Shown one piece after another: positions 1-64,000 of a stretch of 64,000 bases of DNA (within the stretch, counting starts at the first letter, position 1; the number at the start of each line of letters is the position of its first letter). The notes beneath the pieces were generated by a model that searched no databases, was not told the DNA's origin, and was given only the letters and a program-made list of their open reading frames with translations. The stretch is from the NCBI GenBank assembly GCA_945863875.1, contig CAMBBS010000003.1:1-64000 (forward strand), in the 5' to 3' direction. The translations under genes and the position numbers were made by a program. The DNA is from Desulfopila aestuarii DSM 18488. Its GTDB lineage: Bacteria > Desulfobacterota > Desulfobulbia > Desulfobulbales > Desulfocapsaceae.

Positions 1-506
1 GAAAGTTTGGAGAAATTATGCTGATTGAGGAGATTGCCCCGAAAAAGGTAGAAGCCTATCAGCAGAAGAAAGCTGAACTCCACGAAGGGGTCAATGGCCT
101 GGAACGATTGGTAGAAGAACTGAAGGCCTGCCGGAAGCAAACACCAAAGGACATCACCATAGCTGATCTGCCGAAGAAGGAACGGTTCAAACGCCTGGGC
201 ACAAAGAGCAAATAACTGATTGATATAATCAAAATGATCGCCTACAGGGCGGAAACGACCATGGTAAGTATCGTTCGTGATTCAATGAGCCGTAGTGAAA
301 ATGCCCGGAGCCTCATTGAGGCAATTTATACAACTGAAGTGGATTTGATTCCCAATGAAAAAGAGGGAATATTAAAGGTCCGATTGCATCAACTGGCAAA
401 CTGGTCAAGCGGAAAAATTTTAGAGCATTTGTGCAACGAACTTAACACTACCTGTACCCAATTTCCTGGCACAAATAATTGGCTGATTTATGAACTGGCA
501 TCATAG
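1..506 (+). pseudogene. C-terminal remnant of a transposase-like gene, split by an in-frame stop
   Basis: The frame is open from the left window edge and is interrupted only by one TAA at 213-215. It then continues in the same phase through LIDIIKMIAYRAETTM to a stop at 504-506. Read through, it gives a continuous protein with a charged helical part, the stretch DLPKKERFKRL, and a tail rich in leucine and acidic residues. The KQLIDTIKMIAYRAET-type tail resembles, from memory, the C-termini of a putative transposase family common in deltaproteobacteria. A single CAA to TAA change would explain the stop. The downstream half has no good ribosome-binding site of its own. The 5' part lies outside the window. 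The transposase assignment is tentative; the broken single frame is directly visible. Confidence 0.5.
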
Positions 507-1319
507 TAAAATCGCCGATTTCAGGAGTTCTGAAGGTTACACCGGGGGCGCTTAAAGAGAGGGTAAGGCAGTAAGAAGGAGCCAATGACCTTAACAGCAG
601 GAACCCTGCCAACGAGAAGCAAGAACCAACCAGGGAGGAACAACCAGAAATGAAACCAGCGGCAGCCGGGAAAACCGGGGCGCTAAGGGAGAGAATAAGG
701 GGGAAGACTACAGATAAAAATTCATTTGGCCGTAACAGCCAAATGAGCTATAGCGCTGAGCTAAATTCAACCGCTTTTGCTGTGCTAATTTCATCCAACC
801 AGGGCGTTTATACGTATAAACACTCATCTCGGCGGGGTAGGATTTATGTATGTTTGGCGGGGTAACGGGATATGAGAACCATCATTTTGCATTGTGGATG
901 AATGGGTGAATAGATCTCAGCGCTATAGAAATGAGCGACGAACCAACCAGAAAAGGATGCCGATAAAGACGACGAGCAGCTATCTCTTTCTTGGTCGGCA
1001 ACTCGTTACACTGTAACGACTGGTACGATCATGGCAGACGTGCGGATATTGCCACCACCTATAGATAATTCTCCCTCTACCAGCAATTCCAGACAACTAC
1101 ACACAGCCAACGATTGCCGGCAAGCGGTAATGACTTGTAAGTGGAAGAATTTGCGAACTATCTCGAATTGAGGGAGTTAATATCCTCCAATGGAGGACGG
1201 CGGGAATCGCTACCGGAAACTTTATTCTTGATGGGGCTGGAAGGGGTGAGCGATGGATAATTTATTTTCATGGCTTGAAAAATGAAAAGTTGTACAGGGG
1301 TTGTACAAAACGACAGAAA
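507..1319. other. Gene-free, decayed stretch between transposase remnant and tRNA-Arg
   Basis: No convincing gene is present. An imperfect direct repeat is visible: ACCGGGGGCGCTTAAAGAGA at 541-560 and ACCGGGGCGCTAAGGGAGAG at 674-693. There is a small hairpin with arms CATTTGGC and GCCAAATG near 723-745. A short coding-like stretch (1141-1257, plus strand) reads VEEFANYLELRELISSNGG and so on to a TGA/TAA context, overlapping a tiny frame MDNLFSWLEK. Both look like gene scraps. TTGTACA is repeated near 1290-1307. Together with the adjacent transposase remnant and the tRNA 3' end, this suggests a degraded mobile-element insertion site; this is inference. Confidence 0.4.
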
Positions 1320-1357
1320 AGAAAAAAGGACTTACAGCAAGCTAGCCGTAAGTCCTT
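1320..1357 (-). terminator. Rho-independent terminator of tRNA-Arg
   Basis: A perfect 10-bp stem (AAGGACTTAC at 1326-1335 pairing with GTAAGTCCTT at 1348-1357) lies just past the tRNA 3' end. On the minus strand it is followed by a T-rich tract (TTTTTTC), the expected form of an intrinsic terminator. Confidence 0.85.
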
Positions 1358-1365
1358 GAATTTCT

Positions 1366-1442
1366 TGGTACACCAGGCAGGATTCGAACCTGCGACCCCC
1401 TGATTCGTAGTCAGATACTCTATCCAGCTGAGCTACTGGTGC
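1366..1442 (-). tRNA. tRNA-Arg (anticodon ACG)
   Basis: The reverse complement folds as a full cloverleaf. The acceptor stem is GCACCAG/CTGGTGT (first pair G-U), the anticodon stem is TCTGA/TCAGG, and the anticodon loop is CTACGAA with anticodon ACG (read as ICG). The T arm is GCAGG-TTCGAAT-CCTGC, the discriminator is A, and the CCA end is encoded. It is transcribed away from the RNase E/G gene's start, just downstream of that gene's stop, and has its own terminator. The ACG anticodon decodes CGU/CGC/CGA arginine codons after inosine modification by TadA. Confidence 0.96.
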
Positions 1443-1481
1443 ATTGAGGAGTAGCTTTTATACCCTAGATTGATCGGTAAC

Positions 1482-3740
1482 TCAAGCCTGTTTTTTGGTA
1501 TTTATTTCTTTTTCCGCCTTATGGAAAGACACTTCATGGTCTGCCGGTTTCATATCGACTTCGGCAATGATGGAAATTTCTACCTGATAGCGCTTTTCCA
1601 GCTCACTGAGTTCGCTTCGTTTTTTGTTGAGCAGATACGACGCCACATCAAGAGGAAAATGACACTCGATCGTCTCTACCTGCTTGCGACTGGCACCGGT
1701 CTGAATTCGCCGCAAATAATAAAGCGAGAGGGTCTCGACCGACCGTACCGTTCCCCGTCCTTTGCAGTGCTCACACCGCCGATAATTGCCTGACTCAATG
1801 GGAGCGCCCAGTTTTTGCCGCGAAATCTCCATGAGGCCGAACTTGGATATTCTGCTGAAGTCCACTTTGGCCTTGTCCTTCTTCATCGCCATTTTCACTT
1901 CTCTTTCTACGGCGAGGATATGCTTTTTGTTGCGCATATCGATAAAGTCAACAACAACCAGCCCGCCAAGATCTCGCAGCCTTAATTGCCGGGCGAGTTC
2001 GGCAGCTGCTTCCATGTTGGCCTGAAAGATAGACGCCTCAAAATTTTTACCCTTGGAGGTGGAACCCGAATTCACATCGATGGCGACCAATGCCTCGGTC
2101 GGGTCAATGACTATAGAGCCACCTGACGGCAGATTGACCTGCGATTGATAAATCGACTCTATCTGGTCCTCAACGCTGTACTGATTAAAAATCGGTCGAG
2201 CCCCCTGGTGAAAGCGAACATTGACATTTTTTTGCTGCTCCGGCGGCAGCATCTTAACGAACTCTTTCACCTGTTCCAGGGCGGTCCGGTCATCAACGAG
2301 GATCTCCTGGATAGAAGGATCGAAATGTTCCCGCAAAAACCGCAGCACACTCCGGTGATCTTCGTACACCAGGCCAACCCCGTCCATCTCCTGTCCCTTG
2401 TTCTTGATCTCGCTCCACAGCTCAAGAAGATACTCGACATCTCGAGATAGGGCGTCCTGGGTTATATCAACACTGGCCGTACGGACAATCCAGCCGATCC
2501 CCTCCGGTAAATTCATGGCAGTCATGGTATCTCGAAGCTGCGCTCTGCGTTGTTCACCGGAAATTTTTCGGGAAATTCCCGCCGAATCCGAGCCGGGCAT
2601 CAACACAACACATCGTCCGGGAATCGACAGAAAGGTGGTCATGTTCGCGCCTTTCTTGCCCACCTCTTCTTTTACGACCTGGGCCAGGATCTCCTGCCCC
2701 CTTTCCACCACATCGGTTATATTGATTTTTTTCCACTGGTTATTTTCCACCTGTTGCCGAATCTCCGCACTCAAATCCTGCTTATAATATTCGGGATGGA
2801 TCTCGCTGAACGGCAGAAAACCGTTTTTTTCCGTGCCGTAATCGACAAATGCCGCCTGAAGACTCGGTTCGAGCGCAACGATCCGGGCTTTGTAGATATT
2901 GTTTTTTGTCTGTGTTCTGGAAATCGTTGAGACATGGATGGATTCCAACCGGCCATCCTCGAGCAGGGCCAATCGACATTCTTCCGGTTCTTCGGCATTA
3001 ATAAGCAGCTTACAGACTCTCTTGGGCTCTTCTTCCTTGGCCTCCGCTGCTTTTGTGGTTTTTTCTTTTGCCGATCGTGGTTCAGACAGAGCAGCTTGCT
3101 CATCCAAATCATCATCAAAACGGGCGGCAACCGCCTCGATGTCTGCGGCTTCTTGCATCTCTGCAGCATCTGCAGCAGAGTCGGCATTCTGCTCGGTTTC
3201 CTTTTTCGACAAAGAGATCTCTTCAATGGCTGCAGTCTTTTTCCCCAGTCCTCTTCCCCGACGTCCCCTTGAACGTTTTGCCGGAACCTTTTCCACAGCA
3301 GTGGCCAGCTCCGGCGAGGACGCATCCCCATCAACGCCGGCAACCACCTCTTTTTCTCCGCCCGATACTGCTTCAGTTACCGTCTTGTTCTTGTCAGCTT
3401 CTTTCGCTTTTCCGGATCTTCGTCTTCCGGGAGGTTTTCTGACAGGATCACTCTTTTTCGGCTCATCCACAATTTCTGTGCCAACCTCGGCTGGCACTTT
3501 TTCTGGACTGACCGTTTCTGCCGGTTTTTTTCTCGGTCTCCTCTTCGGCGCAACTATCGGGGCTACTTTTTCAGTCTGTTTTTCAGTCGCGACCACTTCA
3601 GTCTTCGGATCTGAAGTCTGAACGCCGGCAGAGGGCGCATCATCAGCACCTGCACTGGTGGTACTCTTCCACCATGCCCCGGTCGTCGCCTTTATCTGAA
3701 CAGTCTTTTTCTCTTTCTCAGCATTTTTCTTTACAACCAT
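1482..3740 (-). CDS. rne: Ribonuclease E/G family endoribonuclease with long N-terminal extension
   Basis: A 752-residue RNase E/G family protein that would cut single-stranded AU-rich RNA in mRNA decay and in rRNA/tRNA maturation. Residues 1-240 are a low-complexity extension of Lys, Glu, Ala, Pro and Arg-rich stretches (KRSRGRRGRG). An S1-type RNA-binding domain follows (NIYKARIVALEPSLQAAFVD, then YGTEKNGFLPFSEI), and then the catalytic core. The two expected metal-binding aspartates are visible: D555 in AIDVNSG and D598 in VVVDFIDM. The Zn-link CEHC is at C656/C659. The protein ends soon after the small domain, so there is no C-terminal degradosome scaffold of the E. coli type; the disordered part is at the N-terminus instead. 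The start ATG follows an AAAAAGGACA-like ribosome-binding site. Choosing between rne and rng by name is uncertain. Confidence 0.93.
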   Translation of the reverse strand: MVVKKNAEKEKKTVQIKATTGAWWKSTTSAGADDAPSAGVQTSDPKTEVVATEKQTEKVAPIVAPKRRPRKKPAETVSPEKVPAEVGTEIVDEPKKSDPVRKPPGRRRSGKAKEADKNKTVTEAVSGGEKEVVAGVDGDASSPELATAVEKVPAKRSRGRRGRGLGKKTAAIEEISLSKKETEQNADSAADAAEMQEAADIEAVAARFDDDLDEQAALSEPRSAKEKTTKAAEAKEEEPKRVCKLLINAEEPEECRLALLEDGRLESIHVSTISRTQTKNNIYKARIVALEPSLQAAFVDYGTEKNGFLPFSEIHPEYYKQDLSAEIRQQVENNQWKKINITDVVERGQEILAQVVKEEVGKKGANMTTFLSIPGRCVVLMPGSDSAGISRKISGEQRRAQLRDTMTAMNLPEGIGWIVRTASVDITQDALSRDVEYLLELWSEIKNKGQEMDGVGLVYEDHRSVLRFLREHFDPSIQEILVDDRTALEQVKEFVKMLPPEQQKNVNVRFHQGARPIFNQYSVEDQIESIYQSQVNLPSGGSIVIDPTEALVAIDVNSGSTSKGKNFEASIFQANMEAAAELARQLRLRDLGGLVVVDFIDMRNKKHILAVEREVKMAMKKDKAKVDFSRISKFGLMEISRQKLGAPIESGNYRRCEHCKGRGTVRSVETLSLYYLRRIQTGASRKQVETIECHFPLDVASYLLNKKRSELSELEKRYQVEISIIAEVDMKPADHEVSFHKAEKEINTKKQA

Positions 3741-3960
3741 ATTTTGTCCTTTTTACCGAATGCGGCACACGTGCAGTGGGAGGTCATCCGGCCGTCTTAT
3801 TGATAGAGTCCTTGGCAATGCAGGCGATACGCTTGCAGCATTACCAACAATCATCGTATTGGTACGCACCCCGCCAGGCGGGATTCGACAAAATCCCCCC
3901 CCCAGGGGAGGACGATTTTCATTACCCCTTTCGGGGTAGGTGCCTTCACGAAATTATTTT
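3741..3960 (-). promoter_or_regulatory. Structured 5' leader of the RNase E/G gene
   Basis: The region upstream of the RNase E/G start holds several potential hairpins. Read on the minus strand there is TACCCC-GAAA-GGGGTA (plus coordinates 3933-3948), with a GNRA tetraloop. There is a GC-rich CCCGCC/GGCGGG inverted repeat at 3870-3882 and an imperfect AATGC...GCATT stem near 3815-3845. E. coli rne is autoregulated through a long structured 5' UTR; a similar role here is inference. The true transcription start is not known. Confidence 0.4.
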
Positions 3961-4397
3961 CTGATAATTTGCAAGACACTAACACTCTTAACGGGATACA
4001 TTCAGCGAGATCAGCTCAGACAGCGATTATTCCTTATCATATCAGACAGATACGCTGCCGAAACACCAGCACGTTTCCGATGCCTGAAAAACTGTCTTTT
4101 CCTCAATATAACCCTTCAATTTTTAACAGGAAATGATCCCGGACATCTCTTTGAGATGTCTCACATATTTTTGTGAAAACATGATACATCTATTCACATA
4201 TGGAGAGAAACAATTCCCCGACACACTAGTACTGTCAATTTCAATGAAACACAAATAATATTTATTCTTTCACCCTATGGGAGAAATTTAGTTTTCAGGT
4301 TTTTTCTTTCCCGTGAAGGAAAACTGGCACATGTCGAAAAACTCATTGTTTTTCAAATATTATTAAGGACATAATCTCATCATCATCCGAAGACCGC
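3961..4397. other. AT-rich intergenic region upstream of lptD
   Basis: No gene or RNA was recognised. It holds a short inverted repeat (GACATCTC at 4141-4148 and GAGATGTC at 4153-4160) and stretches of poly-T and poly-A. It probably carries divergent control sequences for the RNase E/G gene and lptD. Confidence 0.4.
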
Positions 4398-4409
4398 ATG
4401 ACTTTAATC

Positions 4410-4438
4410 TTGACAGTGTTCGCTCTGAACCGTAAATT
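4410..4438 (+). promoter_or_regulatory. Candidate sigma-70 promoter of lptD
   Basis: A perfect -35 box TTGACA (4410-4415) is separated by 17 bp from TAAATT (4433-4438, four of six matches to TATAAT). It sits 150 bp upstream of the preferred lptD start. It would be internal to the longest possible frame, which argues against an upstream start at 4398. Confidence 0.5.
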
Positions 4439-4589
4439 CCAGCTCTTGGCAAAGCATAAACGTATAATGGCATATGCTTTATCCCGCAAAAAAGCAGCAT
4501 TGACAGAAATACTCTCTATTTTACTCTTTTCCCTGCAAAGAGGAAAGCTTATTGCACTGCAGATAACGATCTCTCGAAAGGAGTATACT

Positions 4590-6908
4590 GTGTTTAGAAG
4601 TTCGTTTAGATTCAGCTGTTTTCAATTTATGCCAGTTGTATTATTCCTGCTGCTGTCTTGCGCTCTTGCCTGTCAGGCGCAGGCAGAAACTCTCTCGACC
4701 GAAGAATGGAATATTTCTGCTGATAAGCTTGTGCGCTATGAAGATCCAAGCAGCATAGTCGCACAGGGCGATGTGGTCCTGATAAAAAAAGAGCGGCTGC
4801 CGCCACCGCGCTCAGCAGCTGAGATCAAATTTTCCCAATGGTCGGAACTTCTAGAAGAAACGGCTGAAGACGCTGACAAAGCGGCTGAGGACGTTGAACA
4901 GTCGGCAGCGCCGGAGTATCAAACGGTCATGACCATCAAGGCTGACTGGATTGTCTATGACATGGATCTTGAGTCCATCAATGCCAAGGGGAATGTGCAG
5001 ATTTCCACCACAGATGCCCAGCTTTTTGCCCAGGCAGGGACCTTGCAGTTAGCCACTGAAACTGGAATTTTTTCCAATGCAACAATCTTTTATAAGGAAA
5101 ACTCCCTGCATCTCGAAGGGAAAAAAATTGAAAAAACCGGACCGGACACCTACCGGATTGATGACGGCTGGGTGATAACCTGTAAACTCGAGAGCGGTCA
5201 AACCCCTCCCTGGAGTTTCTCAAGCTCGAAGACAAACGTCCGGCAGGATGGCTATGCGGTCCTCAAACACGCCAGATTCAACATACGGAATGTGCCGGTC
5301 TTTTATACGCCTTTCCTGCTTGTTCCGGTAAAAAACACCCGGCAGTCCGGTTTTCTCTTCCCGGAATTTTCCGCTTCCGACAACAACGGCTTCGGCTTTA
5401 ACCTGCCATTCTTTCTTAACATTTCCGAGTCTGCCGATGCAACGTTCTATCCGGCGTATCTGCATAATCGCGGGTTCATGCCGGGTGTCGAATTCCGCTA
5501 TGTTGCCAGTGCTTCCGACAAGGGCGTCATAACCGCCAATTATCTCGACGACAAACTTTCCGATCCTTCTGAAACCGAATATTTTAATGACACCGGCTAC
5601 ACCCATGATAACAGCGACAGGTATTGGATTCGGGGCAAAGCGGACCATTCCTTTGCCGACTGGCAGTCACGTCTTGATCTGGATATTGTCTCCGATCAGG
5701 ACTATCTGAAGGAGTTTGACTCCGGGGTAACTGGATTTGAAAAAACCCACAACCGTTATCTCGACACCTTTGGCCGTGGTTTCCAGAATGAGTCGGATGC
5801 CTTACGCGAAAACACCTTCAACACGCTCCGCACCTGGAATGGTACGTCACTGCAGGCGAACCTGCTCGCCATCAACAATGCAGACACCGACGCCGGCAGC
5901 ACCGATACACCACTGTGGCAATTGCCCAGTATCGACTACTCCGGCGTCATCCCTCTCGGGGATTCGTATTTTAACCTTGATTGGGATACGAATTATGTCA
6001 ACTATTGGCGGGAGGATGGCATCGGTGGACATCGATTTGATGTCAATCCGTCGATATCGTCGCCCATCCCTCTCGGGCCATACCTTGAATCGAGAGCCGA
6101 GCTTTCCCTCCGGGATACCTTCTATGTTGTCGAAACGTATGGAGAGGAGACATGGGACAACAATAACGTGCAAAACCGTCTCTATCCTGAATTCGAATAT
6201 GAGCTGGCGACCACTCTAGAAAAAGATTTCTTCTCTGCCTCAAACAGTAACCCAACAACTGCCCATCAGGTACGGCCGTTTGTGAAATACGGCTATCTGC
6301 CTGACGTTGACCAGAAGGATCTCCCTGCATTTGATGATGTCGATTTCATTGAGGATAAACAAGCAATTACCTACGGAATTGATAACTACTTAAGTTCCTA
6401 TACCAACTACGGCGGCAGTGAAGAAGACCCCTACACCTTCCTTGAGCTGAAAATAGAACAAGCCTTCGACCTTCGTACTGAAGCCTCTGACCAGCCATTT
6501 TCTGAGATATTTTCCGAATTAAAATGGAATCTCTTCAGCGGGACCGCTCTTTCCTATAAAACGTACTTTGACATATACGACAGTGCATTCAACCGCCACA
6601 ACTTTGAAGGGCAATATACCAACGCCAGGGGCGATTATCTCAACCTTGATTACAGTTTTAATGAGGCGGAAAATATTGAGCAGCTCAATGCATATTTTCT
6701 TGCTCGTCTTTTTCATGGCTGGAGCGCGGGTGGATCAATTGAACACTCACTGTCGCTGGATGAAACTATCGAATCCAGAGGATCGTTGATCTATCAGGCG
6801 CCCTGCTGGTCGGTCAGACTTGAGACACGGTACACCCCTGAAGACACCACCTACCTGGTCATTTTCAGTCTCGCCAACATCGGTGTTCCACTGGGAGCAA
6901 GTTTTTAA
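4590..6908 (+). CDS. lptD: LPS-assembly outer membrane protein LptD
   Basis: Outer-membrane beta-barrel that, with LptE, inserts lipopolysaccharide into the outer leaflet. The frame is open from 4398, but GTG at 4590 is preferred. It has AAAGGAG at 4577-4583 and starts a normal signal peptide (hydrophobic core VVLFLLLSCALA, cleavage after QAQA near residue 32). This gives 772 residues. An OstA/LptA-like N-terminal jellyroll follows (WNISADKLVRYEDPSSIVAQ, then GDVVLIKK, and SINAKGNVQIS). It is interrupted by an acidic, Ala-rich insert of about 45 residues (ETAEDADKAAEDVEQSAAP). The rest is the LptD barrel, with typical motifs such as PVFYTPFLLVPV and RQSGFLFPEF, and ends near an aromatic/hydrophobic strand with a final Phe (GVPLGASF). 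It stands alone, followed by a DHH gene. Confidence 0.93.
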   Translation: MFRSSFRFSCFQFMPVVLFLLLSCALACQAQAETLSTEEWNISADKLVRYEDPSSIVAQGDVVLIKKERLPPPRSAAEIKFSQWSELLEETAEDADKAAEDVEQSAAPEYQTVMTIKADWIVYDMDLESINAKGNVQISTTDAQLFAQAGTLQLATETGIFSNATIFYKENSLHLEGKKIEKTGPDTYRIDDGWVITCKLESGQTPPWSFSSSKTNVRQDGYAVLKHARFNIRNVPVFYTPFLLVPVKNTRQSGFLFPEFSASDNNGFGFNLPFFLNISESADATFYPAYLHNRGFMPGVEFRYVASASDKGVITANYLDDKLSDPSETEYFNDTGYTHDNSDRYWIRGKADHSFADWQSRLDLDIVSDQDYLKEFDSGVTGFEKTHNRYLDTFGRGFQNESDALRENTFNTLRTWNGTSLQANLLAINNADTDAGSTDTPLWQLPSIDYSGVIPLGDSYFNLDWDTNYVNYWREDGIGGHRFDVNPSISSPIPLGPYLESRAELSLRDTFYVVETYGEETWDNNNVQNRLYPEFEYELATTLEKDFFSASNSNPTTAHQVRPFVKYGYLPDVDQKDLPAFDDVDFIEDKQAITYGIDNYLSSYTNYGGSEEDPYTFLELKIEQAFDLRTEASDQPFSEIFSELKWNLFSGTALSYKTYFDIYDSAFNRHNFEGQYTNARGDYLNLDYSFNEAENIEQLNAYFLARLFHGWSAGGSIEHSLSLDETIESRGSLIYQAPCWSVRLETRYTPEDTTYLVIFSLANIGVPLGASF

Positions 6909-6943
6909 ATTAAACAAAGAACCAACAGCTCAGCCGCAGGAGC

Positions 6944-7927
6944 ATGAACGTTTTCTGTAGAAAAAAGATTATGCACTATGATATTTTCAATGGCGATGCC
7001 GATGGCATATTCGCCCTGCAGCAATATCGCCTGGATACCCCAGAGCCCGACGCACAGTTACTCACCGGCGTCAAAAGAGATATCCGCCTTCTCTCCCAGG
7101 TCGAAAACCTATGCAACAGTTCGCTGACTGTTTTCGACATCTCCCTGGACAGTAACCGGACTGCACTGGTGCGCTTACTTGCTAACAACAACAGGGTCGT
7201 CTATTTTGACCACCACTTTGCCGGCGCCCTGCCCCAATCCCCCTTGCTGCAAACATTCATCGATCACTCTCCCGATACCTGCACGTCACTTATCGTTGAT
7301 GCAATTCTAGCGGGGAAACATTGTCTCTGGGCCATCTGTGGCGCCTTTGGTGACAATTTACACCAGCTTGCCTGCCGGTATGCAAACGACCAGGGTTTAA
7401 CGCAGCAGCAGACAGGTCAATTGCAGGAGCTGGGAGAGTTGTTTAATTATAACGGCTACGGCACGAATCTCGAGGATCTGCACTATCACCCGGCCGATCT
7501 CTTCAAGGCGGTTCAACCCCACAGGAATCCTTTTGATTTTATCGCTCAATCAACAGAACTTGTCATTCTGAGAAGCGGCTATCGTGATGATATCGCAGCG
7601 GTAATGCAGGTGCCGGCAATGCAGACCCCGGGGAAGAACAGAGTCTACATGCTCCCCGCCACGCCATGGGCCAGAAGAGTCACCGGTGTTTTTTCCAATC
7701 TCAGGGCGAGAGAAATGACGCATGCCGCCCATGCAGTACTCTCGGAAAATAATGATACTACCCTGAGAATCAGTGTCCGGGCCCCGCTTGATAACCGACA
7801 GGGTGCCGATACCCTCTGTCAGCTTTTTCCCACAGGTGGCGGCCGAGCTGCCGCCGCGGGTATCAATAGTCTGCCGGCTGATCAACTGGATAAATTTCTC
7901 GAAAATTTTCTCTCTTTTTACCGCTGA
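6944..7927 (+). CDS. DHH family phosphoesterase-like protein
   Basis: A 327-residue protein of the DHH superfamily (RecJ/NrnA/PPX-type metal-dependent phosphoesterases). The N-terminal metal motif is YDIFNGDADG and the signature DHH is in VVYFDHHFAG. A DHHA1-like end reads FPTGGGRAAAAGI. In that last motif the usual GGGH is GGGR (R301), so substrate handling may differ. The substrate cannot be told from sequence; nanoRNA, cyclic dinucleotides or other small phosphoesters are possible. The ATG at 6944 has AGGAG only 1 nt away, too close to be a normal site. ATG 6971 (MHYDIFNGDADG) is a plausible alternative start. Confidence 0.8.
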   Translation: MNVFCRKKIMHYDIFNGDADGIFALQQYRLDTPEPDAQLLTGVKRDIRLLSQVENLCNSSLTVFDISLDSNRTALVRLLANNNRVVYFDHHFAGALPQSPLLQTFIDHSPDTCTSLIVDAILAGKHCLWAICGAFGDNLHQLACRYANDQGLTQQQTGQLQELGELFNYNGYGTNLEDLHYHPADLFKAVQPHRNPFDFIAQSTELVILRSGYRDDIAAVMQVPAMQTPGKNRVYMLPATPWARRVTGVFSNLRAREMTHAAHAVLSENNDTTLRISVRAPLDNRQGADTLCQLFPTGGGRAAAAGINSLPADQLDKFLENFLSFYR

Positions 7928-7939
7928 CAATGGTAGATT

Positions 7940-9028
7940 ATGCGCAAGTCTTCAAATCGTGGAGGAAAAGCCATCATTTACTCTCGCCTGAATTTTTCTT
8001 TGTTTGCTACCGTCTTTTTCGCACTCCTGCTCAGCTTGCTGCTCGGTGGTCCCTGTATTGGTGATGATTTGCCGAAAGCTGCCGACCTTGTCGTCGACGG
8101 CCAGCCTATCGACCTGTCCAGTGAACGTTATCAGCGGTTTTTTCAGGAACTGGAAGAAGCACATGCTTTTCCACAAGAAGAACTGCAACAGCTCTTTCAG
8201 GGTCTCAAAATCGACCGCCAAGTGCTCGAGCTCATGGATAAACAATGGGAGGCGAAACCCTATTATCAATATTGGCCGCTCTTTATCACCCCTTCGGTTA
8301 TTGCCAAAGGAAAAGAGAGCCTTGAGCAGTACCGGCTGTTGTTTGATCGGATTGAAACCGAATTTGGTGTCGACAGAGAGGTTATTGTCGCCATCTGGGG
8401 GATCGAATCTCGATTTGGCTTCAATCAAGGCGGCTTTAATCTCTTCCGAACACTCAATACCCTCTTCGACAGGTACCCGCGCAGGTCTGATTTTTTCCGT
8501 AACGAACTGATCAATTTCCTCATTCTCTGCCGAACCAACAATATGGATCCCCTCGAAGTAAATGGCTCCTATGCCGGGGCTTTTGGTCAGGCCCAGTTTA
8601 TGCCTTCGAGTTTCAACGAATATGCGGTGGATTTTGATGGCGATAATCGCCGCGATCTCATTCACTCAATGGAGGACATTTTTGCCTCCATCGCCAATTA
8701 CCTGCAAAGATTTGGCTGGATACTGCATGCACCGGTCTATGCCGAAATAGGCAATAGTCTCAAGTCAGAACTTCTGGTGACGACGAAGGAAGAAGGCAGA
8801 AAGGGTATGCTGGACTGGAGGCTTGTCGGTGAAATCCAGCAGATCTCTCTCGCCCGCCCGCCCCGGAATGGAAAACTTTCCATTATCGAACTTGAGCTAC
8901 CGCCACAGGAAAATGCCAACATGCGCTATGTCGCCGGCTACCCGAACTTCCAAGCCATTACTGAATACAACCACAGCTATAAATATGCCATGGCGGTCAG
9001 TGAAATGGCGGAAGCATTCAAAAAATAA
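7940..9028 (+). CDS. mltB: Lytic murein transglycosylase B (MltB family)
   Basis: A 362-residue exported lytic transglycosylase that cleaves the MurNAc-GlcNAc bond of peptidoglycan and leaves 1,6-anhydro ends. The N-terminus has a signal segment (LFATVFFALLLSLLLGG). No clear lipobox is present (GGPC does not fit), so it may be soluble in the periplasm. The catalytic glutamate is E156 in IWGIESRFG. The family signature YAGAFGQAQFMPSSF and the segment DGDNRRDL follow. The next gene, 15 bp on, is another lytic transglycosylase (MltA type), so the two are probably co-transcribed for cell-wall turnover. Confidence 0.93.
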   Translation: MRKSSNRGGKAIIYSRLNFSLFATVFFALLLSLLLGGPCIGDDLPKAADLVVDGQPIDLSSERYQRFFQELEEAHAFPQEELQQLFQGLKIDRQVLELMDKQWEAKPYYQYWPLFITPSVIAKGKESLEQYRLLFDRIETEFGVDREVIVAIWGIESRFGFNQGGFNLFRTLNTLFDRYPRRSDFFRNELINFLILCRTNNMDPLEVNGSYAGAFGQAQFMPSSFNEYAVDFDGDNRRDLIHSMEDIFASIANYLQRFGWILHAPVYAEIGNSLKSELLVTTKEEGRKGMLDWRLVGEIQQISLARPPRNGKLSIIELELPPQENANMRYVAGYPNFQAITEYNHSYKYAMAVSEMAEAFKK

Positions 9029-9043
9029 TCAGACCGATCCGAC

Positions 9044-10267
9044 ATGTCTCTTCGATTGCGTCCCTTCATTCTGCTCGTTCTCCTGCCGTCGATCTTTGCC
9101 GCTGCCGCCCTGTCTGCCGGGCCGCACCTGTTCGAGCCAAGAGATAGCTACAAACCCCTGCACCGTCTTGACCAGCGGGATGTTCCTTTTTTCTTCGATG
9201 ACATGGACATCGAGTCTCTGATCAAATGTGCGCAGCATCAGGCGGCCTTTCTAGAGAAACAGAACCCCCGGGCAAAGATTATCTTCGGCTCCGACCACTA
9301 TACTACATCCTGGCTTCTCCATTCCATAGAGGAGCTTCTGAGACACCTGCGGCAAAAGCCGGACAGCAAAGAACTGAATCGTTTTCTGCATGCGAATTAT
9401 CTCGTCTACGAGGCCGGAGGCCGCCCGAAACAACAAGGCCGGCGCATGCTGGTTACCGGCTATTACGAGCCGGTGTTTTCCGGCTGTCTCACCCGCCAAC
9501 AGCCCTTTGTCTTTCCTATCTACTCCCTGCCGAAATCTCTCGTTGTTCTGCCTGGCGGTAAAAGCGGCAGCAGCAAAACTGGCCGATACGACGGGGATAA
9601 CAGGTTCGTCCCCTACTGGACCCGTGCTGAAATCGAGCAGAACAATCTGTTGCTGGGAGAGGAACTGGCCTTTCTTCGGGATCCTTTTGATGCCTTCCTG
9701 CTCCACGTCCAGGGATCCGGCAGAATCCAGCTGCCGGATCATTCGATTCGCTCTGTGCGCTTTGCCGGCTCAAATGGTCTGGAGTACCGCTCCATAGGCA
9801 AACTTCTGGTTGATGAAAAGATTATGACGCTGGCTGAGGTGACTGTCCCGGCCATCAGAACCTACCTGGAAAATAACCCGGAACAGCGGCAGCGTATCCT
9901 GCAGCATAATCCGCGTTACATATTTTTCTCGTGGGGCGATGCCCTGGCCCCAAGAGGAAGCAGCGGCGAAAGACTCACTCCCGGCAGATCGATTGCCATG
10001 GACGCATCGGTCCTCCCCGGTGGGACTATCGGCTATCTGCTTTCACGTCGACCGGTGAACACCCCGGACGGCAACATCTCCAGCTGGAAGACACTGAGCC
10101 GTTTTGTTTTTCCGCAGGATTCGGGAGCGGCGATCAAGGGAACAGGACGCGTCGACCTGTTCTGGGGCAGTGGAGATTATGCCGAACTTGCCGCAAATCA
10201 TATGAAGGAAGAAGGACAACTCTACTTTCTGGTGAAAAAAGGCTTCCCCGGCACGAAACATCAATGA
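9044..10267 (+). CDS. mltA: Membrane-bound lytic murein transglycosylase A (MltA family)
   Basis: A 407-residue exported protein with a signal peptide (PFILLVLLPSIFAAAALSA). It has the MltA core, seen in RMLVTGYYEPVFSG, in PFDAFLLHVQGSGRIQL, and in the 3D domain at the C-terminus. The 3D motif reads GTGRVDLFWGSGDYAE, with the likely catalytic aspartate D371. It would act, like MltB, as a non-hydrolytic muramidase, but with a double-psi barrel fold and no catalytic Glu of the goose-lysozyme type. No lipobox cysteine is seen near the signal end. Pairing with mltB suggests joint expression. Confidence 0.93.
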   Translation: MSLRLRPFILLVLLPSIFAAAALSAGPHLFEPRDSYKPLHRLDQRDVPFFFDDMDIESLIKCAQHQAAFLEKQNPRAKIIFGSDHYTTSWLLHSIEELLRHLRQKPDSKELNRFLHANYLVYEAGGRPKQQGRRMLVTGYYEPVFSGCLTRQQPFVFPIYSLPKSLVVLPGGKSGSSKTGRYDGDNRFVPYWTRAEIEQNNLLLGEELAFLRDPFDAFLLHVQGSGRIQLPDHSIRSVRFAGSNGLEYRSIGKLLVDEKIMTLAEVTVPAIRTYLENNPEQRQRILQHNPRYIFFSWGDALAPRGSSGERLTPGRSIAMDASVLPGGTIGYLLSRRPVNTPDGNISSWKTLSRFVFPQDSGAAIKGTGRVDLFWGSGDYAELAANHMKEEGQLYFLVKKGFPGTKHQ

Positions 10268-10307
10268 TCGGCCACAGAGAATACATGAAAATATTTCAAA
10301 AGTATCA

Positions 10308-11162
10308 TTGCATAACCATGCAGCAGCCGGCATGACCAACCGGCAGCCGACAAACCCTGCATATCCAATAGTCACCCTCATTACCGATTTTGGCCTGACG
10401 GACGAATATGTCGGTGTCGTCAAGGGGGTCATGCTCTGTCATAACCCGGCTCTTCGCATCGTCGATATCTCCCATCTGATCCCGCCGCAGAATATCTCCA
10501 GGGCCTCACATCTTCTCAACAGGTCTTATCGATTTTTCCCTCCCGGCAGCGTGCACCTGGTTATTGTCGACCCTGGCGTCGGTTCCAACAGGCCTCTTCT
10601 GGCAATACACGCAGAGGCATATTTCTTTGTAGGACCGGATAACGGCATCTTTACAGCCATCTTGAACGGGGTCAGGCCGCCAATCGTGCACCGCATAACC
10701 GAGTCAGATCTCTTTCTTCCGAGGGTAAGCGCCACCTTCCACGGCCGGGATATAATGGCTCCGGTGGCGGCCCAGCTGGCGACCGGTCTGCCCATCACCA
10801 GGGTAGGGCCACCTATCCTCCCGAAGGATTGTCTGCTCAACGTTCCCGGATCATCTGCCGTCATTAATGACGTTCTCCACGGTGAAATCACCCATGTCGA
10901 TCGCTTCGGCAACCTGTGCACGAATATTTCCCGCAGTGATGTGGAAAAATTTGCGGAGGGGAAGAAACTCTCATTTTGGATAGGCGAAGAGGCAGAAATC
11001 CTGGACATTCCACTTGCTTCATCCTATGTCGGCCAGGAAAAAAACGGCCTGGTGGCGCTTTACGACAGTCATAATTTTCTTGAAATAGCTGCCAACAGGG
11101 GCAATGCTGCACAACGGCTCCAGGCAGCCACCGGCTGCAAGGTCTTGCTCTTTCGTCGATGA
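10308..11162 (+). CDS. SAM hydroxide adenosyltransferase family protein (DUF62)
   Basis: A 284-residue member of the DUF62/SalL-fluorinase fold family, which hydrolyses S-adenosylmethionine to adenosine and methionine with hydroxide as nucleophile. The N-terminal signature ITDFGLTDEYVGVVKGVM and the segments VDPGVGSNR, YFFVGPDNGIF and FHGRDIMAPVAAQLATG are typical. The C-terminal domain includes HVDRFGNLCTNI and YDSHNFLEIAANRGNA. ATG 10332 (MTNRQPTNPAYP) is an equally good start, and neither has a strong ribosome-binding site. The physiological role of these enzymes is not settled. It follows mltA by 40 bp on the same strand and converges with aroA. Confidence 0.88.
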   Translation: MHNHAAAGMTNRQPTNPAYPIVTLITDFGLTDEYVGVVKGVMLCHNPALRIVDISHLIPPQNISRASHLLNRSYRFFPPGSVHLVIVDPGVGSNRPLLAIHAEAYFFVGPDNGIFTAILNGVRPPIVHRITESDLFLPRVSATFHGRDIMAPVAAQLATGLPITRVGPPILPKDCLLNVPGSSAVINDVLHGEITHVDRFGNLCTNISRSDVEKFAEGKKLSFWIGEEAEILDIPLASSYVGQEKNGLVALYDSHNFLEIAANRGNAAQRLQAATGCKVLLFRR

Positions 11163-11236
11163 GGCCGAGGGGAGATTTGTCGCCACCCGGCCATGGTCGA
11201 CAAAAAAGCAAGGCACCGACACCGACAGACTATCGA

Positions 11237-12508
11237 TTACCCTGGTGCAAGAAGGCTGAACCTTACCCAGAAATCAGGAAATGACTTGGCCACGCACTCT
11301 TCCCCGGTGATTTGCACGCCTGGAATACGCAGTCCGGCCACGGCAAGACTCATCGCCATTCTATGATCCTCATAGGTTTCGATGACCGCGCCTCTCAGAC
11401 CAGCCCCCCCCTCGCCATGGATGATCATGGCGGCGTCCTGTTCTTCGACTTTTACGCCGAGTTTCGTCAGCTCGGCAACCACGGCGGAGAGCCGGTCACA
11501 CTCTTTTATGCGCAGATGGGCTATGTTTTCAATCACCGTCCGCCCATGGGCAAAGGCGGCGACAACGGCCAGGGTCGGCACCACATCCGGCATATCGCCC
11601 ATGTCCACACGGATCCCTTCCAGTCGATTCGTGCCCTGCAAGGTAATACCGTTTCCCGACCTGCTCACCTCGCAGCCCATCCGTCCTAAAAGAGGGACGA
11701 GCATGGCATCGCCCTGCAGAGACGGCACAGGGACATTGGTCACGGTGACCCGCCCACCGGTGACAGCGGCGGCCGCCCAGAAGTAGGAGGCGTTCGAGGC
11801 ATCCCCTTCAATCTGATATTCCCGCGCCCGGTAGCAGCCCTGGGGGATGGAAAATGAGCTAAAATCAGACGAACAGTCAACGGCTATACCAAAGGCATCC
11901 ATTACCGAAAGGGTCATGGCCACATAGGGCTTGGAAAGCACTTCACCCTGCACGCGGAGCACACAGGGCATCCGGGCATACGGGGCCACGAGCAGAAGAG
12001 AAGAAAGATACTGACTGCTTTTGCCTTCCGGCAAAATGGTCGTGCCACCAGCCAGTCCCCTGCCCTCGATGGCGAGCGGTGGGCAATCGGTTCCTTTGGT
12101 GGCACTGATATCCACCCCCCAGCCGCGCAGAGCGACCAGCAAAGGCCCAATGGGTCGCTGGTGCATGCGGGCATCGCCATCAATAAGAAAATTGCCATTG
12201 CCTAAGGAGGCAACAGAGGTGAGAAAACGGGTCGCCGTACCGTTGTTGCCCAGGTAAATCGGCTCGCTCGACGGCTCAATCAACCCTGCCTTGCCGTGTA
12301 TTACCCACTCTTTTCCTTTATCCATAACAACGCCCATCTGCATAAGCGCCTCGGATGAATATCTGGTATCGTCACTTTCCAGCGGGCCAGACAGGGTGCT
12401 CGTTCCCTTGGCCAGAGATGCGGCAATGAGCGCTCTCTGGGTAAGACTTTTGGAACCGGGAACTTCAATTGCCGCATCGATATGCTGCACAGGCTGTATC
12501 TCTATCAT
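11237..12508 (-). CDS. aroA: 3-phosphoshikimate 1-carboxyvinyltransferase (EPSP synthase)
   Basis: A 423-residue EPSP synthase, catalysing transfer of enolpyruvyl from PEP to shikimate 3-phosphate in aromatic amino acid synthesis. Visible are the substrate-binding loop VPGSKSLTQRALIAASLA (K20), the PEP-site segment YLGNNGTATRFLTSVASLG, the segment EGDASNASYFWAAAAVTGG, the catalytic aspartate region VDMGDMPDVVPTLAV, and LRIKECDRLSA. The usual LGNAGTA is LGNNGTA here. The gene ends 2 bp before... its start lies 2 bp after the stop of pyrD on the complementary map, so aroA is the last gene of a pyrK-pyrD-aroA run. Confidence 0.96.
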   Translation of the reverse strand: MIEIQPVQHIDAAIEVPGSKSLTQRALIAASLAKGTSTLSGPLESDDTRYSSEALMQMGVVMDKGKEWVIHGKAGLIEPSSEPIYLGNNGTATRFLTSVASLGNGNFLIDGDARMHQRPIGPLLVALRGWGVDISATKGTDCPPLAIEGRGLAGGTTILPEGKSSQYLSSLLLVAPYARMPCVLRVQGEVLSKPYVAMTLSVMDAFGIAVDCSSDFSSFSIPQGCYRAREYQIEGDASNASYFWAAAAVTGGRVTVTNVPVPSLQGDAMLVPLLGRMGCEVSRSGNGITLQGTNRLEGIRVDMGDMPDVVPTLAVVAAFAHGRTVIENIAHLRIKECDRLSAVVAELTKLGVKVEEQDAAMIIHGEGGAGLRGAVIETYEDHRMAMSLAVAGLRIPGVQITGEECVAKSFPDFWVRFSLLAPG

Positions 12509-12510
12509 AA

Positions 12511-13500
12511 TTATTTCGCCGGGTTTTTCATGGGGATAAGGGACTGTGGCCTTGCTGCGGGCAAGCGCAGCCCGCCGATAAGAGAACGAATTGATGTCAA
12601 TTTTTCCGCCACGGCATAGGCAGCTATGCCGTCGACGACATCTTCGCTGGCTCTCGGGTTAAGGAAATTAGCCGTACCGATCTGGACGGCTGTGGCCCCG
12701 GCAAGCATGAATTCCAATGCATCTTCCGCCGACTCGATACCGCCTATGCCGATAACCGGAATGGACACCACCTTTGCCACCTCATAGACCAGACGCAAGG
12801 CCACCGGTTTTATCGCCGGTCCGGAAAGACCGCCAATGACATTGGCGAGGACGGGTTGTTTCGTCTTCAGGTCAATGGCCATGCCGATGAGGGTGTTGAT
12901 AAGGGATATGGAATCGGCCCCCCCGTCCTCAACCGCCCGGGCGATCACCTTGATATCTGAGACATTGGGGGACAGTTTGACCATTACCGGCACATCCGCC
13001 TTTTTTTTGACCGCGGATGTTACCGCAGCGGCCATGGCCGGGTCGGTACCGAAGGCCACGCCGCCTTTTTTGACATTCGGGCAGGAGATGTTCACCTCAA
13101 TGCCGGCCACCCCGGCAATTCCCGCCAGCCTTGCGGTTATCTCCTCATACTCAGCCAGGGAATCGCCGAGAATATTGACGATGACCGGGATATGCAACGC
13201 CGCCAGATAGGGCATCTTCTCGGTGATAAACCGGTCAACCCCAACATTCTGCAGACCAATGGCGTTCAGCATACCGCAGGCGGTTTCCACAATCCGCGGT
13301 GGCGGATTGCCCGCTCGGGGGTGGAGTGAAATGCCTTTGACGATCACCGCCCCGAGACGATGCAGATTCATCAGATTTTCAAACTCCCGGGCATAACCAA
13401 ACGTACCAGAGGCGGTCATCACCGGATTGGCAAGCTCTAGCGAGCCGATATTGACCCGCAGATCGGGCAAGACATTTATTCCTGGGCTCAGCTCTCCCAT
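12511..13500 (-). CDS. pyrD: Dihydroorotate dehydrogenase B, catalytic subunit
   Basis: A 329-residue class 1B dihydroorotate dehydrogenase, a cytosolic FMN barrel that oxidises dihydroorotate to orotate in pyrimidine synthesis. The N-terminus LRVNIGSLELANPVMTASGT, the active-site loop EVNISCPNVKKGG with the class 1 cysteine, and the FMN-phosphate end (GIGGIESAEDALEFMLAGA, TAVQIGTANF) are clear. It overlaps the upstream pyrK by 13 bp, so the two subunits are translationally coupled, as expected for the NAD-linked PyrD-PyrK complex. Confidence 0.96.
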   Translation of the reverse strand: MGELSPGINVLPDLRVNIGSLELANPVMTASGTFGYAREFENLMNLHRLGAVIVKGISLHPRAGNPPPRIVETACGMLNAIGLQNVGVDRFITEKMPYLAALHIPVIVNILGDSLAEYEEITARLAGIAGVAGIEVNISCPNVKKGGVAFGTDPAMAAAVTSAVKKKADVPVMVKLSPNVSDIKVIARAVEDGGADSISLINTLIGMAIDLKTKQPVLANVIGGLSGPAIKPVALRLVYEVAKVVSIPVIGIGGIESAEDALEFMLAGATAVQIGTANFLNPRASEDVVDGIAAYAVAEKLTSIRSLIGGLRLPAARPQSLIPMKNPAK

Positions 13501-14291
13501 AGCAACTCCTCCGCATCATAGACTGGACCATTGAGACAGACATGGGTATAGCCGCCATTTGCGGCAGGCCTGGAGCAGCCGAGACAGGCGCCCATACCGC
13601 AGGCCATAACGCTTTCAACCGATACCTGGCACGGAATCGCCCGGGACCTGCACAAGGAACTGACCACGGCCATCATCGCTTCCGGACCACAACAGTAAAC
13701 CGTGCATCCAGCCGGTAACGGCAAAGATTGCATGAGCTCGATAATAAAACCCCTATGGCCGAGAGAGCCGTCATCAGTTGCTGTGTGGATGGTGAGTCCA
13801 AATGCCTGAAAATCAGCCAGGAGGGGTTCAAGTTCGATTTTTTCCCGTGCGCCGAGGACGAGCAGGTCCTTACTGCAATCATTTTTCAAGCGGCAGTTTT
13901 CCTTGACGAGAAACAGCAGCGGCGCAATGCCCAGTCCACCACCGACAATCACCGAGGGCGATGTTGCATCTAGGCGATATCCCCGCCCCAGAGGCCCGAA
14001 AACCGACAGCGTTTCCCCGGGCCTCTTCTGGGCTAGAATATCGGTCCCCCTGCCGACCACCTTGAAATAAAGCTGCAGCCGCCCATCCGCTCTGGTCTGA
14101 TGGATGGAAAAAGGCCGCCGCAGCAGAGGATCCTTTCCAGGGCCGACCCGGAGCATGACGAACTGTCCAGGTTGTGCGCACCCGGCAATTCGCGGACAAT
14201 CAAGCGTCAAGCGGTAGTTTTTTTCAGAAAACTGTTCGACGCGGGTAACAGTTGCTTTTTCCTGGTATTGTGACATAGTTAGGCTATACAA
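13488..14291 (-). CDS. pyrK: Dihydroorotate dehydrogenase B, electron transfer subunit
   Basis: A 267-residue FAD and [2Fe-2S] reductase subunit that passes electrons from PyrD to NAD. It has the ferredoxin-reductase beta barrel with the FAD motif DPLLRRPFSIHQ, and the nucleotide-binding segment VIVGGGLGIAPLLFL. The cluster motif is CGMGACLGC followed by CLNGPVYD, which gives the four cysteines. The start follows MYSLTMSQYQEK; the second ATG (MSQYQEK) is also possible. It shares a short spacer with the divergent prepilin peptidase gene. Confidence 0.96.
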   Translation of the reverse strand: MYSLTMSQYQEKATVTRVEQFSEKNYRLTLDCPRIAGCAQPGQFVMLRVGPGKDPLLRRPFSIHQTRADGRLQLYFKVVGRGTDILAQKRPGETLSVFGPLGRGYRLDATSPSVIVGGGLGIAPLLFLVKENCRLKNDCSKDLLVLGAREKIELEPLLADFQAFGLTIHTATDDGSLGHRGFIIELMQSLPLPAGCTVYCCGPEAMMAVVSSLCRSRAIPCQVSVESVMACGMGACLGCSRPAANGGYTHVCLNGPVYDAEELLWES

Positions 14292-14399
14292 TGTAAAAGA
14301 TTTATGCGTACCGGCTATTACTCCGCCGAGATAATCGGATTGTTACCCATTGACCGGGGTCAGTATATTGAGGAAATTCAAACTATTTATTGTACTATT

Positions 14400-15191
14400 A
14401 TGATCAGCGACCCCATTCTTGTCATAGTCGCCGCGATTTTCGGTGCCATTGTCGGCAGTTTCTTAAATGTTGTCATTCTGCGATTACCTGAAGAGGATCA
14501 ATCGATCGCCTACCCCGCCTCGCACTGTCCGCACTGCTCTGCACCTCTGCGCTGGTATGAAAATATTCCCATCGTCAGCTTTCTTTTTCTACGCGGGAAA
14601 TGCGGTCATTGCCGGATGCCGATCTCCGTCCAGTATCCGCTGGTCGAACTGGCCATGGCGCTTCTTGCCGCCGCCATCATAGCAACTTTCCATGTGACCA
14701 TTGCCGGGGCGGGATATTTTCTGTTCAGCGCCGCGCTTCTGGTCGTCATCGTTATAGATATTCACCACCAGATCATCCCAGATGTCATCAGCCTTCCCGG
14801 CATCATTCTCGGGGTTCTCTTCTCTTTTATCAGTCCCACCGTCACATGGCAGAGTTCACTCATCGGGCTACTCGTTGGCGGCGGCGTGCTCTATGCCGTG
14901 GCCTTTTTTTACTTTCTGCTGCGCAAGGTCGACGGCATGGGCGGCGGTGACATTAAACTGCTCGCCATGATTGGCGCCTGGCTTGGCTGGCAATCGTTAC
15001 CTTTCGTCATTTTTGCCAGTTCTTTCAGCGGCTCGATCGTTGGCCTCATCGCCATGCTGTATCAGAAAAAAGGCGGCCGGACGCGGATCCCTTTCGGTCC
15101 TTTTCTGTCTTTGTCGGCACTTGTTTATACTTTTTACGCAGAAAAAATTCTTTATTTTTTCCACCTCTATCTCACCGGACAATGGCCCTGA
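14400..15191 (+). CDS. pilD: Prepilin leader peptidase / N-methyltransferase
   Basis: A type IV prepilin peptidase (A24 family), an inner-membrane aspartic protease that cleaves and N-methylates prepilins and pseudopilins. The frame is open from 14304, but ATG 14400 gives the family N-terminus MISDPILVIVAAIFGAIVGS and is preferred (263 residues). The cytoplasmic zinc loop has two CxxC pairs (CPHCSAPLRWYENIP and CGHCRMPIS). The catalytic aspartates lie in VIDIHHQIIPD and in GMGGGDIKLL. About seven membrane segments are present. No pilin gene is nearby, so the enzyme probably serves pilus or secretion genes elsewhere. Confidence 0.94.
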   Translation: MISDPILVIVAAIFGAIVGSFLNVVILRLPEEDQSIAYPASHCPHCSAPLRWYENIPIVSFLFLRGKCGHCRMPISVQYPLVELAMALLAAAIIATFHVTIAGAGYFLFSAALLVVIVIDIHHQIIPDVISLPGIILGVLFSFISPTVTWQSSLIGLLVGGGVLYAVAFFYFLLRKVDGMGGGDIKLLAMIGAWLGWQSLPFVIFASSFSGSIVGLIAMLYQKKGGRTRIPFGPFLSLSALVYTFYAEKILYFFHLYLTGQWP

Positions 15192-15207
15192 AACGGCGCC
15201 GTTTCAG
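15188..15207. repeat. 20-bp perfect palindrome spanning two convergent stop codons
   Basis: CTGAAACGGCGCCGTTTCAG reads the same on both strands. It holds the TGA of the prepilin peptidase gene (15189-15191) and the TGA of the opposite gene (15204-15206 on the minus strand). It could form a hairpin in both transcripts, but no T-tract follows, so a plain intrinsic terminator is not obvious. Confidence 0.7.
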
Positions 15208-15845
15208 TCGTCTTCCGTGAGCAATCTCCTCGCCATTCGCCTGCCTTCTTCCATTGCCATATCTCCCTGCTCCTTATTGTGGCCAAACCCCGGATAATGT
15301 TTTCTGAACCAGGATTTTTCCTTTCGCACCATTTTTCCGCGCATCTGCAGCACGAGACCAATAAACCGCCAGGGCTCTTTGATCGGATGAACAAAGACTA
15401 TCGGTGCAAGAGGCTTGGCTTGATATTTTTGTAAATAATATTTCAGTGTCCAGTAGTGTATCCGCCAATATGACCTGCATGATATAAAAGGAATAACCCT
15501 CTTGCCTGCACAGACCTGTTGCCCATATCTATCAAGAAAATCCAAAACTGGCCCACTGGGGTGATAGGACCAGGTAGGGCCGGCGATAACGACACAGTCC
15601 CAATCCGCAAAACATTGTGCACTCACCGGATGAATCGTCATCCTCTGCCGAAGAAAGGTCCTGACCATGGCAACGGCCAGACGGAAATCGGTCTTGAAAG
15701 GGAACGGATATGGCGTGACTGGTTCCAGCCGTTCAAAAACCACTTCGATGCCCTCACGCTCAAGTCCTTCGACAAATCTTTTAAGCAACACTCTGGTTTG
15801 CTGGGTAAAAGAGTAAAAAACAATGAGCATCCGTTTTCGTTTCAA
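15204..15845 (-). CDS. Flavodoxin-like protein
   Basis: A protein of about 213 residues with a flavodoxin-like start (MLIVFYSFTQQTRVLLKRF) and a flavodoxin-type middle, CVVIAGPTWSYHPSGPVLDF, as seen in proteins annotated from memory as flavodoxin/NAD(P)H dehydrogenase-like or DarA-like. The FMN-phosphate loop SFTQQTRV departs from the usual T-x-T-G-x-T. Its partner and reaction are unknown. The longest frame would begin at 15959, inside the dsr terminator, which is impossible for an own transcript. TTG at 15845 is preferred because GAGG lies 7 nt upstream; ATG 15830 is the next choice. It ends inside a palindrome shared with the prepilin peptidase gene. Confidence 0.6.
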   Translation of the reverse strand: MKRKRMLIVFYSFTQQTRVLLKRFVEGLEREGIEVVFERLEPVTPYPFPFKTDFRLAVAMVRTFLRQRMTIHPVSAQCFADWDCVVIAGPTWSYHPSGPVLDFLDRYGQQVCAGKRVIPFISCRSYWRIHYWTLKYYLQKYQAKPLAPIVFVHPIKEPWRFIGLVLQMRGKMVRKEKSWFRKHYPGFGHNKEQGDMAMEEGRRMARRLLTEDD

Positions 15846-15920
15846 ATGATATCCTCGAATTATGGCATAGGTCAATTGGAACTCATCCCGGTCAATCTCT
15901 CTCCATCCTTTTCTCTTAAC

Positions 15921-15951
15921 AAAAAAAAAAGCCCCCGACAAGTCGGGGGCT
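15921..15951 (-). terminator. Strong intrinsic terminator of the dsrMKJOP operon
   Basis: On the minus strand AGCCCCCGA-CTTG-TCGGGGGCT is followed by a run of ten T. It lies 28 bp past the dsrP stop. On the plus strand the same stem has TCTTTT after it, weaker. This closes the operon before the flavodoxin-like gene. Confidence 0.92.
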
Positions 15952-15978
15952 CTTTTCATAGCAAAAGAAATCTGATAA

Positions 15979-17154
15979 CTAGGCTTCTACTTCATGCTCA
16001 ACACCCACGGCTATTTTATAGAGAACTGTCACCAGCAGCAATCCGGTCGCCCAGATCCCGAGAGTGATGCCGATTTCATTTGCCGTTGGATAATACTCGA
16101 CAATCTCATGCAACGGATTGACGGCCAGTCCCCCCATGACAAATCCGAGTCCCTTATCGAGCCAGAGCGCAATAAAGATCATAGCACAGCCGATCCCCAC
16201 CAACAGATCGGTGTTCACCTTGCTGATTTTCATATAGGCAAATAAGCCAAGTCCACCAAAACAGAGCAATGTGGAACTCCACATAAAGGGGACGAGATTA
16301 TTATACACATGACCATTATGTTCAAGGCCGAAAAACAGATATTGCAGAGCATACTTATGACCGGGAATATTTGAGTAATAGCCGACAAAAAATTCCAGGC
16401 AGACAAAAAAGGCGTTTATTATGGCTGCATACATGATAATAGTCGTCAGCTTGTTGATCGCCTCTTTTCCGGCATCAAAGTGGGCCACCCGCTTCATGAT
16501 CAGACAGGCGATAACTATGAGTGCCGGTCCTGCGGCAAAAGCCGAAGCGAGAAATCGGGGAGCGGTAATCGCGCTGAGCCAGAAATGTCGACCGGGCAGG
16601 CCACAGTACAACATTGCCGTTACGGTATGGATCGAAACGGCAAACGGGATAGAAACATAAACAAAGATGTAGACCCACTTCGGCGGCTTAACCTGTTTAC
16701 GTTCGGCGGTGAGAATGACCCAGCCGCAGATAACGTTCAGGGTGAGATAGCCAAGCAGGACCACCATATCCCAGAAAAGCATGGAGTTGGGGGTTGGATG
16801 GAGAATCATGTTCAGTCCGCGCAAGGGCTGCCCGATATCCGCCATGATAAACATGAGACACATTATAAGGGCAGAAATAGCAAGGAATTCACCAAGAATG
16901 GTCAGTCTGCCGAAGATTTTATAGTTGTGTATGTAATAGGGCAGAACGAGCATCAGTCCTCCGGCCGCAACCCCGACCAGAAAGGTAAACTGTGAAATAT
17001 ACAGCCCCCATGACAGGTCTCGGCCCATACCTGTTAAATACATGCCGAAGAGAAACTGTCTGAGATAACAGATCGCACCGACGGCAATGAATGCAGTGAG
17101 AAAAGCCAGCCACATCCAGTAGTTAGAGTTGCCTTTTAATACTTTTTCAATCAT
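15979..17154 (-). CDS. dsrP: DsrP, NrfD-type membrane subunit of the DsrMKJOP complex
   Basis: A 391-residue multi-pass membrane protein of the NrfD/PsrC family, about ten transmembrane segments, which exchanges electrons with the menaquinone pool. Segments such as LSWGLYISQFTFLVGVAAGG and the periplasmic/membrane pattern of the family are present. With DsrO (next upstream, 7 bp away) it forms the periplasm-facing module of the complex linked to dissimilatory sulfite reduction and the DsrC trisulfide. It is the last gene of the operon and ends in an acidic tail (GVEHEVEA). Confidence 0.95.
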   Translation of the reverse strand: MIEKVLKGNSNYWMWLAFLTAFIAVGAICYLRQFLFGMYLTGMGRDLSWGLYISQFTFLVGVAAGGLMLVLPYYIHNYKIFGRLTILGEFLAISALIMCLMFIMADIGQPLRGLNMILHPTPNSMLFWDMVVLLGYLTLNVICGWVILTAERKQVKPPKWVYIFVYVSIPFAVSIHTVTAMLYCGLPGRHFWLSAITAPRFLASAFAAGPALIVIACLIMKRVAHFDAGKEAINKLTTIIMYAAIINAFFVCLEFFVGYYSNIPGHKYALQYLFFGLEHNGHVYNNLVPFMWSSTLLCFGGLGLFAYMKISKVNTDLLVGIGCAMIFIALWLDKGLGFVMGGLAVNPLHEIVEYYPTANEIGITLGIWATGLLLVTVLYKIAVGVEHEVEA

Positions 17155-17161
17155 GACTCCC

Positions 17162-18007
17162 TCACACTATGTAAAAGACTGACGGTTTGGTTCCAAGGGA
17201 TGGTTTCCGTTGGATGGTATGGTCCTGGTCAAGACGGCGGCGAATCTCGGAATTCGGATCATTCAAATCCCCAAACACAATCGCGCCGATATCCTTGACA
17301 GCCTCAACACATGCGGGCTCCAGCCCCAGGGCTAGTCGTTCGCTGCAGAAATTGCATTTCTCGACAACACCGCGCATACGGGTCGGAAAATCGGCATTAT
17401 ATTCTTTAATGTACGGCCGCGGATCCATCCAGTTAAAGCTCCTGGCGCCATACGGGCAGCCCATCATACAGAATCTGCAGCCGATGCAGCGATGGTAGTC
17501 CATGGCGACAACGCCGGTTGTTGGCATTTTAAAAGTTGCCTTGGTCGGACACACCCGCACACAGGGTGGCTCATCACATTGATTACAGAGTACCAGGTAA
17601 TTGTTTTCCTTGGTAATGGCGGAGGCATGGTAAGCTGAATGCTCCGGAAAGGCATTTTCAAAGGGGACGTCCCAGAGCCATTTGATCTCACTTTTCGCCC
17701 CGTCAATCTCTGGTACGTTATGCACCTTGTGGCAGACAGCGGCTAACTTTTCGAGAAGTTCCGGATGACCATACAGTTTGCGCATGTCAATGAGCATGCC
17801 AAGCCGTACTCCCGTCGGAGCCTCTTCCACGCCATGGCCGGTCGCCGCATGGGCGTCGGCGGGGGCGGCATGAGCCGGCGTTTCACCATGGCCCGTTGAG
17901 GAAGCAAGGGCTGGAGAAGAGGTGAGTTTCACGACCACCGGAGCACTGATTCCGGCCAGAGCAGCCGCTCCGGCAATTTTAAGAAATTTTCTTCGCTGCT
18001 TATCCAT
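17162..18007 (-). CDS. dsrO: DsrO, periplasmic ferredoxin-like iron-sulfur subunit
   Basis: A periplasmic four-cluster-type ferredoxin subunit. ATG 18007 is chosen because GGAG lies 9 nt upstream and it opens directly into a twin-arginine signal, MDKQRRKFLKIAGAAALAG. The longer frame to 18055 would put the Tat signal internally. Cysteine groups follow: CNQCDEPPCVRVCPTKATFK, CIGCRFCMMGCPYGAR and CNFCSERLALG...PACVE. A Gly/Ala/His-rich linker follows the signal (HGETPAHAAPADAHAATGHG). The start ATG overlaps the dsrJ stop by one base (TAATG), so translation is coupled. It passes electrons between DsrJ and DsrP. Confidence 0.96.
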   Translation of the reverse strand: MDKQRRKFLKIAGAAALAGISAPVVVKLTSSPALASSTGHGETPAHAAPADAHAATGHGVEEAPTGVRLGMLIDMRKLYGHPELLEKLAAVCHKVHNVPEIDGAKSEIKWLWDVPFENAFPEHSAYHASAITKENNYLVLCNQCDEPPCVRVCPTKATFKMPTTGVVAMDYHRCIGCRFCMMGCPYGARSFNWMDPRPYIKEYNADFPTRMRGVVEKCNFCSERLALGLEPACVEAVKDIGAIVFGDLNDPNSEIRRRLDQDHTIQRKPSLGTKPSVFYIV

Positions 18008-18408
18008 TAGTGTGTCTCCTTTTTTTCCGCCGCTGCGGTCGGGGTCAAATGACAATCCCAGCAGTAGGGTGTGACAGATACATATTCATGACAGGAGTCA
18101 CAGAATTTCTCCTTGTTGGTATGGCACTGCATACAGGCCATCTGCAAACCTTTACGATATTCTTTTCCGTTTACCGTGACAGCTATACGGCCGCCGTCAC
18201 GAAGGACCTCGTCACGCCATTCATTGAGCAGCGCCATGTGACTGGCACGCATTTCGCTAGCTGAGGCGACACATTGTTTCTCTCCCCCCGGCGGCAATTC
18301 AGTTTTTGGTACCGTGCTTGCCGTCGAGAACGCATTGAACCAGAGCGGGAAAGTCACAAACAGGACAAATATGGCCAGCCCCGGTATTATTGTTCTTTTA
18401 TTGTACAT
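18007..18408 (-). CDS. dsrJ: DsrJ, triheme periplasmic cytochrome c
   Basis: A 133-residue cytochrome anchored by one N-terminal segment (IIPGLAIFVLFVTFPLWFNA). It carries three CxxCH haem sites: CMQCH, CDSCH and CWDCH. Family members have an unusual His/Met, His/His and a possible His/Cys ligation; a candidate ligand cysteine (KQCVASASEMRASH) is present before the first site. GAGGAG lies 7 nt before the ATG. It is periplasmic and works with DsrO. Its cytochrome maturation needs a Ccs system, and a ccsB gene lies 8 kb away. Confidence 0.96.
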   Translation of the reverse strand: MYNKRTIIPGLAIFVLFVTFPLWFNAFSTASTVPKTELPPGGEKQCVASASEMRASHMALLNEWRDEVLRDGGRIAVTVNGKEYRKGLQMACMQCHTNKEKFCDSCHEYVSVTPYCWDCHLTPTAAAEKKETH

Positions 18409-18439
18409 TAGTTAACTCCTCTGTTCTGTTCGGGATATT

Positions 18440-20068
18440 TTAGAGCATGGTACGAAAGCCATCATCGAGATCAGCCCGGTTTTCACCTTCTAAAACAAGG
18501 GCATTGGCAAGAAGCTCAGAGATGCCGCACACCCTGACACCGGGATTCCAATAGTCCATAAGTGATGTCAGTGTCGCCCTGTCGATTGCACAGACACATG
18601 CCAGCATATTCACATCATGTTTGTCGTGTACATATTTGACAGCATTGGCGCGTGGTAATCCTGAACGCATTCTCAGTTCCATGATCTCATCGGTATTGAG
18701 GCCGGTTCCCGAACCACAGCAGAAGGTCTGCTCGCGGATGGTATTTTCCGGCATTTCCACCCAGTCGACGATATGATCCAAGATGTAGCGAGGTTCATCA
18801 AGAAGTCCCATTGCCCTGGCCGTATTGCAGGAATCATGGTATGTCGCTTTCACGTGACTGTTGCGACTCTTATCAAACTTCAGCTTGCCATGTTTAATGA
18901 GATCGGCAGTAAATTCGCTGATATGGACCATTTTAGTCGAGGCGGCATTCTCAAAAACAGTGCCGGTGATCGGGGAGACCGGTTTTTCCAGGAAATCCGC
19001 CGGACCGTTCATGGTATCCATATACTGATGGACAACACGCCACATATGCCCGCACTCTCCGCCAATGATATATTTTACGCCCAATCTCTTCGCTTCGGCG
19101 TACATCTTCGCATTGAGTTTCTTCATCGTCTCATTGTTGGTGAAGAGGCCGAAGTTACCGCCCTCCGAGGCGTAGGTAGACCAGGTATAGTCCAGGCCGA
19201 TCGCTTCAAAGAGAGTGAGATAGCCCATGGCGGTGTACAGTCCAGGTTCGGCGAAAACATCAGCCGATGGCGTAATGAACAAAACCTCGGCGCCTTTTCT
19301 GTTAAAACTGACATTTGGCCTGACCCCGGTCAGCGATTCAACATCATCGACAAGAAATTCAACATTGTCTTTGAAGGTGTGCGGTTGCAGACCCATGTGG
19401 TTACCGGTGCGGTTGGAGTTGGAAACCGGCTCCAGCACCCAGTTGATACCCACGCCGACCAGATGCAGGAGTTCACGCAGCATCATGGTTACTTCGGCAG
19501 TATCAATGCCATACGGACAAAAGACCGAACATCTGCGGCATTCCGTACACTGATAGGAATACATGAACCACTCTTTCAATACGGCGACGGTCATCTCACG
19601 GGCACCGGCCATTTTGCCGAGGATCTTGCCGGCGAGGGTAAAATCATTGCGATAGACGGATCTGAGCAGTTCAGCCCGCATGACCGGCATATTTTTCGGA
19701 TCACCGGTACCGAGAAAGAAATGGCATTTATCCGCACAGGCGCCGCAACGGACGCAGCAATCCATGAAAATTTTCAGGGAGCGAAATTTTTCAAGACGCT
19801 CTTTCAGACCTTTAAGTATGATTTCTTTCCAATCCGCCGGTAGTTTCCAGTCGTCATCTTCCGGGGACCACTCTCGGGAGTTAGGAAAATGCAGCCCCGA
19901 CTGACTGTCGAGATAGGCTACTTTTTCCGATTTGGCGGGGTAGGCATAATTACCCGATTTAAATACAGCCGGGTATTCCATCCAATCCATGGTAGGTATT
20001 GCTCCTGTTGCCAAGGATGGTCCCTGCACTACGCTTTTCGATAATTGTTCTAATTTTGGAACTGCCAT
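18440..20068 (-). CDS. dsrK: DsrK, HdrD-like cytoplasmic iron-sulfur subunit
   Basis: A 542-residue protein related to heterodisulfide reductase subunit D and the proposed site where the DsrC trisulfide is reduced. Two ferredoxin motifs are visible: CCVRCGACADKCHFF and CTECRRCSVFCPYG. Two CCG-type regions follow, with YHDSCNTARAMGL, CCGSGTGLN and a final ACVCAIDRA. These would hold the special noncubane [4Fe-4S] cluster of the family. It sits between dsrM and dsrJ as in other sulfate reducers. The spacers are 40 bp to dsrM and 31 bp to dsrJ. Confidence 0.96.
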   Translation of the reverse strand: MAVPKLEQLSKSVVQGPSLATGAIPTMDWMEYPAVFKSGNYAYPAKSEKVAYLDSQSGLHFPNSREWSPEDDDWKLPADWKEIILKGLKERLEKFRSLKIFMDCCVRCGACADKCHFFLGTGDPKNMPVMRAELLRSVYRNDFTLAGKILGKMAGAREMTVAVLKEWFMYSYQCTECRRCSVFCPYGIDTAEVTMMLRELLHLVGVGINWVLEPVSNSNRTGNHMGLQPHTFKDNVEFLVDDVESLTGVRPNVSFNRKGAEVLFITPSADVFAEPGLYTAMGYLTLFEAIGLDYTWSTYASEGGNFGLFTNNETMKKLNAKMYAEAKRLGVKYIIGGECGHMWRVVHQYMDTMNGPADFLEKPVSPITGTVFENAASTKMVHISEFTADLIKHGKLKFDKSRNSHVKATYHDSCNTARAMGLLDEPRYILDHIVDWVEMPENTIREQTFCCGSGTGLNTDEIMELRMRSGLPRANAVKYVHDKHDVNMLACVCAIDRATLTSLMDYWNPGVRVCGISELLANALVLEGENRADLDDGFRTML

Positions 20069-20108
20069 CGTTATCTAATCCTCTTAAGCTAGTTTTGGGT
20101 CAATATTC

Positions 20109-21131
20109 TTAATCTTCATCCTTTTTAGGAGCCAGCTCCTTTTCAACCGGAATACCGGCGTCGACCATAAACTCACGGAATTCATCCTCATATCCCGCAT
20201 AGGAATGGGGAAGGATTCGCGGATTCCACGGATTGATGTGACGCTTGGCACGGCTGGTATTTTTCATGTTTCTGGTCGGGCTCATAAAGACACCGGCAAA
20301 GTGCATGAGTTTGCTGAACGGAAAATAGGCCAGCAGGGCACAGACGAGAAAGAGATGGATGTAGAAGATTGCGCCGATTTCTGCGCCGATTGTCGGAGAA
20401 AAGGTGACGAGACCGACGGCCAGTTGTTTAATATTGACAATGTCAATATCGGTGCGCAGGAAGTAGCGCATCAGGATGCCGGACAGGGCAATACCAAAGA
20501 TCAGCACCAGTGGGAAGTAATCATTCATCAGGGAGATGAAGCGGACATGGCGGGTAATAAGCCTTCTGGAAAACAGCAGCGCAACCCCTGCCAGCAGTCC
20601 GATGTCGGTTATATACCAGGTGGGTGCGCCGACCTGGAAAAGGCCGTCCCCATATTCGAGCCAGCTGATCCATACGGGAACCGGGTCAAGAAAAAGACGC
20701 ATATGCCGGACAACAATCACCAGAAACGAATAATGAAAAATCAGGGCGAACATCCATAACCACTTGGAGGATTCATAGGTGATCTGAGGTCCATCATAAA
20801 TTTCCGATTTGGTGTTTCTAAACAGTGACCGAAAGGTCACAATTTCAAGAAACATTCTTGCGACAACCTCCGCGGTTGTATTCGGAGCTTCAAGCCGGTC
20901 ATGCTTGATAAAGTCCAATGATTTCCCTTGTCCGCAGGTGGTCTGGATCGAAAATGGCACAGGGGACTTTGCCCATTGCACCACCCTGTAGACACAGCCA
21001 CCAAGGAAGATCATCAAGGCCAGATACGGCAGAGCGACACCAAACAGATAAGGCATCCCCGGTATCTGAGATCCGAGTCCGGCAATCAGTACCAACGCTA
21101 TGACTGCCAGGAATGAGAAGGCGTACTTCAT
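20109..21131 (-). CDS. dsrM: DsrM, membrane cytochrome b subunit
   Basis: A 340-residue integral membrane protein with a NarI-like cytochrome b domain that takes electrons from menaquinol and hands them to DsrK. Six or so transmembrane segments are seen, beginning with AFSFLAVIALVLIAGLG. Candidate haem-ligating histidines lie in membrane segments (IFHYSFLVIVVRHMRLFL, FYIHLFLVCALLAYFPFSKLMH). The charged cytoplasmic tail PVEKELAPKKDED ends the protein. GAGG precedes the start. It is the first dsr gene proper; the RsbRD_N gene is 93 bp upstream. Confidence 0.96.
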   Translation of the reverse strand: MKYAFSFLAVIALVLIAGLGSQIPGMPYLFGVALPYLALMIFLGGCVYRVVQWAKSPVPFSIQTTCGQGKSLDFIKHDRLEAPNTTAEVVARMFLEIVTFRSLFRNTKSEIYDGPQITYESSKWLWMFALIFHYSFLVIVVRHMRLFLDPVPVWISWLEYGDGLFQVGAPTWYITDIGLLAGVALLFSRRLITRHVRFISLMNDYFPLVLIFGIALSGILMRYFLRTDIDIVNIKQLAVGLVTFSPTIGAEIGAIFYIHLFLVCALLAYFPFSKLMHFAGVFMSPTRNMKNTSRAKRHINPWNPRILPHSYAGYEDEFREFMVDAGIPVEKELAPKKDED

Positions 21132-21224
21132 TTCTTACCTCGCTTCAATTAAACTGTTTTGGAAACCATGCAGGTGCAGAAACCCCCCTGTCATCCGCGC
21201 AGAGACCAGTTAAATACCATTTAC

Positions 21225-21746
21225 CTAGAGTATAATTTTTTTTTCAGGCAGCAGATTCGATGGACACCTGCTGTCTGTTAATATGTGGCTTCCGGACTTT
21301 ATCTCATTGATCCGGACCTGATACAGACGCTCTCGGTAGTGCATGTATATATCAAATGCGGCCAGCACCGCTAGATCCACTGCAAATTCAAAATCATACA
21401 GCTCGTTTACCAGCTGTTTTCGCTCTTTATCGGCCGCGAAAATTTCACGGGTAATATGCTTGACACCATTCAATGGTGCAACGGCCTGCGACGGGGTAAA
21501 CTCCTGCACGGAACGAATACTGATTATCTGTTCAAGCGGCGGGACAAACTCTTTGGCATCAGCCCCTTTGGAAAGCAGCAGAAAAAGTTTCTCCAATGCC
21601 TGGCGAATATTAGCACCGACCGGATTGGCAAACGTGTCCCGCTCTCTTACAAAAAAACCTGATGAAACATAGGTTGACAAAGTATATTCAACCCATTTAT
21701 TAACTATTTTTTCTCTGTGGTTTCTAAAACCTTCGGCAAGATCCAT
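21225..21746 (-). CDS. RsbRD_N-domain protein upstream of dsrMKJOP
   Basis: A 173-residue soluble protein that resembles the RsbRD N-terminal domain, an all-helical globin-like sensor module otherwise found at the N-terminus of stressosome proteins. FRNHREKIVNKWVEYTLSTY is the typical beginning, and the helix ELYDFEFAVDLAVLAAFDIY is the typical end. No STAS or kinase domain follows, so it is a stand-alone sensor or assembly domain. Genes of this kind have been seen, from memory, directly before dsrM in other sulfate reducers. Its 93-bp spacing suggests that it is the first gene of the dsr operon. Its ligand, if any, is unknown. Confidence 0.75.
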   Translation of the reverse strand: MDLAEGFRNHREKIVNKWVEYTLSTYVSSGFFVRERDTFANPVGANIRQALEKLFLLLSKGADAKEFVPPLEQIISIRSVQEFTPSQAVAPLNGVKHITREIFAADKERKQLVNELYDFEFAVDLAVLAAFDIYMHYRERLYQVRINEIKSGSHILTDSRCPSNLLPEKKIIL

Positions 21747-21815
21747 ACACTTACAACCCCTTCTGTTAACAACGCAACTGGCATTGAATAGTCACCTGGT
21801 AAAGGAAAAGACGAA

Positions 21816-21829
21816 TGAATGACCATTCA
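21816..21829. promoter_or_regulatory. Inverted repeat in the control region of the dsr block
   Basis: TGAATG-AC-CATTCA, a 6-bp inverted repeat with a 2-bp centre, lies 70 bp upstream of the RsbRD_N gene. Its size fits a dimeric repressor operator of TetR type. No matching regulator gene is adjacent, so it is only a candidate. Confidence 0.35.
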
Positions 21830-21930
21830 CAAATTGACATTTTTAGCACCTTTTCCTCTCTTTTTCAAGAACATTTTACGAGGGCACAGTTCGCTCAAAT
21901 GACGATAGCGCAAGGGGTGCCCGCCCATTT

Positions 21931-24297
21931 TCAGTCCTTGGAAAACCGGATAATATCGCCGACCATATTGACGGCCTCACGAATGTACGGATCCTCTTTG
22001 ACATCTTTCAACCACTTCTCCTGCGGATCTTCCTCTGAACTCTCCGTCTCGGCAAAGTCGGACTCTTCTCCCTGTTCCTCGCGATATTTCCGGTAGTGGG
22101 CCCCGACCTTTTCTCTCATGAGCCGTGACTCCTCACGCTTGAAGCGCATATCGTCGATCTGCACGGAAAGCATCGTATCCTCGCTGCGTTCCGCCGCTTT
22201 GACGGCTTCTTCCCTGATTATTTTCAGACCTTCGTCGGAAGCCGCTCGCTCGAGGCTTCTTTGCCGTATTTTCTCCAGATCAAATTTTCTTTCATTAGGA
22301 TTAAATTCAACAGGTTGAATAGAATCCCAGGGCAGAGAATAATCAAGGTAGCGCTCTCCCGATTTTATGTGTTCAAACAGATTCGGCAGGACGATATCGG
22401 GTTCTACGCCACGGTACTGGGTGGAGCTCCCGTTCACCCGGTAAAATTTCTGAATGGTAACCTTCAAGGCGCCGAGATCTTCGTACTTTTGCAGATTCAA
22501 CAGAGGGATATTCTCGTTGATATCGATAATCGTCTGCACGGTGCCCTTGCCATGGGTATGCGCCCCTCCGACGATAACCGCTCGCCGGTAATCCTGCAGC
22601 GCCGCGGCGACAATTTCCGATGCCGAAGCAGAAAACTTGTTGACCAGCACCACCAGCGGTCCATCATACGAAACATCATTATTCGTATCGCTCAGAATCC
22701 GCTTGTCGCCAAATTTGTTCAAAACCTGAACAACCGGTCCGGACTTAATGAAGAGTCCCGTGATATCGACGGCATCGACGAGAGCTCCCCCACCATCATC
22801 GCGTAAATCGAGAATAATTCCATCGACATTCTGTTCAATTGCCTTAAGAATTTCCTGCTGGGTATCGTCTGTTGAATTTCTGCCCTTGGCTCCGTTTTTC
22901 GTTCCTTCGAAGTCACGATAAAAAGAGGGGATGTAGATGTATCCGGTCTTACGACCGCCGGCTGATTCAATCACCGAACTTTTCACGAAGGTTTCTTCGA
23001 TCTGGACGACATCGCGTATAATCCTGACGACCTCCGTTACCCCATCAGGTTTTTTCACCGTCAGGCTGACCGCTTCGCCTTTAGGACCGCGGATCAGACG
23101 GACAGCATCCCTTAGCCGCATATCGGTTATATCCACCGGTTCTTCACCTTCCTGGGCGACCTGCAGAATTATATCCTCCGCCTTGAGGCTGCCCTGCCTG
23201 GCCGAGGCACTGCCGGGAATAATTCTGATGACCTTGATAAAGCCGTCGTCTTCGCGAAGCAGCGCCCCGATTCCTTCAAGGCTGCCGCGCATGTTTATAT
23301 CGAATTGCTCTTTGCTTGCCGGAGGTATGTAGTTGGTATGGGGGCCGAATGCCCGGGTGACAGAGTTAAAAAAACGATCATAATGGTCCTGCAGTGTTTC
23401 CTGGTTCAGACGCTGGAAAAAATTTTTGTTCCGCTTACTGACCTTGACCAGGGCCTCTTTCCACAGTTCCGCCTCAGTCAGCTGTTTGGCCGGCTGTTTC
23501 GTCTCGGCAGCTTTGTCCAATGAATTTTTCTGTTCTTCCTCAAGATCAAGGTACTGCGAGATGACCTGCGCTTTCAACACCTGCCGCCAGCGATCTTTCA
23601 GTTCCTCATTATTTGCGGCGAAATCGATTTTTTCCGGGTCTGTTTCATAGGATTCTCTTTTGTGCACATTAAAGCTGCCAACATAAAGGTCTCCCTGCGC
23701 CAAGAGTACCGGCTTGCGAATTTTCAGCGTCTGCCCGACCTCTAAACGCTTCGGATCGTCAAGATTGTTATCGACGATCAACTCACCCACTTCGATGTCG
23801 TCAAAGCGGTCGGCTATCTTATCGAGGGTGTCTCCCGGCTGGACAGTATAGGCAGTGAAGCCGGCAATAGGTCCGGCGCCCACCCTGTCACTTGCCAGCA
23901 TGGTCCCGACCATTTTCTGCACAAGGTCGATCTTTTCCCTGAGAATATCATAGCCGGTGTCAGGCAGGGTGATCCGGCCATCGACAAGATTGTCGTCAAT
24001 GTAGGGGGCAAAGGCCTCGAGCTGTTCCACATCTTTTTTCAGGAGGAACCTTTTCTGATAGTCCAGCTGTTTTATATAGAGATTAAACGTGGCACGAGCC
24101 AGGTCGTCGTTGAAAAGCTTGTCACTGAAATGCAGGGAAGGCAGCTGCTTGCTGAGAATATAGCCGATGAGCCTGTTTCTCTTCTGGGCATCCTCGTCCC
24201 CTTTGCTGCTATTCCCGAAGGTTATGGTTGCAAGAAACAAGCAAAAGAGCGTGAGGGAAAAGACCAAAAAAATCTTTTTATTTTTCATAATTGTCAT
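21931..24297 (-). CDS. prc: Tail-specific protease (Prc/Tsp, S41) with inserted LysM domain
   Basis: A 788-residue periplasmic C-terminal processing protease with a signal peptide (IFLVFSLTLFCLFLATITFG). The order is the Prc N-terminal helical domain, then a LysM domain at about 150-193 (YTVQPGDTLDKIADRF ... RLEVGQTLKI), then the rest of the N-terminal domain with DPHTNY-like RAFGPHTNYIPP, a PDZ domain (SLEGIGALLREDDGF ... LRDAVRLIRGPKGE), and the S41 core. The catalytic serine is in FSASASE (558 or 560) and the lysine is K584 in HGKGT. The C-terminal domain has QKFYRVNGSSTQYRGVEPDI. The LysM insert is not part of the usual family layout. Spacing from Ser to Lys is one residue longer than in E. 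coli. Start could be the second Met (24288). Confidence 0.95.
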   Translation of the reverse strand: MTIMKNKKIFLVFSLTLFCLFLATITFGNSSKGDEDAQKRNRLIGYILSKQLPSLHFSDKLFNDDLARATFNLYIKQLDYQKRFLLKKDVEQLEAFAPYIDDNLVDGRITLPDTGYDILREKIDLVQKMVGTMLASDRVGAGPIAGFTAYTVQPGDTLDKIADRFDDIEVGELIVDNNLDDPKRLEVGQTLKIRKPVLLAQGDLYVGSFNVHKRESYETDPEKIDFAANNEELKDRWRQVLKAQVISQYLDLEEEQKNSLDKAAETKQPAKQLTEAELWKEALVKVSKRNKNFFQRLNQETLQDHYDRFFNSVTRAFGPHTNYIPPASKEQFDINMRGSLEGIGALLREDDGFIKVIRIIPGSASARQGSLKAEDIILQVAQEGEEPVDITDMRLRDAVRLIRGPKGEAVSLTVKKPDGVTEVVRIIRDVVQIEETFVKSSVIESAGGRKTGYIYIPSFYRDFEGTKNGAKGRNSTDDTQQEILKAIEQNVDGIILDLRDDGGGALVDAVDITGLFIKSGPVVQVLNKFGDKRILSDTNNDVSYDGPLVVLVNKFSASASEIVAAALQDYRRAVIVGGAHTHGKGTVQTIIDINENIPLLNLQKYEDLGALKVTIQKFYRVNGSSTQYRGVEPDIVLPNLFEHIKSGERYLDYSLPWDSIQPVEFNPNERKFDLEKIRQRSLERAASDEGLKIIREEAVKAAERSEDTMLSVQIDDMRFKREESRLMREKVGAHYRKYREEQGEESDFAETESSEEDPQEKWLKDVKEDPYIREAVNMVGDIIRFSKD

Positions 24298-24579
24298 AAA
24301 AGGGGGGGGGATCTAAAAAACGGATATGTATGCTACGATTGTCACGTAAGAGATAACAGAACAGAAAAACAAATACCACGACAAAGACATAGCCATGGAA
24401 AAATTACAAACGGCGATTGGCCAATTTTTTTCAAATTGCCACTGACGACGACTTTCCAGCGGAGTAACCCGATGGTGGTTTTTCTATTGAAAGAGTTATA
24501 TTGCCACCATTTTTTCAGAAGGTGACAGCGGTGAATGGTGCCGGCGTGATGCGACTGTTTTACCATCGCGTCATAAGAG

Positions 24580-25086
24580 TCAGGAGGAGGGGGGGCAATG
24601 TTCCGCCAATGCTTTGTGCCTGCCGCCTAACTCAACACCGAGTTCAAGGGCAAAGCTCTGCAACTCCTGGTAACTGCAGTTGATAATGGAGGGGCGATCG
24701 CCGCTTTGCAGCCGGTCAATTTCCGTATCGAGAAAAAGCAGAAGTGCCTCGGCGGTCAGCCTCCGGACACCGCCCACCGGCAGCTGCTGACGCGAACAAA
24801 ATAGACAAAACCGCCGATAATTAATACTCGACCGAGCAATGCCCCGATAGATGGCCTTGCCGCTGTTGGCATGCTGCAAATCCCGCAGGACTATCTCCGT
24901 ATACCGGTCTACAGCCGCCTTTTTGAGCCATTCGACTTGCTCTTCCTCCAGCACAAGGTGTGGACCATCTTGAGCTCGTGTCAGCTGATAGATCGCCGAA
25001 TTATAGGCAATTTCAGGAGTTTCTCCAGAGTATCTGACGATATACCATTCGTTTTCGATGGCTTCGATCGGCTCATTTGTCATCAT
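24580..25086 (-). CDS. Hypothetical protein coupled to hemA
   Basis: A 168-residue protein with no family that I recognise. It has no signal peptide or membrane segment. It starts NEPIEAIENEWYIVRYSGET and contains a CLFCSRQ motif (residues about 106-109), which could be a half of a metal site. Its start overlaps the hemA stop by 4 bp (ATGA type), so it is translated with hemA. The middle and C-terminal parts look helical and leucine-rich. Its function is unknown. Confidence 0.7.
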   Translation of the reverse strand: MMTNEPIEAIENEWYIVRYSGETPEIAYNSAIYQLTRAQDGPHLVLEEEQVEWLKKAAVDRYTEIVLRDLQHANSGKAIYRGIARSSINYRRFCLFCSRQQLPVGGVRRLTAEALLLFLDTEIDRLQSGDRPSIINCSYQELQSFALELGVELGGRHKALAEHCPPSS

Positions 25087-26378
25087 GACGGCTTTTCATT
25101 ATCCCCTTTTTGCAGGCCAAACAATTCACGGACAGTGGTTACTTTCAGATCGCTGTTGTCCCGCCCGGCACAGGATTCACTCTTCAGGTACATCAGCGGA
25201 TCGTGGAGAATTTTTGCGGTAATGGCCGTCACCATCCGGCTGAGATTTTCCCGATCGGCATCGGTCACGTCGGGCATTCTGGCCAAGGTCCGGTCCAACT
25301 CCAGCTGCACGATTCCATCCATTTTTTCTTTAAGGGCCTGGATCGTCGGGGTCACCGCCAGGCCGAGAAACCACCGTTCGAACTTCAGCGTCTCCTCATC
25401 GACAATACGCGTCGCTTTAACCGCCTCTTTGTCACGTTCCGATTTGTTTACCTCAACCACACTGCTTAAATCATCAATATCATACAGATAAACATTGTCA
25501 AGTTCATTCAAACGGGGATCAAGGTCCCTGGGGACAGCAATATCAATAAAGAAAAGCGGTCGGTTCATTCTGGCCCGCATCACCGACTTCACCTCGTCCT
25601 TGTGCAGGATGATTTCCGTTGCCCCTGTCGAACTGATTATAATATCGACATGTTCCAATTGTGCCACCAGTTCTTCCATGGCGACTGCCTTCCCTTTAAA
25701 GCATTGGGCCAAATCGACCGCCCGAGCCAGGGTTCGATTGGCCACGGTCACGGATCCAACGCCGTTACCGACAAGATGCTCTGCGGCAAGTTCCGCCATT
25801 TCACCGGCCCCAACCAGAAGCACATTTTTATCTTCCAGATTGCCGAATATCTTTTTGGCGAGCTGCACGGCGGCATAGCTGATAGAGACGGCCGACGAAC
25901 CGATAGCCGTTTCGGTCCGTACCCTTTTAGCTACCGAAAACGACTTGTGCAGGAGTTTATTCAGTAAGGGTCCGGTGCAGCCGAAATGGGCGGCATACCT
26001 ATAGGCCTCCTTCAACTGCCCGAGAATCTGTGCCTCGCCAACCACCATCGAATCAAGACTGGCGGCGACCATAAACAAATGATGGACAGCCTCCTTATCG
26101 TAGAGCATATAGAGATACTGCGGACATTCGTCCCGGGGCACCCGGCCCCCAAAAAGAAAATCGACAATAGCCGCTTCCACATTGCTTTCAGCCTCGGTGA
26201 CCAATAGCAATTCAACCCGGTTGCAGGTGGAAAGAAGGTAGTACTCGCGCAATCCTTGAATATTTTTCATTGCCGCAAGCGGTTCTTCATAGCCTCCCGA
26301 CAGGGCAATTTTCTCACGTATTTCAACGGGAGTCGTCTTATGGTTTACCCCAAGAAGCAGTATTTTTTCACTTGGCAT
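25083..26378 (-). CDS. hemA: Glutamyl-tRNA reductase
   Basis: First enzyme of C5 haem/sirohaem synthesis, reducing glutamyl-tRNA to glutamate-1-semialdehyde with NADPH. The active-site cysteine is C52 in LLSTCNRVELL. Other signatures are GVNHKTTPVEIREK, VVGEAQILGQLKEAY, the Rossmann loop VLLVGAGEMAELAAEHL, and VIISSTGA. ATG 26378 is chosen because GGAGG lies 11 nt upstream; the frame extends to a TTG at 26396. It overlaps the 3' end of ccsB by 11 bp. Length (431) is normal. In this organism the pathway feeds sirohaem for sulfite reductase as well as haem for the Dsr cytochromes. Confidence 0.96.
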   Translation of the reverse strand: MPSEKILLLGVNHKTTPVEIREKIALSGGYEEPLAAMKNIQGLREYYLLSTCNRVELLLVTEAESNVEAAIVDFLFGGRVPRDECPQYLYMLYDKEAVHHLFMVAASLDSMVVGEAQILGQLKEAYRYAAHFGCTGPLLNKLLHKSFSVAKRVRTETAIGSSAVSISYAAVQLAKKIFGNLEDKNVLLVGAGEMAELAAEHLVGNGVGSVTVANRTLARAVDLAQCFKGKAVAMEELVAQLEHVDIIISSTGATEIILHKDEVKSVMRARMNRPLFFIDIAVPRDLDPRLNELDNVYLYDIDDLSSVVEVNKSERDKEAVKATRIVDEETLKFERWFLGLAVTPTIQALKEKMDGIVQLELDRTLARMPDVTDADRENLSRMVTAITAKILHDPLMYLKSESCAGRDNSDLKVTTVRELFGLQKGDNEKPS

Positions 26379-27195
26379 AACTATGAACGCCTCCAAGCAG
26401 ATATGTCACACCCCACAGGGTAAAAACAATAGAAGCAAAACCGACGATGGCCATGACGGCCGCTCTTTTCCCCCGCCAGCCCACGGTATACCGTTGATGG
26501 AGCTGGACCAGATAAACAAACCAGGTTATCAGTGACCAGGTCTCTTTCGGATCCCAGTGCCAATAGGTGCCCCAGGCCTGACGGGCCCAGACGGAACCCG
26601 TGACAATGCCGAGGGTTAAAAAGACAAAGCCCGCGGTAAGGCAGTGATTATTCAATTGATCAAGGGCATCAAGCGATGGGAAACGGGAAAAGAAATAGCC
26701 GAACTTTTTACTTTTCAGTTCTCTTTCCTGCAGCAGATACATCAGGCCGCCGCAAAAGGCCAGGGACAAAAAGCCATAAGCAATAATTGAAACTCCGGCA
26801 TGAATCGGCAGCCAGATACTTTGCAGGGCGGGGAGAAGGGGAGAAAACTCCCTTGATGAAAGAGATGAGATGAGCAAAAGACAGCTGATGAAAATCGAGA
26901 CAAAGGTGCCGAAGTTTTTTACGGTATAACGCCACCTGAAAGAAAGGTAGGCCCAGGTTGTCGCCCAGGCGAAAAAAACCACAGCTTCATGCTGCGAGGT
27001 TATGGGCGTATGGCCGGCCAGAATAAAACGCGAAGCTATATGCAGCGTCTGCAGCACCCCGGAGACAAGAAGAATCATCCGGGCGATTTTGCGTATCTTT
27101 TTGTTTTGGCTAACGAAAAAAACCAGATATGCCGCCGCGGCAATGAAGGTTATGCCCAGAACCGATTGAAAAAGGAGATAGTTTATTTCTTCCAT
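26368..27195 (-). CDS. ccsB: Cytochrome c biogenesis protein, CcsB/CcsA (HemX) type
   Basis: A 275-residue membrane protein with about eight transmembrane segments. It carries the tryptophan-rich haem-handling motif WGTYWHWDPKETWSLITW, typical of CcsA/CcmC-like proteins and of HemX next to hemA. It would deliver haem across the membrane for cytochrome c assembly, or act as HemX does in control of HemA. ATG 27195 is chosen because AAGGA lies 7 nt upstream and the N-terminus (MEEINYLLFQSVLG) enters the membrane directly. It overlaps hemA by 11 bp. Confidence 0.92.
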   Translation of the reverse strand: MEEINYLLFQSVLGITFIAAAAYLVFFVSQNKKIRKIARMILLVSGVLQTLHIASRFILAGHTPITSQHEAVVFFAWATTWAYLSFRWRYTVKNFGTFVSIFISCLLLISSLSSREFSPLLPALQSIWLPIHAGVSIIAYGFLSLAFCGGLMYLLQERELKSKKFGYFFSRFPSLDALDQLNNHCLTAGFVFLTLGIVTGSVWARQAWGTYWHWDPKETWSLITWFVYLVQLHQRYTVGWRGKRAAVMAIVGFASIVFTLWGVTYLLGGVHSYAK

Positions 27196-27288
27196 GGGTA
27201 TCCTTGCATCAATTGACATCATTCAGGTTTTGCACCTGCTGAGCACCTTACACCGGCGTTCTTCCCCTTTACCAGGGCGAGAGTCATC

Positions 27289-27978
27289 TCAACAACCTGA
27301 TGTATCGTGCTTTTCAAGAATTTTTCTCATGAGTGTCACCGCATCGACGGACTCCGGCAACTCGCGAAGCAGCATCATCTGCAGATCAAACCAGTTTGCC
27401 TGCAGGATTAGTTCAACAATTCCTTCCTGCATCAATCTGCGGAAAAGTTCCGCATTAGCAAGGGAGTCGCCATCCGCATCAACCACCTTCTCCCGTATCA
27501 ACGAGAAAAGGTCAGCAACGATCTCGTACTCGGGAACGACGACAATTTCCAGTTGTTGTCTGATTTTTTTGGCAAGGGCGGGACTGCTGCCGCTGGTGGA
27601 AACGGTAACAAGCATTTTCCCCCGCCGAAAGTGGGCGGGAACATGAAAATGACTGTTTTGCGGATCATCGGCACTGTTCAGTAAAACAGCATATTTCCCG
27701 GCTTCCCGGGCGATGAGGAGCTGAACCTCATGGTTGTTCGTTGCCGCAAAAACTAGGAAGGCTCCCTTCAAATCACCCTCGACAAACTCTCTCGCAAACC
27801 ATTCAATTTCTTTATGCCGCGCCAAGACCTGCAGCTCAGCGTGAGCCGCCGGGCTGATGACCCGAATCTTCGCTCCACCGGCAAGGAGGCTTGTCGTCTT
27901 GCGCAAAGCGACCGCTCCCCCGCCAACGACGATGCAGAGCTTGTCGGTAATATTGACATTAATGGGATATAACGACAT
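27289..27978 (-). CDS. Precorrin-2 dehydrogenase / sirohydrochlorin ferrochelatase (Met8/SirC type)
   Basis: A protein of about 229 residues with an NAD-binding N-terminus IVVGGGAVALRKTTSLLAGG and a C-terminal helical part. It converts precorrin-2 to sirohydrochlorin and, if bifunctional like CysG-N or Met8, inserts iron to form sirohaem, the cofactor of dissimilatory sulfite reductase. The segment VTVSTSGSSPALAKKIRQQLE matches the family. The start was set to ATG 27978 (MSLYPINVNITDK); a GTG at 27999 is also open. It is followed by ccsB and hemA, a common layout in deltaproteobacteria. Confidence 0.92.
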   Translation of the reverse strand: MSLYPINVNITDKLCIVVGGGAVALRKTTSLLAGGAKIRVISPAAHAELQVLARHKEIEWFAREFVEGDLKGAFLVFAATNNHEVQLLIAREAGKYAVLLNSADDPQNSHFHVPAHFRRGKMLVTVSTSGSSPALAKKIRQQLEIVVVPEYEIVADLFSLIREKVVDADGDSLANAELFRRLMQEGIVELILQANWFDLQMMLLRELPESVDAVTLMRKILEKHDTSGC

Positions 27979-28074
27979 GGGTGTTACAAGAGTAAGCACA
28001 GCCCATCGGCTGTTTTCATTTTACGGGCGGCCGCAAACAGCTACCGTACAGTTACGACGGTGTAAACAGGGTAA

Positions 28075-28770
28075 TCAGTTTTTTTTGGGTCGTAAGCGAT
28101 TGATGACGATTGTTATCTCTTTCCCGTCCCGCTTGATGACCTGCTCTTTGAGCCCAATGTCAAAATCACTCTGGGCAAGTTTGAGAAATTTCGGCAGACT
28201 CTGTCGTTTTGCATCATGGGCCAGATAAATCACTCCGTCCGGTTTCAGGCAGGTTTTGCAGATATTCAGTAAAGGCACGAAAAATTCATCGCGAAAAAGT
28301 ATCTCTGCTCCGGCAAGGACGTCAAAAGGCTCCATCTTCGGGGGATGCAACCAGTCGAGGTGGGTAAAATGGACCCCGGTCAGTCCGGATGCAGCGGCAC
28401 TCACCTTCTGAAAATCCATGATGATCTCTTCATAATCACTGATCGTCACCTCAAATCCTGCCGAAGCGGCGGCCAGGCCGGGAGCACCCAGCCCGGCGCC
28501 AAGTTCCAGCAGTCTGTTTCCTGCACCATTGGGTTGCGAGCCTAGGACATAGGCGAGAATCATCGCGGCATCCCAGAGTCGAATCCAAAAGGGGAACTCC
28601 GAGACATCGGCGAAGGGGTCCTTGCCGTCGAGAAATTCCTCCAGATCAGCAATTTTCAACAATCTGATCTGCTTTTCGCCAAAACGCAACCGATCAAAGG
28701 TCAGCTGGTACTTTTTTCGAATACGGTTATAAATCTGCCGTTCGACTTCTGGAAGAGTACGTATATCCAT
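28075..28770 (-). CDS. Class I SAM-dependent methyltransferase (METTL21/Methyltransf_16-like)
   Basis: A 231-residue methyltransferase with the SAM-binding motif LLELGAGLGAPGLAAASAGF, then VTISDYEEI, and the acid motif DVLAGAEILFRDE. The wide order fits the Methyltransf_16 group that includes protein lysine methyltransferases. It has neither signal nor membrane segment. The substrate is not known. It lies 76 bp upstream of the sirohaem gene on the same strand. Confidence 0.8.
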   Translation of the reverse strand: MDIRTLPEVERQIYNRIRKKYQLTFDRLRFGEKQIRLLKIADLEEFLDGKDPFADVSEFPFWIRLWDAAMILAYVLGSQPNGAGNRLLELGAGLGAPGLAAASAGFEVTISDYEEIIMDFQKVSAAASGLTGVHFTHLDWLHPPKMEPFDVLAGAEILFRDEFFVPLLNICKTCLKPDGVIYLAHDAKRQSLPKFLKLAQSDFDIGLKEQVIKRDGKEITIVINRLRPKKN

Positions 28771-28806
28771 GGATGAAACCTGATAAATTTACAGTGGGCT
28801 ACAATC

Positions 28807-28845
28807 AAAAAAAACGGGTCGACTGATGTGAAATCAACCGACCCG
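28807..28845 (-). terminator. Intrinsic terminator of the small exported protein gene
   Basis: On the minus strand CCGGGTCGG...TCGACCCG forms a stem with a small internal loop and is followed by eight T (complement of the A-run at 28807-28814). Confidence 0.85.
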
Positions 28846-28876
28846 GCACAATACTTAAAGAAGAACGCTCTGTCAA

Positions 28877-29083
28877 TCAGCAACCCTCTACAGCACCCTT
28901 CTTGGCAGTAGATACCTTGATCTTATCACCGGCCTTGAGTTGATCGGCTTTCTCACAGGTCATGGTCACTTTATCACCATCTACTGCATCGACCGTGCAA
29001 TTAAGTTTTGCAGCAAAACCCAAACCAGCTGTACTCAATGCAAAAACTAAGGCCATGGCGCACGCGACAATCTTCTTATTCAT
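28877..29083 (-). CDS. Small exported protein (68 aa)
   Basis: A 68-residue protein with a clear signal peptide (MNKKIVACAMALVFALSTAG, cleavage after FAA). The mature part of about 43 residues contains two cysteines (LNCTVDAVDGDKVTMTCEKA) and a C-terminal one (KKGAVEGC). The pattern looks like a small beta-barrel (KLKAGDKIKVS) with a disulfide. Genes of this kind seem common in deltaproteobacteria but I know no function. It has a good AAAGGAG site before its start and its own terminator. It lies 120 bp downstream of a TlpA-like thioredoxin, which might reduce its cysteines; this is inference. Confidence 0.8.
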   Translation of the reverse strand: MNKKIVACAMALVFALSTAGLGFAAKLNCTVDAVDGDKVTMTCEKADQLKAGDKIKVSTAKKGAVEGC

Positions 29084-29203
29084 TGTTTTTCTCCTTTGAT
29101 TTCTGGTTTTATTTCGGAGCGAAGCCCCACTCTTTCCAACACAACAACTCCCATTTAGAGCTACATTCTATTTCAATTTTACATTAAATGCAACTGTCAT
29201 CAA

Positions 29204-29704
29204 TCAATCCAGCAGGCTGCGAATGTCTCTTTCAAGAATCTCGTGTTGCACATAGCCGGTATATTTTTTAACCACATTACCGGATTTATTCACCAAAAAG
29301 GCCACGGGAATACCGTATACGCCACCAAAATCCTGGGTGGTCCGCGATTCCGCCAGCAGGACGGGGTAGTTTATTTCTTGACTTTTAACGAATTTTGCCA
29401 CCGAATCCGGCCCAGTCTGATCGACAGACAAACCCACCACCGAGAACCCGGCATCGGCCAGTTCCTTGTGCAATTTTACGAGAATGGGTACTTCTTCCGC
29501 ACATGGCGGACACCAGGTTGCAAAAAAGGTCAGCAGTAATACCTTCCCGTTAAAAGAATCTGATTCGATGATTTTGCCGTCACGCACGCTCTCCAGTGAG
29601 AAGGGTGGCATTTGCGTTGCCGCCTGAGCGACAACAGTCGACAGGAGTGTAAAGATCAGAGCCATACACCATACAGGGAAATGGCTCATTTTTTGTTTTT
29701 CCAT
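29204..29704 (-). CDS. TlpA/ResA-like periplasmic thioredoxin
   Basis: A 166-residue exported thiol-disulfide reductase with a signal peptide (MALIFTLLSTVVAQAA). The AhpC/TSA-Redoxin fold has the active site ATWCPPCAEEVP, and the cis-proline loop GIPVAFLVNK. It would keep haem-binding CxxCH sites reduced for cytochrome c maturation or reduce other periplasmic proteins. A CcdA-type electron donor is at 59520-60269 in this window. Confidence 0.9.
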   Translation of the reverse strand: MEKQKMSHFPVWCMALIFTLLSTVVAQAATQMPPFSLESVRDGKIIESDSFNGKVLLLTFFATWCPPCAEEVPILVKLHKELADAGFSVVGLSVDQTGPDSVAKFVKSQEINYPVLLAESRTTQDFGGVYGIPVAFLVNKSGNVVKKYTGYVQHEILERDIRSLLD

Positions 29705-29933
29705 GAATCTGCTCCGAAGGAGAATTGAAATTTATTTGTTCTATGATATACTCAAACCACAAAATATTCCATAATATCTCAAAGTCAACCAACTGGAAAG
29801 AAAGATAGCAACTCGGCAACAGATTAGGTACAATCGCCAGGACCCCTTGAAAAAGCTTTGCACTGCAAATGACAGCAGATGCTTTTGCATTGCCTTTTTT
29901 TCTTTCCCTTATGTTTTTCAATTTTAGGTTTTT

Positions 29934-30950
29934 ATGAAAAAAATACTCACGCGGCGGCTAAACACACCATATTTAGTCCGCTTGATGCCGATTGTACTTC
30001 TCGGGCTGCTCTTGCCACTTTACCTTTCCGCCGAAGTTGTCGATAAAGTTATAGCGGTCGTCAACGATGAGGTCATTACTCTTTCGGAGCTTGAGGAAGA
30101 GACGGTCGGGTTGTTTCGATCCATCACGGAAAATAACCCCGGGGTACCCGCCGTTGACGCCCTGGAACAGGCCCGGGAAGTCTCCCTGAACGGCATGATT
30201 GAACGCCGCCTCATCCAGCAAAAGGCCAAAAAATACAATGTCACCGTCACCGAGGAAGATATCCAGGCGGCCTATGAAAATGTACGCAATGGCATGTCTC
30301 TTACTCCGGCCGAGTTCAGACAAAAACTCGAAAAATCCGGACTAACCGAGGAATCATACAGAAATAAGCTGCGATCTCAACTATTGCAAAGCCGACTTCT
30401 CAGCTACGACGTCCGCTCAAAAATAGTCGTTACCGAGGCAATGATCCTCGACTATTATGATGAAAATTACACCTCAAGAGTAGATAAGGGAAGCTACTAC
30501 CTGTTGCAGATCGGCTGTAGCTGGCAAAAAACCGACGATGCGGAAAAGTTGGCTGCAGAAAAGCAGGAAACCAGAAAAAGAACGGAACGAATACATGGTC
30601 TCGCAAAAAAAGGACAGGATTTCAGAAGCTTGGCAGAAAAATTTTCTGAATTGCCCTCAGCGGCTGATGGCGGCGATATCGGTGTTTTTACTCTCGACGA
30701 GATGGCTCCGGCCATGCGTGATGCGGTAGAATCCCTCAAGCCCGGCGACGTCAGTGAAATCATTGAAACGCCTGCCGGCTATCAATTTTTCTTCTTGCTG
30801 TCAGGCGAAGAAAAGGCCATCGTTGTTACGGCCGCATTGGAAGCGGTAAAAGAAGAAATCAGACAAAAGATCTTTGAGGAAAAATTAAAGACTGCCTACT
30901 CTGAATGGGTCCGAAAACTCAAAGAAGAAGCCTACATTCAAATACTCTAA
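29934..30950 (+). CDS. SurA-like periplasmic chaperone / peptidyl-prolyl isomerase
   Basis: A 338-residue exported protein. The signal segment is LMPIVLLGLLLPLYLSAEVVD. It has the SurA N-terminal domain (KVIAVVNDEVITLSELEEE, a typical SurA beginning) and one parvulin domain (YYLLQIGC ... LAEKFSELPSAADGGDIGVF ... AVESLKPGDVSEIIETPAGY). SurA of E. coli has two parvulin domains; here there is one. It would help outer-membrane proteins such as LptD to fold. It is divergent from the TlpA-like gene. Confidence 0.9.
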   Translation: MKKILTRRLNTPYLVRLMPIVLLGLLLPLYLSAEVVDKVIAVVNDEVITLSELEEETVGLFRSITENNPGVPAVDALEQAREVSLNGMIERRLIQQKAKKYNVTVTEEDIQAAYENVRNGMSLTPAEFRQKLEKSGLTEESYRNKLRSQLLQSRLLSYDVRSKIVVTEAMILDYYDENYTSRVDKGSYYLLQIGCSWQKTDDAEKLAAEKQETRKRTERIHGLAKKGQDFRSLAEKFSELPSAADGGDIGVFTLDEMAPAMRDAVESLKPGDVSEIIETPAGYQFFFLLSGEEKAIVVTAALEAVKEEIRQKIFEEKLKTAYSEWVRKLKEEAYIQIL

Positions 30951-31002
30951 TCCGTGGTCAAAAAAATACCATGGCCAACAGTAAACCCGTCACGGCATAA
31001 GG

Positions 31003-31053
31003 AGCCGTAACGAAATGGTTAAAAATGGTCGGGTTTTTTCGTAACGGCTTTTA
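31003..31053 (+). terminator. Terminator-like hairpin after the SurA-like gene
   Basis: AGCCGTAACGAA (31003-31014) pairs, with one mismatch, with TTCGTAACGGCT (31038-31049), and TTT follows. A second short hairpin AGGTCT-CTC-AGACCT lies at 31053-31067. It separates the SurA-like gene from the RodZ-like gene, though some read-through may occur. Confidence 0.6.
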
Positions 31054-31087
31054 GGTCTCTCAGACCTGCAATTTATCAGGAAAAAAT

Positions 31088-31795
31088 ATGTCGCTTCAGT
31101 CCAGCACAACGGAATATGCCACCCTCGGAGAGTATCTGCGGGAGACGAGAATCACCCAGGGAAGAGATCTGGTTGCGGTAGCGGGGGAAACGAAAATATC
31201 ACCAAGAAGTCTCCAGGCTATTGAAGAAAATAATTTTGCCGCCCTCCCGGCAGATGTATTTGCCCGCGGTTTTTATGCTCTTTATGCCAAGAGTCTTCTG
31301 CTTGATCCCGAAGAAATCTTAAAAATGTACGCCCAGGAGAGACCACGTCCGAAAAAATCCGTACCCGGGTCCATGCTTCGAACGGGAAAGCTTGCCCAGG
31401 AAGTTGGGAATATGGCTGAGCGGCCTTCCTACATGCCCTTTTCCTTTTTCGGACTGCTGGTGCTGTTAATGCTCTTGCTTGGTGGGGTTCTGTGCTGGTA
31501 TTTTTCCTGGAATCCAGCTACCTACCTCAGCCAGAAGCTACGCAGCCTAGAGGAGCCGCAACGAATCGAACAGGCATCGCAGAGCAGACCGGCATCAGAT
31601 GTTTTCGCTGCCTCCGCCCCCCCGGCCCAAGTGCTCAAACCGCAAAAAAAACAACAGGATATCTTCGGACTTTCCTATCCATCCACAGCTACGGCCGCTG
31701 AAGCGCAGGAAATTCCCCAGGCGGCAGCGCCACTCTCTTTGCAGACCCTTCCCTATACCATCCCTGAAAACAGCCCTGAACACCCGCAGCAATAA
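31088..31795 (+). CDS. RodZ-like helix-turn-helix membrane protein
   Basis: A 235-residue protein with an N-terminal Cro/HTH_25 domain (TLGEYLRETRITQGRDLVAV ... SPRSLQAIEENNFAALPADV), one membrane segment (SFFGLLVLLMLLLGGVLCWY) at about 120-140, and a Pro/Ala/Gln-rich periplasmic tail. This is the RodZ layout: the HTH domain interacts with MreB to set cell shape. The C-terminal beta domain (DUF4115) of longer members is missing. The stop is 3 bp before recO. Confidence 0.82.
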   Translation: MSLQSSTTEYATLGEYLRETRITQGRDLVAVAGETKISPRSLQAIEENNFAALPADVFARGFYALYAKSLLLDPEEILKMYAQERPRPKKSVPGSMLRTGKLAQEVGNMAERPSYMPFSFFGLLVLLMLLLGGVLCWYFSWNPATYLSQKLRSLEEPQRIEQASQSRPASDVFAASAPPAQVLKPQKKQQDIFGLSYPSTATAAEAQEIPQAAAPLSLQTLPYTIPENSPEHPQQ

Positions 31796-31798
31796 TCC

Positions 31799-32563
31799 AT
31801 GGCGGCACAGGCCAGGGAAACCGATGCTCTTGTTTTAAACTGTACGGAACACGGCGAGTCCGATGTGATCGTCACCCTGTTCTGCCAGGATGTCGGCCGG
31901 CTTACCGCCATAGCAAAAGGGGCCAAAAAAAGTAAACGGCGTTTTGTCAACAAACTCGAACTTTTCAGTTTCCTGCACATCACCTACGAACTGAAAGCGA
32001 ACAGATCGCTGGCCTTTTTCGCCGATGCCGAGCTACACACGAGTTTTTTGCGTCTTCGTCAGAACCTTGAACTGTACAGCGTCGCTTCGGTCATCAGAGA
32101 GTTCCTCCTCATCGGCGTGCGGGAGAATGAGCCGGATACCCATATCTTCCGGCTCAGCTTGTGGGCGTTGCACAGTCTCGATCGACAGCAGCCACCGATG
32201 ACCATACTCGCTCTCTTTCTCATCCGTTTCTATGATTACGTCGGCTACAGGCCGGACCTGCAAACCTGTGCCCAATGCAGTTCGCTGATTACCAGTGAAC
32301 ATCGCTACAGTTTTGACACCGCCAGCGGCCGGATCGTCTGCTCCGCCTGCAATCCGCATTTAAAAAAGGGGCTGCCGCTCTCCCACGGAACGATCAAAAT
32401 GCTCCGCTCGGCTCAAGACCTGCCCCTGGAGCGCCTGCACCGGTTGAAAATTTCCGGCAGTATCCTGCACGAAGCCATCTCACTCCTGCAGGGTTATGGC
32501 AATCAATTGTTTCAGCGGGATGTCGTATCGTGGAAAATAGCGCGAAAATTTCTGAGGCGATAA
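31799..32563 (+). CDS. recO: DNA repair protein RecO
   Basis: A 254-residue RecO with the OB-fold N-terminus (ETDALVLNCTEHGESDVIVT) and the helical domain. The zinc motif is CAQCSSLITSEHRY ... GRIVCSAC. It helps RecR and RecF load RecA at gaps and acts in annealing. It sits directly after the RodZ-like gene, separated by 3 bp, and converges with birA. Confidence 0.95.
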   Translation: MAAQARETDALVLNCTEHGESDVIVTLFCQDVGRLTAIAKGAKKSKRRFVNKLELFSFLHITYELKANRSLAFFADAELHTSFLRLRQNLELYSVASVIREFLLIGVRENEPDTHIFRLSLWALHSLDRQQPPMTILALFLIRFYDYVGYRPDLQTCAQCSSLITSEHRYSFDTASGRIVCSACNPHLKKGLPLSHGTIKMLRSAQDLPLERLHRLKISGSILHEAISLLQGYGNQLFQRDVVSWKIARKFLRR

Positions 32564-32635
32564 CACTTTTGCTGCGGGATTTTTCTGACAGCAGCGCTGC
32601 TTCTGCAATGCGCGGCCTGCATCCCTCCGGGAGGG

Positions 32636-33628
32636 TCACGGAAGGGGCAATAAAGGCGGTTCAAGATAGCGTATTTCACCGCTGTACTCTGTTTTCTCAT
32701 GACCGCCTGCAAGGCGCAGGATGAGGCCGCCATCCGCATCAATGCCCAGCACATCGGCCCGATATTGCGGCGCGGTCATCACATCAAAGCCGTAGACAAC
32801 TCTTTTGCCTACGGTGTCCGAACAGGCAAGCCATCTTTCCAGCAGCAGATGCTGTCCTCCCCTGCCGGAAAAGCCTTCTCCCCGAAGCTCTTTGGCCTCC
32901 TCATGATAGAGCAGGCCGAAATTCCAGGCCAACCTGGAGAGAAACAAGGCGGTGAAGGTGCAGAGATCGATTTCCCTGGCGAGGATTTGCCCGAGGGAAA
33001 TTGACGAGGCATTGAGCTCGGCCGGGAACAAACCGTTATTCGCATTGATGCCGAAACCGACAAGGGTAAACTCCTCACCATGGACCGGTTCGGTAAAACT
33101 TTCCACTAAAAAGCCGGCAAGTTTTCTCCCCTCGAACAGCACGTCGTTCACCCAGCGCAAAAGGGCCTTTTCCAGGCCAATCTCGCGCACAGCCTCACAG
33201 CAGGACAGGCCGGTGGCCAGGGAAATGAATCGACGGGATTGAGGCAAGAGGGTGTTCGCATGGATCAGGCATCCCCAGATACCACCGGCAGGAGCGTGCC
33301 ACGCCCGGGCAAACCGCCCCTTGGAGCGGGTCATCGTGTCCGCCAGTATCACCGTCCCACTGGCGACTGAACTACCGGCCTGGACCGTCTTGTTGATCAG
33401 GTGGCGGGCATGATCCATTGCCCGCGGCAAGGTGGAGTGGCTTTCGATGACCGAGCCGACAAAGGCCCCGTAGCGCATGGCTGCTTCGGTGTCAACCGGA
33501 CTGACGAACAGGGATCTCTCCCGCGATTTCGCGCGTTGCAGAAGGTTGAAAATCTCCTCCGGGGTCGGCCTATTTTCTGCCATGTTGTCGATGCATTTGC
33601 AGGAAAGAAATGGTGCTTTCTCAACCAT
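32636..33628 (-). CDS. birA: Biotin-[acetyl-CoA-carboxylase] ligase
   Basis: A BPL/LplA-family biotin-protein ligase. The ATG at 33628 overlaps the upstream gene's TAA (TAATG), so it is chosen over the longer 33646 start (330 residues). The core motif is SKGRFARAWHAPAGGIWGCL, a variant of GRGRxGRxW, followed by LRWVNDVLFEGRKLAGFLVE (the KWPNDI equivalent) and VGFGINANNG. No N-terminal DNA-binding domain is visible, so it is a ligase and not a repressor. It would biotinylate PycB (AMKM site) at 42812-44719. Confidence 0.93.
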   Translation of the reverse strand: MVEKAPFLSCKCIDNMAENRPTPEEIFNLLQRAKSRERSLFVSPVDTEAAMRYGAFVGSVIESHSTLPRAMDHARHLINKTVQAGSSVASGTVILADTMTRSKGRFARAWHAPAGGIWGCLIHANTLLPQSRRFISLATGLSCCEAVREIGLEKALLRWVNDVLFEGRKLAGFLVESFTEPVHGEEFTLVGFGINANNGLFPAELNASSISLGQILAREIDLCTFTALFLSRLAWNFGLLYHEEAKELRGEGFSGRGGQHLLLERWLACSDTVGKRVVYGFDVMTAPQYRADVLGIDADGGLILRLAGGHEKTEYSGEIRYLEPPLLPLP

Positions 33629-34284
33629 TAGTGGTCGGTGTCCCAATCCGCCTTTACCCGGGTAATAATTTTCTGAATAAGCGTCAGTTTTTCCGGAGCA
33701 CAGATCCCCAGCAGAGGTTCGCCCCGGGCAACGGAAATGCCCTGTTTGAAATATATGGAATGAATAACCCCACGCTGCCCCTGGTAATAAACCGGGGTGT
33801 CCCGCTTCATGAGTGACATGGTCAGGATTTCTTCTCCCGGCTCTATGGTCACCGCCCGGGCCCCCTTTTTTTCTATACGGGACTGGATATCCATGGCAAA
33901 AAAATATTTCGCCGTTTCGGGGGCGGGAAAGAGCAGCAGCACCTCTTTCAGAATATTTTCTATAATCTCTTTCTTTTTAAGTGGATGTTTGATGGTCATG
34001 AGTTTTTCGCCGGCCTCGACGAATTGGCCATCAAACTCGGTATAGATTTTTGCCACCGTGCCATTGGTCTGTGCGGCGATTATTTTCGGATTTCGTTCCC
34101 GGTTTATTTCATACAACCGGGTACCCGGCACCTGCAGCCATTCCCCACTGGCCGCATTCACCTCTTCTCCTTCGACTACCTTGAATGATACCCGACCGGT
34201 ATGTACCGCAAAAACATCGACATAATCGAAAGGGTCCGATTTATATTTACTGAGCAATTCATCAAAATCTATTTCGTTAGACAT
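33628..34284 (-). CDS. Biotin/lipoyl-like protein coupled to birA
   Basis: A 218-residue protein. It has two hammerhead-like segments: AQTNGTVAKIYTEFDGQFVE with AGEKLMTIKH after it, and QGQRGVIHSIYFKQGISVA with RGEPLLGI after it. These resemble biotinyl/lipoyl domains, but no AMKM or other lysine at the expected turn is seen, so it is probably not biotinylated. The segment at residues 110-150 (KKKEIIENILKEVLLLFP, AMDIQSRIEKK) is a spacer. The stop overlaps the birA start, so both are made together. It might be an assembly factor or a scaffold for carboxylase components; this is inference. Confidence 0.6.
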   Translation of the reverse strand: MSNEIDFDELLSKYKSDPFDYVDVFAVHTGRVSFKVVEGEEVNAASGEWLQVPGTRLYEINRERNPKIIAAQTNGTVAKIYTEFDGQFVEAGEKLMTIKHPLKKKEIIENILKEVLLLFPAPETAKYFFAMDIQSRIEKKGARAVTIEPGEEILTMSLMKRDTPVYYQGQRGVIHSIYFKQGISVARGEPLLGICAPEKLTLIQKIITRVKADWDTDH

Positions 34285-34481
34285 ACCAACAACCTGTTGT
34301 TCCTTTATCTGGACAGAGCAGAAATGGGTTTCCCGCTCGAGAATAGCACCAATTTGTTATGCAAGACCCGCGTAATACGTTTATACTGGCTGAAAAGCAA
34401 CAAGGCAAGGCTAATATGAGCCTCCCGGGCGACATCAGTCAGTGCAACTGCTCTATAATAAAAAGAGAATTAAAAAAAGAA

Positions 34482-36878
34482 ATGAAAAAGAGATTCCATT
34501 TTCTGGTCACACTCCCGATCGTCATTGTGCTGGGAAGTACACTTTTTCTTCTCTTTCTCCCCTTCCTCGCTGATCATTATCTTTTTCCCCGGCTCATCGA
34601 GCACCTCCCCTTCACCGACAGGGAGCTCAGCCTCTCCCGAATCTCGCCCTGGAAAATCAGGGGGACATTGACCCTGGCCGATACGGATCGTACCACCCTG
34701 GCCGTGCCCAGGTTTGAACTTACCTATACTCCGGCCTCCCTGCTGCAAAGAAAAATATCCAGCCTGCTCATTGATTCCGCCTCGCTGCAGGTGGAAATGC
34801 AGGGGGGCAAGCCAGTAATCCGTGGCCTGACCAGCGGAGATCCCTCCGCCATGGGGGAAAAGAGTCACTCCCCCTTCCTTTTGCCACTGGCGGTGGAGAC
34901 AATTATTGTAAAAAACTGCGCCATCACTGTGCACAGGAACGAGCAGAAACCAATCACTGTTTTTGTCGACGGTCGCTTTTCCCTCGGCTTCCTCGAACAG
35001 CCGGCGAACAGGAAACAGCTGGCAACCCTGTCAGGACCAGTGCGGATACGGGGCGACCTGCTCCTGAGCGGTGACCTCGCGCTGCAACCGGGTGATCCGG
35101 GGTATGAGGCCGTCCTGCAGCTACACATGCCGGACATCGGGCAGCTCAGCTCTCTTTCACCCGCTTTACAGGACGCGCAGTTGGCCGGAGGACTCTCTCT
35201 CAAAAGCCGGGTGCGTTTCAACCAGTTCCTCGACAGGATTATCGACCATGCTACAACTGTGCAATTCCCCGGCTTGGCATGCAAAAAGGACGTTTTTATT
35301 TTAAAAGAGAGTCGCCCGGCCCACCCCACCACCCTCCATATTTCTGGAGACAGAAATTCAGTCAATTTTATTTTGAACAATATTGTCCTGGCTGAACCGG
35401 AAAAGATCGCTCTTGACCTGCAGGGCGAGATGTCCATTCCCGCAGGTACATTCAACGGCAGCGGCGATATTTTTTTCGACAGAACCCAGTCCGGTCTCAA
35501 CATAAACGTTAGCGGAAGCCATCAACAGGCCAAAACGAAGATCAAATATGCACTGTCGAGCGAGGCCGTCAAGGCCGGGGACACCCTTTTCTGCAGCCCG
35601 TTCAAGGCCGGTGGCGATATTGTTGTCGAGGGTGCCGCGGTCACCGCCGACCTCCAGTGCCTGATCCCGCAAATCACGTTGAAAAAGAGCGAAACAAGCC
35701 TGATCAACCTATCGCTGCACCTGCCTTTTCACTATCCCTTCCCGGCAAAGACTGCAGCCAGCACCGCCGGGGCAGTGAACATTGAGGAGATACGCTATCG
35801 CAACGTCAACAACGGCAGACTCCAGGCGACCCTTCTGCCATCTCAGGCGGGAATTGCCTTCACCACCCTGCTCACCACCCCCCTTATTCCCGATTTACAA
35901 TTCACCTGCGATGGTTCGGCACAGACAGCAGCGGATATCTCCGCGCATTGCCGTTTCCCGGCAACTGCTATCAACTCAGCGACTTTTCCCCGCTTTCTCA
36001 AGCTGCCGGACAAGCTCACTTTCACCGGCAAGCTAGCCGCCGACGGGGAATTTCACCTACGGGACAGCATACCGAGCGGAGAGCTCACCGTTGCCTACCG
36101 CGACGGCACATTAAGCCACGGTGAAAACAAGTTGTCGGATATCAATTTCACCGTGGCCTTTCCCCATCTGCCCCTGCTGCAGAGCAAAGCTGGCCAGACG
36201 GGCAGCATCGGCTCTCTTCGTTTCGGCAAAATAAAATTGTCCGACGCACGGATACGTTTTCGCATAGAAGACGAGCAATCGATTTTTCTGGAAAAAATCC
36301 AGGCTGGCTGGTGCGGCGGCAACGTCGAAACAGGCAGCTTCACCCTCGCCGGCACAATGCGGGAACTGGACACCACGCTCTATTGTGACCGCTTGGGTTT
36401 TACCGAACTGCTTGCCCAGTTCGGCATTGATACGGCCGAAGGCGAGGGCTCACTGAACGGCAGGCTGCCAATGATCCTCAACAAACAGCGGGTAACCTTT
36501 GATGACGGATTTCTGTTTTCCACACCAGGCAATAGTGGTATAGTCCGTTTCAATGATACAAGGCAGCTGCGTCAAGGAATGCCGGACATCGGCAAAAGTG
36601 CCTCTCTGGATTATTCGATGCAGGCCCTGGAAAATTTCTCGTATAACTGGGCGAAACTCTCTTTTAACAGCCAAAAAAACGACCTCGTGATTGCCATGCA
36701 GCTGGATGGCAAACCAGCAGCCCCCTTACCTTTCGGCTACAAAAGTGGGCAGATTGTCCCAAGCGACCGGGGTCCCGGCCTCCAGCATCCGATCCGACTG
36801 GATGTGAATTTTCGATTCCCCATGCAGGATCTGTTTCACTATGGAAAAAACATCCAATCCTTCATGGAGAATATGTAA
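34482..36878 (+). CDS. ydbH: YdbH-like AsmA-family bridge protein
   Basis: About 798 residues from ATG 34482 (MKKRFHFLVTLPIVIVLGST), which starts at a single N-terminal membrane anchor; the frame is open further upstream. A long beta-rich repeat region follows (for example ELSLSRISPWKIRGTLTLAD), typical of AsmA/TamB/YhdP/YdbH bridge proteins that form a lipid-conducting groove between inner and outer membrane. The next two genes are homologues of ynbE and ydbL, which identifies the subgroup. In E. coli the three act together in phospholipid transport to the outer membrane. Similarity by protein alone is weak, so the call rests partly on the neighbours. Confidence 0.8.
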   Translation: MKKRFHFLVTLPIVIVLGSTLFLLFLPFLADHYLFPRLIEHLPFTDRELSLSRISPWKIRGTLTLADTDRTTLAVPRFELTYTPASLLQRKISSLLIDSASLQVEMQGGKPVIRGLTSGDPSAMGEKSHSPFLLPLAVETIIVKNCAITVHRNEQKPITVFVDGRFSLGFLEQPANRKQLATLSGPVRIRGDLLLSGDLALQPGDPGYEAVLQLHMPDIGQLSSLSPALQDAQLAGGLSLKSRVRFNQFLDRIIDHATTVQFPGLACKKDVFILKESRPAHPTTLHISGDRNSVNFILNNIVLAEPEKIALDLQGEMSIPAGTFNGSGDIFFDRTQSGLNINVSGSHQQAKTKIKYALSSEAVKAGDTLFCSPFKAGGDIVVEGAAVTADLQCLIPQITLKKSETSLINLSLHLPFHYPFPAKTAASTAGAVNIEEIRYRNVNNGRLQATLLPSQAGIAFTTLLTTPLIPDLQFTCDGSAQTAADISAHCRFPATAINSATFPRFLKLPDKLTFTGKLAADGEFHLRDSIPSGELTVAYRDGTLSHGENKLSDINFTVAFPHLPLLQSKAGQTGSIGSLRFGKIKLSDARIRFRIEDEQSIFLEKIQAGWCGGNVETGSFTLAGTMRELDTTLYCDRLGFTELLAQFGIDTAEGEGSLNGRLPMILNKQRVTFDDGFLFSTPGNSGIVRFNDTRQLRQGMPDIGKSASLDYSMQALENFSYNWAKLSFNSQKNDLVIAMQLDGKPAAPLPFGYKSGQIVPSDRGPGLQHPIRLDVNFRFPMQDLFHYGKNIQSFMENM

Positions 36879-36879
36879 G

Positions 36880-37077
36880 ATGACAGCATGTAAAAAGTAT
36901 GTCTTTTTTATCCTTTTGTCCGCTGGCCTGATGTCCTCTTCGGCCTGTACACAACATGAGGTTGAGATAAAACCCGTGGAAATCAAGCCGATCCACATCA
37001 CCATCGACATCAATATCAAGGTGGACAGAGCACTTGATGATTTCTTCGGCGATCTGGATAAAAAACAAACGAAATAA
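36880..37077 (+). CDS. ynbE: YnbE-like small lipoprotein
   Basis: A 65-residue protein from ATG 36880, one base after the ydbH stop, with GGAGA 10 nt upstream. Signal MTACKKYVFFILLSAGLMSS ends near SSACT, with a cysteine that could be lipidated although the -3 residue is unusual. The mature part HEVEIKPVEIKPIHITIDIN followed by IKVDRALDDFF matches the YnbE pattern (IEV..P..PI.I..N..I). It would sit in the outer membrane, and in E. coli it multimerises against YdbH. Confidence 0.8.
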   Translation: MTACKKYVFFILLSAGLMSSSACTQHEVEIKPVEIKPIHITIDINIKVDRALDDFFGDLDKKQTK

Positions 37078-37105
37078 CTATCGGTTCAAACCCATGAGGT
37101 GCCCC

Positions 37106-37480
37106 ATGCGTAAAAACATCTTCTTCATTTCTTCTCTCTTTATGTTTATTGCCTGTTTCCTTTTTATGGTCACACTTGGACACTCTGCCTCCATTAAAGA
37201 TCAAATGGCGGCGAGAATTCCGGCCATCAACGCCCTGAAAGATCAAGGCGTTGTCGGCGAGAACAACAAAGGATTCCTGGAATATCGCAGCGCCGGCAGC
37301 CCGCAGCAACCTCTCATAGACGCGGAAAACAGCGACCGTTCCGCCGTCTACGCGGCCATCGGCCAAAGCCAGGGGGCATCGCCGGTGCTGGTTGGCGAGC
37401 GGCGGGCGAAAATGATCGCTGAAAACGGGCAGGCGGGTCACTGGTTCCAAAAACCGGACGGCTCCTGGTACAAAAAATAG
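37106..37480 (+). CDS. ydbL: YdbL-like periplasmic protein (DUF1318)
   Basis: A 124-residue exported protein. ATG 37106 is preferred, with GAGG 6 nt upstream, and opens with MRKNIFFISSLFMFIACFLF as signal. The mature part has the YdbL features: RIPAINALKDQGVVGENNKG, then a helical stretch (VLVGERRAKMIAENGQ), and the C-terminal HWFQKPDGSWYKK. In E. coli YdbL modulates YnbE assembly with YdbH. The three genes have nearly no spacing and go on into cmoA after 22 bp. Confidence 0.82.
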   Translation: MRKNIFFISSLFMFIACFLFMVTLGHSASIKDQMAARIPAINALKDQGVVGENNKGFLEYRSAGSPQQPLIDAENSDRSAVYAAIGQSQGASPVLVGERRAKMIAENGQAGHWFQKPDGSWYKK

Positions 37481-37502
37481 CTCTGCTTTTACACTTTACA
37501 CC

Positions 37503-38240
37503 ATGACCGGCCCAGCCAAAGATACGATTTTTAATATCGATACAGTAGAGGAAGATTTTGTCTTCAATGATCGGGTCGTTGAAGTCTTTGACGACATGCT
37601 CGATCGCTCCATCCCCTTCTACCGTCAAGTCATTGAGGCAGAGGCCCAGCTGCTGAACGGCTTTCTGGCACAGGGAGACAGGGTCTACGATCTAGGCTGT
37701 GCCACCGGCACGACCTTGCTCGAATTTTCCCGTCTGTTGGAACACAAAAGGCTGCAGTTCGTCGGCATTGACAACTCTGCACCAATGCTTGACAAGGCCC
37801 GGCTGAAGTCGGAGCTGTATACCAAACAGCAGAGCCTGTCCTTTTTGCATGAAGATATCACGGCCTTCGACCATCCTGGAGCAGGTGCCGTTATTGTCAA
37901 TTATACCATGCAGTTTATCCGACCACTGCAGCGTGAGAGTTTTCTGCAGCGGCTCTTCCACAGCCTGCGGCCCGGCGGGGTCGTCCTCATCAGCGAGAAA
38001 GTAATCTCCCACGACCGGCGACTCAATCGGGAATATATCGACACCTACTACCAGTTCAAAAAATCCCGCGGCTATTCGGAGCTTGAGATTGCCAAAAAAC
38101 GTGAAGCGTTAGAAAATGTCCTCATTCCTTATTCTATTGAAGAGAACAAAGCCATGCTGCAAAAATGCGGTTTCGCCTCCACCGAGACCTTTTTTCAATG
38201 GTTCAATTTCATCTCTCTTATCGCCATAAAACCCGAGTGA
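37503..38240 (+). CDS. cmoA: Carboxy-S-adenosyl-L-methionine synthase
   Basis: A 245-residue CmoA, which converts SAM and prephenate into carboxy-SAM, the donor for 5-oxyacetyl-uridine at tRNA position 34. Visible are FNDRVVEVFDDMLDRSIPFY, the SAM loop VYDLGCATGTTLLEFSRLL, IDNSAPMLDKAR, and VNYTMQFIRP. The end has YSIEENKAMLQKCGFASTET. It is followed after 30 bp by cmoB, its functional partner. Confidence 0.96.
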   Translation: MTGPAKDTIFNIDTVEEDFVFNDRVVEVFDDMLDRSIPFYRQVIEAEAQLLNGFLAQGDRVYDLGCATGTTLLEFSRLLEHKRLQFVGIDNSAPMLDKARLKSELYTKQQSLSFLHEDITAFDHPGAGAVIVNYTMQFIRPLQRESFLQRLFHSLRPGGVVLISEKVISHDRRLNREYIDTYYQFKKSRGYSELEIAKKREALENVLIPYSIEENKAMLQKCGFASTETFFQWFNFISLIAIKPE

Positions 38241-38270
38241 TATCTAGCGAAGAACATCTCTTTTCCTGCA

Positions 38271-39233
38271 ATGAACTACCTCTCACTTCTGCCGAATTCG
38301 GCACATACAGATGCTATCGCTCGGGAACATACCCACCGTCGCGCCTGGGTCGAGCAAGAAAAAAAAGGCTTTTTGCGTTACAGAAACCCTTTCCGGCAAC
38401 TCGCTCACTACCGGGCGGCGCACGTCGACTGCAGCGGGGATACCATTATTATTGGGCAGCCGAACGAAATCACCGAGCATGAACGGCAGCATGTAACGGA
38501 AAACCTTCAAGCCTTTATGCCCTGGCGCAAAGGGCCTTTTTCTGTCTTTGGCGTCAATATTGATGCGGAATGGCGCAGCGAAAGAAAGTGGCGGCGACTC
38601 CTGCCGGAGCTCCCCGACCTTACCGGCAAGGTAATAGCTGATATCGGTTGCAACAACGGCTACTACATGTTCCGCATGGCCTCGTCCGCCCCCCGGCTGG
38701 TCCTTGGTTTCGAGCCGTCCGTGCAGCATTATTACTGTTTCAAGGCACTCAACGCCATGGCGGGAAGACCCGAACTTGATATTGACCTGCTTGGTATAGA
38801 ACATCTCAACCTTTTTGAGAGTTGCTTTGACGTGGTGTTTTTAATGGGCATTATCTACCATCGTCCGTCGCCCATTGATACCCTGCGTGACATTCTCCGT
38901 GCCCTGCAGCCCGGCGGAACCCTTCTTGTCGAATCCCAGGCTATTCCAGGCGAAGCGCCGATCGCCCTCTTCCCCGATGAAACCTACGCCAAGGTCCCGG
39001 GGACCTACTTCGTGCCCACCGGCAGCTGCTTGTGCAACTGGATGAAAAAAGCCGGATTTGACGACATCAATCTCTTCTGCACCCATCCGATGTCAGACAT
39101 GGAACAGCGCCGGACCGACTGGATGACCTTTGAATCGTTCAAGGATTACATCGATCCAGATAACCCGCAATTGACCGTCGAAGGGTATCCCACCCCCTGC
39201 CGTGTTTTTGTCAAGGGTCGAAAAAAAGAATAA
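38271..39233 (+). CDS. cmoB: tRNA U34 carboxymethyltransferase
   Basis: A 320-residue CmoB that moves the carboxymethyl group of carboxy-SAM to 5-hydroxyuridine-34, giving cmo5U, which widens wobble decoding. The marker segment is PFSVFGVNIDAEWRSERKW, then the SAM loop VIADIGCNNGYYMFRMA, and later FLMGIIYHRPSPIDTL. It follows cmoA and ends the likely operon. Confidence 0.96.
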   Translation: MNYLSLLPNSAHTDAIAREHTHRRAWVEQEKKGFLRYRNPFRQLAHYRAAHVDCSGDTIIIGQPNEITEHERQHVTENLQAFMPWRKGPFSVFGVNIDAEWRSERKWRRLLPELPDLTGKVIADIGCNNGYYMFRMASSAPRLVLGFEPSVQHYYCFKALNAMAGRPELDIDLLGIEHLNLFESCFDVVFLMGIIYHRPSPIDTLRDILRALQPGGTLLVESQAIPGEAPIALFPDETYAKVPGTYFVPTGSCLCNWMKKAGFDDINLFCTHPMSDMEQRRTDWMTFESFKDYIDPDNPQLTVEGYPTPCRVFVKGRKKE

Positions 39234-39337
39234 TCGGCTCTTCTGAAAACAACAGGAAATGTTGCCTTTCACTGTAACTATGAGTACACTGACGCAGAAC
39301 TGAATTTCACTCGTTTCCTGACTTAAGGAGTTATTAA

Positions 39338-39883
39338 ATGGATCTTTCAAAGTACACGTTATACAGCAGCGGTCTCAAAGGCGCCGAAGCCACCTTCGGT
39401 GAAACGGCGGAAAAGTTTGGCATTAAAGATGTCGTCTACTCATTTGACGGCCACAAACTTTCCCGGGATAATAATGTCGTCATCCTGCAGAAAGAGCAGC
39501 TGGAGCGCGGTGACATCAGCATGGAACTTGCCTCACGGATGCTCAACCGCACCTACTATGAAACCGATAAGATTCGAAAAGTACTGCAGACCATTTTCCA
39601 TATGGTAAATAGTGGCCACCAAGTTTTTGTCGTCGGCGCCATCCAGGAAGACGGCTCCGTTAAAGGTGGCACCGGCTGGGCCGTGGAACTAGCCAAAATG
39701 TTCAATCGCCCTCTTCATGTCTTCGACCAGCCGCAGAAAAAATGGTTCACATGGAAAGCGGGATGGCAGGAAGATAGGCCCCGCATTGAATATGACACCT
39801 TTGTCGGCAGCGGTACCCGCTATCTGAGCGATGCCGGACATGAAGCCATCGAAAGACTGTTCAGCGATTCCTTTTCAGTATAG
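39338..39883 (+). CDS. SLOG/molybdenum-carrier-like protein of unknown function
   Basis: A 181-residue soluble protein with a strong AAGGAG site. The glycine-rich loop GSVKGGTGWAVELAKMFNRP, followed by LHVFDQPQKKWFTW, resembles the nucleotide-binding SLOG fold of putative molybdenum carriers and YpsA-like proteins. The C-terminus (YDTFVGSGTRYLSDAGHEAI) also fits a G-T-R loop. It has its own terminator and looks monocistronic. The ligand could be a nucleotide or nucleotide-derived signal. The family is suggested only by memory of motif patterns. Confidence 0.5.
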   Translation: MDLSKYTLYSSGLKGAEATFGETAEKFGIKDVVYSFDGHKLSRDNNVVILQKEQLERGDISMELASRMLNRTYYETDKIRKVLQTIFHMVNSGHQVFVVGAIQEDGSVKGGTGWAVELAKMFNRPLHVFDQPQKKWFTWKAGWQEDRPRIEYDTFVGSGTRYLSDAGHEAIERLFSDSFSV

Positions 39884-39897
39884 TTTTCATTGAGTTC

Positions 39898-39950
39898 TTA
39901 CGGGGCGGTTGTCACTCCGCCCCGTAAAGCCTTCTCCCCTTTTTTCTCCA
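39898..39950 (+). terminator. Intrinsic terminator after the SLOG-like gene
   Basis: A perfect 11-bp stem TTACGGGGCGG (39898-39908) and CCGCCCCGTAA (39917-39927) with an 8-base loop, followed by CTTCTCCCCTTTTTT. Confidence 0.85.
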
Positions 39951-40255
39951 CTGCCACGTTTCATCTCTTTTTAGCTAGGTGCATTCTCTCAAACAACCGG
40001 CTTCGTTCCCAAAGAAATTTTCTTGCTTTTTCGTCTCGACAATATTAATATTCTATTGAATAATTAAATTATTGTATCTTTACTGCATGTTACCGTAGTC
40101 CGATTGAATCTGCAGAATATCCGATTGACACAAAATGAGTGCTTTCCCCTACTCTCGGCTGGAAATCAGGTTGCCTGCAATGTGGATTCATCTATTCTAC
40201 ACATTGGTGTTGTGCGAAGGGCGTTTAAGTATTTTAGGCAATACTACCACAAGGT
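39951..40255. other. Intergenic leader region of the selenoprotein gene
   Basis: No gene seen. There is an AT-rich stretch at 40040-40076 with an imperfect inverted repeat (CAATATTAATATTC and the near-complement further on), and TTGACA at 40125-40130 without a good -10 box 16-18 bp later. A hairpin AGTATT...AATACT occurs at about 40228-40244. Confidence 0.35.
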
Positions 40256-40276
40256 GGGGATTTATCTAAAATCCCC
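40256..40276 (+). promoter_or_regulatory. Perfect hairpin in the 5' leader of the rhodanese selenoprotein gene
   Basis: GGGGATTT-ATCTA-AAATCCCC forms an 8-bp stem. It is followed by TACAGGGTTCTTTT, so it could be a weak attenuator or a leader structure. It ends about 20 bp before the ribosome-binding site GAGAGGTG. Confidence 0.5.
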
Positions 40277-40306
40277 TACAGGGTTCTTTTAACCGAGAGG
40301 TGAACG

Positions 40307-41659
40307 ATGAAAAAAACATTTTTAAAGCTGGGACTGGTTGCCCTGCTGGTAACCAATGTGTTTATGGTAAGCGAGGCGGTGCCGGGTTTTAGCGGAGTCG
40401 TTTTTGCCGCGGACGCGGCCAAGGTGGTAAAGCCGGCTGATGCGCAAAGCGTCAAAGGCAAGATCTCCAACATTTCCCAAAAAGCGAAAACCATCGCTCT
40501 GACCCTAAGCGATAGCAGCTTCTTCCTGGCAAAATTCACCGACGAAACAAAACTCAAAGGCGTCGAGTCGATAAAAAGCCTCAACGTAGAAGAGCCGGTA
40601 ATCGTCGGTTACTCTGTCGTCAACGGGGAAAACATCGCCACCTCTCTGGAATTAATCCATGCGACCCTGCCGGCCGGCACCAAGGAAATTAAGACCAAGG
40701 AGCTTGCTGAACTTCTCAAAAGCAACAAAGACCTGCTTGTTATTGATTCCCGTCCATCCATCAAATACGATGAAAGCCATATCCCCGGCTCTATCTCCGT
40801 CCCGTATGCCCAGATCGTTAAAATGGGCGACGACGGTGCAAAGCTTCTGGAAAAATATAAGGACCGACAGCTGGTCTTTTATTGTGGAGGTTCTACCTGA
40901 ACCATGAGTCCAAATTCCGCCGGTCTGGCGGTTAAATGGGGTCATAAAAATCCTCTCGTCTACGTTGAAGGCCTTCCTGCCTGGAAAAAAAGCGGGAACC
41001 CTATAAGCCCAAGTATCGACTATGTCGCAAACGGCAATATTGTGCTGGTGGATCTGCGCAGCACGGCTGAAGTGCAGAAAGGGCATATCCCCAGAGCCTA
41101 TTCTATACCCTTTGGTGAGCTTGAAGATGCCGAAGACGCTCTTCCCAAGAGCCTGGGTGCGCCCATCTATGTTTATTCTGATAAAGATGCGGAGGTTAAT
41201 GCAGCCCGGAAAATACTAGCCGAATTGGGCTACAAAAACATCGTCGGTTTCCATGGAGCTCTGGACGCATGGACAGGTGCAGGAAAACCATTGCAAAAGG
41301 GACCGGCTCTGACGGCAACGGACGAGACCCCGATCAACTGGCAGAAAAAACTCGGACCGGGGGAAATCAGCATCACCGATTTCACCAAATCCCTTAAGTC
41401 GGATCTCATTCTAGTGATCGATGCACGGACACCGGTAGAATTTGAGTCAGGTCACTTTCCCGGCTCCGTCTCCATCCCGCTTGAGCAGATGAAGGCCCGG
41501 ATAAATGAAATTCCCAAAGACAAATTTATTGTCGTCCACTGTGCAACCGGTGGTCGTGGAGAGATCGGCTACAGAATGCTCAAGGAAGAAGGCTACTCCG
41601 TCAAATTTCTCAATGCCGAATGTGAATGTTCGACGACAGGATCATTTGAAATCTGGTAG
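40307..41659 (+). CDS. Exported triple-rhodanese selenoprotein (Sec at TGA 40898-40900)
   Basis: Two frames (40307-40900 and 40904-41659) are in the same phase and are split only by TGA. Read with selenocysteine at residue 198 they give one protein of 450 residues. A signal peptide ends near VVFAADA, then an OB-like part (SVKGKISNISQKAKTIALTL) leads to three rhodanese domains. Domain 1 has IDSRPSIKYDESHIPGSISV and an active-site loop FYCGGST-U-TMSPNSAGLA; in relatives this loop is CGGxxC, so Sec replaces the second Cys and C193 stays. Domain 2 (DLRSTAEVQKGHIPRAYSIP) has YSDKDAE with serine S291 where the catalytic Cys is expected, so it is probably inactive. Domain 3 (IDARTPVEFESGHFPGSVSI) has C412 in VVHCATGGRG. 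A CEC pair (C439, C441) is near the end. It would act on sulfane sulfur in the periplasm. The second half has no ribosome-binding site, and its M200 lies inside the loop. Confidence 0.88.
40898..40939 (+). promoter_or_regulatory. Bacterial SECIS element for Sec insertion at UGA-198
   Basis: Right after the UGA is a stem CCGCC (40917-40921), loop GGUCU (40922-40926) and GGCGG (40927-40931). The loop begins 22 nt after the UGA. Lower pairing (UU bulge, then U-A, U-A, A-U and CC/GG to 40938-40939) extends it. The E. coli fdhF SECIS has the same GGUCU apical loop at a comparable distance, the SelB-binding feature. Confidence 0.8.
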
Positions 41660-41686
41660 AGAGCTCCGCGCGTTACCTGCTTAACC

Positions 41687-41728
41687 AGCGAGAGGCCCGA
41701 GGCACGGCAGTGCCTCGGGCCTCTCGCT
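41687..41728 (+). terminator. 19-bp perfect hairpin after the selenoprotein gene
   Basis: Arms 41687-41705 (AGCGAGAGGCCCGAGGCAC) and 41710-41728 are exact complements with loop GGCA. The T-tract that follows is poor (ATTGCCACCCTGTTTC), so it may act as a transcription pause, mRNA 3' protector, or terminator. Confidence 0.7.
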
Positions 41729-41904
41729 ATTGCCACCCTGTTTCATCCGACATCACAAGCTTTTCCCCCCGCCACTACCGCAAAATCAACAGCGGAGTAG
41801 TTTTACCAACAGAAACTTCCCAGCCAATATAATTTCTGGTATTGGTAACGGTGAGATAAATGTTTTCAACAACAACCATTGCAATATTCGGCTAGTAAAT
41901 AAAA

Positions 41905-42756
41905 ATGTCAAACACCAACCAGAAAAACTCCCTGCTTTGTCCCGGCTGCCGGAAACTTATCAGCCGCTCTGCAGCACTGTGCCCGTTTTGTGGCTTGCAG
42001 AAACCGGCATCCAGATGGAAAAACAATATCTTCTTTTCCAGCATTTCCGACGGCGAGCAACTGGTGACAATAATTATCGCGGTCAATGTCGTCCTGTTTA
42101 TCCTATCGATCCTTATCGATCCCCGAAGCGGAAGTCTCCACTTCAGCCCCTTTCATTTTCTCTCGCCAAGCAACCAGAGTCTGCTGGTGCTCGGCTCGAC
42201 CGGCACCATCCCGGTCTTTCAGCTGCACCGCTGGTGGTCGCTGCTGGCGGCCAACTATCTGCACGGCGGACTCCTGCATATTGTTTTCAACATGCTCGCC
42301 CTTCGTCAACTGGCACCTCTGGTGATCCAGGAGTATGGCGTCAACAGGATGATTATTCTCTACACTCTCGGTGGCGCCGGCGGTTTTCTTCTCTCCACCC
42401 TGGCCGGGGTGCGCTTTACTATCGGGGCCTCGGCCGCCCTCTGCAGTCTCATTGGCGCCCTGCTCTATTACGGCAAGAGCCGTGGCGGCATTTATGGCCA
42501 GAATATCTTCAGGCAGATCGGCGGCTGGGCTATCGGCATTGGTATCTTTGGCTTTATGATTCCGGGCATCAATAACTGGGGCCACGGCGGCGGCATGCTC
42601 GCCGGAGCTCTGCTTGCTTATCTGCTCGGTTACGCGGAGAAGAACCGGGAGAAGTTCAGCCACAAAGTTCTGGCGATGGCCTGTCTGGCCGCAACGTGCC
42701 TGATTCTTCTCTGGTCCGTCCTGAACGGTGTCCTCTTCTTACTCTTTAGAAATTAG
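41905..42756 (+). CDS. Rhomboid-family intramembrane serine protease with N-terminal zinc ribbon
   Basis: A 283-residue membrane protein. The N-terminus holds a CPGC...CPFC zinc ribbon (residues about 12-30). Then come six or seven transmembrane segments with rhomboid signatures: WWSLLAANYLHGGLLHIVFN (the HxxxN of TM2), the serine loop GASAALCSLIGALLY with S176, and GHGGGMLAGALLAYLLG with H227. The usual GxSG is GxSA here. The enzyme cleaves within the membrane; its substrate is unknown. The start has no strong ribosome-binding site (AAAAATG). Confidence 0.88.
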   Translation: MSNTNQKNSLLCPGCRKLISRSAALCPFCGLQKPASRWKNNIFFSSISDGEQLVTIIIAVNVVLFILSILIDPRSGSLHFSPFHFLSPSNQSLLVLGSTGTIPVFQLHRWWSLLAANYLHGGLLHIVFNMLALRQLAPLVIQEYGVNRMIILYTLGGAGGFLLSTLAGVRFTIGASAALCSLIGALLYYGKSRGGIYGQNIFRQIGGWAIGIGIFGFMIPGINNWGHGGGMLAGALLAYLLGYAEKNREKFSHKVLAMACLAATCLILLWSVLNGVLFLLFRN

Positions 42757-42811
42757 GAGGCTGTCCGCGGAGACCCTCGCCCCACCGCATATGACTTCGC
42801 TACCGGCATGA

Positions 42812-44719
42812 TCACTCATTCGGATCGATTTTCAGAATCCTGCCGCCAGGTCTCAGTGCGTCACCCTTTTTCGCATGGATTCCGGTGACGATACCTTCTA
42901 TCTCGCTCAGAATTGGGGTTTGCATCTTCATGGCCTCCATAATCGCCACCCTGTCGCCGGCGATCACCTCCTGGCCTTCAGCAACGGAGATTTCGACAAT
43001 CTTCCCGGAAAATGGTGATCGAACATCACCGGCCTTGGCCAGATCGAGAATTTCTTCCTTACCAAGATCCGCGAATTCTCCCGCCTGCCCCATGACTTTT
43101 TTCGGCTTGAAATTAAAGATTGACTGGTGGTGATCAACGATCAGATAGACACTCGTCTCGCCGGTGTCATTGATCGGCGAGGGGCCGATTTCCACCATAT
43201 GTTCCTTGCCATGGTGGTCTCTGAATGCCAGATTCTCGCCAATCTCAAACCCCCCCTTACGGAAAAAGACCGAAGGCGGCAGGACATAGGCCTGCCCATA
43301 TTTTTCTTCGAACTTAAAGAACTCGACAGCATCGTTAGGATGCTGCAAATAGAGGATCAGCTGCTCGTCAGTGGGTTCGATCCCTATCTGTTCGGCCAGG
43401 CTATATCGCTCGTGGGCCAGATCAATATCGGCAATTTCCTCGACGCCACCCTCTTCCTCCAGCATTGTGCGCCAGTCATCGCCGAGCACCTTTTCGTAGA
43501 TCCATTCCTCCGGTCGATAAAAGGGAAAAGGCCCGTATTTGCCGAGCAGAAGGTTACGCAGGTCTCCGGATGGATGACCGTATCGTTCGCCATCGAGAAC
43601 GTTTGAGACGGCTGTCGTCCAGAGGATCTGCGAACCGGGGGTGACCGACCAGTAATTGCCAAGTTCCTTTTGTACCCGCGGCAGTTCCTTGTGTAAAATT
43701 TCCGGCATCCGGTCTAAAAACCCGCCTTTAGCCGCCTGTTCAAGACTCGACCCCATAGCGCCCCCCGGTAGCTTATGGATCTGCACGGTCGGCTGGAAGC
43801 CCTTGATCTGTGATTCGAACTGTTCGTAATATTTTCGCTGATCACGGATCACTTCGGAGGTCTCGATAACCGCATCCTCGTCGAGGCCTTCGGCCTGAAA
43901 GCCGTACTCCTTCAAAGTCTGGACGACGGTGAGAATCGGCGGCGGACCGTAGTAGCCGGTAAAGGCGAAATCGGCGCCATCGATGATTGACGCCCCGTTT
44001 TTCACCGCTTCGACAATCCTGCCGACGTCATTGCCGTCGGTGTTATGACCATGGTAGTGAAGCGGCACTTCCGGGTATTTCTGTTTCAGGGCGTCTACCA
44101 GTTCGCCGATTCGCCGCGGTGTCCCCAAACCGCCATGATTTTTAATGCACAGGGTGATATCTTTGCCGGTCACCTCGATAAGTTCCCCTGCTTTTTCAAC
44201 ATAATAGCCATTGGTGTGTTCCGGACCTGTGGAAAAACAGAGACAGGGTTCATTGAGTTTGCCGGCCTTGCCCACCTCTTCAAAGACCGCATGCATATTC
44301 GGCACATAGTTGAGAAAATCAAAGGTCCGCCAGACGTCGACGTATTTGGCAAACTCGCGCACGGTAAAGCGGATGACATTTTGCGGATAGGGACGATAAC
44401 CAAACAGGTTTACCCCGCGACACAGCGTCTGAAACATGGTCTGCGGCATACTTTCCCGCAGTTTTTTCAGTTTCAGAAAGGGATCGACCTGCTTTCTTAA
44501 AATGTCGACATGGATGGACGCACCGCCGGTAATTTCCAGCGAAAAATAGCCGGCCTGGTCACGCTTTTCCCCGGCCATCAGGTCGGTATGCAGGAGGATC
44601 CTGTTTTTGAAGTCCGACTGGGACAGATCCCTTGCCGTATTGGTTATATAATACCCTTTGCTTTGACGCAGCGTCTCGACAATTTCTTTAACGGGAGTAC
44701 CCTGAATAATTCGTGTCAT
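42812..44719 (-). CDS. pycB: Pyruvate carboxylase, carboxyltransferase-biotin carrier subunit
   Basis: A 635-residue subunit with a TIM-barrel carboxyltransferase domain (DLSQSDFKNRILLHTDLMAG; VDPFLKLKKLRESMPQTMFQ; LCIKNHGGLGTP with the metal site segment PLHYHGHNTDGND) and, at the C-terminus, a biotinyl domain with the carrier lysine in IMEAMKMQTPI. The carboxyltransferase family also includes oxaloacetate decarboxylase alpha and transcarboxylase 5S, but the neighbouring biotin carboxylase (pycA) points to two-subunit pyruvate carboxylase, filling oxaloacetate. GAGGAAGGA lies before the start. birA in this window is its likely modifier. Confidence 0.9.
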   Translation of the reverse strand: MTRIIQGTPVKEIVETLRQSKGYYITNTARDLSQSDFKNRILLHTDLMAGEKRDQAGYFSLEITGGASIHVDILRKQVDPFLKLKKLRESMPQTMFQTLCRGVNLFGYRPYPQNVIRFTVREFAKYVDVWRTFDFLNYVPNMHAVFEEVGKAGKLNEPCLCFSTGPEHTNGYYVEKAGELIEVTGKDITLCIKNHGGLGTPRRIGELVDALKQKYPEVPLHYHGHNTDGNDVGRIVEAVKNGASIIDGADFAFTGYYGPPPILTVVQTLKEYGFQAEGLDEDAVIETSEVIRDQRKYYEQFESQIKGFQPTVQIHKLPGGAMGSSLEQAAKGGFLDRMPEILHKELPRVQKELGNYWSVTPGSQILWTTAVSNVLDGERYGHPSGDLRNLLLGKYGPFPFYRPEEWIYEKVLGDDWRTMLEEEGGVEEIADIDLAHERYSLAEQIGIEPTDEQLILYLQHPNDAVEFFKFEEKYGQAYVLPPSVFFRKGGFEIGENLAFRDHHGKEHMVEIGPSPINDTGETSVYLIVDHHQSIFNFKPKKVMGQAGEFADLGKEEILDLAKAGDVRSPFSGKIVEISVAEGQEVIAGDRVAIMEAMKMQTPILSEIEGIVTGIHAKKGDALRPGGRILKIDPNE

Positions 44720-44814
44720 ATTCGATCCTTCCTCTTAAGCTCTTTTCCAGTCAAACCACACGCGATTGATGGCTCATGGACGACAGCTGTTTAATTTTCG
44801 AGACGGATTCGCGG

Positions 44815-46251
44815 CTACCCAGCGAACGGATTTTCTTTGGCATAATGAATTTCGGCGATGAGGCCTGCCAGCTTCCCCACTTCACTGCTGTCGTCGTCAT
44901 AGAAGAATATATGCGGGTGGGTCTCTATATAGGAAGTATCGAAATCGCCGTTGACGAAATCCTTTTCCCTGGCAATATTTTCATAAAATGGAATAGTCGT
45001 CTTCGGCCCTCTGATGGCAAAGTTTTTCAGACAGCGACGCAATCGACCCACCGTTTCTTCCCAGGTAAATCCGTGTACCGTCAGCTTGACCAGCAGCGAG
45101 TCATAGACCTCGGGAATGATGTATCCCTGGTAGACAAAGCCGTCGAGCCGGACGCCGAACCCGCCGGTCGAGCGATAGACCGAAACTTTTTTACCACCTT
45201 CGGGCATAAAATCATTTTTCGGGTCTTCGGCATTGATGCGCACCTCAATGGCATGGCCGCGAATCTGCACATCCTCCTGCGAAAAGGACAGCGGTTTGCC
45301 AAAGGCAATATTAATCTGGTTTCGCACTATATCGATACCGGTGATCATCTCGGTGACGGTATGTTCCACCTGCACGCGGGTATTGATTTCCATGAAATAA
45401 TATTTGTACTCTTGATCAATCAAAAACTCGACGGTTCCGGCATTCAGATAGTTTGCCGCCTTGGCGGCGCGTACCGCGGTCTGACAGATTTCGTCGAGCA
45501 GCGGTTGATTTTTGATCATCGAGGGCGCAATCTCAATGAGCTTCTGATTGCGGCGCTGGATGGAACAGTCCCGTGTGCCGAGATGGACGGTCTTGCCCTG
45601 GCTGTCGGCTAGGATCTGCACTTCAACATGTTTCGGGTTAATGATAACTTTCTCGAGATAGACCGAATCGTCATTAAAGGCCGCCAGGGCCTCGGCGCGG
45701 GCCACCGGGATCTGTTCTCTCATCTGGGCATCCGTTTCGATCCTGCGGATACCGCGACCGCCCCCCCCCGAAGTGGCTTTTAACATAATCGGGTAACCGT
45801 ATTCGGCAGCAAACGCCAGGGCGTCGGCAATACCCTCTTTGCCCTGTTTCAGATTCTGCGTTCCCGGAACCATGGGGATCCCGGCCTCCGCCATGATTTT
45901 TCTGGCGATAACCTTGTTACCGAGATTGGCGATAACCTCCGTTGTCGGGCCGATGAATACTATTCCCGCCGCGACACAGGCCTTGGCAAAAAATGGATTT
46001 TCCGCGAGAAATCCATAGCCCGGATGGATGGCACAGGCGTCAGATTTTTTAGCGGCTCGAATCATTTTCTCAATATTCAGATAGTCACAGCGGGGTCCAT
46101 CGCCGAGCAGGATGGCCTCATCGGCAATACGGATATGCCGGGACATCTCATCCGGCGTTTCATAGACGGCAACGGCTTCATAGCCAAGCTCCTGAATAGC
46201 CCTGATCAAGCGGATAGCTATTTCACCACGGTTTGCCACTAGTATTTTCAT
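44815..46251 (-). CDS. pycA: Biotin carboxylase subunit (pyruvate carboxylase subunit A)
   Basis: An ATP-grasp biotin carboxylase of 478 residues from ATG 46251 (MKILVANRGEIAIRLIRAI), with AAGGAG 10 nt upstream; the frame is open to 46296. The pattern includes IHPGYGFLAENPFFAKAC, the glycine loop KATSGGGGRGIRRIE, and FMEINTRVQVEHTVTEMITG. It carboxylates biotin on PycB using bicarbonate and ATP. Together with pycB (95 bp downstream) it forms the heteromeric pyruvate carboxylase. Fatty-acid AccC is the other possibility, but the neighbour favours PycA. Confidence 0.92.
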   Translation of the reverse strand: MKILVANRGEIAIRLIRAIQELGYEAVAVYETPDEMSRHIRIADEAILLGDGPRCDYLNIEKMIRAAKKSDACAIHPGYGFLAENPFFAKACVAAGIVFIGPTTEVIANLGNKVIARKIMAEAGIPMVPGTQNLKQGKEGIADALAFAAEYGYPIMLKATSGGGGRGIRRIETDAQMREQIPVARAEALAAFNDDSVYLEKVIINPKHVEVQILADSQGKTVHLGTRDCSIQRRNQKLIEIAPSMIKNQPLLDEICQTAVRAAKAANYLNAGTVEFLIDQEYKYYFMEINTRVQVEHTVTEMITGIDIVRNQINIAFGKPLSFSQEDVQIRGHAIEVRINAEDPKNDFMPEGGKKVSVYRSTGGFGVRLDGFVYQGYIIPEVYDSLLVKLTVHGFTWEETVGRLRRCLKNFAIRGPKTTIPFYENIAREKDFVNGDFDTSYIETHPHIFFYDDDSSEVGKLAGLIAEIHYAKENPFAG

Positions 46252-46806
46252 TTGCAGAGAACTCCTTCTCAGTTCAGTTTCTGTCCGTACAGTCATTTTT
46301 CCGGTAACGCCCGATAATCGGACCTTTCAATACCGGTTTTATCCCTAAGCGACACACGCCACCCGCACATGCGCAGCGCCACCACCCATTATTTTCGTTA
46401 GAACATTAATCAATAATGTTTACCTAGGCAATCAGGAATATTGAGACCAGGCCTCTTGACCATGCTTTTTTTCTGCTCTTCGCCATTTTTCCAGCCGACA
46501 TGTTCTCGACTCCACCTCCCGGATCAGCGTTGACACGACCATTTACGGTTGACGTATCCGGCTGGATTAGGTTATATATTGCAGTTTTGCCGCTACAATC
46601 AAGAGGGAGGGAGGCTGGCCGCCCCCACCCATTCGAAATGAATTGCAAAGCATCAAAGTCAGAGACAAACCACGAAAGCGGCAACAAAATTGAACTCTGG
46701 ACGTTCAACTGTCAGGCAAAAATACACGGATTTGTCCTCCTTTCATTCTTCAAAAGCCAGAAAGTTACCTTCGACAAACATACGCACCAATAAAGGAAAA
46801 ACCGCC
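46252..46806. other. Intergenic region between pycA and carA
   Basis: A 555-bp gene-free stretch between divergent genes. It contains a candidate carAB promoter and, at about 46601-46632, a G-rich then C-rich segment (GGGAGGGAGGCTGGCCGCCCCCACCC) that could pair in a leader. No riboswitch or RNA gene was recognised. The open frames here lack ribosome-binding sites and look random. Confidence 0.4.
46549..46580 (+). promoter_or_regulatory. Candidate promoter of carAB
   Basis: TTGACG (46549-46554) with 17 bp to TTATAT (46572-46577); the overlapping TATATT (46575-46580) matches TATAAT in five places at 20-bp spacing. It would give a 5' leader of about 220 nt before the carA start. Confidence 0.5.
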
Positions 46807-47928
46807 ATGAAAGCACTTATCGCCCTGGAAGACGGGACCATCTTTGCAGGACGCTCATTCACCGGTCACGGTGAGGCGGTAGGCGAGATTGTATTCAATA
46901 CATCCCTCAGCGGCTATCAGGAGATTCTGACGGATCCCTCCTACACCGGCCAGATCGTCACTATGACCTACCCGCTTATCGGCAACTACGGCGTGAATCC
47001 AGAAGACATGGAATCTGCAGCCGCCCACCCCATGGCCTTTCTGGTCAAAGAGTACCATCCTTACCCCTCCAACCATCGTTCCACCCAGACCCTTGCCGAT
47101 TTCCTCATGGAATATGGCGTGCTCGGCGTAGAGGGCTTTGACACCAGGGCACTGGTCAGACATATTCGCACCAAAGGGGCGATGAAGGGTATCGTCTCCA
47201 CCCGGGATCTCGATCATGACTCCCTGGTAAAAAGAGCCAACGAATGGCCGGGATTGATCGGCCAGGATATGGTGCAACGGGTCACCTGCACCACCCCATA
47301 CGGCTGGGCGGATAACCACCCTGTACCGGGCACCAATTTCACTACCGCCCAGACCGGCACGGACAATCCATTGAAAGTCGTCGCCTTTGACTTTGGCATA
47401 AAATACAACCAGCTGCGGCTCTTGACTGAAAAAGGCTGCATGGTTCAAGTCGTCCCGGCGACCACCAGCGCCGAAACGGTCCTGGCCATGAACCCAGACG
47501 GTATTTTCCTCTCCAACGGTCCCGGTGACCCCGAGGGAGTCGAGGGTGTAGTCGACACCATCAGAGAGCTGCTCGGCAAGAAACCTATCTTCGGCATATG
47601 CCTTGGTCACCAGATGCTCGGCCTCGCTTACGGCGGTACCGCCTACAAACTGAAATTTGGCCACCGCGGCGGCAACCAGCCGGTAAAGGATCTTACCACC
47701 GGCCATGTCGAGATAACCGCCCAAAACCATGGTTTTTGCATCGACGAAAAAAGCCTGTCCGGCGACGACGTCGAAGTGACCCATATCAATCTCAACGACA
47801 ACAGCCTGGAAGGCATGCGACACACCAGATATCCGGCTTTCTCGGTCCAGTACCATCCCGAACACGCACCGGGCCCCCATGACGCCATTTATCTTTTTGA
47901 CCGCTTTCTTGCCATGATGCGCCAATAA
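46807..47928 (+). CDS. carA: Carbamoyl-phosphate synthase small subunit
   Basis: A 373-residue glutamine amidotransferase subunit. The frame is open to 46690, but ATG 46807 ([18 protein letters not shown]) has AAAGGA upstream and the family N-terminus. The nucleophile is C265 in [16 protein letters not shown]. The catalytic His/Glu are in [11 protein letters not shown], and the N-terminal domain reads [20 protein letters not shown]. It sends ammonia to CarB for pyrimidine and arginine synthesis; pyrD-pyrK are also in the window. Confidence 0.96.
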
Positions 47929-48008
47929 ACAACCAGACCAGGCCTGAATCGCCGACACCATTGCCCGGCAAGGGTTAACTAAAAAAGCAGGAAAAACTCC
48001 AGAATATC

Positions 48009-51230
<3,222 letters not shown>

Positions 51231-51409
51231 GAAGGTAAAATATATGCAGAACCAGCTCGACATTCTCATATTTTGATTTACTTTAATTGAGCGTGGATAA
51301 AACTGATAACAGTTCGAAGTGACTATTCGACGGTTATCCTCAGATAACTCGACATTTTTATTGCAGAATCGTCCTATTTATCTGTTGTTCGCAAAAGAAA
51401 TATATTGTG

Positions 51410-51436
51410 TTGTCTCGACAAAACATGTTGAGACAA
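51410..51436 (+). promoter_or_regulatory. Inverted repeat upstream of ftsH
   Basis: TTGTCTCGAC (51410-51419), seven bases, then GTTGAGACAA (51427-51436), with a single G-U mismatch, 33 bp before the ftsH start. It could be an operator or a leader hairpin. It is not the CIRCE sequence. Confidence 0.45.
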
Positions 51437-51468
51437 TATCAGAAAATCTTGAGTCACCGGAGGAGTCG

Positions 51469-53508
51469 TTGAATACTTTTTATAAAAATTTAAGCATGTG
51501 GCTGGTGATTGGTCTAACCATGATCCTCCTTTTCAATCTTTTCAATAAGCCGCAGGGCACCGTGACCTCAATTACCTACAGTGAGTTCATGACCAGTGTA
51601 ACGAACAAGGCCATAAACCGCGTCACCATCAGCGGAGATATCATTTCGGGTACCCTGCAGGACGGCAAACCCTTCCAGACCATTTATCCCCCGAACGACA
51701 GTGACTTAATCGCCATTCTCCGTGAGTCCGGGGTGGATATCAATGTCAAGGAAACCCAGAAAGACTCCTGGTTGATGACCATCTTTGTGTCATGGTTTCC
51801 GATGCTGCTGCTCATCGGCGTATGGGTGTTTTTTATGCGGCAGATGCAGGGTGGCGGCAAGGGCGGTGCACTTTCCTTTGGTAAGAACCGCGCGCGCCTG
51901 ACGGAACAGAGTGAGAACAAGGTCACCTTTGCCGATGTTGCCGGCATAGACGAAGCCAAGGAAGAACTTGAAGAGATTGTTGATTTTCTGAAAGATCCGA
52001 GCAAATTCACCTCCCTTGGCGGTCGAATTCCAACCGGCGTTCTTCTCGCCGGAGCACCCGGAACGGGCAAGACTCTTCTGGCCAAGGCCATCGCCGGTGA
52101 GGCCGATGTACCTTTTTTCTCCATCTCCGGCTCCGACTTTGTCGAGATGTTCGTTGGTGTCGGCGCCTCCCGTGTGCGTGACATGTTTGCCCAGGGGAAA
52201 AAAAGCGCTCCGTGTATTATTTTTATTGATGAAATTGACGCTGTCGGCCGGCACCGTGGTGCGGGCCTGGGCGGCGGCCACGATGAGCGCGAACAGACAC
52301 TGAACCAGTTACTGGTGGAAATGGATGGCTTTGAGACCAACGATGGGGTCATTATTGTCGCGGCAACCAACAGACCGGATGTTCTTGACCCTGCCCTGCT
52401 TCGTCCCGGACGTTTTGACCGCCAGGTGATTGTCCCGGTTCCCGACGTCGGCGGACGACAGAAAATTCTGGCCATCTACGCTAAAAAAACCAAGATGGCG
52501 GCGAATGTCGATCTGGAAATTCTCGCCCGTGGCACGCCTGGTTTTTCAGGTGCCGATCTCGAAAACCTGGTCAACGAGGCGGCCCTGATGGCCGCACGGT
52601 CGGGAGCGAAGGAAATCACCCTGGAACTTCTGGAAAAGGCCAAGGACAAGATTATGATGGGCGCGGAACGACGGTCGATGATCATCAGCGATAAGGAAAA
52701 AAAGATCACCGCTTACCACGAGGCAGGCCATGCCCTGGTCGCCTGGTTGCTTGCCGATACCGATCCTATTCATAAGGTTACTATTATTCCCCGCGGCCGG
52801 GCCCTTGGGCTGACCATGCAGCTGCCGACGGATGATAAATACACCCACTCTAAATCGTTCCTTAAAAACACAATCTGCATTCTCTATGGTGGCCGGATCG
52901 CAGAGAAGATCATCTTTGACGAGATCACCACCGGGGCGGGCAATGATATTGAACGTGCCTCGGCTCTGGCGAGAAAGATGGTGTGCGAATGGGGCATGAG
53001 CGACGACCTCGGCGCACTCACCTACGGCAAGAAGGAAGAACAGATTTTCCTTGGCCGGGAAATTGGTCAAAATCGCGATTTCAGTGAAGATACGGCAAGA
53101 AAAATCGATCTCGCCGTCAGGAAATTTATCGACGAGGCCATGGATACAGTCACCATACTGCTCGAAGAGCATCGTGACATTCTCTCGATGATGGCGGAAG
53201 AACTGCTGGAAAAAGAGACCATCGTTCTCTCCGACATCGAGCGCATGGTTGAAGAACTCCGCCCCGGCAAGTTTACGTCGCGGATGAAACCAGCTCCAAA
53301 GGCGAAAATGAAGGCTGCACCGCAGCCCCATGAAAGTGATGCTGCCGAAGCTAAAGAGAGTGTCGAAGCCGTTCAACAAGCTTCAGTGGCTGAAAAAACG
53401 GGAGCAGACGAGCAACCGGCAGGCGACATCAAGAACAGCGCCGACGTTGAAAAGAACCGTAGCGGCGGCGCCGCTGATGGTGTAAACAAGGCAGACGAAA
53501 AACCGTGA
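51469..53508 (+). CDS. ftsH: ATP-dependent zinc metalloprotease FtsH
   Basis: A membrane AAA+ protease that degrades misfolded membrane proteins and regulators such as sigma-32 or LpxC. TTG 51469 is preferred, because GGAGGA lies just upstream and it gives the classical start [20 protein letters not shown] with the first membrane segment; the frame is open to 51319. The second segment is [15 protein letters not shown]. Walker A GAPGTGKT is at 195-202, Walker B in [12 protein letters not shown], the SRH in [19 protein letters not shown], and the zinc site HEAGH at H417. The tail (about 605-679) is an Ala/Lys/Glu/Pro-rich extension without similarity. The stop overlaps the folP start. Confidence 0.96.
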
Positions 53509-54320
53509 TGGGATTTACCGCTATCAAGATAATGGGTATCCTCAATGTAACCCCCGATTCTTTTTCCGATGGCGGTAAATTCTCCGATTTTCAGTCGGCC
53601 ATAAGCCAGGCGCATGCCCTGATTGGTGCAGGGGCGGATATACTTGATGTGGGCGGGGAGTCAACCCGCCCCTTCGCCGAGCCGGTCACCACGGAAGAAG
53701 AACTGCGCCGGGTGATTCCGGTTATTAAAGCTGTCCGCCAGAAACACTCTATTCCCATCTCCATCGATACCAGTAAAGCCGTAGTCGCAAGGGAAGCTCT
53801 CCAGGCCGGAGCCGACATCATCAACGATATTTACGCCCTAAAGAAAGATCCCGAGATGATAACCGTGGTACGGGAAAGCAGCGTACCCGTTATTATCATG
53901 CATATGCAGGGAACACCATCGGATATGCAGGTCAATCCCGTGTACCAGGACGTGGTCGGCGAAATCATCGGTTTTTTCGCTGAACGTATTGACTGGATCA
54001 CCGGTCACGGCGTCGACCGTACCCGCCTGATCATTGATCCTGGTATCGGCTTCGGCAAGAACCTGCAGCACAACCTGTCAATCCTCAAACACCTTGATTC
54101 CTTTGTCGATGTTCTCGGGGTCCCCCTCCTTCTCGGCCATAGCCGTAAACGTTTTCTTGGGGCAATTACCGGTATTCCCGATGAACAGGCAAGAGATCTC
54201 GCCACCGCGGTCGTCGCCGCATTATCTGCTGACAAAAAAATCAGCATTGTCAGAGTACATAACGTCGCCGCGACACGGCAGGCGCTCTTGGTTGCTGAAG
54301 CTGTTCGCTCGGCGGCATAA
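53508..54320 (+). CDS. folP: Dihydropteroate synthase
   Basis: A 270-residue folate-synthesis enzyme joining pterin diphosphate and p-aminobenzoate. Signature motifs are IMGILNVTPDSFSDGGKF, DILDVGGESTRPFAEPV, INDIYALK and IDPGIGFGKNLQHN, with LLGHSRKRFLG near the end. ATG 53508 shares a base with the ftsH stop (TGATG); a GTG at 53505 is also open. The ftsH-folP order is common in bacteria. In other groups glmM follows, but here tex does, after a 180-bp gap. Confidence 0.96.
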   Translation: MGFTAIKIMGILNVTPDSFSDGGKFSDFQSAISQAHALIGAGADILDVGGESTRPFAEPVTTEEELRRVIPVIKAVRQKHSIPISIDTSKAVVAREALQAGADIINDIYALKKDPEMITVVRESSVPVIIMHMQGTPSDMQVNPVYQDVVGEIIGFFAERIDWITGHGVDRTRLIIDPGIGFGKNLQHNLSILKHLDSFVDVLGVPLLLGHSRKRFLGAITGIPDEQARDLATAVVAALSADKKISIVRVHNVAATRQALLVAEAVRSAA

Positions 54321-54500
54321 CCTGGGGATATCTCGGGTTGAGATGCAGGTGGCAAAACCCTGCACGGCCTCTCTGTCAAAAAACACACGGAATCTTTGCC
54401 ACAGCCGTCTTCGTTTTGCCTCACACTTCCTCCTTCCCAGCCGCCGGGCCTCTAGCCCCATGGGTATATCGCCTTCACTCTCACCCGAAGAACACGACAG

Positions 54501-56630
54501 ATGACAACAGCACAAAGGTATCCACATATCATAGCACGGCAGCTGAACATCTCCGCTGCTCAGGTCACCGGAACACTCAATCTGCTTGCGGAGGGAGGGA
54601 CCGTCCCCTTTATCGCCAGGTATCGCAAGGAGCTGACCGGTTCGCTTGACGAAGTGGCTATTCTCGCCATTCGTGACCAGCAGCAGAAACTCCTGGACAT
54701 CGATAAGCGGCGCGAGGCGATTATCGAATCCCTGAAAAAAAATGAACTGCTTACACAGCCGCTTACCGAACAGCTCGGCGAAGCGCAAAGCCTGACCGAG
54801 CTCGAAGACATCTACCTGCCCTACCGGCCAAAGCGAAAAACCCGCGGTCTTATTGCCCGCGAGAAGGGCCTTGCCCCTCTGGCCGAGCACATGTTTGCAG
54901 ACGGTAATCTCCCGGTCCAGGTCGGACAGTTTGTCGATCCGGAAAAAGGTGTCGGCACCGAAGAAGATGCGTTGTCTGGAGCACAGGATATCATTGCCGA
55001 ACTGGTCGCAGAAGATCCGTCAACCCGGGCGGAACTGCGCCGGCTTTTCCAAAACCAGGCAATTATCGAGGCAAAGGTCGTCAAAAAAAATATGGCGCAG
55101 GGGGAAAAATACCGCGACTATTTTGCCTGGCAGGAGCCGGCAGCAAAGGCCGCCGGCCATCGGTTGCTTGCCATGTTTCGCGGAGAAAACGAGAAATTCC
55201 TTAAGCTTACCGTTCGTCCGGCCGAGGAGAGCTGTCTGCGGCTCCTGCAGAAACGTTATCTGAAAAACAATTATTGGCAAAAGGATCTCTCCGTCGCCCT
55301 TACCGACAGCTACCGGCGGCTGCTCGCCCCCTCACTGGAAACTGAATTATGCAAGGAACTGAAGGCACGAGCGGACGAAGAGGCCATCCAGGTTTTTGCC
55401 GAGAATCTGCGCCAACTGCTTCTTGCCGCTCCGCTTGGTGAAAAACGGGTCCTGGCGCTTGATCCAGGCTATCGCACCGGCGCAAAACTCGTCTGTCTCG
55501 ATGAACAGGGCAAACTGCTCGCTAATACCACCATCTTTCCTACCCATGGCGGCGGAAAGCGCGAAGAAGCAGGCAGAATCCTCACCGGCTTGGTCGACAA
55601 ACACCGCATAGAGGCCCTTGCCATCGGTAATGGCACCGCCGGTCGTGAAACGGAAGCTTTTGTCCGGTCACTTGGTCTGGACACTGCTCTCATCGTCACC
55701 CTGGTCAACGAGGATGGGGCCTCGATCTATTCCGCCTCGGCAGTGGCACGTGCCGAATTTCCCGATCACGACATTACCGTACGCGGGGCTGTTTCCATCG
55801 GCCGACGGCTGCAGGATCCCCTGGCCGAACTGGTGAAGATCGACCCAAAATCCATTGGCGTCGGCCAATATCAGCACGATGTCAACCAGAACGAATTAAA
55901 GAAAACCCTCGTCGAGGTGGTGGAGAGCTGTGTCAACAGCGTTGGGGTGGAACTCAACAGTGCCAGTGCCGAGCTGCTGACCCACGTCGCCGGGCTCGGC
56001 CAGAGCCTGGCCGACAATATCATCGCGCACAGGAACAGCAACGGCCCCTTTCAGACCCGCCGGGAGCTCTTACAGGTGGCGCGACTCGGGGCCAAAGCCT
56101 TTGAACAGAGTGCGGGATTCCTGCGCATCCGCAATGGCTCCAATCCCCTTGACGCCAGCGGTGTCCATCCAGAGCGCTATGGGCTGGTCAAAAAAATGGC
56201 CGGCGACATCGGCGTCGGCGTTGCTGAGCTGTTGGACTCCGATACGCTCCGCCGCTCCATCGATCTGGAAAAATATATCGACGACTTGACCGGCCTGCCG
56301 ACCCTGACAGATATCACGGAGGAACTGGCCAAACCCGGCCGGGATCCGCGCAAGGGCTTTGAACAGTTTCACTTCGCCGCCGGCATTCACACGATGGACG
56401 ATCTCACCGAGGGAATGCGCCTGCCGGCGCTCATCACCAACATTACCCGCTTCGGCGCCTTTGCCGATATCGGCATAAAACAGGATGGCCTCATCCATAT
56501 CAGTCAACTGGCCGACCGGTATATCAAAGACCCGGGAGAAGTGGTAAAAATAGGCCAGCAGGTCGAGGTGCGCGTCGTCGAAATAGACAGCAAACGGCAA
56601 AGGATCGCTCTTTCCATGCGTAAAGGGTGA
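54501..56630 (+). CDS. tex: Transcription accessory protein Tex (S1 RNA-binding)
   Basis: A 709-residue Tex/YhgF protein. In order: an N-terminal helical part (LLAEGGTVPFIARYRKELTG), the YqgF-type RNase H-like domain (VLALDPGYRTGAKLVCLDEQ and ALAIGNGTAGRETEAFV), two helix-hairpin-helix motifs (VEVVESCVNSVGVELNSAS; LIAHRNSNGPFQTRRELLQV region), and a C-terminal S1 domain (FAGAFADIGIKQDGLIHISQ-like, read LIHISQLADRYIKDP). It binds RNA and influences transcription; details of its role are unclear. It has a weak ribosome-binding site. Confidence 0.95.
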   Translation: MTTAQRYPHIIARQLNISAAQVTGTLNLLAEGGTVPFIARYRKELTGSLDEVAILAIRDQQQKLLDIDKRREAIIESLKKNELLTQPLTEQLGEAQSLTELEDIYLPYRPKRKTRGLIAREKGLAPLAEHMFADGNLPVQVGQFVDPEKGVGTEEDALSGAQDIIAELVAEDPSTRAELRRLFQNQAIIEAKVVKKNMAQGEKYRDYFAWQEPAAKAAGHRLLAMFRGENEKFLKLTVRPAEESCLRLLQKRYLKNNYWQKDLSVALTDSYRRLLAPSLETELCKELKARADEEAIQVFAENLRQLLLAAPLGEKRVLALDPGYRTGAKLVCLDEQGKLLANTTIFPTHGGGKREEAGRILTGLVDKHRIEALAIGNGTAGRETEAFVRSLGLDTALIVTLVNEDGASIYSASAVARAEFPDHDITVRGAVSIGRRLQDPLAELVKIDPKSIGVGQYQHDVNQNELKKTLVEVVESCVNSVGVELNSASAELLTHVAGLGQSLADNIIAHRNSNGPFQTRRELLQVARLGAKAFEQSAGFLRIRNGSNPLDASGVHPERYGLVKKMAGDIGVGVAELLDSDTLRRSIDLEKYIDDLTGLPTLTDITEELAKPGRDPRKGFEQFHFAAGIHTMDDLTEGMRLPALITNITRFGAFADIGIKQDGLIHISQLADRYIKDPGEVVKIGQQVEVRVVEIDSKRQRIALSMRKG

Positions 56631-56752
56631 TGTTTACGCATTCTCTTCCCGCCTCTGAGGAGCCGTCGTTCCGGGTTTACCGTTGGCCAGGTCAATTTAC
56701 ACAACGGCCTCATGCAAACTGAACAGATAAATCACACAATCCTCATGTTTGC

Positions 56753-56781
56753 TTGACATGGTCGTCATTTTGGCCTAGTTT
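56753..56781 (+). promoter_or_regulatory. Candidate promoter of the lipase gene
   Basis: TTGACA (56753-56758) with exactly 17 bp to TAGTTT (56776-56781, weak). It lies 68 bp before the lipase start and inside the longer frame, which supports the later start. Confidence 0.5.
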
Positions 56782-56848
56782 GTTTATCAAATTAGTGGTG
56801 TCATTGTGCCGCCCGAAGATTCGTTTCATAATTCAATCAGAGACTAAA

Positions 56849-57664
56849 ATGGCCTACAGTTATGCATGGGAAACTCTTTTAAATCCTGGAAAGGCAGCTG
56901 ATTTTTTTCCGGCAGGCATCCCACAACCATTTGAAGTACATAAGACTGAATTCAGCCGGGCCAATGCATGGTGGTTGTCCGAACTGTCCAGGTTGATTTA
57001 CCTGAAGGGCGATCACCAGAGCGTCGGTAAAGATCAGACAGCGGCCCGAAACGTTTTTCTGCACAGGGTACAACTGGAAGAACTGTGGTTCTACAATGGC
57101 AAACATGTGCAATGCGCCATCATTAACACCTTGCCCGGGCACGGGAAACGTTTTTCAGTTTTGGTTTTCAGGGGAACACAGGGAACAATTGCCAACTGGT
57201 TATTCAATTTGAGCACGACTCTCTCCATATGGCCCTCGGGAGGGTGTGTACACAATGGTTTCAAGCTTCTTCTGCTCGAGGTCTGGGAAGAAATTCAACT
57301 TCAGCTGGATGCCCTATCCGCTCCCCTCTATTATACCGGGCATAGCCTGGGCGGTGCGCTGGCCGTACTCGCGGCCTCATTGAAAAAACCTGCAGGTGTT
57401 TATACTTTCGGTTCACCGAGGATTGGCAATGCCGATTTCGTGGCATCAGCAAAAGATATAGACATTTACCGGGTGGTCAACCCAAGAGACATTGTCGTCG
57501 GCGTTCCCCCGCTCCCTGGGGTCTTACATGCCGGTGAACCTCGCTACCTGACCCATTCCAACGCAGCTGACCCTCCACGCTCCTGGTTCGAAGCCCCCGC
57601 TTTTCTAGCCGATCACTCCCCTGCGAACTATACCGATCAATGCCTTCACAGTTTTTTCTCGTAA
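56849..57664 (+). CDS. Class 3 lipase-like alpha/beta hydrolase
   Basis: A 271-residue protein of the fungal-type lipase class 3 family. The nucleophile elbow is YTGHSLGGALAVLAA with S166, preceded by FRGTQGTIANWLFNL as in class 3 lipases. The oxyanion and Asp/His regions are RVVNPRDIVVGVPPLPG and FLADHSPANY. No signal peptide is visible, so a cytoplasmic place is suggested, unless exported in another way. ATG 56849 is chosen over 56753. The gene stands alone between tex and a convergent RlpA-like gene; its substrate is unknown. Confidence 0.82.
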   Translation: MAYSYAWETLLNPGKAADFFPAGIPQPFEVHKTEFSRANAWWLSELSRLIYLKGDHQSVGKDQTAARNVFLHRVQLEELWFYNGKHVQCAIINTLPGHGKRFSVLVFRGTQGTIANWLFNLSTTLSIWPSGGCVHNGFKLLLLEVWEEIQLQLDALSAPLYYTGHSLGGALAVLAASLKKPAGVYTFGSPRIGNADFVASAKDIDIYRVVNPRDIVVGVPPLPGVLHAGEPRYLTHSNAADPPRSWFEAPAFLADHSPANYTDQCLHSFFS

Positions 57665-57673
57665 AAATCTGCG

Positions 57674-58366
57674 CTACAATATCTCCATCATCAAGGTATC
57701 AACGCCGGCATCGACGAGGGAGAGTTTGCTGGCCAGACCATAGGACAGATCGATATCACGGCCTTCGATAAACGGTCCCCGATCAGTGACCACCGCCGAG
57801 GCGGTCTGCCCGGTTCGCGGGTTTTTCAACTCGACCCTGGTACCTAACGGCAGATCCTTATGCGCTATGGTATTGGCATGCATATCATACGGGTCACCGT
57901 CGGCCATGGGGCGGCCATGGTAATCTTCCCCGTACCAGCTGGCGACGACTTCCTTGGTTGATTGAGGTCCAGCCTGCCGGATCTCGAGTTTCTGACCAAC
58001 CTCGAGAAGATCCGGATTGGTAATGTTATTATCCCGGATGAGATCCTGCAGATTGACATGATACTGCCTGACGGCAAGGCCCCAGAGCGTGTCACCGGGC
58101 TGTACGGTATATTCGGAAACCTTTTCCGGTTGTCTTTGCGACTGCAGCCGCGAGGCCCCTTTACTTTCGGTCGCCTGGCTCAGGGCGGCAGAAAAACTCC
58201 CCTTGCCGACCGTGATATTAGCCCCCTCCCGAACAAACCAATTACCATTCGTCTTGGATCTGCCGATGGCCCTTGGATTCTGCGTGCGCAGGGTCTGCCA
58301 GTCTGTCTGCAGGCGACTTGTCACCTGGGCAATGGTGTCACCTTTCTGCACTGAATATTGATTCAT
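57674..58366 (-). CDS. LysM-LysM-RlpA (double-psi barrel) protein without signal peptide
   Basis: A 230-residue protein with two LysM domains (QYSVQKGDTIAQVTSRL at 3-50, EYTVQPGDTLWGLAVRQY at about 87-130) and a C-terminal RlpA double-psi barrel. The barrel starts VVASWYGEDYHGRPMADGDP and has the AVVTDRGPFIEGRDIDLS catalytic segment with the aspartate of RlpA-type lytic transglycosylases. The predicted start MNQYSVQKGDTI leaves no signal peptide; a start further upstream does not supply one. This is odd for a peptidoglycan enzyme. It converges with the lipase gene. Confidence 0.85.
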   Translation of the reverse strand: MNQYSVQKGDTIAQVTSRLQTDWQTLRTQNPRAIGRSKTNGNWFVREGANITVGKGSFSAALSQATESKGASRLQSQRQPEKVSEYTVQPGDTLWGLAVRQYHVNLQDLIRDNNITNPDLLEVGQKLEIRQAGPQSTKEVVASWYGEDYHGRPMADGDPYDMHANTIAHKDLPLGTRVELKNPRTGQTASAVVTDRGPFIEGRDIDLSYGLASKLSLVDAGVDTLMMEIL

Positions 58367-58605
58367 CGAAGGAAAATTACTTTAGGTTAGCAACATGCCA
58401 CACTCGAGAAAAGCTGCGAGAATGACTCCCGACAATTTCCGATACAATCATCATCTCTCTATAGCATATCGGCAGGGAGGAAAATATCTTAACCATATAC
58501 AAGGCAAATTTTTTTTCAGCCAGGGCAGCCAATGCAGGTGCTGACAGCTAATATCAATCCGACCCGTCTCTTGCCAGGAACCGCGCTGCTCACCGATAGT
58601 TCCTT

Positions 58606-59523
58606 TCAGGGGCGCTTTATCGGCGGAACCCCTGCCAGAACCTTCCTTGTATTGAAAAAACGGCGGAAGAGATTTTCCGCCATAAAAACTATCAACCCCC
58701 CCCAGATGAGCATAAAGCCGACCACCCGGGTACGAGGAAATTCTTCACCATAAACAAACACACCGATGACCAGATTAATCGTCGGAGCCAGGTACTGCAG
58801 CAGGCCTAGGGTGGAAAGGGGAATTTTATGCGCGGCGTAGTTAAACAACAGTAACGGCACCGTTGTGACAACGCCGGTCCCGACCAGCAGCAAGGATCCC
58901 GAAAGGTCAACCCGCCCAAAAGATCCGCCGCCGGTATAGGCAAGGCCAACGAGAACGGCTGTCGCAGGCAAAAACAATATGCCGGTTTCCAGACACAAGC
59001 CATCAAGCGCCCCAAGCTGGTTCTTTTTGTGCAAAAGCCCATAGATTCCAAAACAGGTTGCCAGCACCAGGGCAATCCAGGGGAATTGGCCGTAGAAGAC
59101 GGTGAGATAGGTTACACCGCAGCAGGCAAGGAGAAGGGCAAACCATTGGAGCCAACGCATTTTTTCCCGGAAAAAGACCATGCCGAAGAACACATTTATC
59201 AATGGATTGATAAAGTACCCGAGACTGGCCTCGACAATGAAACCGGCGTTAACCGCCCAGATGTACAGCAGCCAGTTGATCGCGAGCAGCAGCCCGGTTA
59301 CCGTGAAGGTAATGAGGTTTTTTCGTTCTTTCAGCGCCTGGCGGAACAGTGCCCGTCTGCCGGTAACAACCACCAGGCCGAGGGTCAACAACAGCGACCA
59401 GGACATCCGGTGGCATAGTATTTCATAGGCGGGAACATCCTGCAGAAGTTTCCAGTAGGCCGGTAATACCCCCCAAAGGATGAAGGCCCCGGCAGCAGCC
59501 AGGATTCCACGAACACTCGTCAT
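58606..59523 (-). CDS. rarD: EamA family transporter RarD
   Basis: A 305-residue protein with ten membrane segments of the RarD group of the drug/metabolite transporter superfamily. The start is RGILAAAGAFILWGVLPAYW, the typical RarD beginning, and the end FNTRKVLAGVPPI is charged. Function is unclear (name from chloramphenicol sensitivity). Its ATG overlaps the ccdA stop by 4 bp (ATGA). Confidence 0.93.
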   Translation of the reverse strand: MTSVRGILAAAGAFILWGVLPAYWKLLQDVPAYEILCHRMSWSLLLTLGLVVVTGRRALFRQALKERKNLITFTVTGLLLAINWLLYIWAVNAGFIVEASLGYFINPLINVFFGMVFFREKMRWLQWFALLLACCGVTYLTVFYGQFPWIALVLATCFGIYGLLHKKNQLGALDGLCLETGILFLPATAVLVGLAYTGGGSFGRVDLSGSLLLVGTGVVTTVPLLLFNYAAHKIPLSTLGLLQYLAPTINLVIGVFVYGEEFPRTRVVGFMLIWGGLIVFMAENLFRRFFNTRKVLAGVPPIKRP

Positions 59524-60269
59524 AAAAGCAAACCGCTCGACAACCAGTAGTAGACAATATACCCCCCGGCGAGGAGGAGAAGAATGGCGGATATTTTCTG
59601 CACGTAGGGCAGTATCTTGCGGAGGGTGCCGACAACGACACCCCCTTTGATCAAAGCTATACCAAGGGTCAGCAGCAGCATGACACTGCCCATGCCCAGA
59701 ATATAGCTGACGAACTGGAGAATGCCGCCGCTGAAATCGCCGGCAGCGACCGAACTGCCGACCACCATGAGGAATATCGGCAGGGTGCAGCTGAGCGAGG
59801 TCGCCCCGAAGGCAACACCAAAAAGGAAAAACCCGAGGGCGGACATTCGCCTCGGATCACTTATTCTCGCGGCGATAACGAGAAAAAAATGAGATGACAA
59901 GGTATGGCCTAGAAACATCCAGGTCCCAAGAAACATCAGGCCTATGCCGACGACGACGGCCAGCCAGGGCATAACGCCCATCAAAAAGGAGCCCCCCGCC
60001 GAGACAACTGCCCCGACAATGCCGAATAAAAGTGCAAACCCCGCGGTCACGGCAAAGGCAATCCAAAAGGCCTTCAACAGCCGCAGAAAAAGAGACTTTT
60101 GGCGAAATTCAGTCTCTTTGGCACCCAGATACAGCGTCAGGTAGACGGGTAACATGGCAAAACCGCATGGATTCACCGCAGAGACCATGCCGGCACCATA
60201 GGCATATCCAAAAGGTAACAGCCCTGCTATCTGTCCCAACCATTGACTGACTTCAACCTGAGCTTCCAT
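59520..60269 (-). CDS. ccdA: CcdA-like thiol-disulfide transporter
   Basis: A 249-residue membrane protein with six or more transmembrane segments. The two redox cysteines are in AVNPCGFAMLPVYLTLYLG and FGATSLSCTLPIFLMVVGS, the family pattern. It moves reducing equivalents from cytoplasmic thioredoxin to periplasmic partners such as the TlpA-like protein (29204-29704), for cytochrome c maturation. The opening is YGAGMVSAVNPCG. It is coupled to rarD. Confidence 0.9.
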   Translation of the reverse strand: MEAQVEVSQWLGQIAGLLPFGYAYGAGMVSAVNPCGFAMLPVYLTLYLGAKETEFRQKSLFLRLLKAFWIAFAVTAGFALLFGIVGAVVSAGGSFLMGVMPWLAVVVGIGLMFLGTWMFLGHTLSSHFFLVIAARISDPRRMSALGFFLFGVAFGATSLSCTLPIFLMVVGSSVAAGDFSGGILQFVSYILGMGSVMLLLTLGIALIKGGVVVGTLRKILPYVQKISAILLLLAGGYIVYYWLSSGLLL

Positions 60270-60482
60270 TGCACATCCTTTCCGGGCACTGATTTATGAC
60301 CAAATTTAAACATAACCTTAAACAGCTGTCGTTTTTATATACAGACACGCTATTTTTTACCAGTGCATTTTACGACATCCGGCAAAAAGATGTCTTCTTT
60401 TCTCCCATACCTCCATTGCATTGCATGGGCAACGCATCTTTTTTATCGTACATTATTAGACCCTTACCGTGAGTAAATCCTT

Positions 60483-60504
60483 ATTATTGACCGCGGTCAA
60501 TAAT
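60483..60504. promoter_or_regulatory. 22-bp perfect palindrome, first operator of the TetR-RND operon
   Basis: ATTATTGACCGCGGTCAAT extended to AAT (60483-60504) is a perfect palindrome with core TTGACCGCGGTCAA (60487-60500). A related core TCGACTGCAGTCAA is 54 bp downstream. It is the likely binding site for the TetR-family regulator encoded just downstream. Confidence 0.75.
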
Positions 60505-60509
60505 TTTTC

Positions 60510-60539
60510 TTGACCTGACAAGAACTATCGCTTACTAAT
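60510..60539 (+). promoter_or_regulatory. Candidate promoter of the tetR-mfp-rnd operon
   Basis: TTGACC (60510-60515) with 18 bp to ACTAAT (60534-60539). It lies between the two palindromic operators, so a repressor bound to both would cover it. Confidence 0.5.
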
Positions 60540-60540
60540 T

Positions 60541-60554
60541 TCGACTGCAGTCAA
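60541..60554. promoter_or_regulatory. Second operator-like site of the TetR-RND operon
   Basis: TCGACTGCAGTCAA has a perfect inner palindrome GACTGCAGTC and differs from the upstream core (TTGACCGCGGTCAA) at a few places. It lies just before the AAGGGAG ribosome-binding site. Confidence 0.65.
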
Positions 60555-60578
60555 TTTTCACTAAGGGAGACCCCATCC

Positions 60579-61202
60579 ATGTCGGTGCGAGAGGCAAAAA
60601 AACAAAGAAAGAAGAAGGCGATAGTCGAAGCGGCCATCTCTCTTTTTAGTGCCCAGGGCTACGAAAATACATCCATTGAACAAATTGCCAGGGCAGCCGG
60701 TGTCGGCAAGGGAACGGTCTACAGTTATTTTCAGACAAAAAAAGACCTTATCAAAGGCTTTTGTGAGTATGAACTCGAAAAGATACACCTCGAGCTGGTC
60801 AAACGCTCCAATCGGGAAGCTACGATTCTGGAGCAGATGCTGACCATCTACATGACCGAATTTCATCATGTCACCCAGAACAGAGAATTTGGCCGACTGT
60901 ATATGCGTGAATCGATCTTTCCCAAGGAATCCGATGTCCAGGATAATCTGGAGACCGACGACAAATATTTCCAGATACTTTTCCCGATTTTGCAAAAAGG
61001 TCAAGAGCGGGGGGAATTACGCAAGGATGTCGAGCTGTTGTATATGACCGCCCATTTTTATAGCCTGTATATAATGATTATTTCGGCGTGGTATACCGGC
61101 AGGATATCGACGGGCGAGGTAGAGCCGGCCATGGAACTTCTTTTCAGGCAGCTTCTGGAAGGATTACAACCAAAAAACCCAAACTCTCAGGTCAGTAAGT
61201 AA
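60579..61202 (+). CDS. TetR/AcrR family transcriptional regulator
   Basis: A 207-residue regulator with the N-terminal TetR helix-turn-helix KKKAIVEAAISLFSAQGYEN, TSIEQIARAAGVGKGTVYSY and FQTKKDLI. The C-terminal domain is helical and variable. It lies 4 bp upstream of an RND membrane fusion protein, so it probably represses the efflux operon and itself. Two palindromes in front of it are the likely operators. The inducer is not known. AAGGGAG lies 10 nt before the ATG. Confidence 0.93.
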   Translation: MSVREAKKQRKKKAIVEAAISLFSAQGYENTSIEQIARAAGVGKGTVYSYFQTKKDLIKGFCEYELEKIHLELVKRSNREATILEQMLTIYMTEFHHVTQNREFGRLYMRESIFPKESDVQDNLETDDKYFQILFPILQKGQERGELRKDVELLYMTAHFYSLYIMIISAWYTGRISTGEVEPAMELLFRQLLEGLQPKNPNSQVSK

Positions 61203-61206
61203 TCAT

Positions 61207-62355
61207 ATGCCTTTCCCAACACCACCCAGCACCCTGCGCGGTAAAATTGTCTTTTTTATCTGGAGCAATCTGCCTAGATTTGTGCTGCTGGCAATGATTG
61301 TTCTCATCTTCATCCTGTTTGGCGCAATCAGAGACAAGAGCGACCAGATCGCCGTTGACAAGGCCGAAGAAATGCGGCAGAAAAAGCCGCCGATCAATGT
61401 GGTCACTTTAACCCTCGCGCCAACCACCATTACCGATCGCATCAATTTGCCTGGCTATATAGAGCCATGGACCAGGCTGAAACTGATGGCCAAGCTGAAC
61501 GGCACCATCATCGAAGTGCTGGTCAGCGAGGGCGACCGGGTTAAAAAGGACGACATCCTCGCCCGCATCGAAGATGACGATTTCCGCATATCCCTGGACA
61601 GAGCCGAGGCGGCCTACAATCTGAGCAAGGCTGAGTATGGCCGGGATAAGGCCATGTACGACAAGGGCGTCAGCCCCATTGCCACGCTGGACAGTGCCAG
61701 AACCGCTATGCAGAAGGCCAGGGCCGATTACGAGGACGCCAGACTGCTCCTCTCCCGAACAACGGTCACCTCGCCCATGGACGGCATTATCTCCCGCATG
61801 GATGCCAAGATAGGCCTGCAGCTCTCGGTGGGCGACCCCCTTGCCGAAATTTTACAGGTTGATCGCATGAAAGGGGTAGTCGGTATTCCCGAGTCGGACG
61901 TTCGTGCCGTCCGCCGGCTGGACAATGTCGAGCTCACCATTCAGGCATTGGGTGATAAAATATTCAACGGGAAAACCCATTTCCTCGCACCCTCTCCGCA
62001 GACCGCCGCCAGACTCTACAATCTTGAACTCGCCGTACAGAATAATGCGGGAGAGGTGCTCGACGGCATGTTCATCCGTGCCGACATCGTCAAGGAACGG
62101 GTGGAGAATACCCTCGCCGTACCCTTTTACAGTGTCATTTCCCGTAATGCCGAACAGTATGTTTTTATAGAACAGGAAGGTGTCGCCAGGAAAAGAAAGG
62201 TCACCCTGGGCATCATGGAAAAATGGATGGTGCAGGTAACCGCAGGTCTCTATCCCGGTGACAGACTCCTCGTTGAAGGACACCGCGATGTCGAAGACAA
62301 CCAAAGCATCAACATCATCAAAACACTGACCAGTCCGGCGGAACTGCCCCTATGA
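61207..62355 (+). CDS. RND efflux membrane fusion protein
   Basis: A 382-residue periplasmic adaptor of RND pumps. One N-terminal membrane segment (LPRFVLLAMIVLIFILFGAI) anchors it. Then come the beta-barrel/lipoyl halves (LPGYIEPWTRLKLMAKLNGT, then IIEVLVSEGDRVKKDDILAR), a coiled-coil hairpin (RAEAAYNLSKAEYGRDKAMY ... RTAMQKARADYEDAR), and the second lipoyl half (TTVTSPMDGIISRMDAKIGL). The stop overlaps the transporter start (ATGA). No outer-membrane channel gene is in the window. Confidence 0.94.
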   Translation: MPFPTPPSTLRGKIVFFIWSNLPRFVLLAMIVLIFILFGAIRDKSDQIAVDKAEEMRQKKPPINVVTLTLAPTTITDRINLPGYIEPWTRLKLMAKLNGTIIEVLVSEGDRVKKDDILARIEDDDFRISLDRAEAAYNLSKAEYGRDKAMYDKGVSPIATLDSARTAMQKARADYEDARLLLSRTTVTSPMDGIISRMDAKIGLQLSVGDPLAEILQVDRMKGVVGIPESDVRAVRRLDNVELTIQALGDKIFNGKTHFLAPSPQTAARLYNLELAVQNNAGEVLDGMFIRADIVKERVENTLAVPFYSVISRNAEQYVFIEQEGVARKRKVTLGIMEKWMVQVTAGLYPGDRLLVEGHRDVEDNQSINIIKTLTSPAELPL

Positions 62356-64000
62356 TAATTTCCGACACGGCAGTTAAAAAGAGCACCACGGTCGCGGTCC
62401 TCGCCCTGGTTCTCATCATTATCGGCGGCTACTGTTATAAAGTACTGCCGCGTGAGAGCGATCCGGACATCACCATCCCCAATGTTTTCATCTCAACGGA
62501 CTATCGCGGCGTCTCCCCCACCGATATAGAAACGGCCATCACCATAGAAATTGAAAAGAAGCTCAAGGGACTCGACGGCTTGAAAAAAATCCAGTCAGTC
62601 AGCTCCGAAGGTCTCTCCTCGATCAATGTGGAATTTGTCACCGGCACGGATATCGACAAGGCGGTCCAGGACGTCAAGGATAAGGTCGATGAGGCAAAAG
62701 GATCGCTGCCCAGCGATCTTGAAGACGATCCGTCCGTCTTCGAGGTGAATTTTTCCGAAATGCCCATCGTCATCTATTCTCTTTCCGGCACCTGCGGCAT
62801 GCCCTGCCTGAAAGATCTGGCCGACGACCTCAAGGATGAGATTGAAGGGGTAACCGGAGTCCTGGAAGTAGAGGTCATCGGCGGGCTGGAGAGGGAAATC
62901 CGCGTGGAGGTCTTCCCCGAGAAACTGGCCTATTACGGCCTGAGCATCGGCAGCTTTCAGACTGCAGTAAAAAGCGAAAACACCAACACCTCCGGTGGCA
63001 ATCTCCGTCTTGGCCAGGGCCGTTTTCAACTGCGGGTGCCAGGGGAATTCAAGACACCGGAAGAGATATACGGCCTGGTGCTCACGACCCATGACGGCGA
63101 GCCGGTCTACCTGAAAGATGTGGCCAGGGTAGTTGACGGGTTTAAGGAAGAGACAAGCATCTCGCGCCTTGACGGCCAGGAAGCGGTTAATATTTCGGTA
63201 AAAAAACGCTCCGGGGAAAATATTATCAGCATCAGTCAGGCCGTCGATAAGATCATTGACAGCGACAAAACAACGTGGCCGGCCGGCACGGAGATCACTA
63301 AGGTTCTCAACAAGGCAAAAGACATCGATGCCATGGTGGCCGACCTGGAGAACAATATACTTACCGGTCTGGTACTGGTTCTCATCGTCATCTTTCTGGC
63401 CATGGGCATCCGTAATGCCATTCTGGTCAGTATGGCCATCCCCTTTTCCATGCTGCTCTCCTTTACCGTTCTCTATGTGATGGGCATCACCCTGAACATG
63501 GTTGTCCTGTTCAGCCTCACCCTGGCCCTCGGCATGCTGGTCGACAACGCCATCGTCATCATTGAGAACTGCTACCGCTTCATGGAACAGGGGGTCGGCC
63601 GGATGGAGGCGGTGATGCAGGCCACTTCCGAAGTCGCCTATCCGGTTATCGGCTCCACCGTTACCACCCTGGCCGCTTTTTCGCCGATGCTGTTCTGGCC
63701 GGGTATAATGGGTGAGTTCATGAGCTTCATGCCGCTGACCCTGATTGTCACCCTTTCCTCCAGCCTCTTTGTGGCCTTGGTCATTAACCCGGCCATGGCC
63801 TCGCTGTTCATGCAGGTAAAAAATCCGTTGGCGGGCGAGGCGAAAAGCGCCACCGAGGTAGCCGGCGCCATGGAACGCCCGGCGGAGATCCGCGGCTTTC
63901 TGCTGACCTGGTACAGTAAGCTGCTGACCAACGCGCTCAAGAAACCAGTCACCGTCATCGGCACCGGCTTCTGCATGCTGGTTATCATGTTCCAGGGCTG
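62352..64000 (+). CDS. RND efflux transporter, inner-membrane subunit (partial, runs off the window)
   Basis: The frame starts at ATG 62352, overlapping the adaptor gene, and stays open to the right edge (549 codons or more). It begins with the first membrane helix TTVAVLALVLIIIGGYCYKV and then the RND porter domain (VFISTDYRGVSPTDIETAIT; SSEGLSSINVEFVTGTDID). The second helix group follows (NILTGLVLVLIVIFLAMGIR, then SLTLALGMLVDNAIVIIENC with the proton-relay aspartates and VIGSTVTTLAAFSPMLF). This is the AcrB/MexB/HAE-1 or HME family. The substrate cannot be told; the porter has one odd Cys pair (GTCGMPCL). Its 3' part lies outside the window. Confidence 0.95.
   Translation, partial: MIISDTAVKKSTTVAVLALVLIIIGGYCYKVLPRESDPDITIPNVFISTDYRGVSPTDIETAITIEIEKKLKGLDGLKKIQSVSSEGLSSINVEFVTGTDIDKAVQDVKDKVDEAKGSLPSDLEDDPSVFEVNFSEMPIVIYSLSGTCGMPCLKDLADDLKDEIEGVTGVLEVEVIGGLEREIRVEVFPEKLAYYGLSIGSFQTAVKSENTNTSGGNLRLGQGRFQLRVPGEFKTPEEIYGLVLTTHDGEPVYLKDVARVVDGFKEETSISRLDGQEAVNISVKKRSGENIISISQAVDKIIDSDKTTWPAGTEITKVLNKAKDIDAMVADLENNILTGLVLVLIVIFLAMGIRNAILVSMAIPFSMLLSFTVLYVMGITLNMVVLFSLTLALGMLVDNAIVIIENCYRFMEQGVGRMEAVMQATSEVAYPVIGSTVTTLAAFSPMLFWPGIMGEFMSFMPLTLIVTLSSSLFVALVINPAMASLFMQVKNPLAGEAKSATEVAGAMERPAEIRGFLLTWYSKLLTNALKKPVTVIGTGFCMLVIMFQG

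Follow-up and report, generated by a model that had tools for sequence, protein, structure and literature searches.

The reading frame at 40307-41659 of the window, that is, of the whole 64,000-nucleotide stretch of DNA analysed here, is very probably a single selenoprotein gene in which an in-frame TGA specifies selenocysteine (Sec) at residue 198 (Table 1). The TGA at 40898-40900 is the only interruption between the ATG at 40307 and the TAG ending at 41659; it lies between two ORFs of the same phase, 40307-40900 (197 aa) and 40904-41659 (251 aa), which are separated by the TGA and one codon. An earlier note on this DNA, made from the sequence alone, had described two in-phase frames split only by this TGA, the second of them without a ribosome-binding site. 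Both points are borne out, the first by the read-through translation of 450 residues and the second by inspection of the sequence by eye, in which no such site is seen ahead of the second ATG at 40904 and the Shine-Dalgarno-like sequence precedes the ATG at 40307. The note had also placed the TGA in the rhodanese active-site loop, which is correct and can be made more precise: in the context VFYCGGST-U-TMSPNSAGLA of the joined product the catalytic Cys is C193, and the TGA follows five residues later. Comparison with the two nearest relatives gave a dN of 0.11-0.14 against a dS of 0.74-0.90 beyond the TGA, indicating that coding constraint persists 3' of this codon; protein constraint is present on both sides of it. 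The GC-rich hairpin that follows the gene has no T-run and is absent from the terminator scan output.

Table 1. Features of the rhodanese selenoprotein gene and its surroundings, in window coordinates.
Feature	Position	Strand	Basis or remark
Shine-Dalgarno-like GAGAGGTGA ahead of ATG 40307	40295-40303	+	read from sequence
Selenoprotein gene, one frame	40307-41659	+	ATG 40307, TAG stop 41657-41659; read-through translation, 450 aa
Probable Sec-type signal peptide, about residues 1-37	40307-40417	+	by eye; helix 2-19 in model
N-terminal beta domain, family not recognised, about residues 47-120	40445-40666	+	strands in model
Rhodanese domain 1, active-site loop C193-GGST-Sec198	40676-41011	+	NCBIfam stretch 124-235
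TGA codon, residue 198, read as Sec	40898-40900	+	homologue codon counts
bSECIS-type stem-loop	40904-40945	+	fold -18.6 kcal/mol
Rhodanese domain 2, no catalytic Cys (IYVYSDKD)	41030-41323	+	NCBIfam stretch 242-339; sequence
Rhodanese domain 3, canonical loop CATGGR (C412)	41339-41611	+	aligned family sequences
GC-rich hairpin, perfect 19-bp, possible transcription terminator	41687-41728	+	just 3' of gene; fold -45.1 kcal/mol

The family search covered 93 genomes, 89 of which gave some hit at E 0.001; many weak hits covered just a portion of the protein. Ninety homologous places were compared: 88 from this search (80 of the 81 matches of at least 150 bits, G022:C101 being left out, and eight weaker ones among the matches listed) and two further loci (L010 and L011). 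L010 lies on the same contig as L021 and, as a duplicate, was omitted from the TGA sets, the tree, the motif counts and both alignments. The codon ranking and the 65-sequence protein alignment do not include L106, which has an extra in-frame TAG, and neither L106 nor L143 is in the tree or the 87-sequence motif counts. The codon at the site is TGA in 76 of the 90 places, TGC in seven and TGT in four, while the remaining three have a shortened loop in which the position does not align with certainty. Eight orthologues, among them the window's own, match at 62-100% identity and have exactly one TGA apiece within the match, always at the same place; given this recurrence and the 76 TGA codons among the 90 places, the TGA is neither chance nor a base-call error. 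The expectation of the earlier note that relatives have Cys at the TGA proved right, 11 of the 90 places having a Cys opposite residue 198, in loops of the forms CGGVTC, CDGVTC and CGGWxC. Sec and Cys are equivalent at this site: on a tree computed with the site masked, TGA and Cys forms interchange, with at least five changes forced by strongly supported branches and with the sister pairs L125 (Cys) and L132 (Sec), and L118 (Cys) and L116 (Sec). The tree was built quickly, and long branches are flagged in it for L145 and L157, for the four Cys forms that are most distant and for the three rows with the short loop; neither of the two sister pairs contains a flagged row. A plasmid search with the 450-aa protein returned no match.

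In the paralogues L151, L152 and L153 (from G019, G013 and G010, respectively) the first loop is two residues shorter (FYGVGGCLSP), with the catalytic Cys absent right after FY and one Cys kept near the Sec position. A reading of these sequences as Gly at the site, with joint loss of Cys193 and Sec198, was rejected, the loop being short and an alternative gap aligning the Cys with Sec198; they give no firm indication for or against a Cys/Sec pair and no longer lend support to the chemistry proposed below.

A putative SECIS-type hairpin, absent from the earlier note, follows the TGA and is strong evidence for the Sec reading. The hairpin shared by all 72 distinct TGA sequences lies 18-30 nt 3' of the TGA; its core in the window sequence is CCGCC-GGUCU-GGCGG at 40917-40931 with the loop at 40922-40926, and outer helices form there between 40904-40907 and 40942-40945 and between 40909-40912 and 40937-40940. 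With identical stretches merged, the 75 TGA forms give 72 sequences for the hairpin alignment. Pairing holds in 288 of its 288 cells for the four core pairs (40918-40921/40927-40930), 10 of these cells being changed on both sides, and RNAalifold on these 72 sequences gives one four-pair helix (columns 21-24/30-33, counted from the T of the TGA) and no outer helix, the outer helices not being conserved family-wide. None of 500 shuffles reached the observed percentage paired, the number of double-changed cells or the covariation score; two of the five covariation measures are weaker, 16 of the 500 shuffles reaching the observed number of pairs and 21 that of pair types. The codons of the hairpin were also ranked by synonymous constraint, a measure that assumes no structure: among 139 columns (four- or six-fold residues with the same residue in at least 40 sequences), A205, G206, L207 and A208 take ranks 1-4, with values of 0.89-1.00 against a median of 0.43. 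At least four pairs from the loop are found in all 75 TGA forms and in one of the 11 Cys forms. The commonest loop, GGUCU, occurs in 40 of the 75 TGA forms and is also the loop of E. coli fdhF. Folding energy after the TGA shows a modest gain over synonymous-codon shuffles, too weak to carry the case alone: in the 48-nt stretch after the TGA the mean z is -0.84 for the 75 TGA forms (-0.32 in control windows, n 520) and -0.56 for the 11 Cys forms (-0.35 in control windows, n 76), and the window's own stretch has a z of -1.37; its own 61 nt gave -3.30 against dinucleotide shuffles. The SECIS argument is based on the codon-level and covariation tests and not on the energy test. No SECIS family of Rfam matched the window at gathering score, a null result that is uninformative since bacterial SECIS elements are, to our knowledge, not well modelled in Rfam.

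The 450-aa product matches the Pfam Rhodanese family (PF00581) with 152.3 bits (cut-off 22.2) over three stretches, no other Pfam family being found in it, and its AlphaFold2 model has a mean pLDDT of 87.8. The putative signal peptide suggests that the protein is probably exported to the periplasm; a lipobox-like pattern, seen in 37 of 87 family sequences, is absent from it. A catalytic Cys of the rhodanese type is present in domain 1 (C193) and domain 3 (C412) and not in domain 2, which is probably inactive, judging from its loop. C412, G415 and R417 of domain 3 are invariant across the 65 aligned sequences, and the loop pattern CxTGxR is found in 81 of 87 family sequences. Five residues ahead of the site a Cys is present in 84 of the 87, including every one of the 73 TGA and 11 Cys rows counted, and a Ser stands three residues after the Sec in 66 of the 73 TGA rows (U-T-M-S in the window's protein). 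The window genome holds a second rhodanese selenoprotein candidate (L048; G000:C9, near 108000, with its TGA at L048:1660), in which the very position of the catalytic Cys is taken by the TGA (IVIY-U-ASGGRSR, UxxG) and a hairpin comes after this codon; a long domain further on looks ferritin-like by eye.

We propose that translation starts at 40307, that the hairpin after the UGA at 40898 recruits SelB with Sec-tRNA, and that Sec would be inserted at residue 198, translation continuing to 41659 and the product being exported to the periplasm. Cys193, as the catalytic thiol of domain 1, would take up sulfane sulfur as a persulfide; Sec198 could then attack this persulfide, with sulfide leaving and a Cys193-Sec198 selenenylsulfide remaining, which an electron donor would re-reduce, while domain 3 (CATGGR) may load or receive sulfur. 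This persulfide-reduction chemistry is offered tentatively. The selenocysteine rhodanese of the earlier note stands; the "higher reactivity" and the "sulfur-transfer enzyme" that it named outrun the observations, and for its "sulfate reducer" the analysis covered the kinship to Desulforhopalus. The neighbouring genes give no functional clue: they are cmoA- and cmoB-like methyltransferase genes (our own reading of Pfam matches), a gene for a 181-aa protein of unknown kind and a rhomboid gene, and the last three recur in the flanks of five (cmoB-like), five (181-aa) and four (rhomboid) of seven genus mates searched.

A selenoprotein with another job, in the handling of selenium or tellurium oxyanions, in metal stress or as partner of a periplasmic cytochrome, instead of the reduction or transfer of sulfane sulfur, is somewhat unlikely yet has real points in its favour. 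Four more distant homologues (L027, L035, L041 and L046) adjoin related genes, the adjoining product shown for L027 has repeated CxxCH motifs, and ExtH, as described in the available text of PMC5877670 and PMC6148476, is a rhodanese-family lipoprotein of 49.0 kDa from a Geobacter cluster tied to selenite and tellurite reduction. However, the window protein has no match to the NCBIfam ExtH model (NF040901) at E 0.001, which only 4 of 65 family members match (best E 1.1e-7), and no cytochrome is encoded by the cmoB-like gene, the 181-aa gene or the rhomboid gene next to it. The CxxCH-motif neighbour of L027 is in itself a possible link to electron supply.

Among the Sec-machinery genes named in the earlier note, selA, selB and selD are present in the window genome, whereas a selC for tRNA-Sec with anticodon UCA was not found in its assembly (93 contigs, 98.5% complete). 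The matches over cut-off are selA on C52 (618 bits), selB on C16 (353 bits) and two selD genes on C30 and C4 (367 and 358 bits); both selD genes (L058 and L059) have an in-frame TGA at the Sec position, in KGGGU and RTCGU. Neither the Rfam model (150 of 475 first-look candidates scored) nor blastn with a genus mate's gene found a UCA tRNA-Sec in the 93 contigs, and an anticodon-arm pattern gave one match, at a place where ARAGORN calls no tRNA. A complete UCA tRNA-Sec is present in 12 of 14 genus mates; in G050 the gene is cut by a contig end, and the search of G051, a genome that is 56% complete, returned none. Six selC neighbourhoods were compared, and in each of them the DNA similarity takes in selC together with an acyltransferase-like gene some 0.8 kb beyond it. 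The DNA around the relatives' selC has no match in the window genome, and the acyltransferase-like protein has only a 24% match there (20.5 bits). The selC of G053 is on the 3' side of a glyQ-like gene, and the two are close together in G056, G052 and G054; in the window genome other genes come after the glyQ-like gene (C64, 17.9 kb), the other selC flank matches parts of C21 and C22, and no contig break is demonstrable at the expected selC spot beside the glyQ-like gene. The selC block is likely to be missing from the assembly, because the acyltransferase-like gene is missing as well, the Sec genes are intact and there is a precedent: according to the available text of PMC5330540, every tRNA-Sec gene not found in the benchmark was missing from the assembly.

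It is improbable that tRNA-Sec was recently lost and that the selenoprotein genes are now truncated relics. Such a loss would fit the lack of a UCA tRNA-Sec in an assembly of this completeness and a contig that runs on past the glyQ-like gene, where G053 has selC, but selA and selB are open, the two selD genes, the window gene and the second rhodanese gene are open except for the TGA, and the selC-adjacent acyltransferase-like gene of relatives is absent too; the cut selC of G050 and the benchmark just cited also speak against it.

The sole match to the tRNA-Sec model over the Rfam cut-off in the window genome (54.8 bits) has the anticodon GCA, and a tRNA-Sec search alone would therefore mislead for this assembly. 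This tRNA (L001:1501-1590, minus strand; G000:C30:43537-43626) lies near a selD and a yedF-like gene and resembles the selC* tRNA-Cys type of PMC7609411, whose available text describes opal-reading selC* tRNA-Cys in Desulfobacterales. A GCA tRNA of this type is over the Rfam cut-off in 3 of 15 genomes of the genus (also L076 and L077), and all three are near an HdrD-like Fe-S gene (our own reading), which is apparently split into two frames in the window genome. Decoding of the UGA as cysteine by such a tRNA, delivered by SelB, would account for the presence of a GCA-anticodon tRNA-Sec-like tRNA where no UCA tRNA-Sec is found, but it is highly improbable. The anticodon GCA reads UGC and UGU, and the SelB search gives a single match over cut-off in the window genome. 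The same TGA gene occurs together with a complete UCA tRNA-Sec in five genus mates (G048, G049, G052, G054 and G056), and the next-best matches to the model there are ordinary tRNA-Trp or tRNA-Ser where typed by ARAGORN (L081, L084, L078, L087 and L089); G053 and G057 each have a GCA tRNA of this type as well as a UCA tRNA-Sec. The GCA tRNA would be expected to read Cys codons, a reading of UGA being unlikely. A true loss of the canonical UCA tRNA-Sec, with UGA decoded by some unusual adaptor (the GCA tRNA near selD, for instance), would mean that this strain has re-wired its selenoprotein decoding; such a reading is barely credible.

Two separate genes or a pseudogene, with the TGA as a true stop or a sequencing error, can practically be dismissed: a second ORF of 251 aa does have its ATG three bases past the TGA, but 75 sequences, after exclusion of the duplicate, share the TGA together with a hairpin under constraint, no ribosome-binding site is seen before the second ATG, and the break falls inside one rhodanese domain.

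The preferred reading, a single Sec-containing rhodanese, adds to a known class. Five forms of rhodanese selenoproteins are listed in the available text of a 2026 review (PMC13188914), among them form 1, a rhodanese-like selenoprotein with the motif UxxS (WP_010941598.1; Zhang and Gladyshev 2005, in PMC13188914). TsoB, a rhodanese/DsbD fusion-like selenoprotein, has the listed motif UxxxxU. Form 1 shares the rhodanese domain and UxxS with the window protein and may or may not be the same family, the comparison covering the listed motif. TsoB (NF045694) is the best NCBIfam match, with 80.4 bits over residues 124-235, a match that falls far short of the cut-off of 805 bits and covers only profile positions 42-158 of 572. 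Both proteins would have two redox residues five apart, provided that UxxxxU lies in this stretch of TsoB as we assume, the first being Cys in the window protein and Sec in TsoB. By analogy, the rhodanese/DsbD fusion and the UxxxxU motif suggest how electrons may be supplied to such a pair in TsoB. Rhodanese_LYCAU (NF041203; form 3, CxU) likewise has a rhodanese domain in which a Cys and a Sec are near each other, although the score of 57 bits does not reach the cut-off of 115, its spacing is C-x-U and not the C-x4-U of the window protein, and its model has 126 positions against three rhodanese domains here. ExtH of Geobacter sulfurreducens is, as the window protein probably is, an exported rhodanese-family protein, of similar size and from an anaerobe, but it is described as a lipoprotein and no Sec is reported for it in the available text. 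The tandem rhodanese folds 1yt8 (Pseudomonas aeruginosa) and 6mxv (Francisella) are the two best PDB sequence-profile matches and take first and third place in the fold search; at 18-20% identity and TM-scores of 0.22-0.24 of the query, the agreement is at domain level only.

No NCBIfam model scored the window protein above its curated cut-off, implying that automatic annotation probably splits or truncates the gene. Among the papers available to the search none combined Desulfobulb, selenoprotein and rhodanese, and one combined TsoB with selenoprotein; in the NCBI taxonomy Desulforhopalus is placed in Desulfocapsaceae, Desulfobulbales. The gene is a well-supported new case among the known rhodanese selenoproteins, and the C193-x4-Sec198 spacing is specific here. 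With Sec and Cys forms side by side and a constrained hairpin after the TGA, this set of sequences offers a clean test of what Sec contributes to a rhodanese active site.
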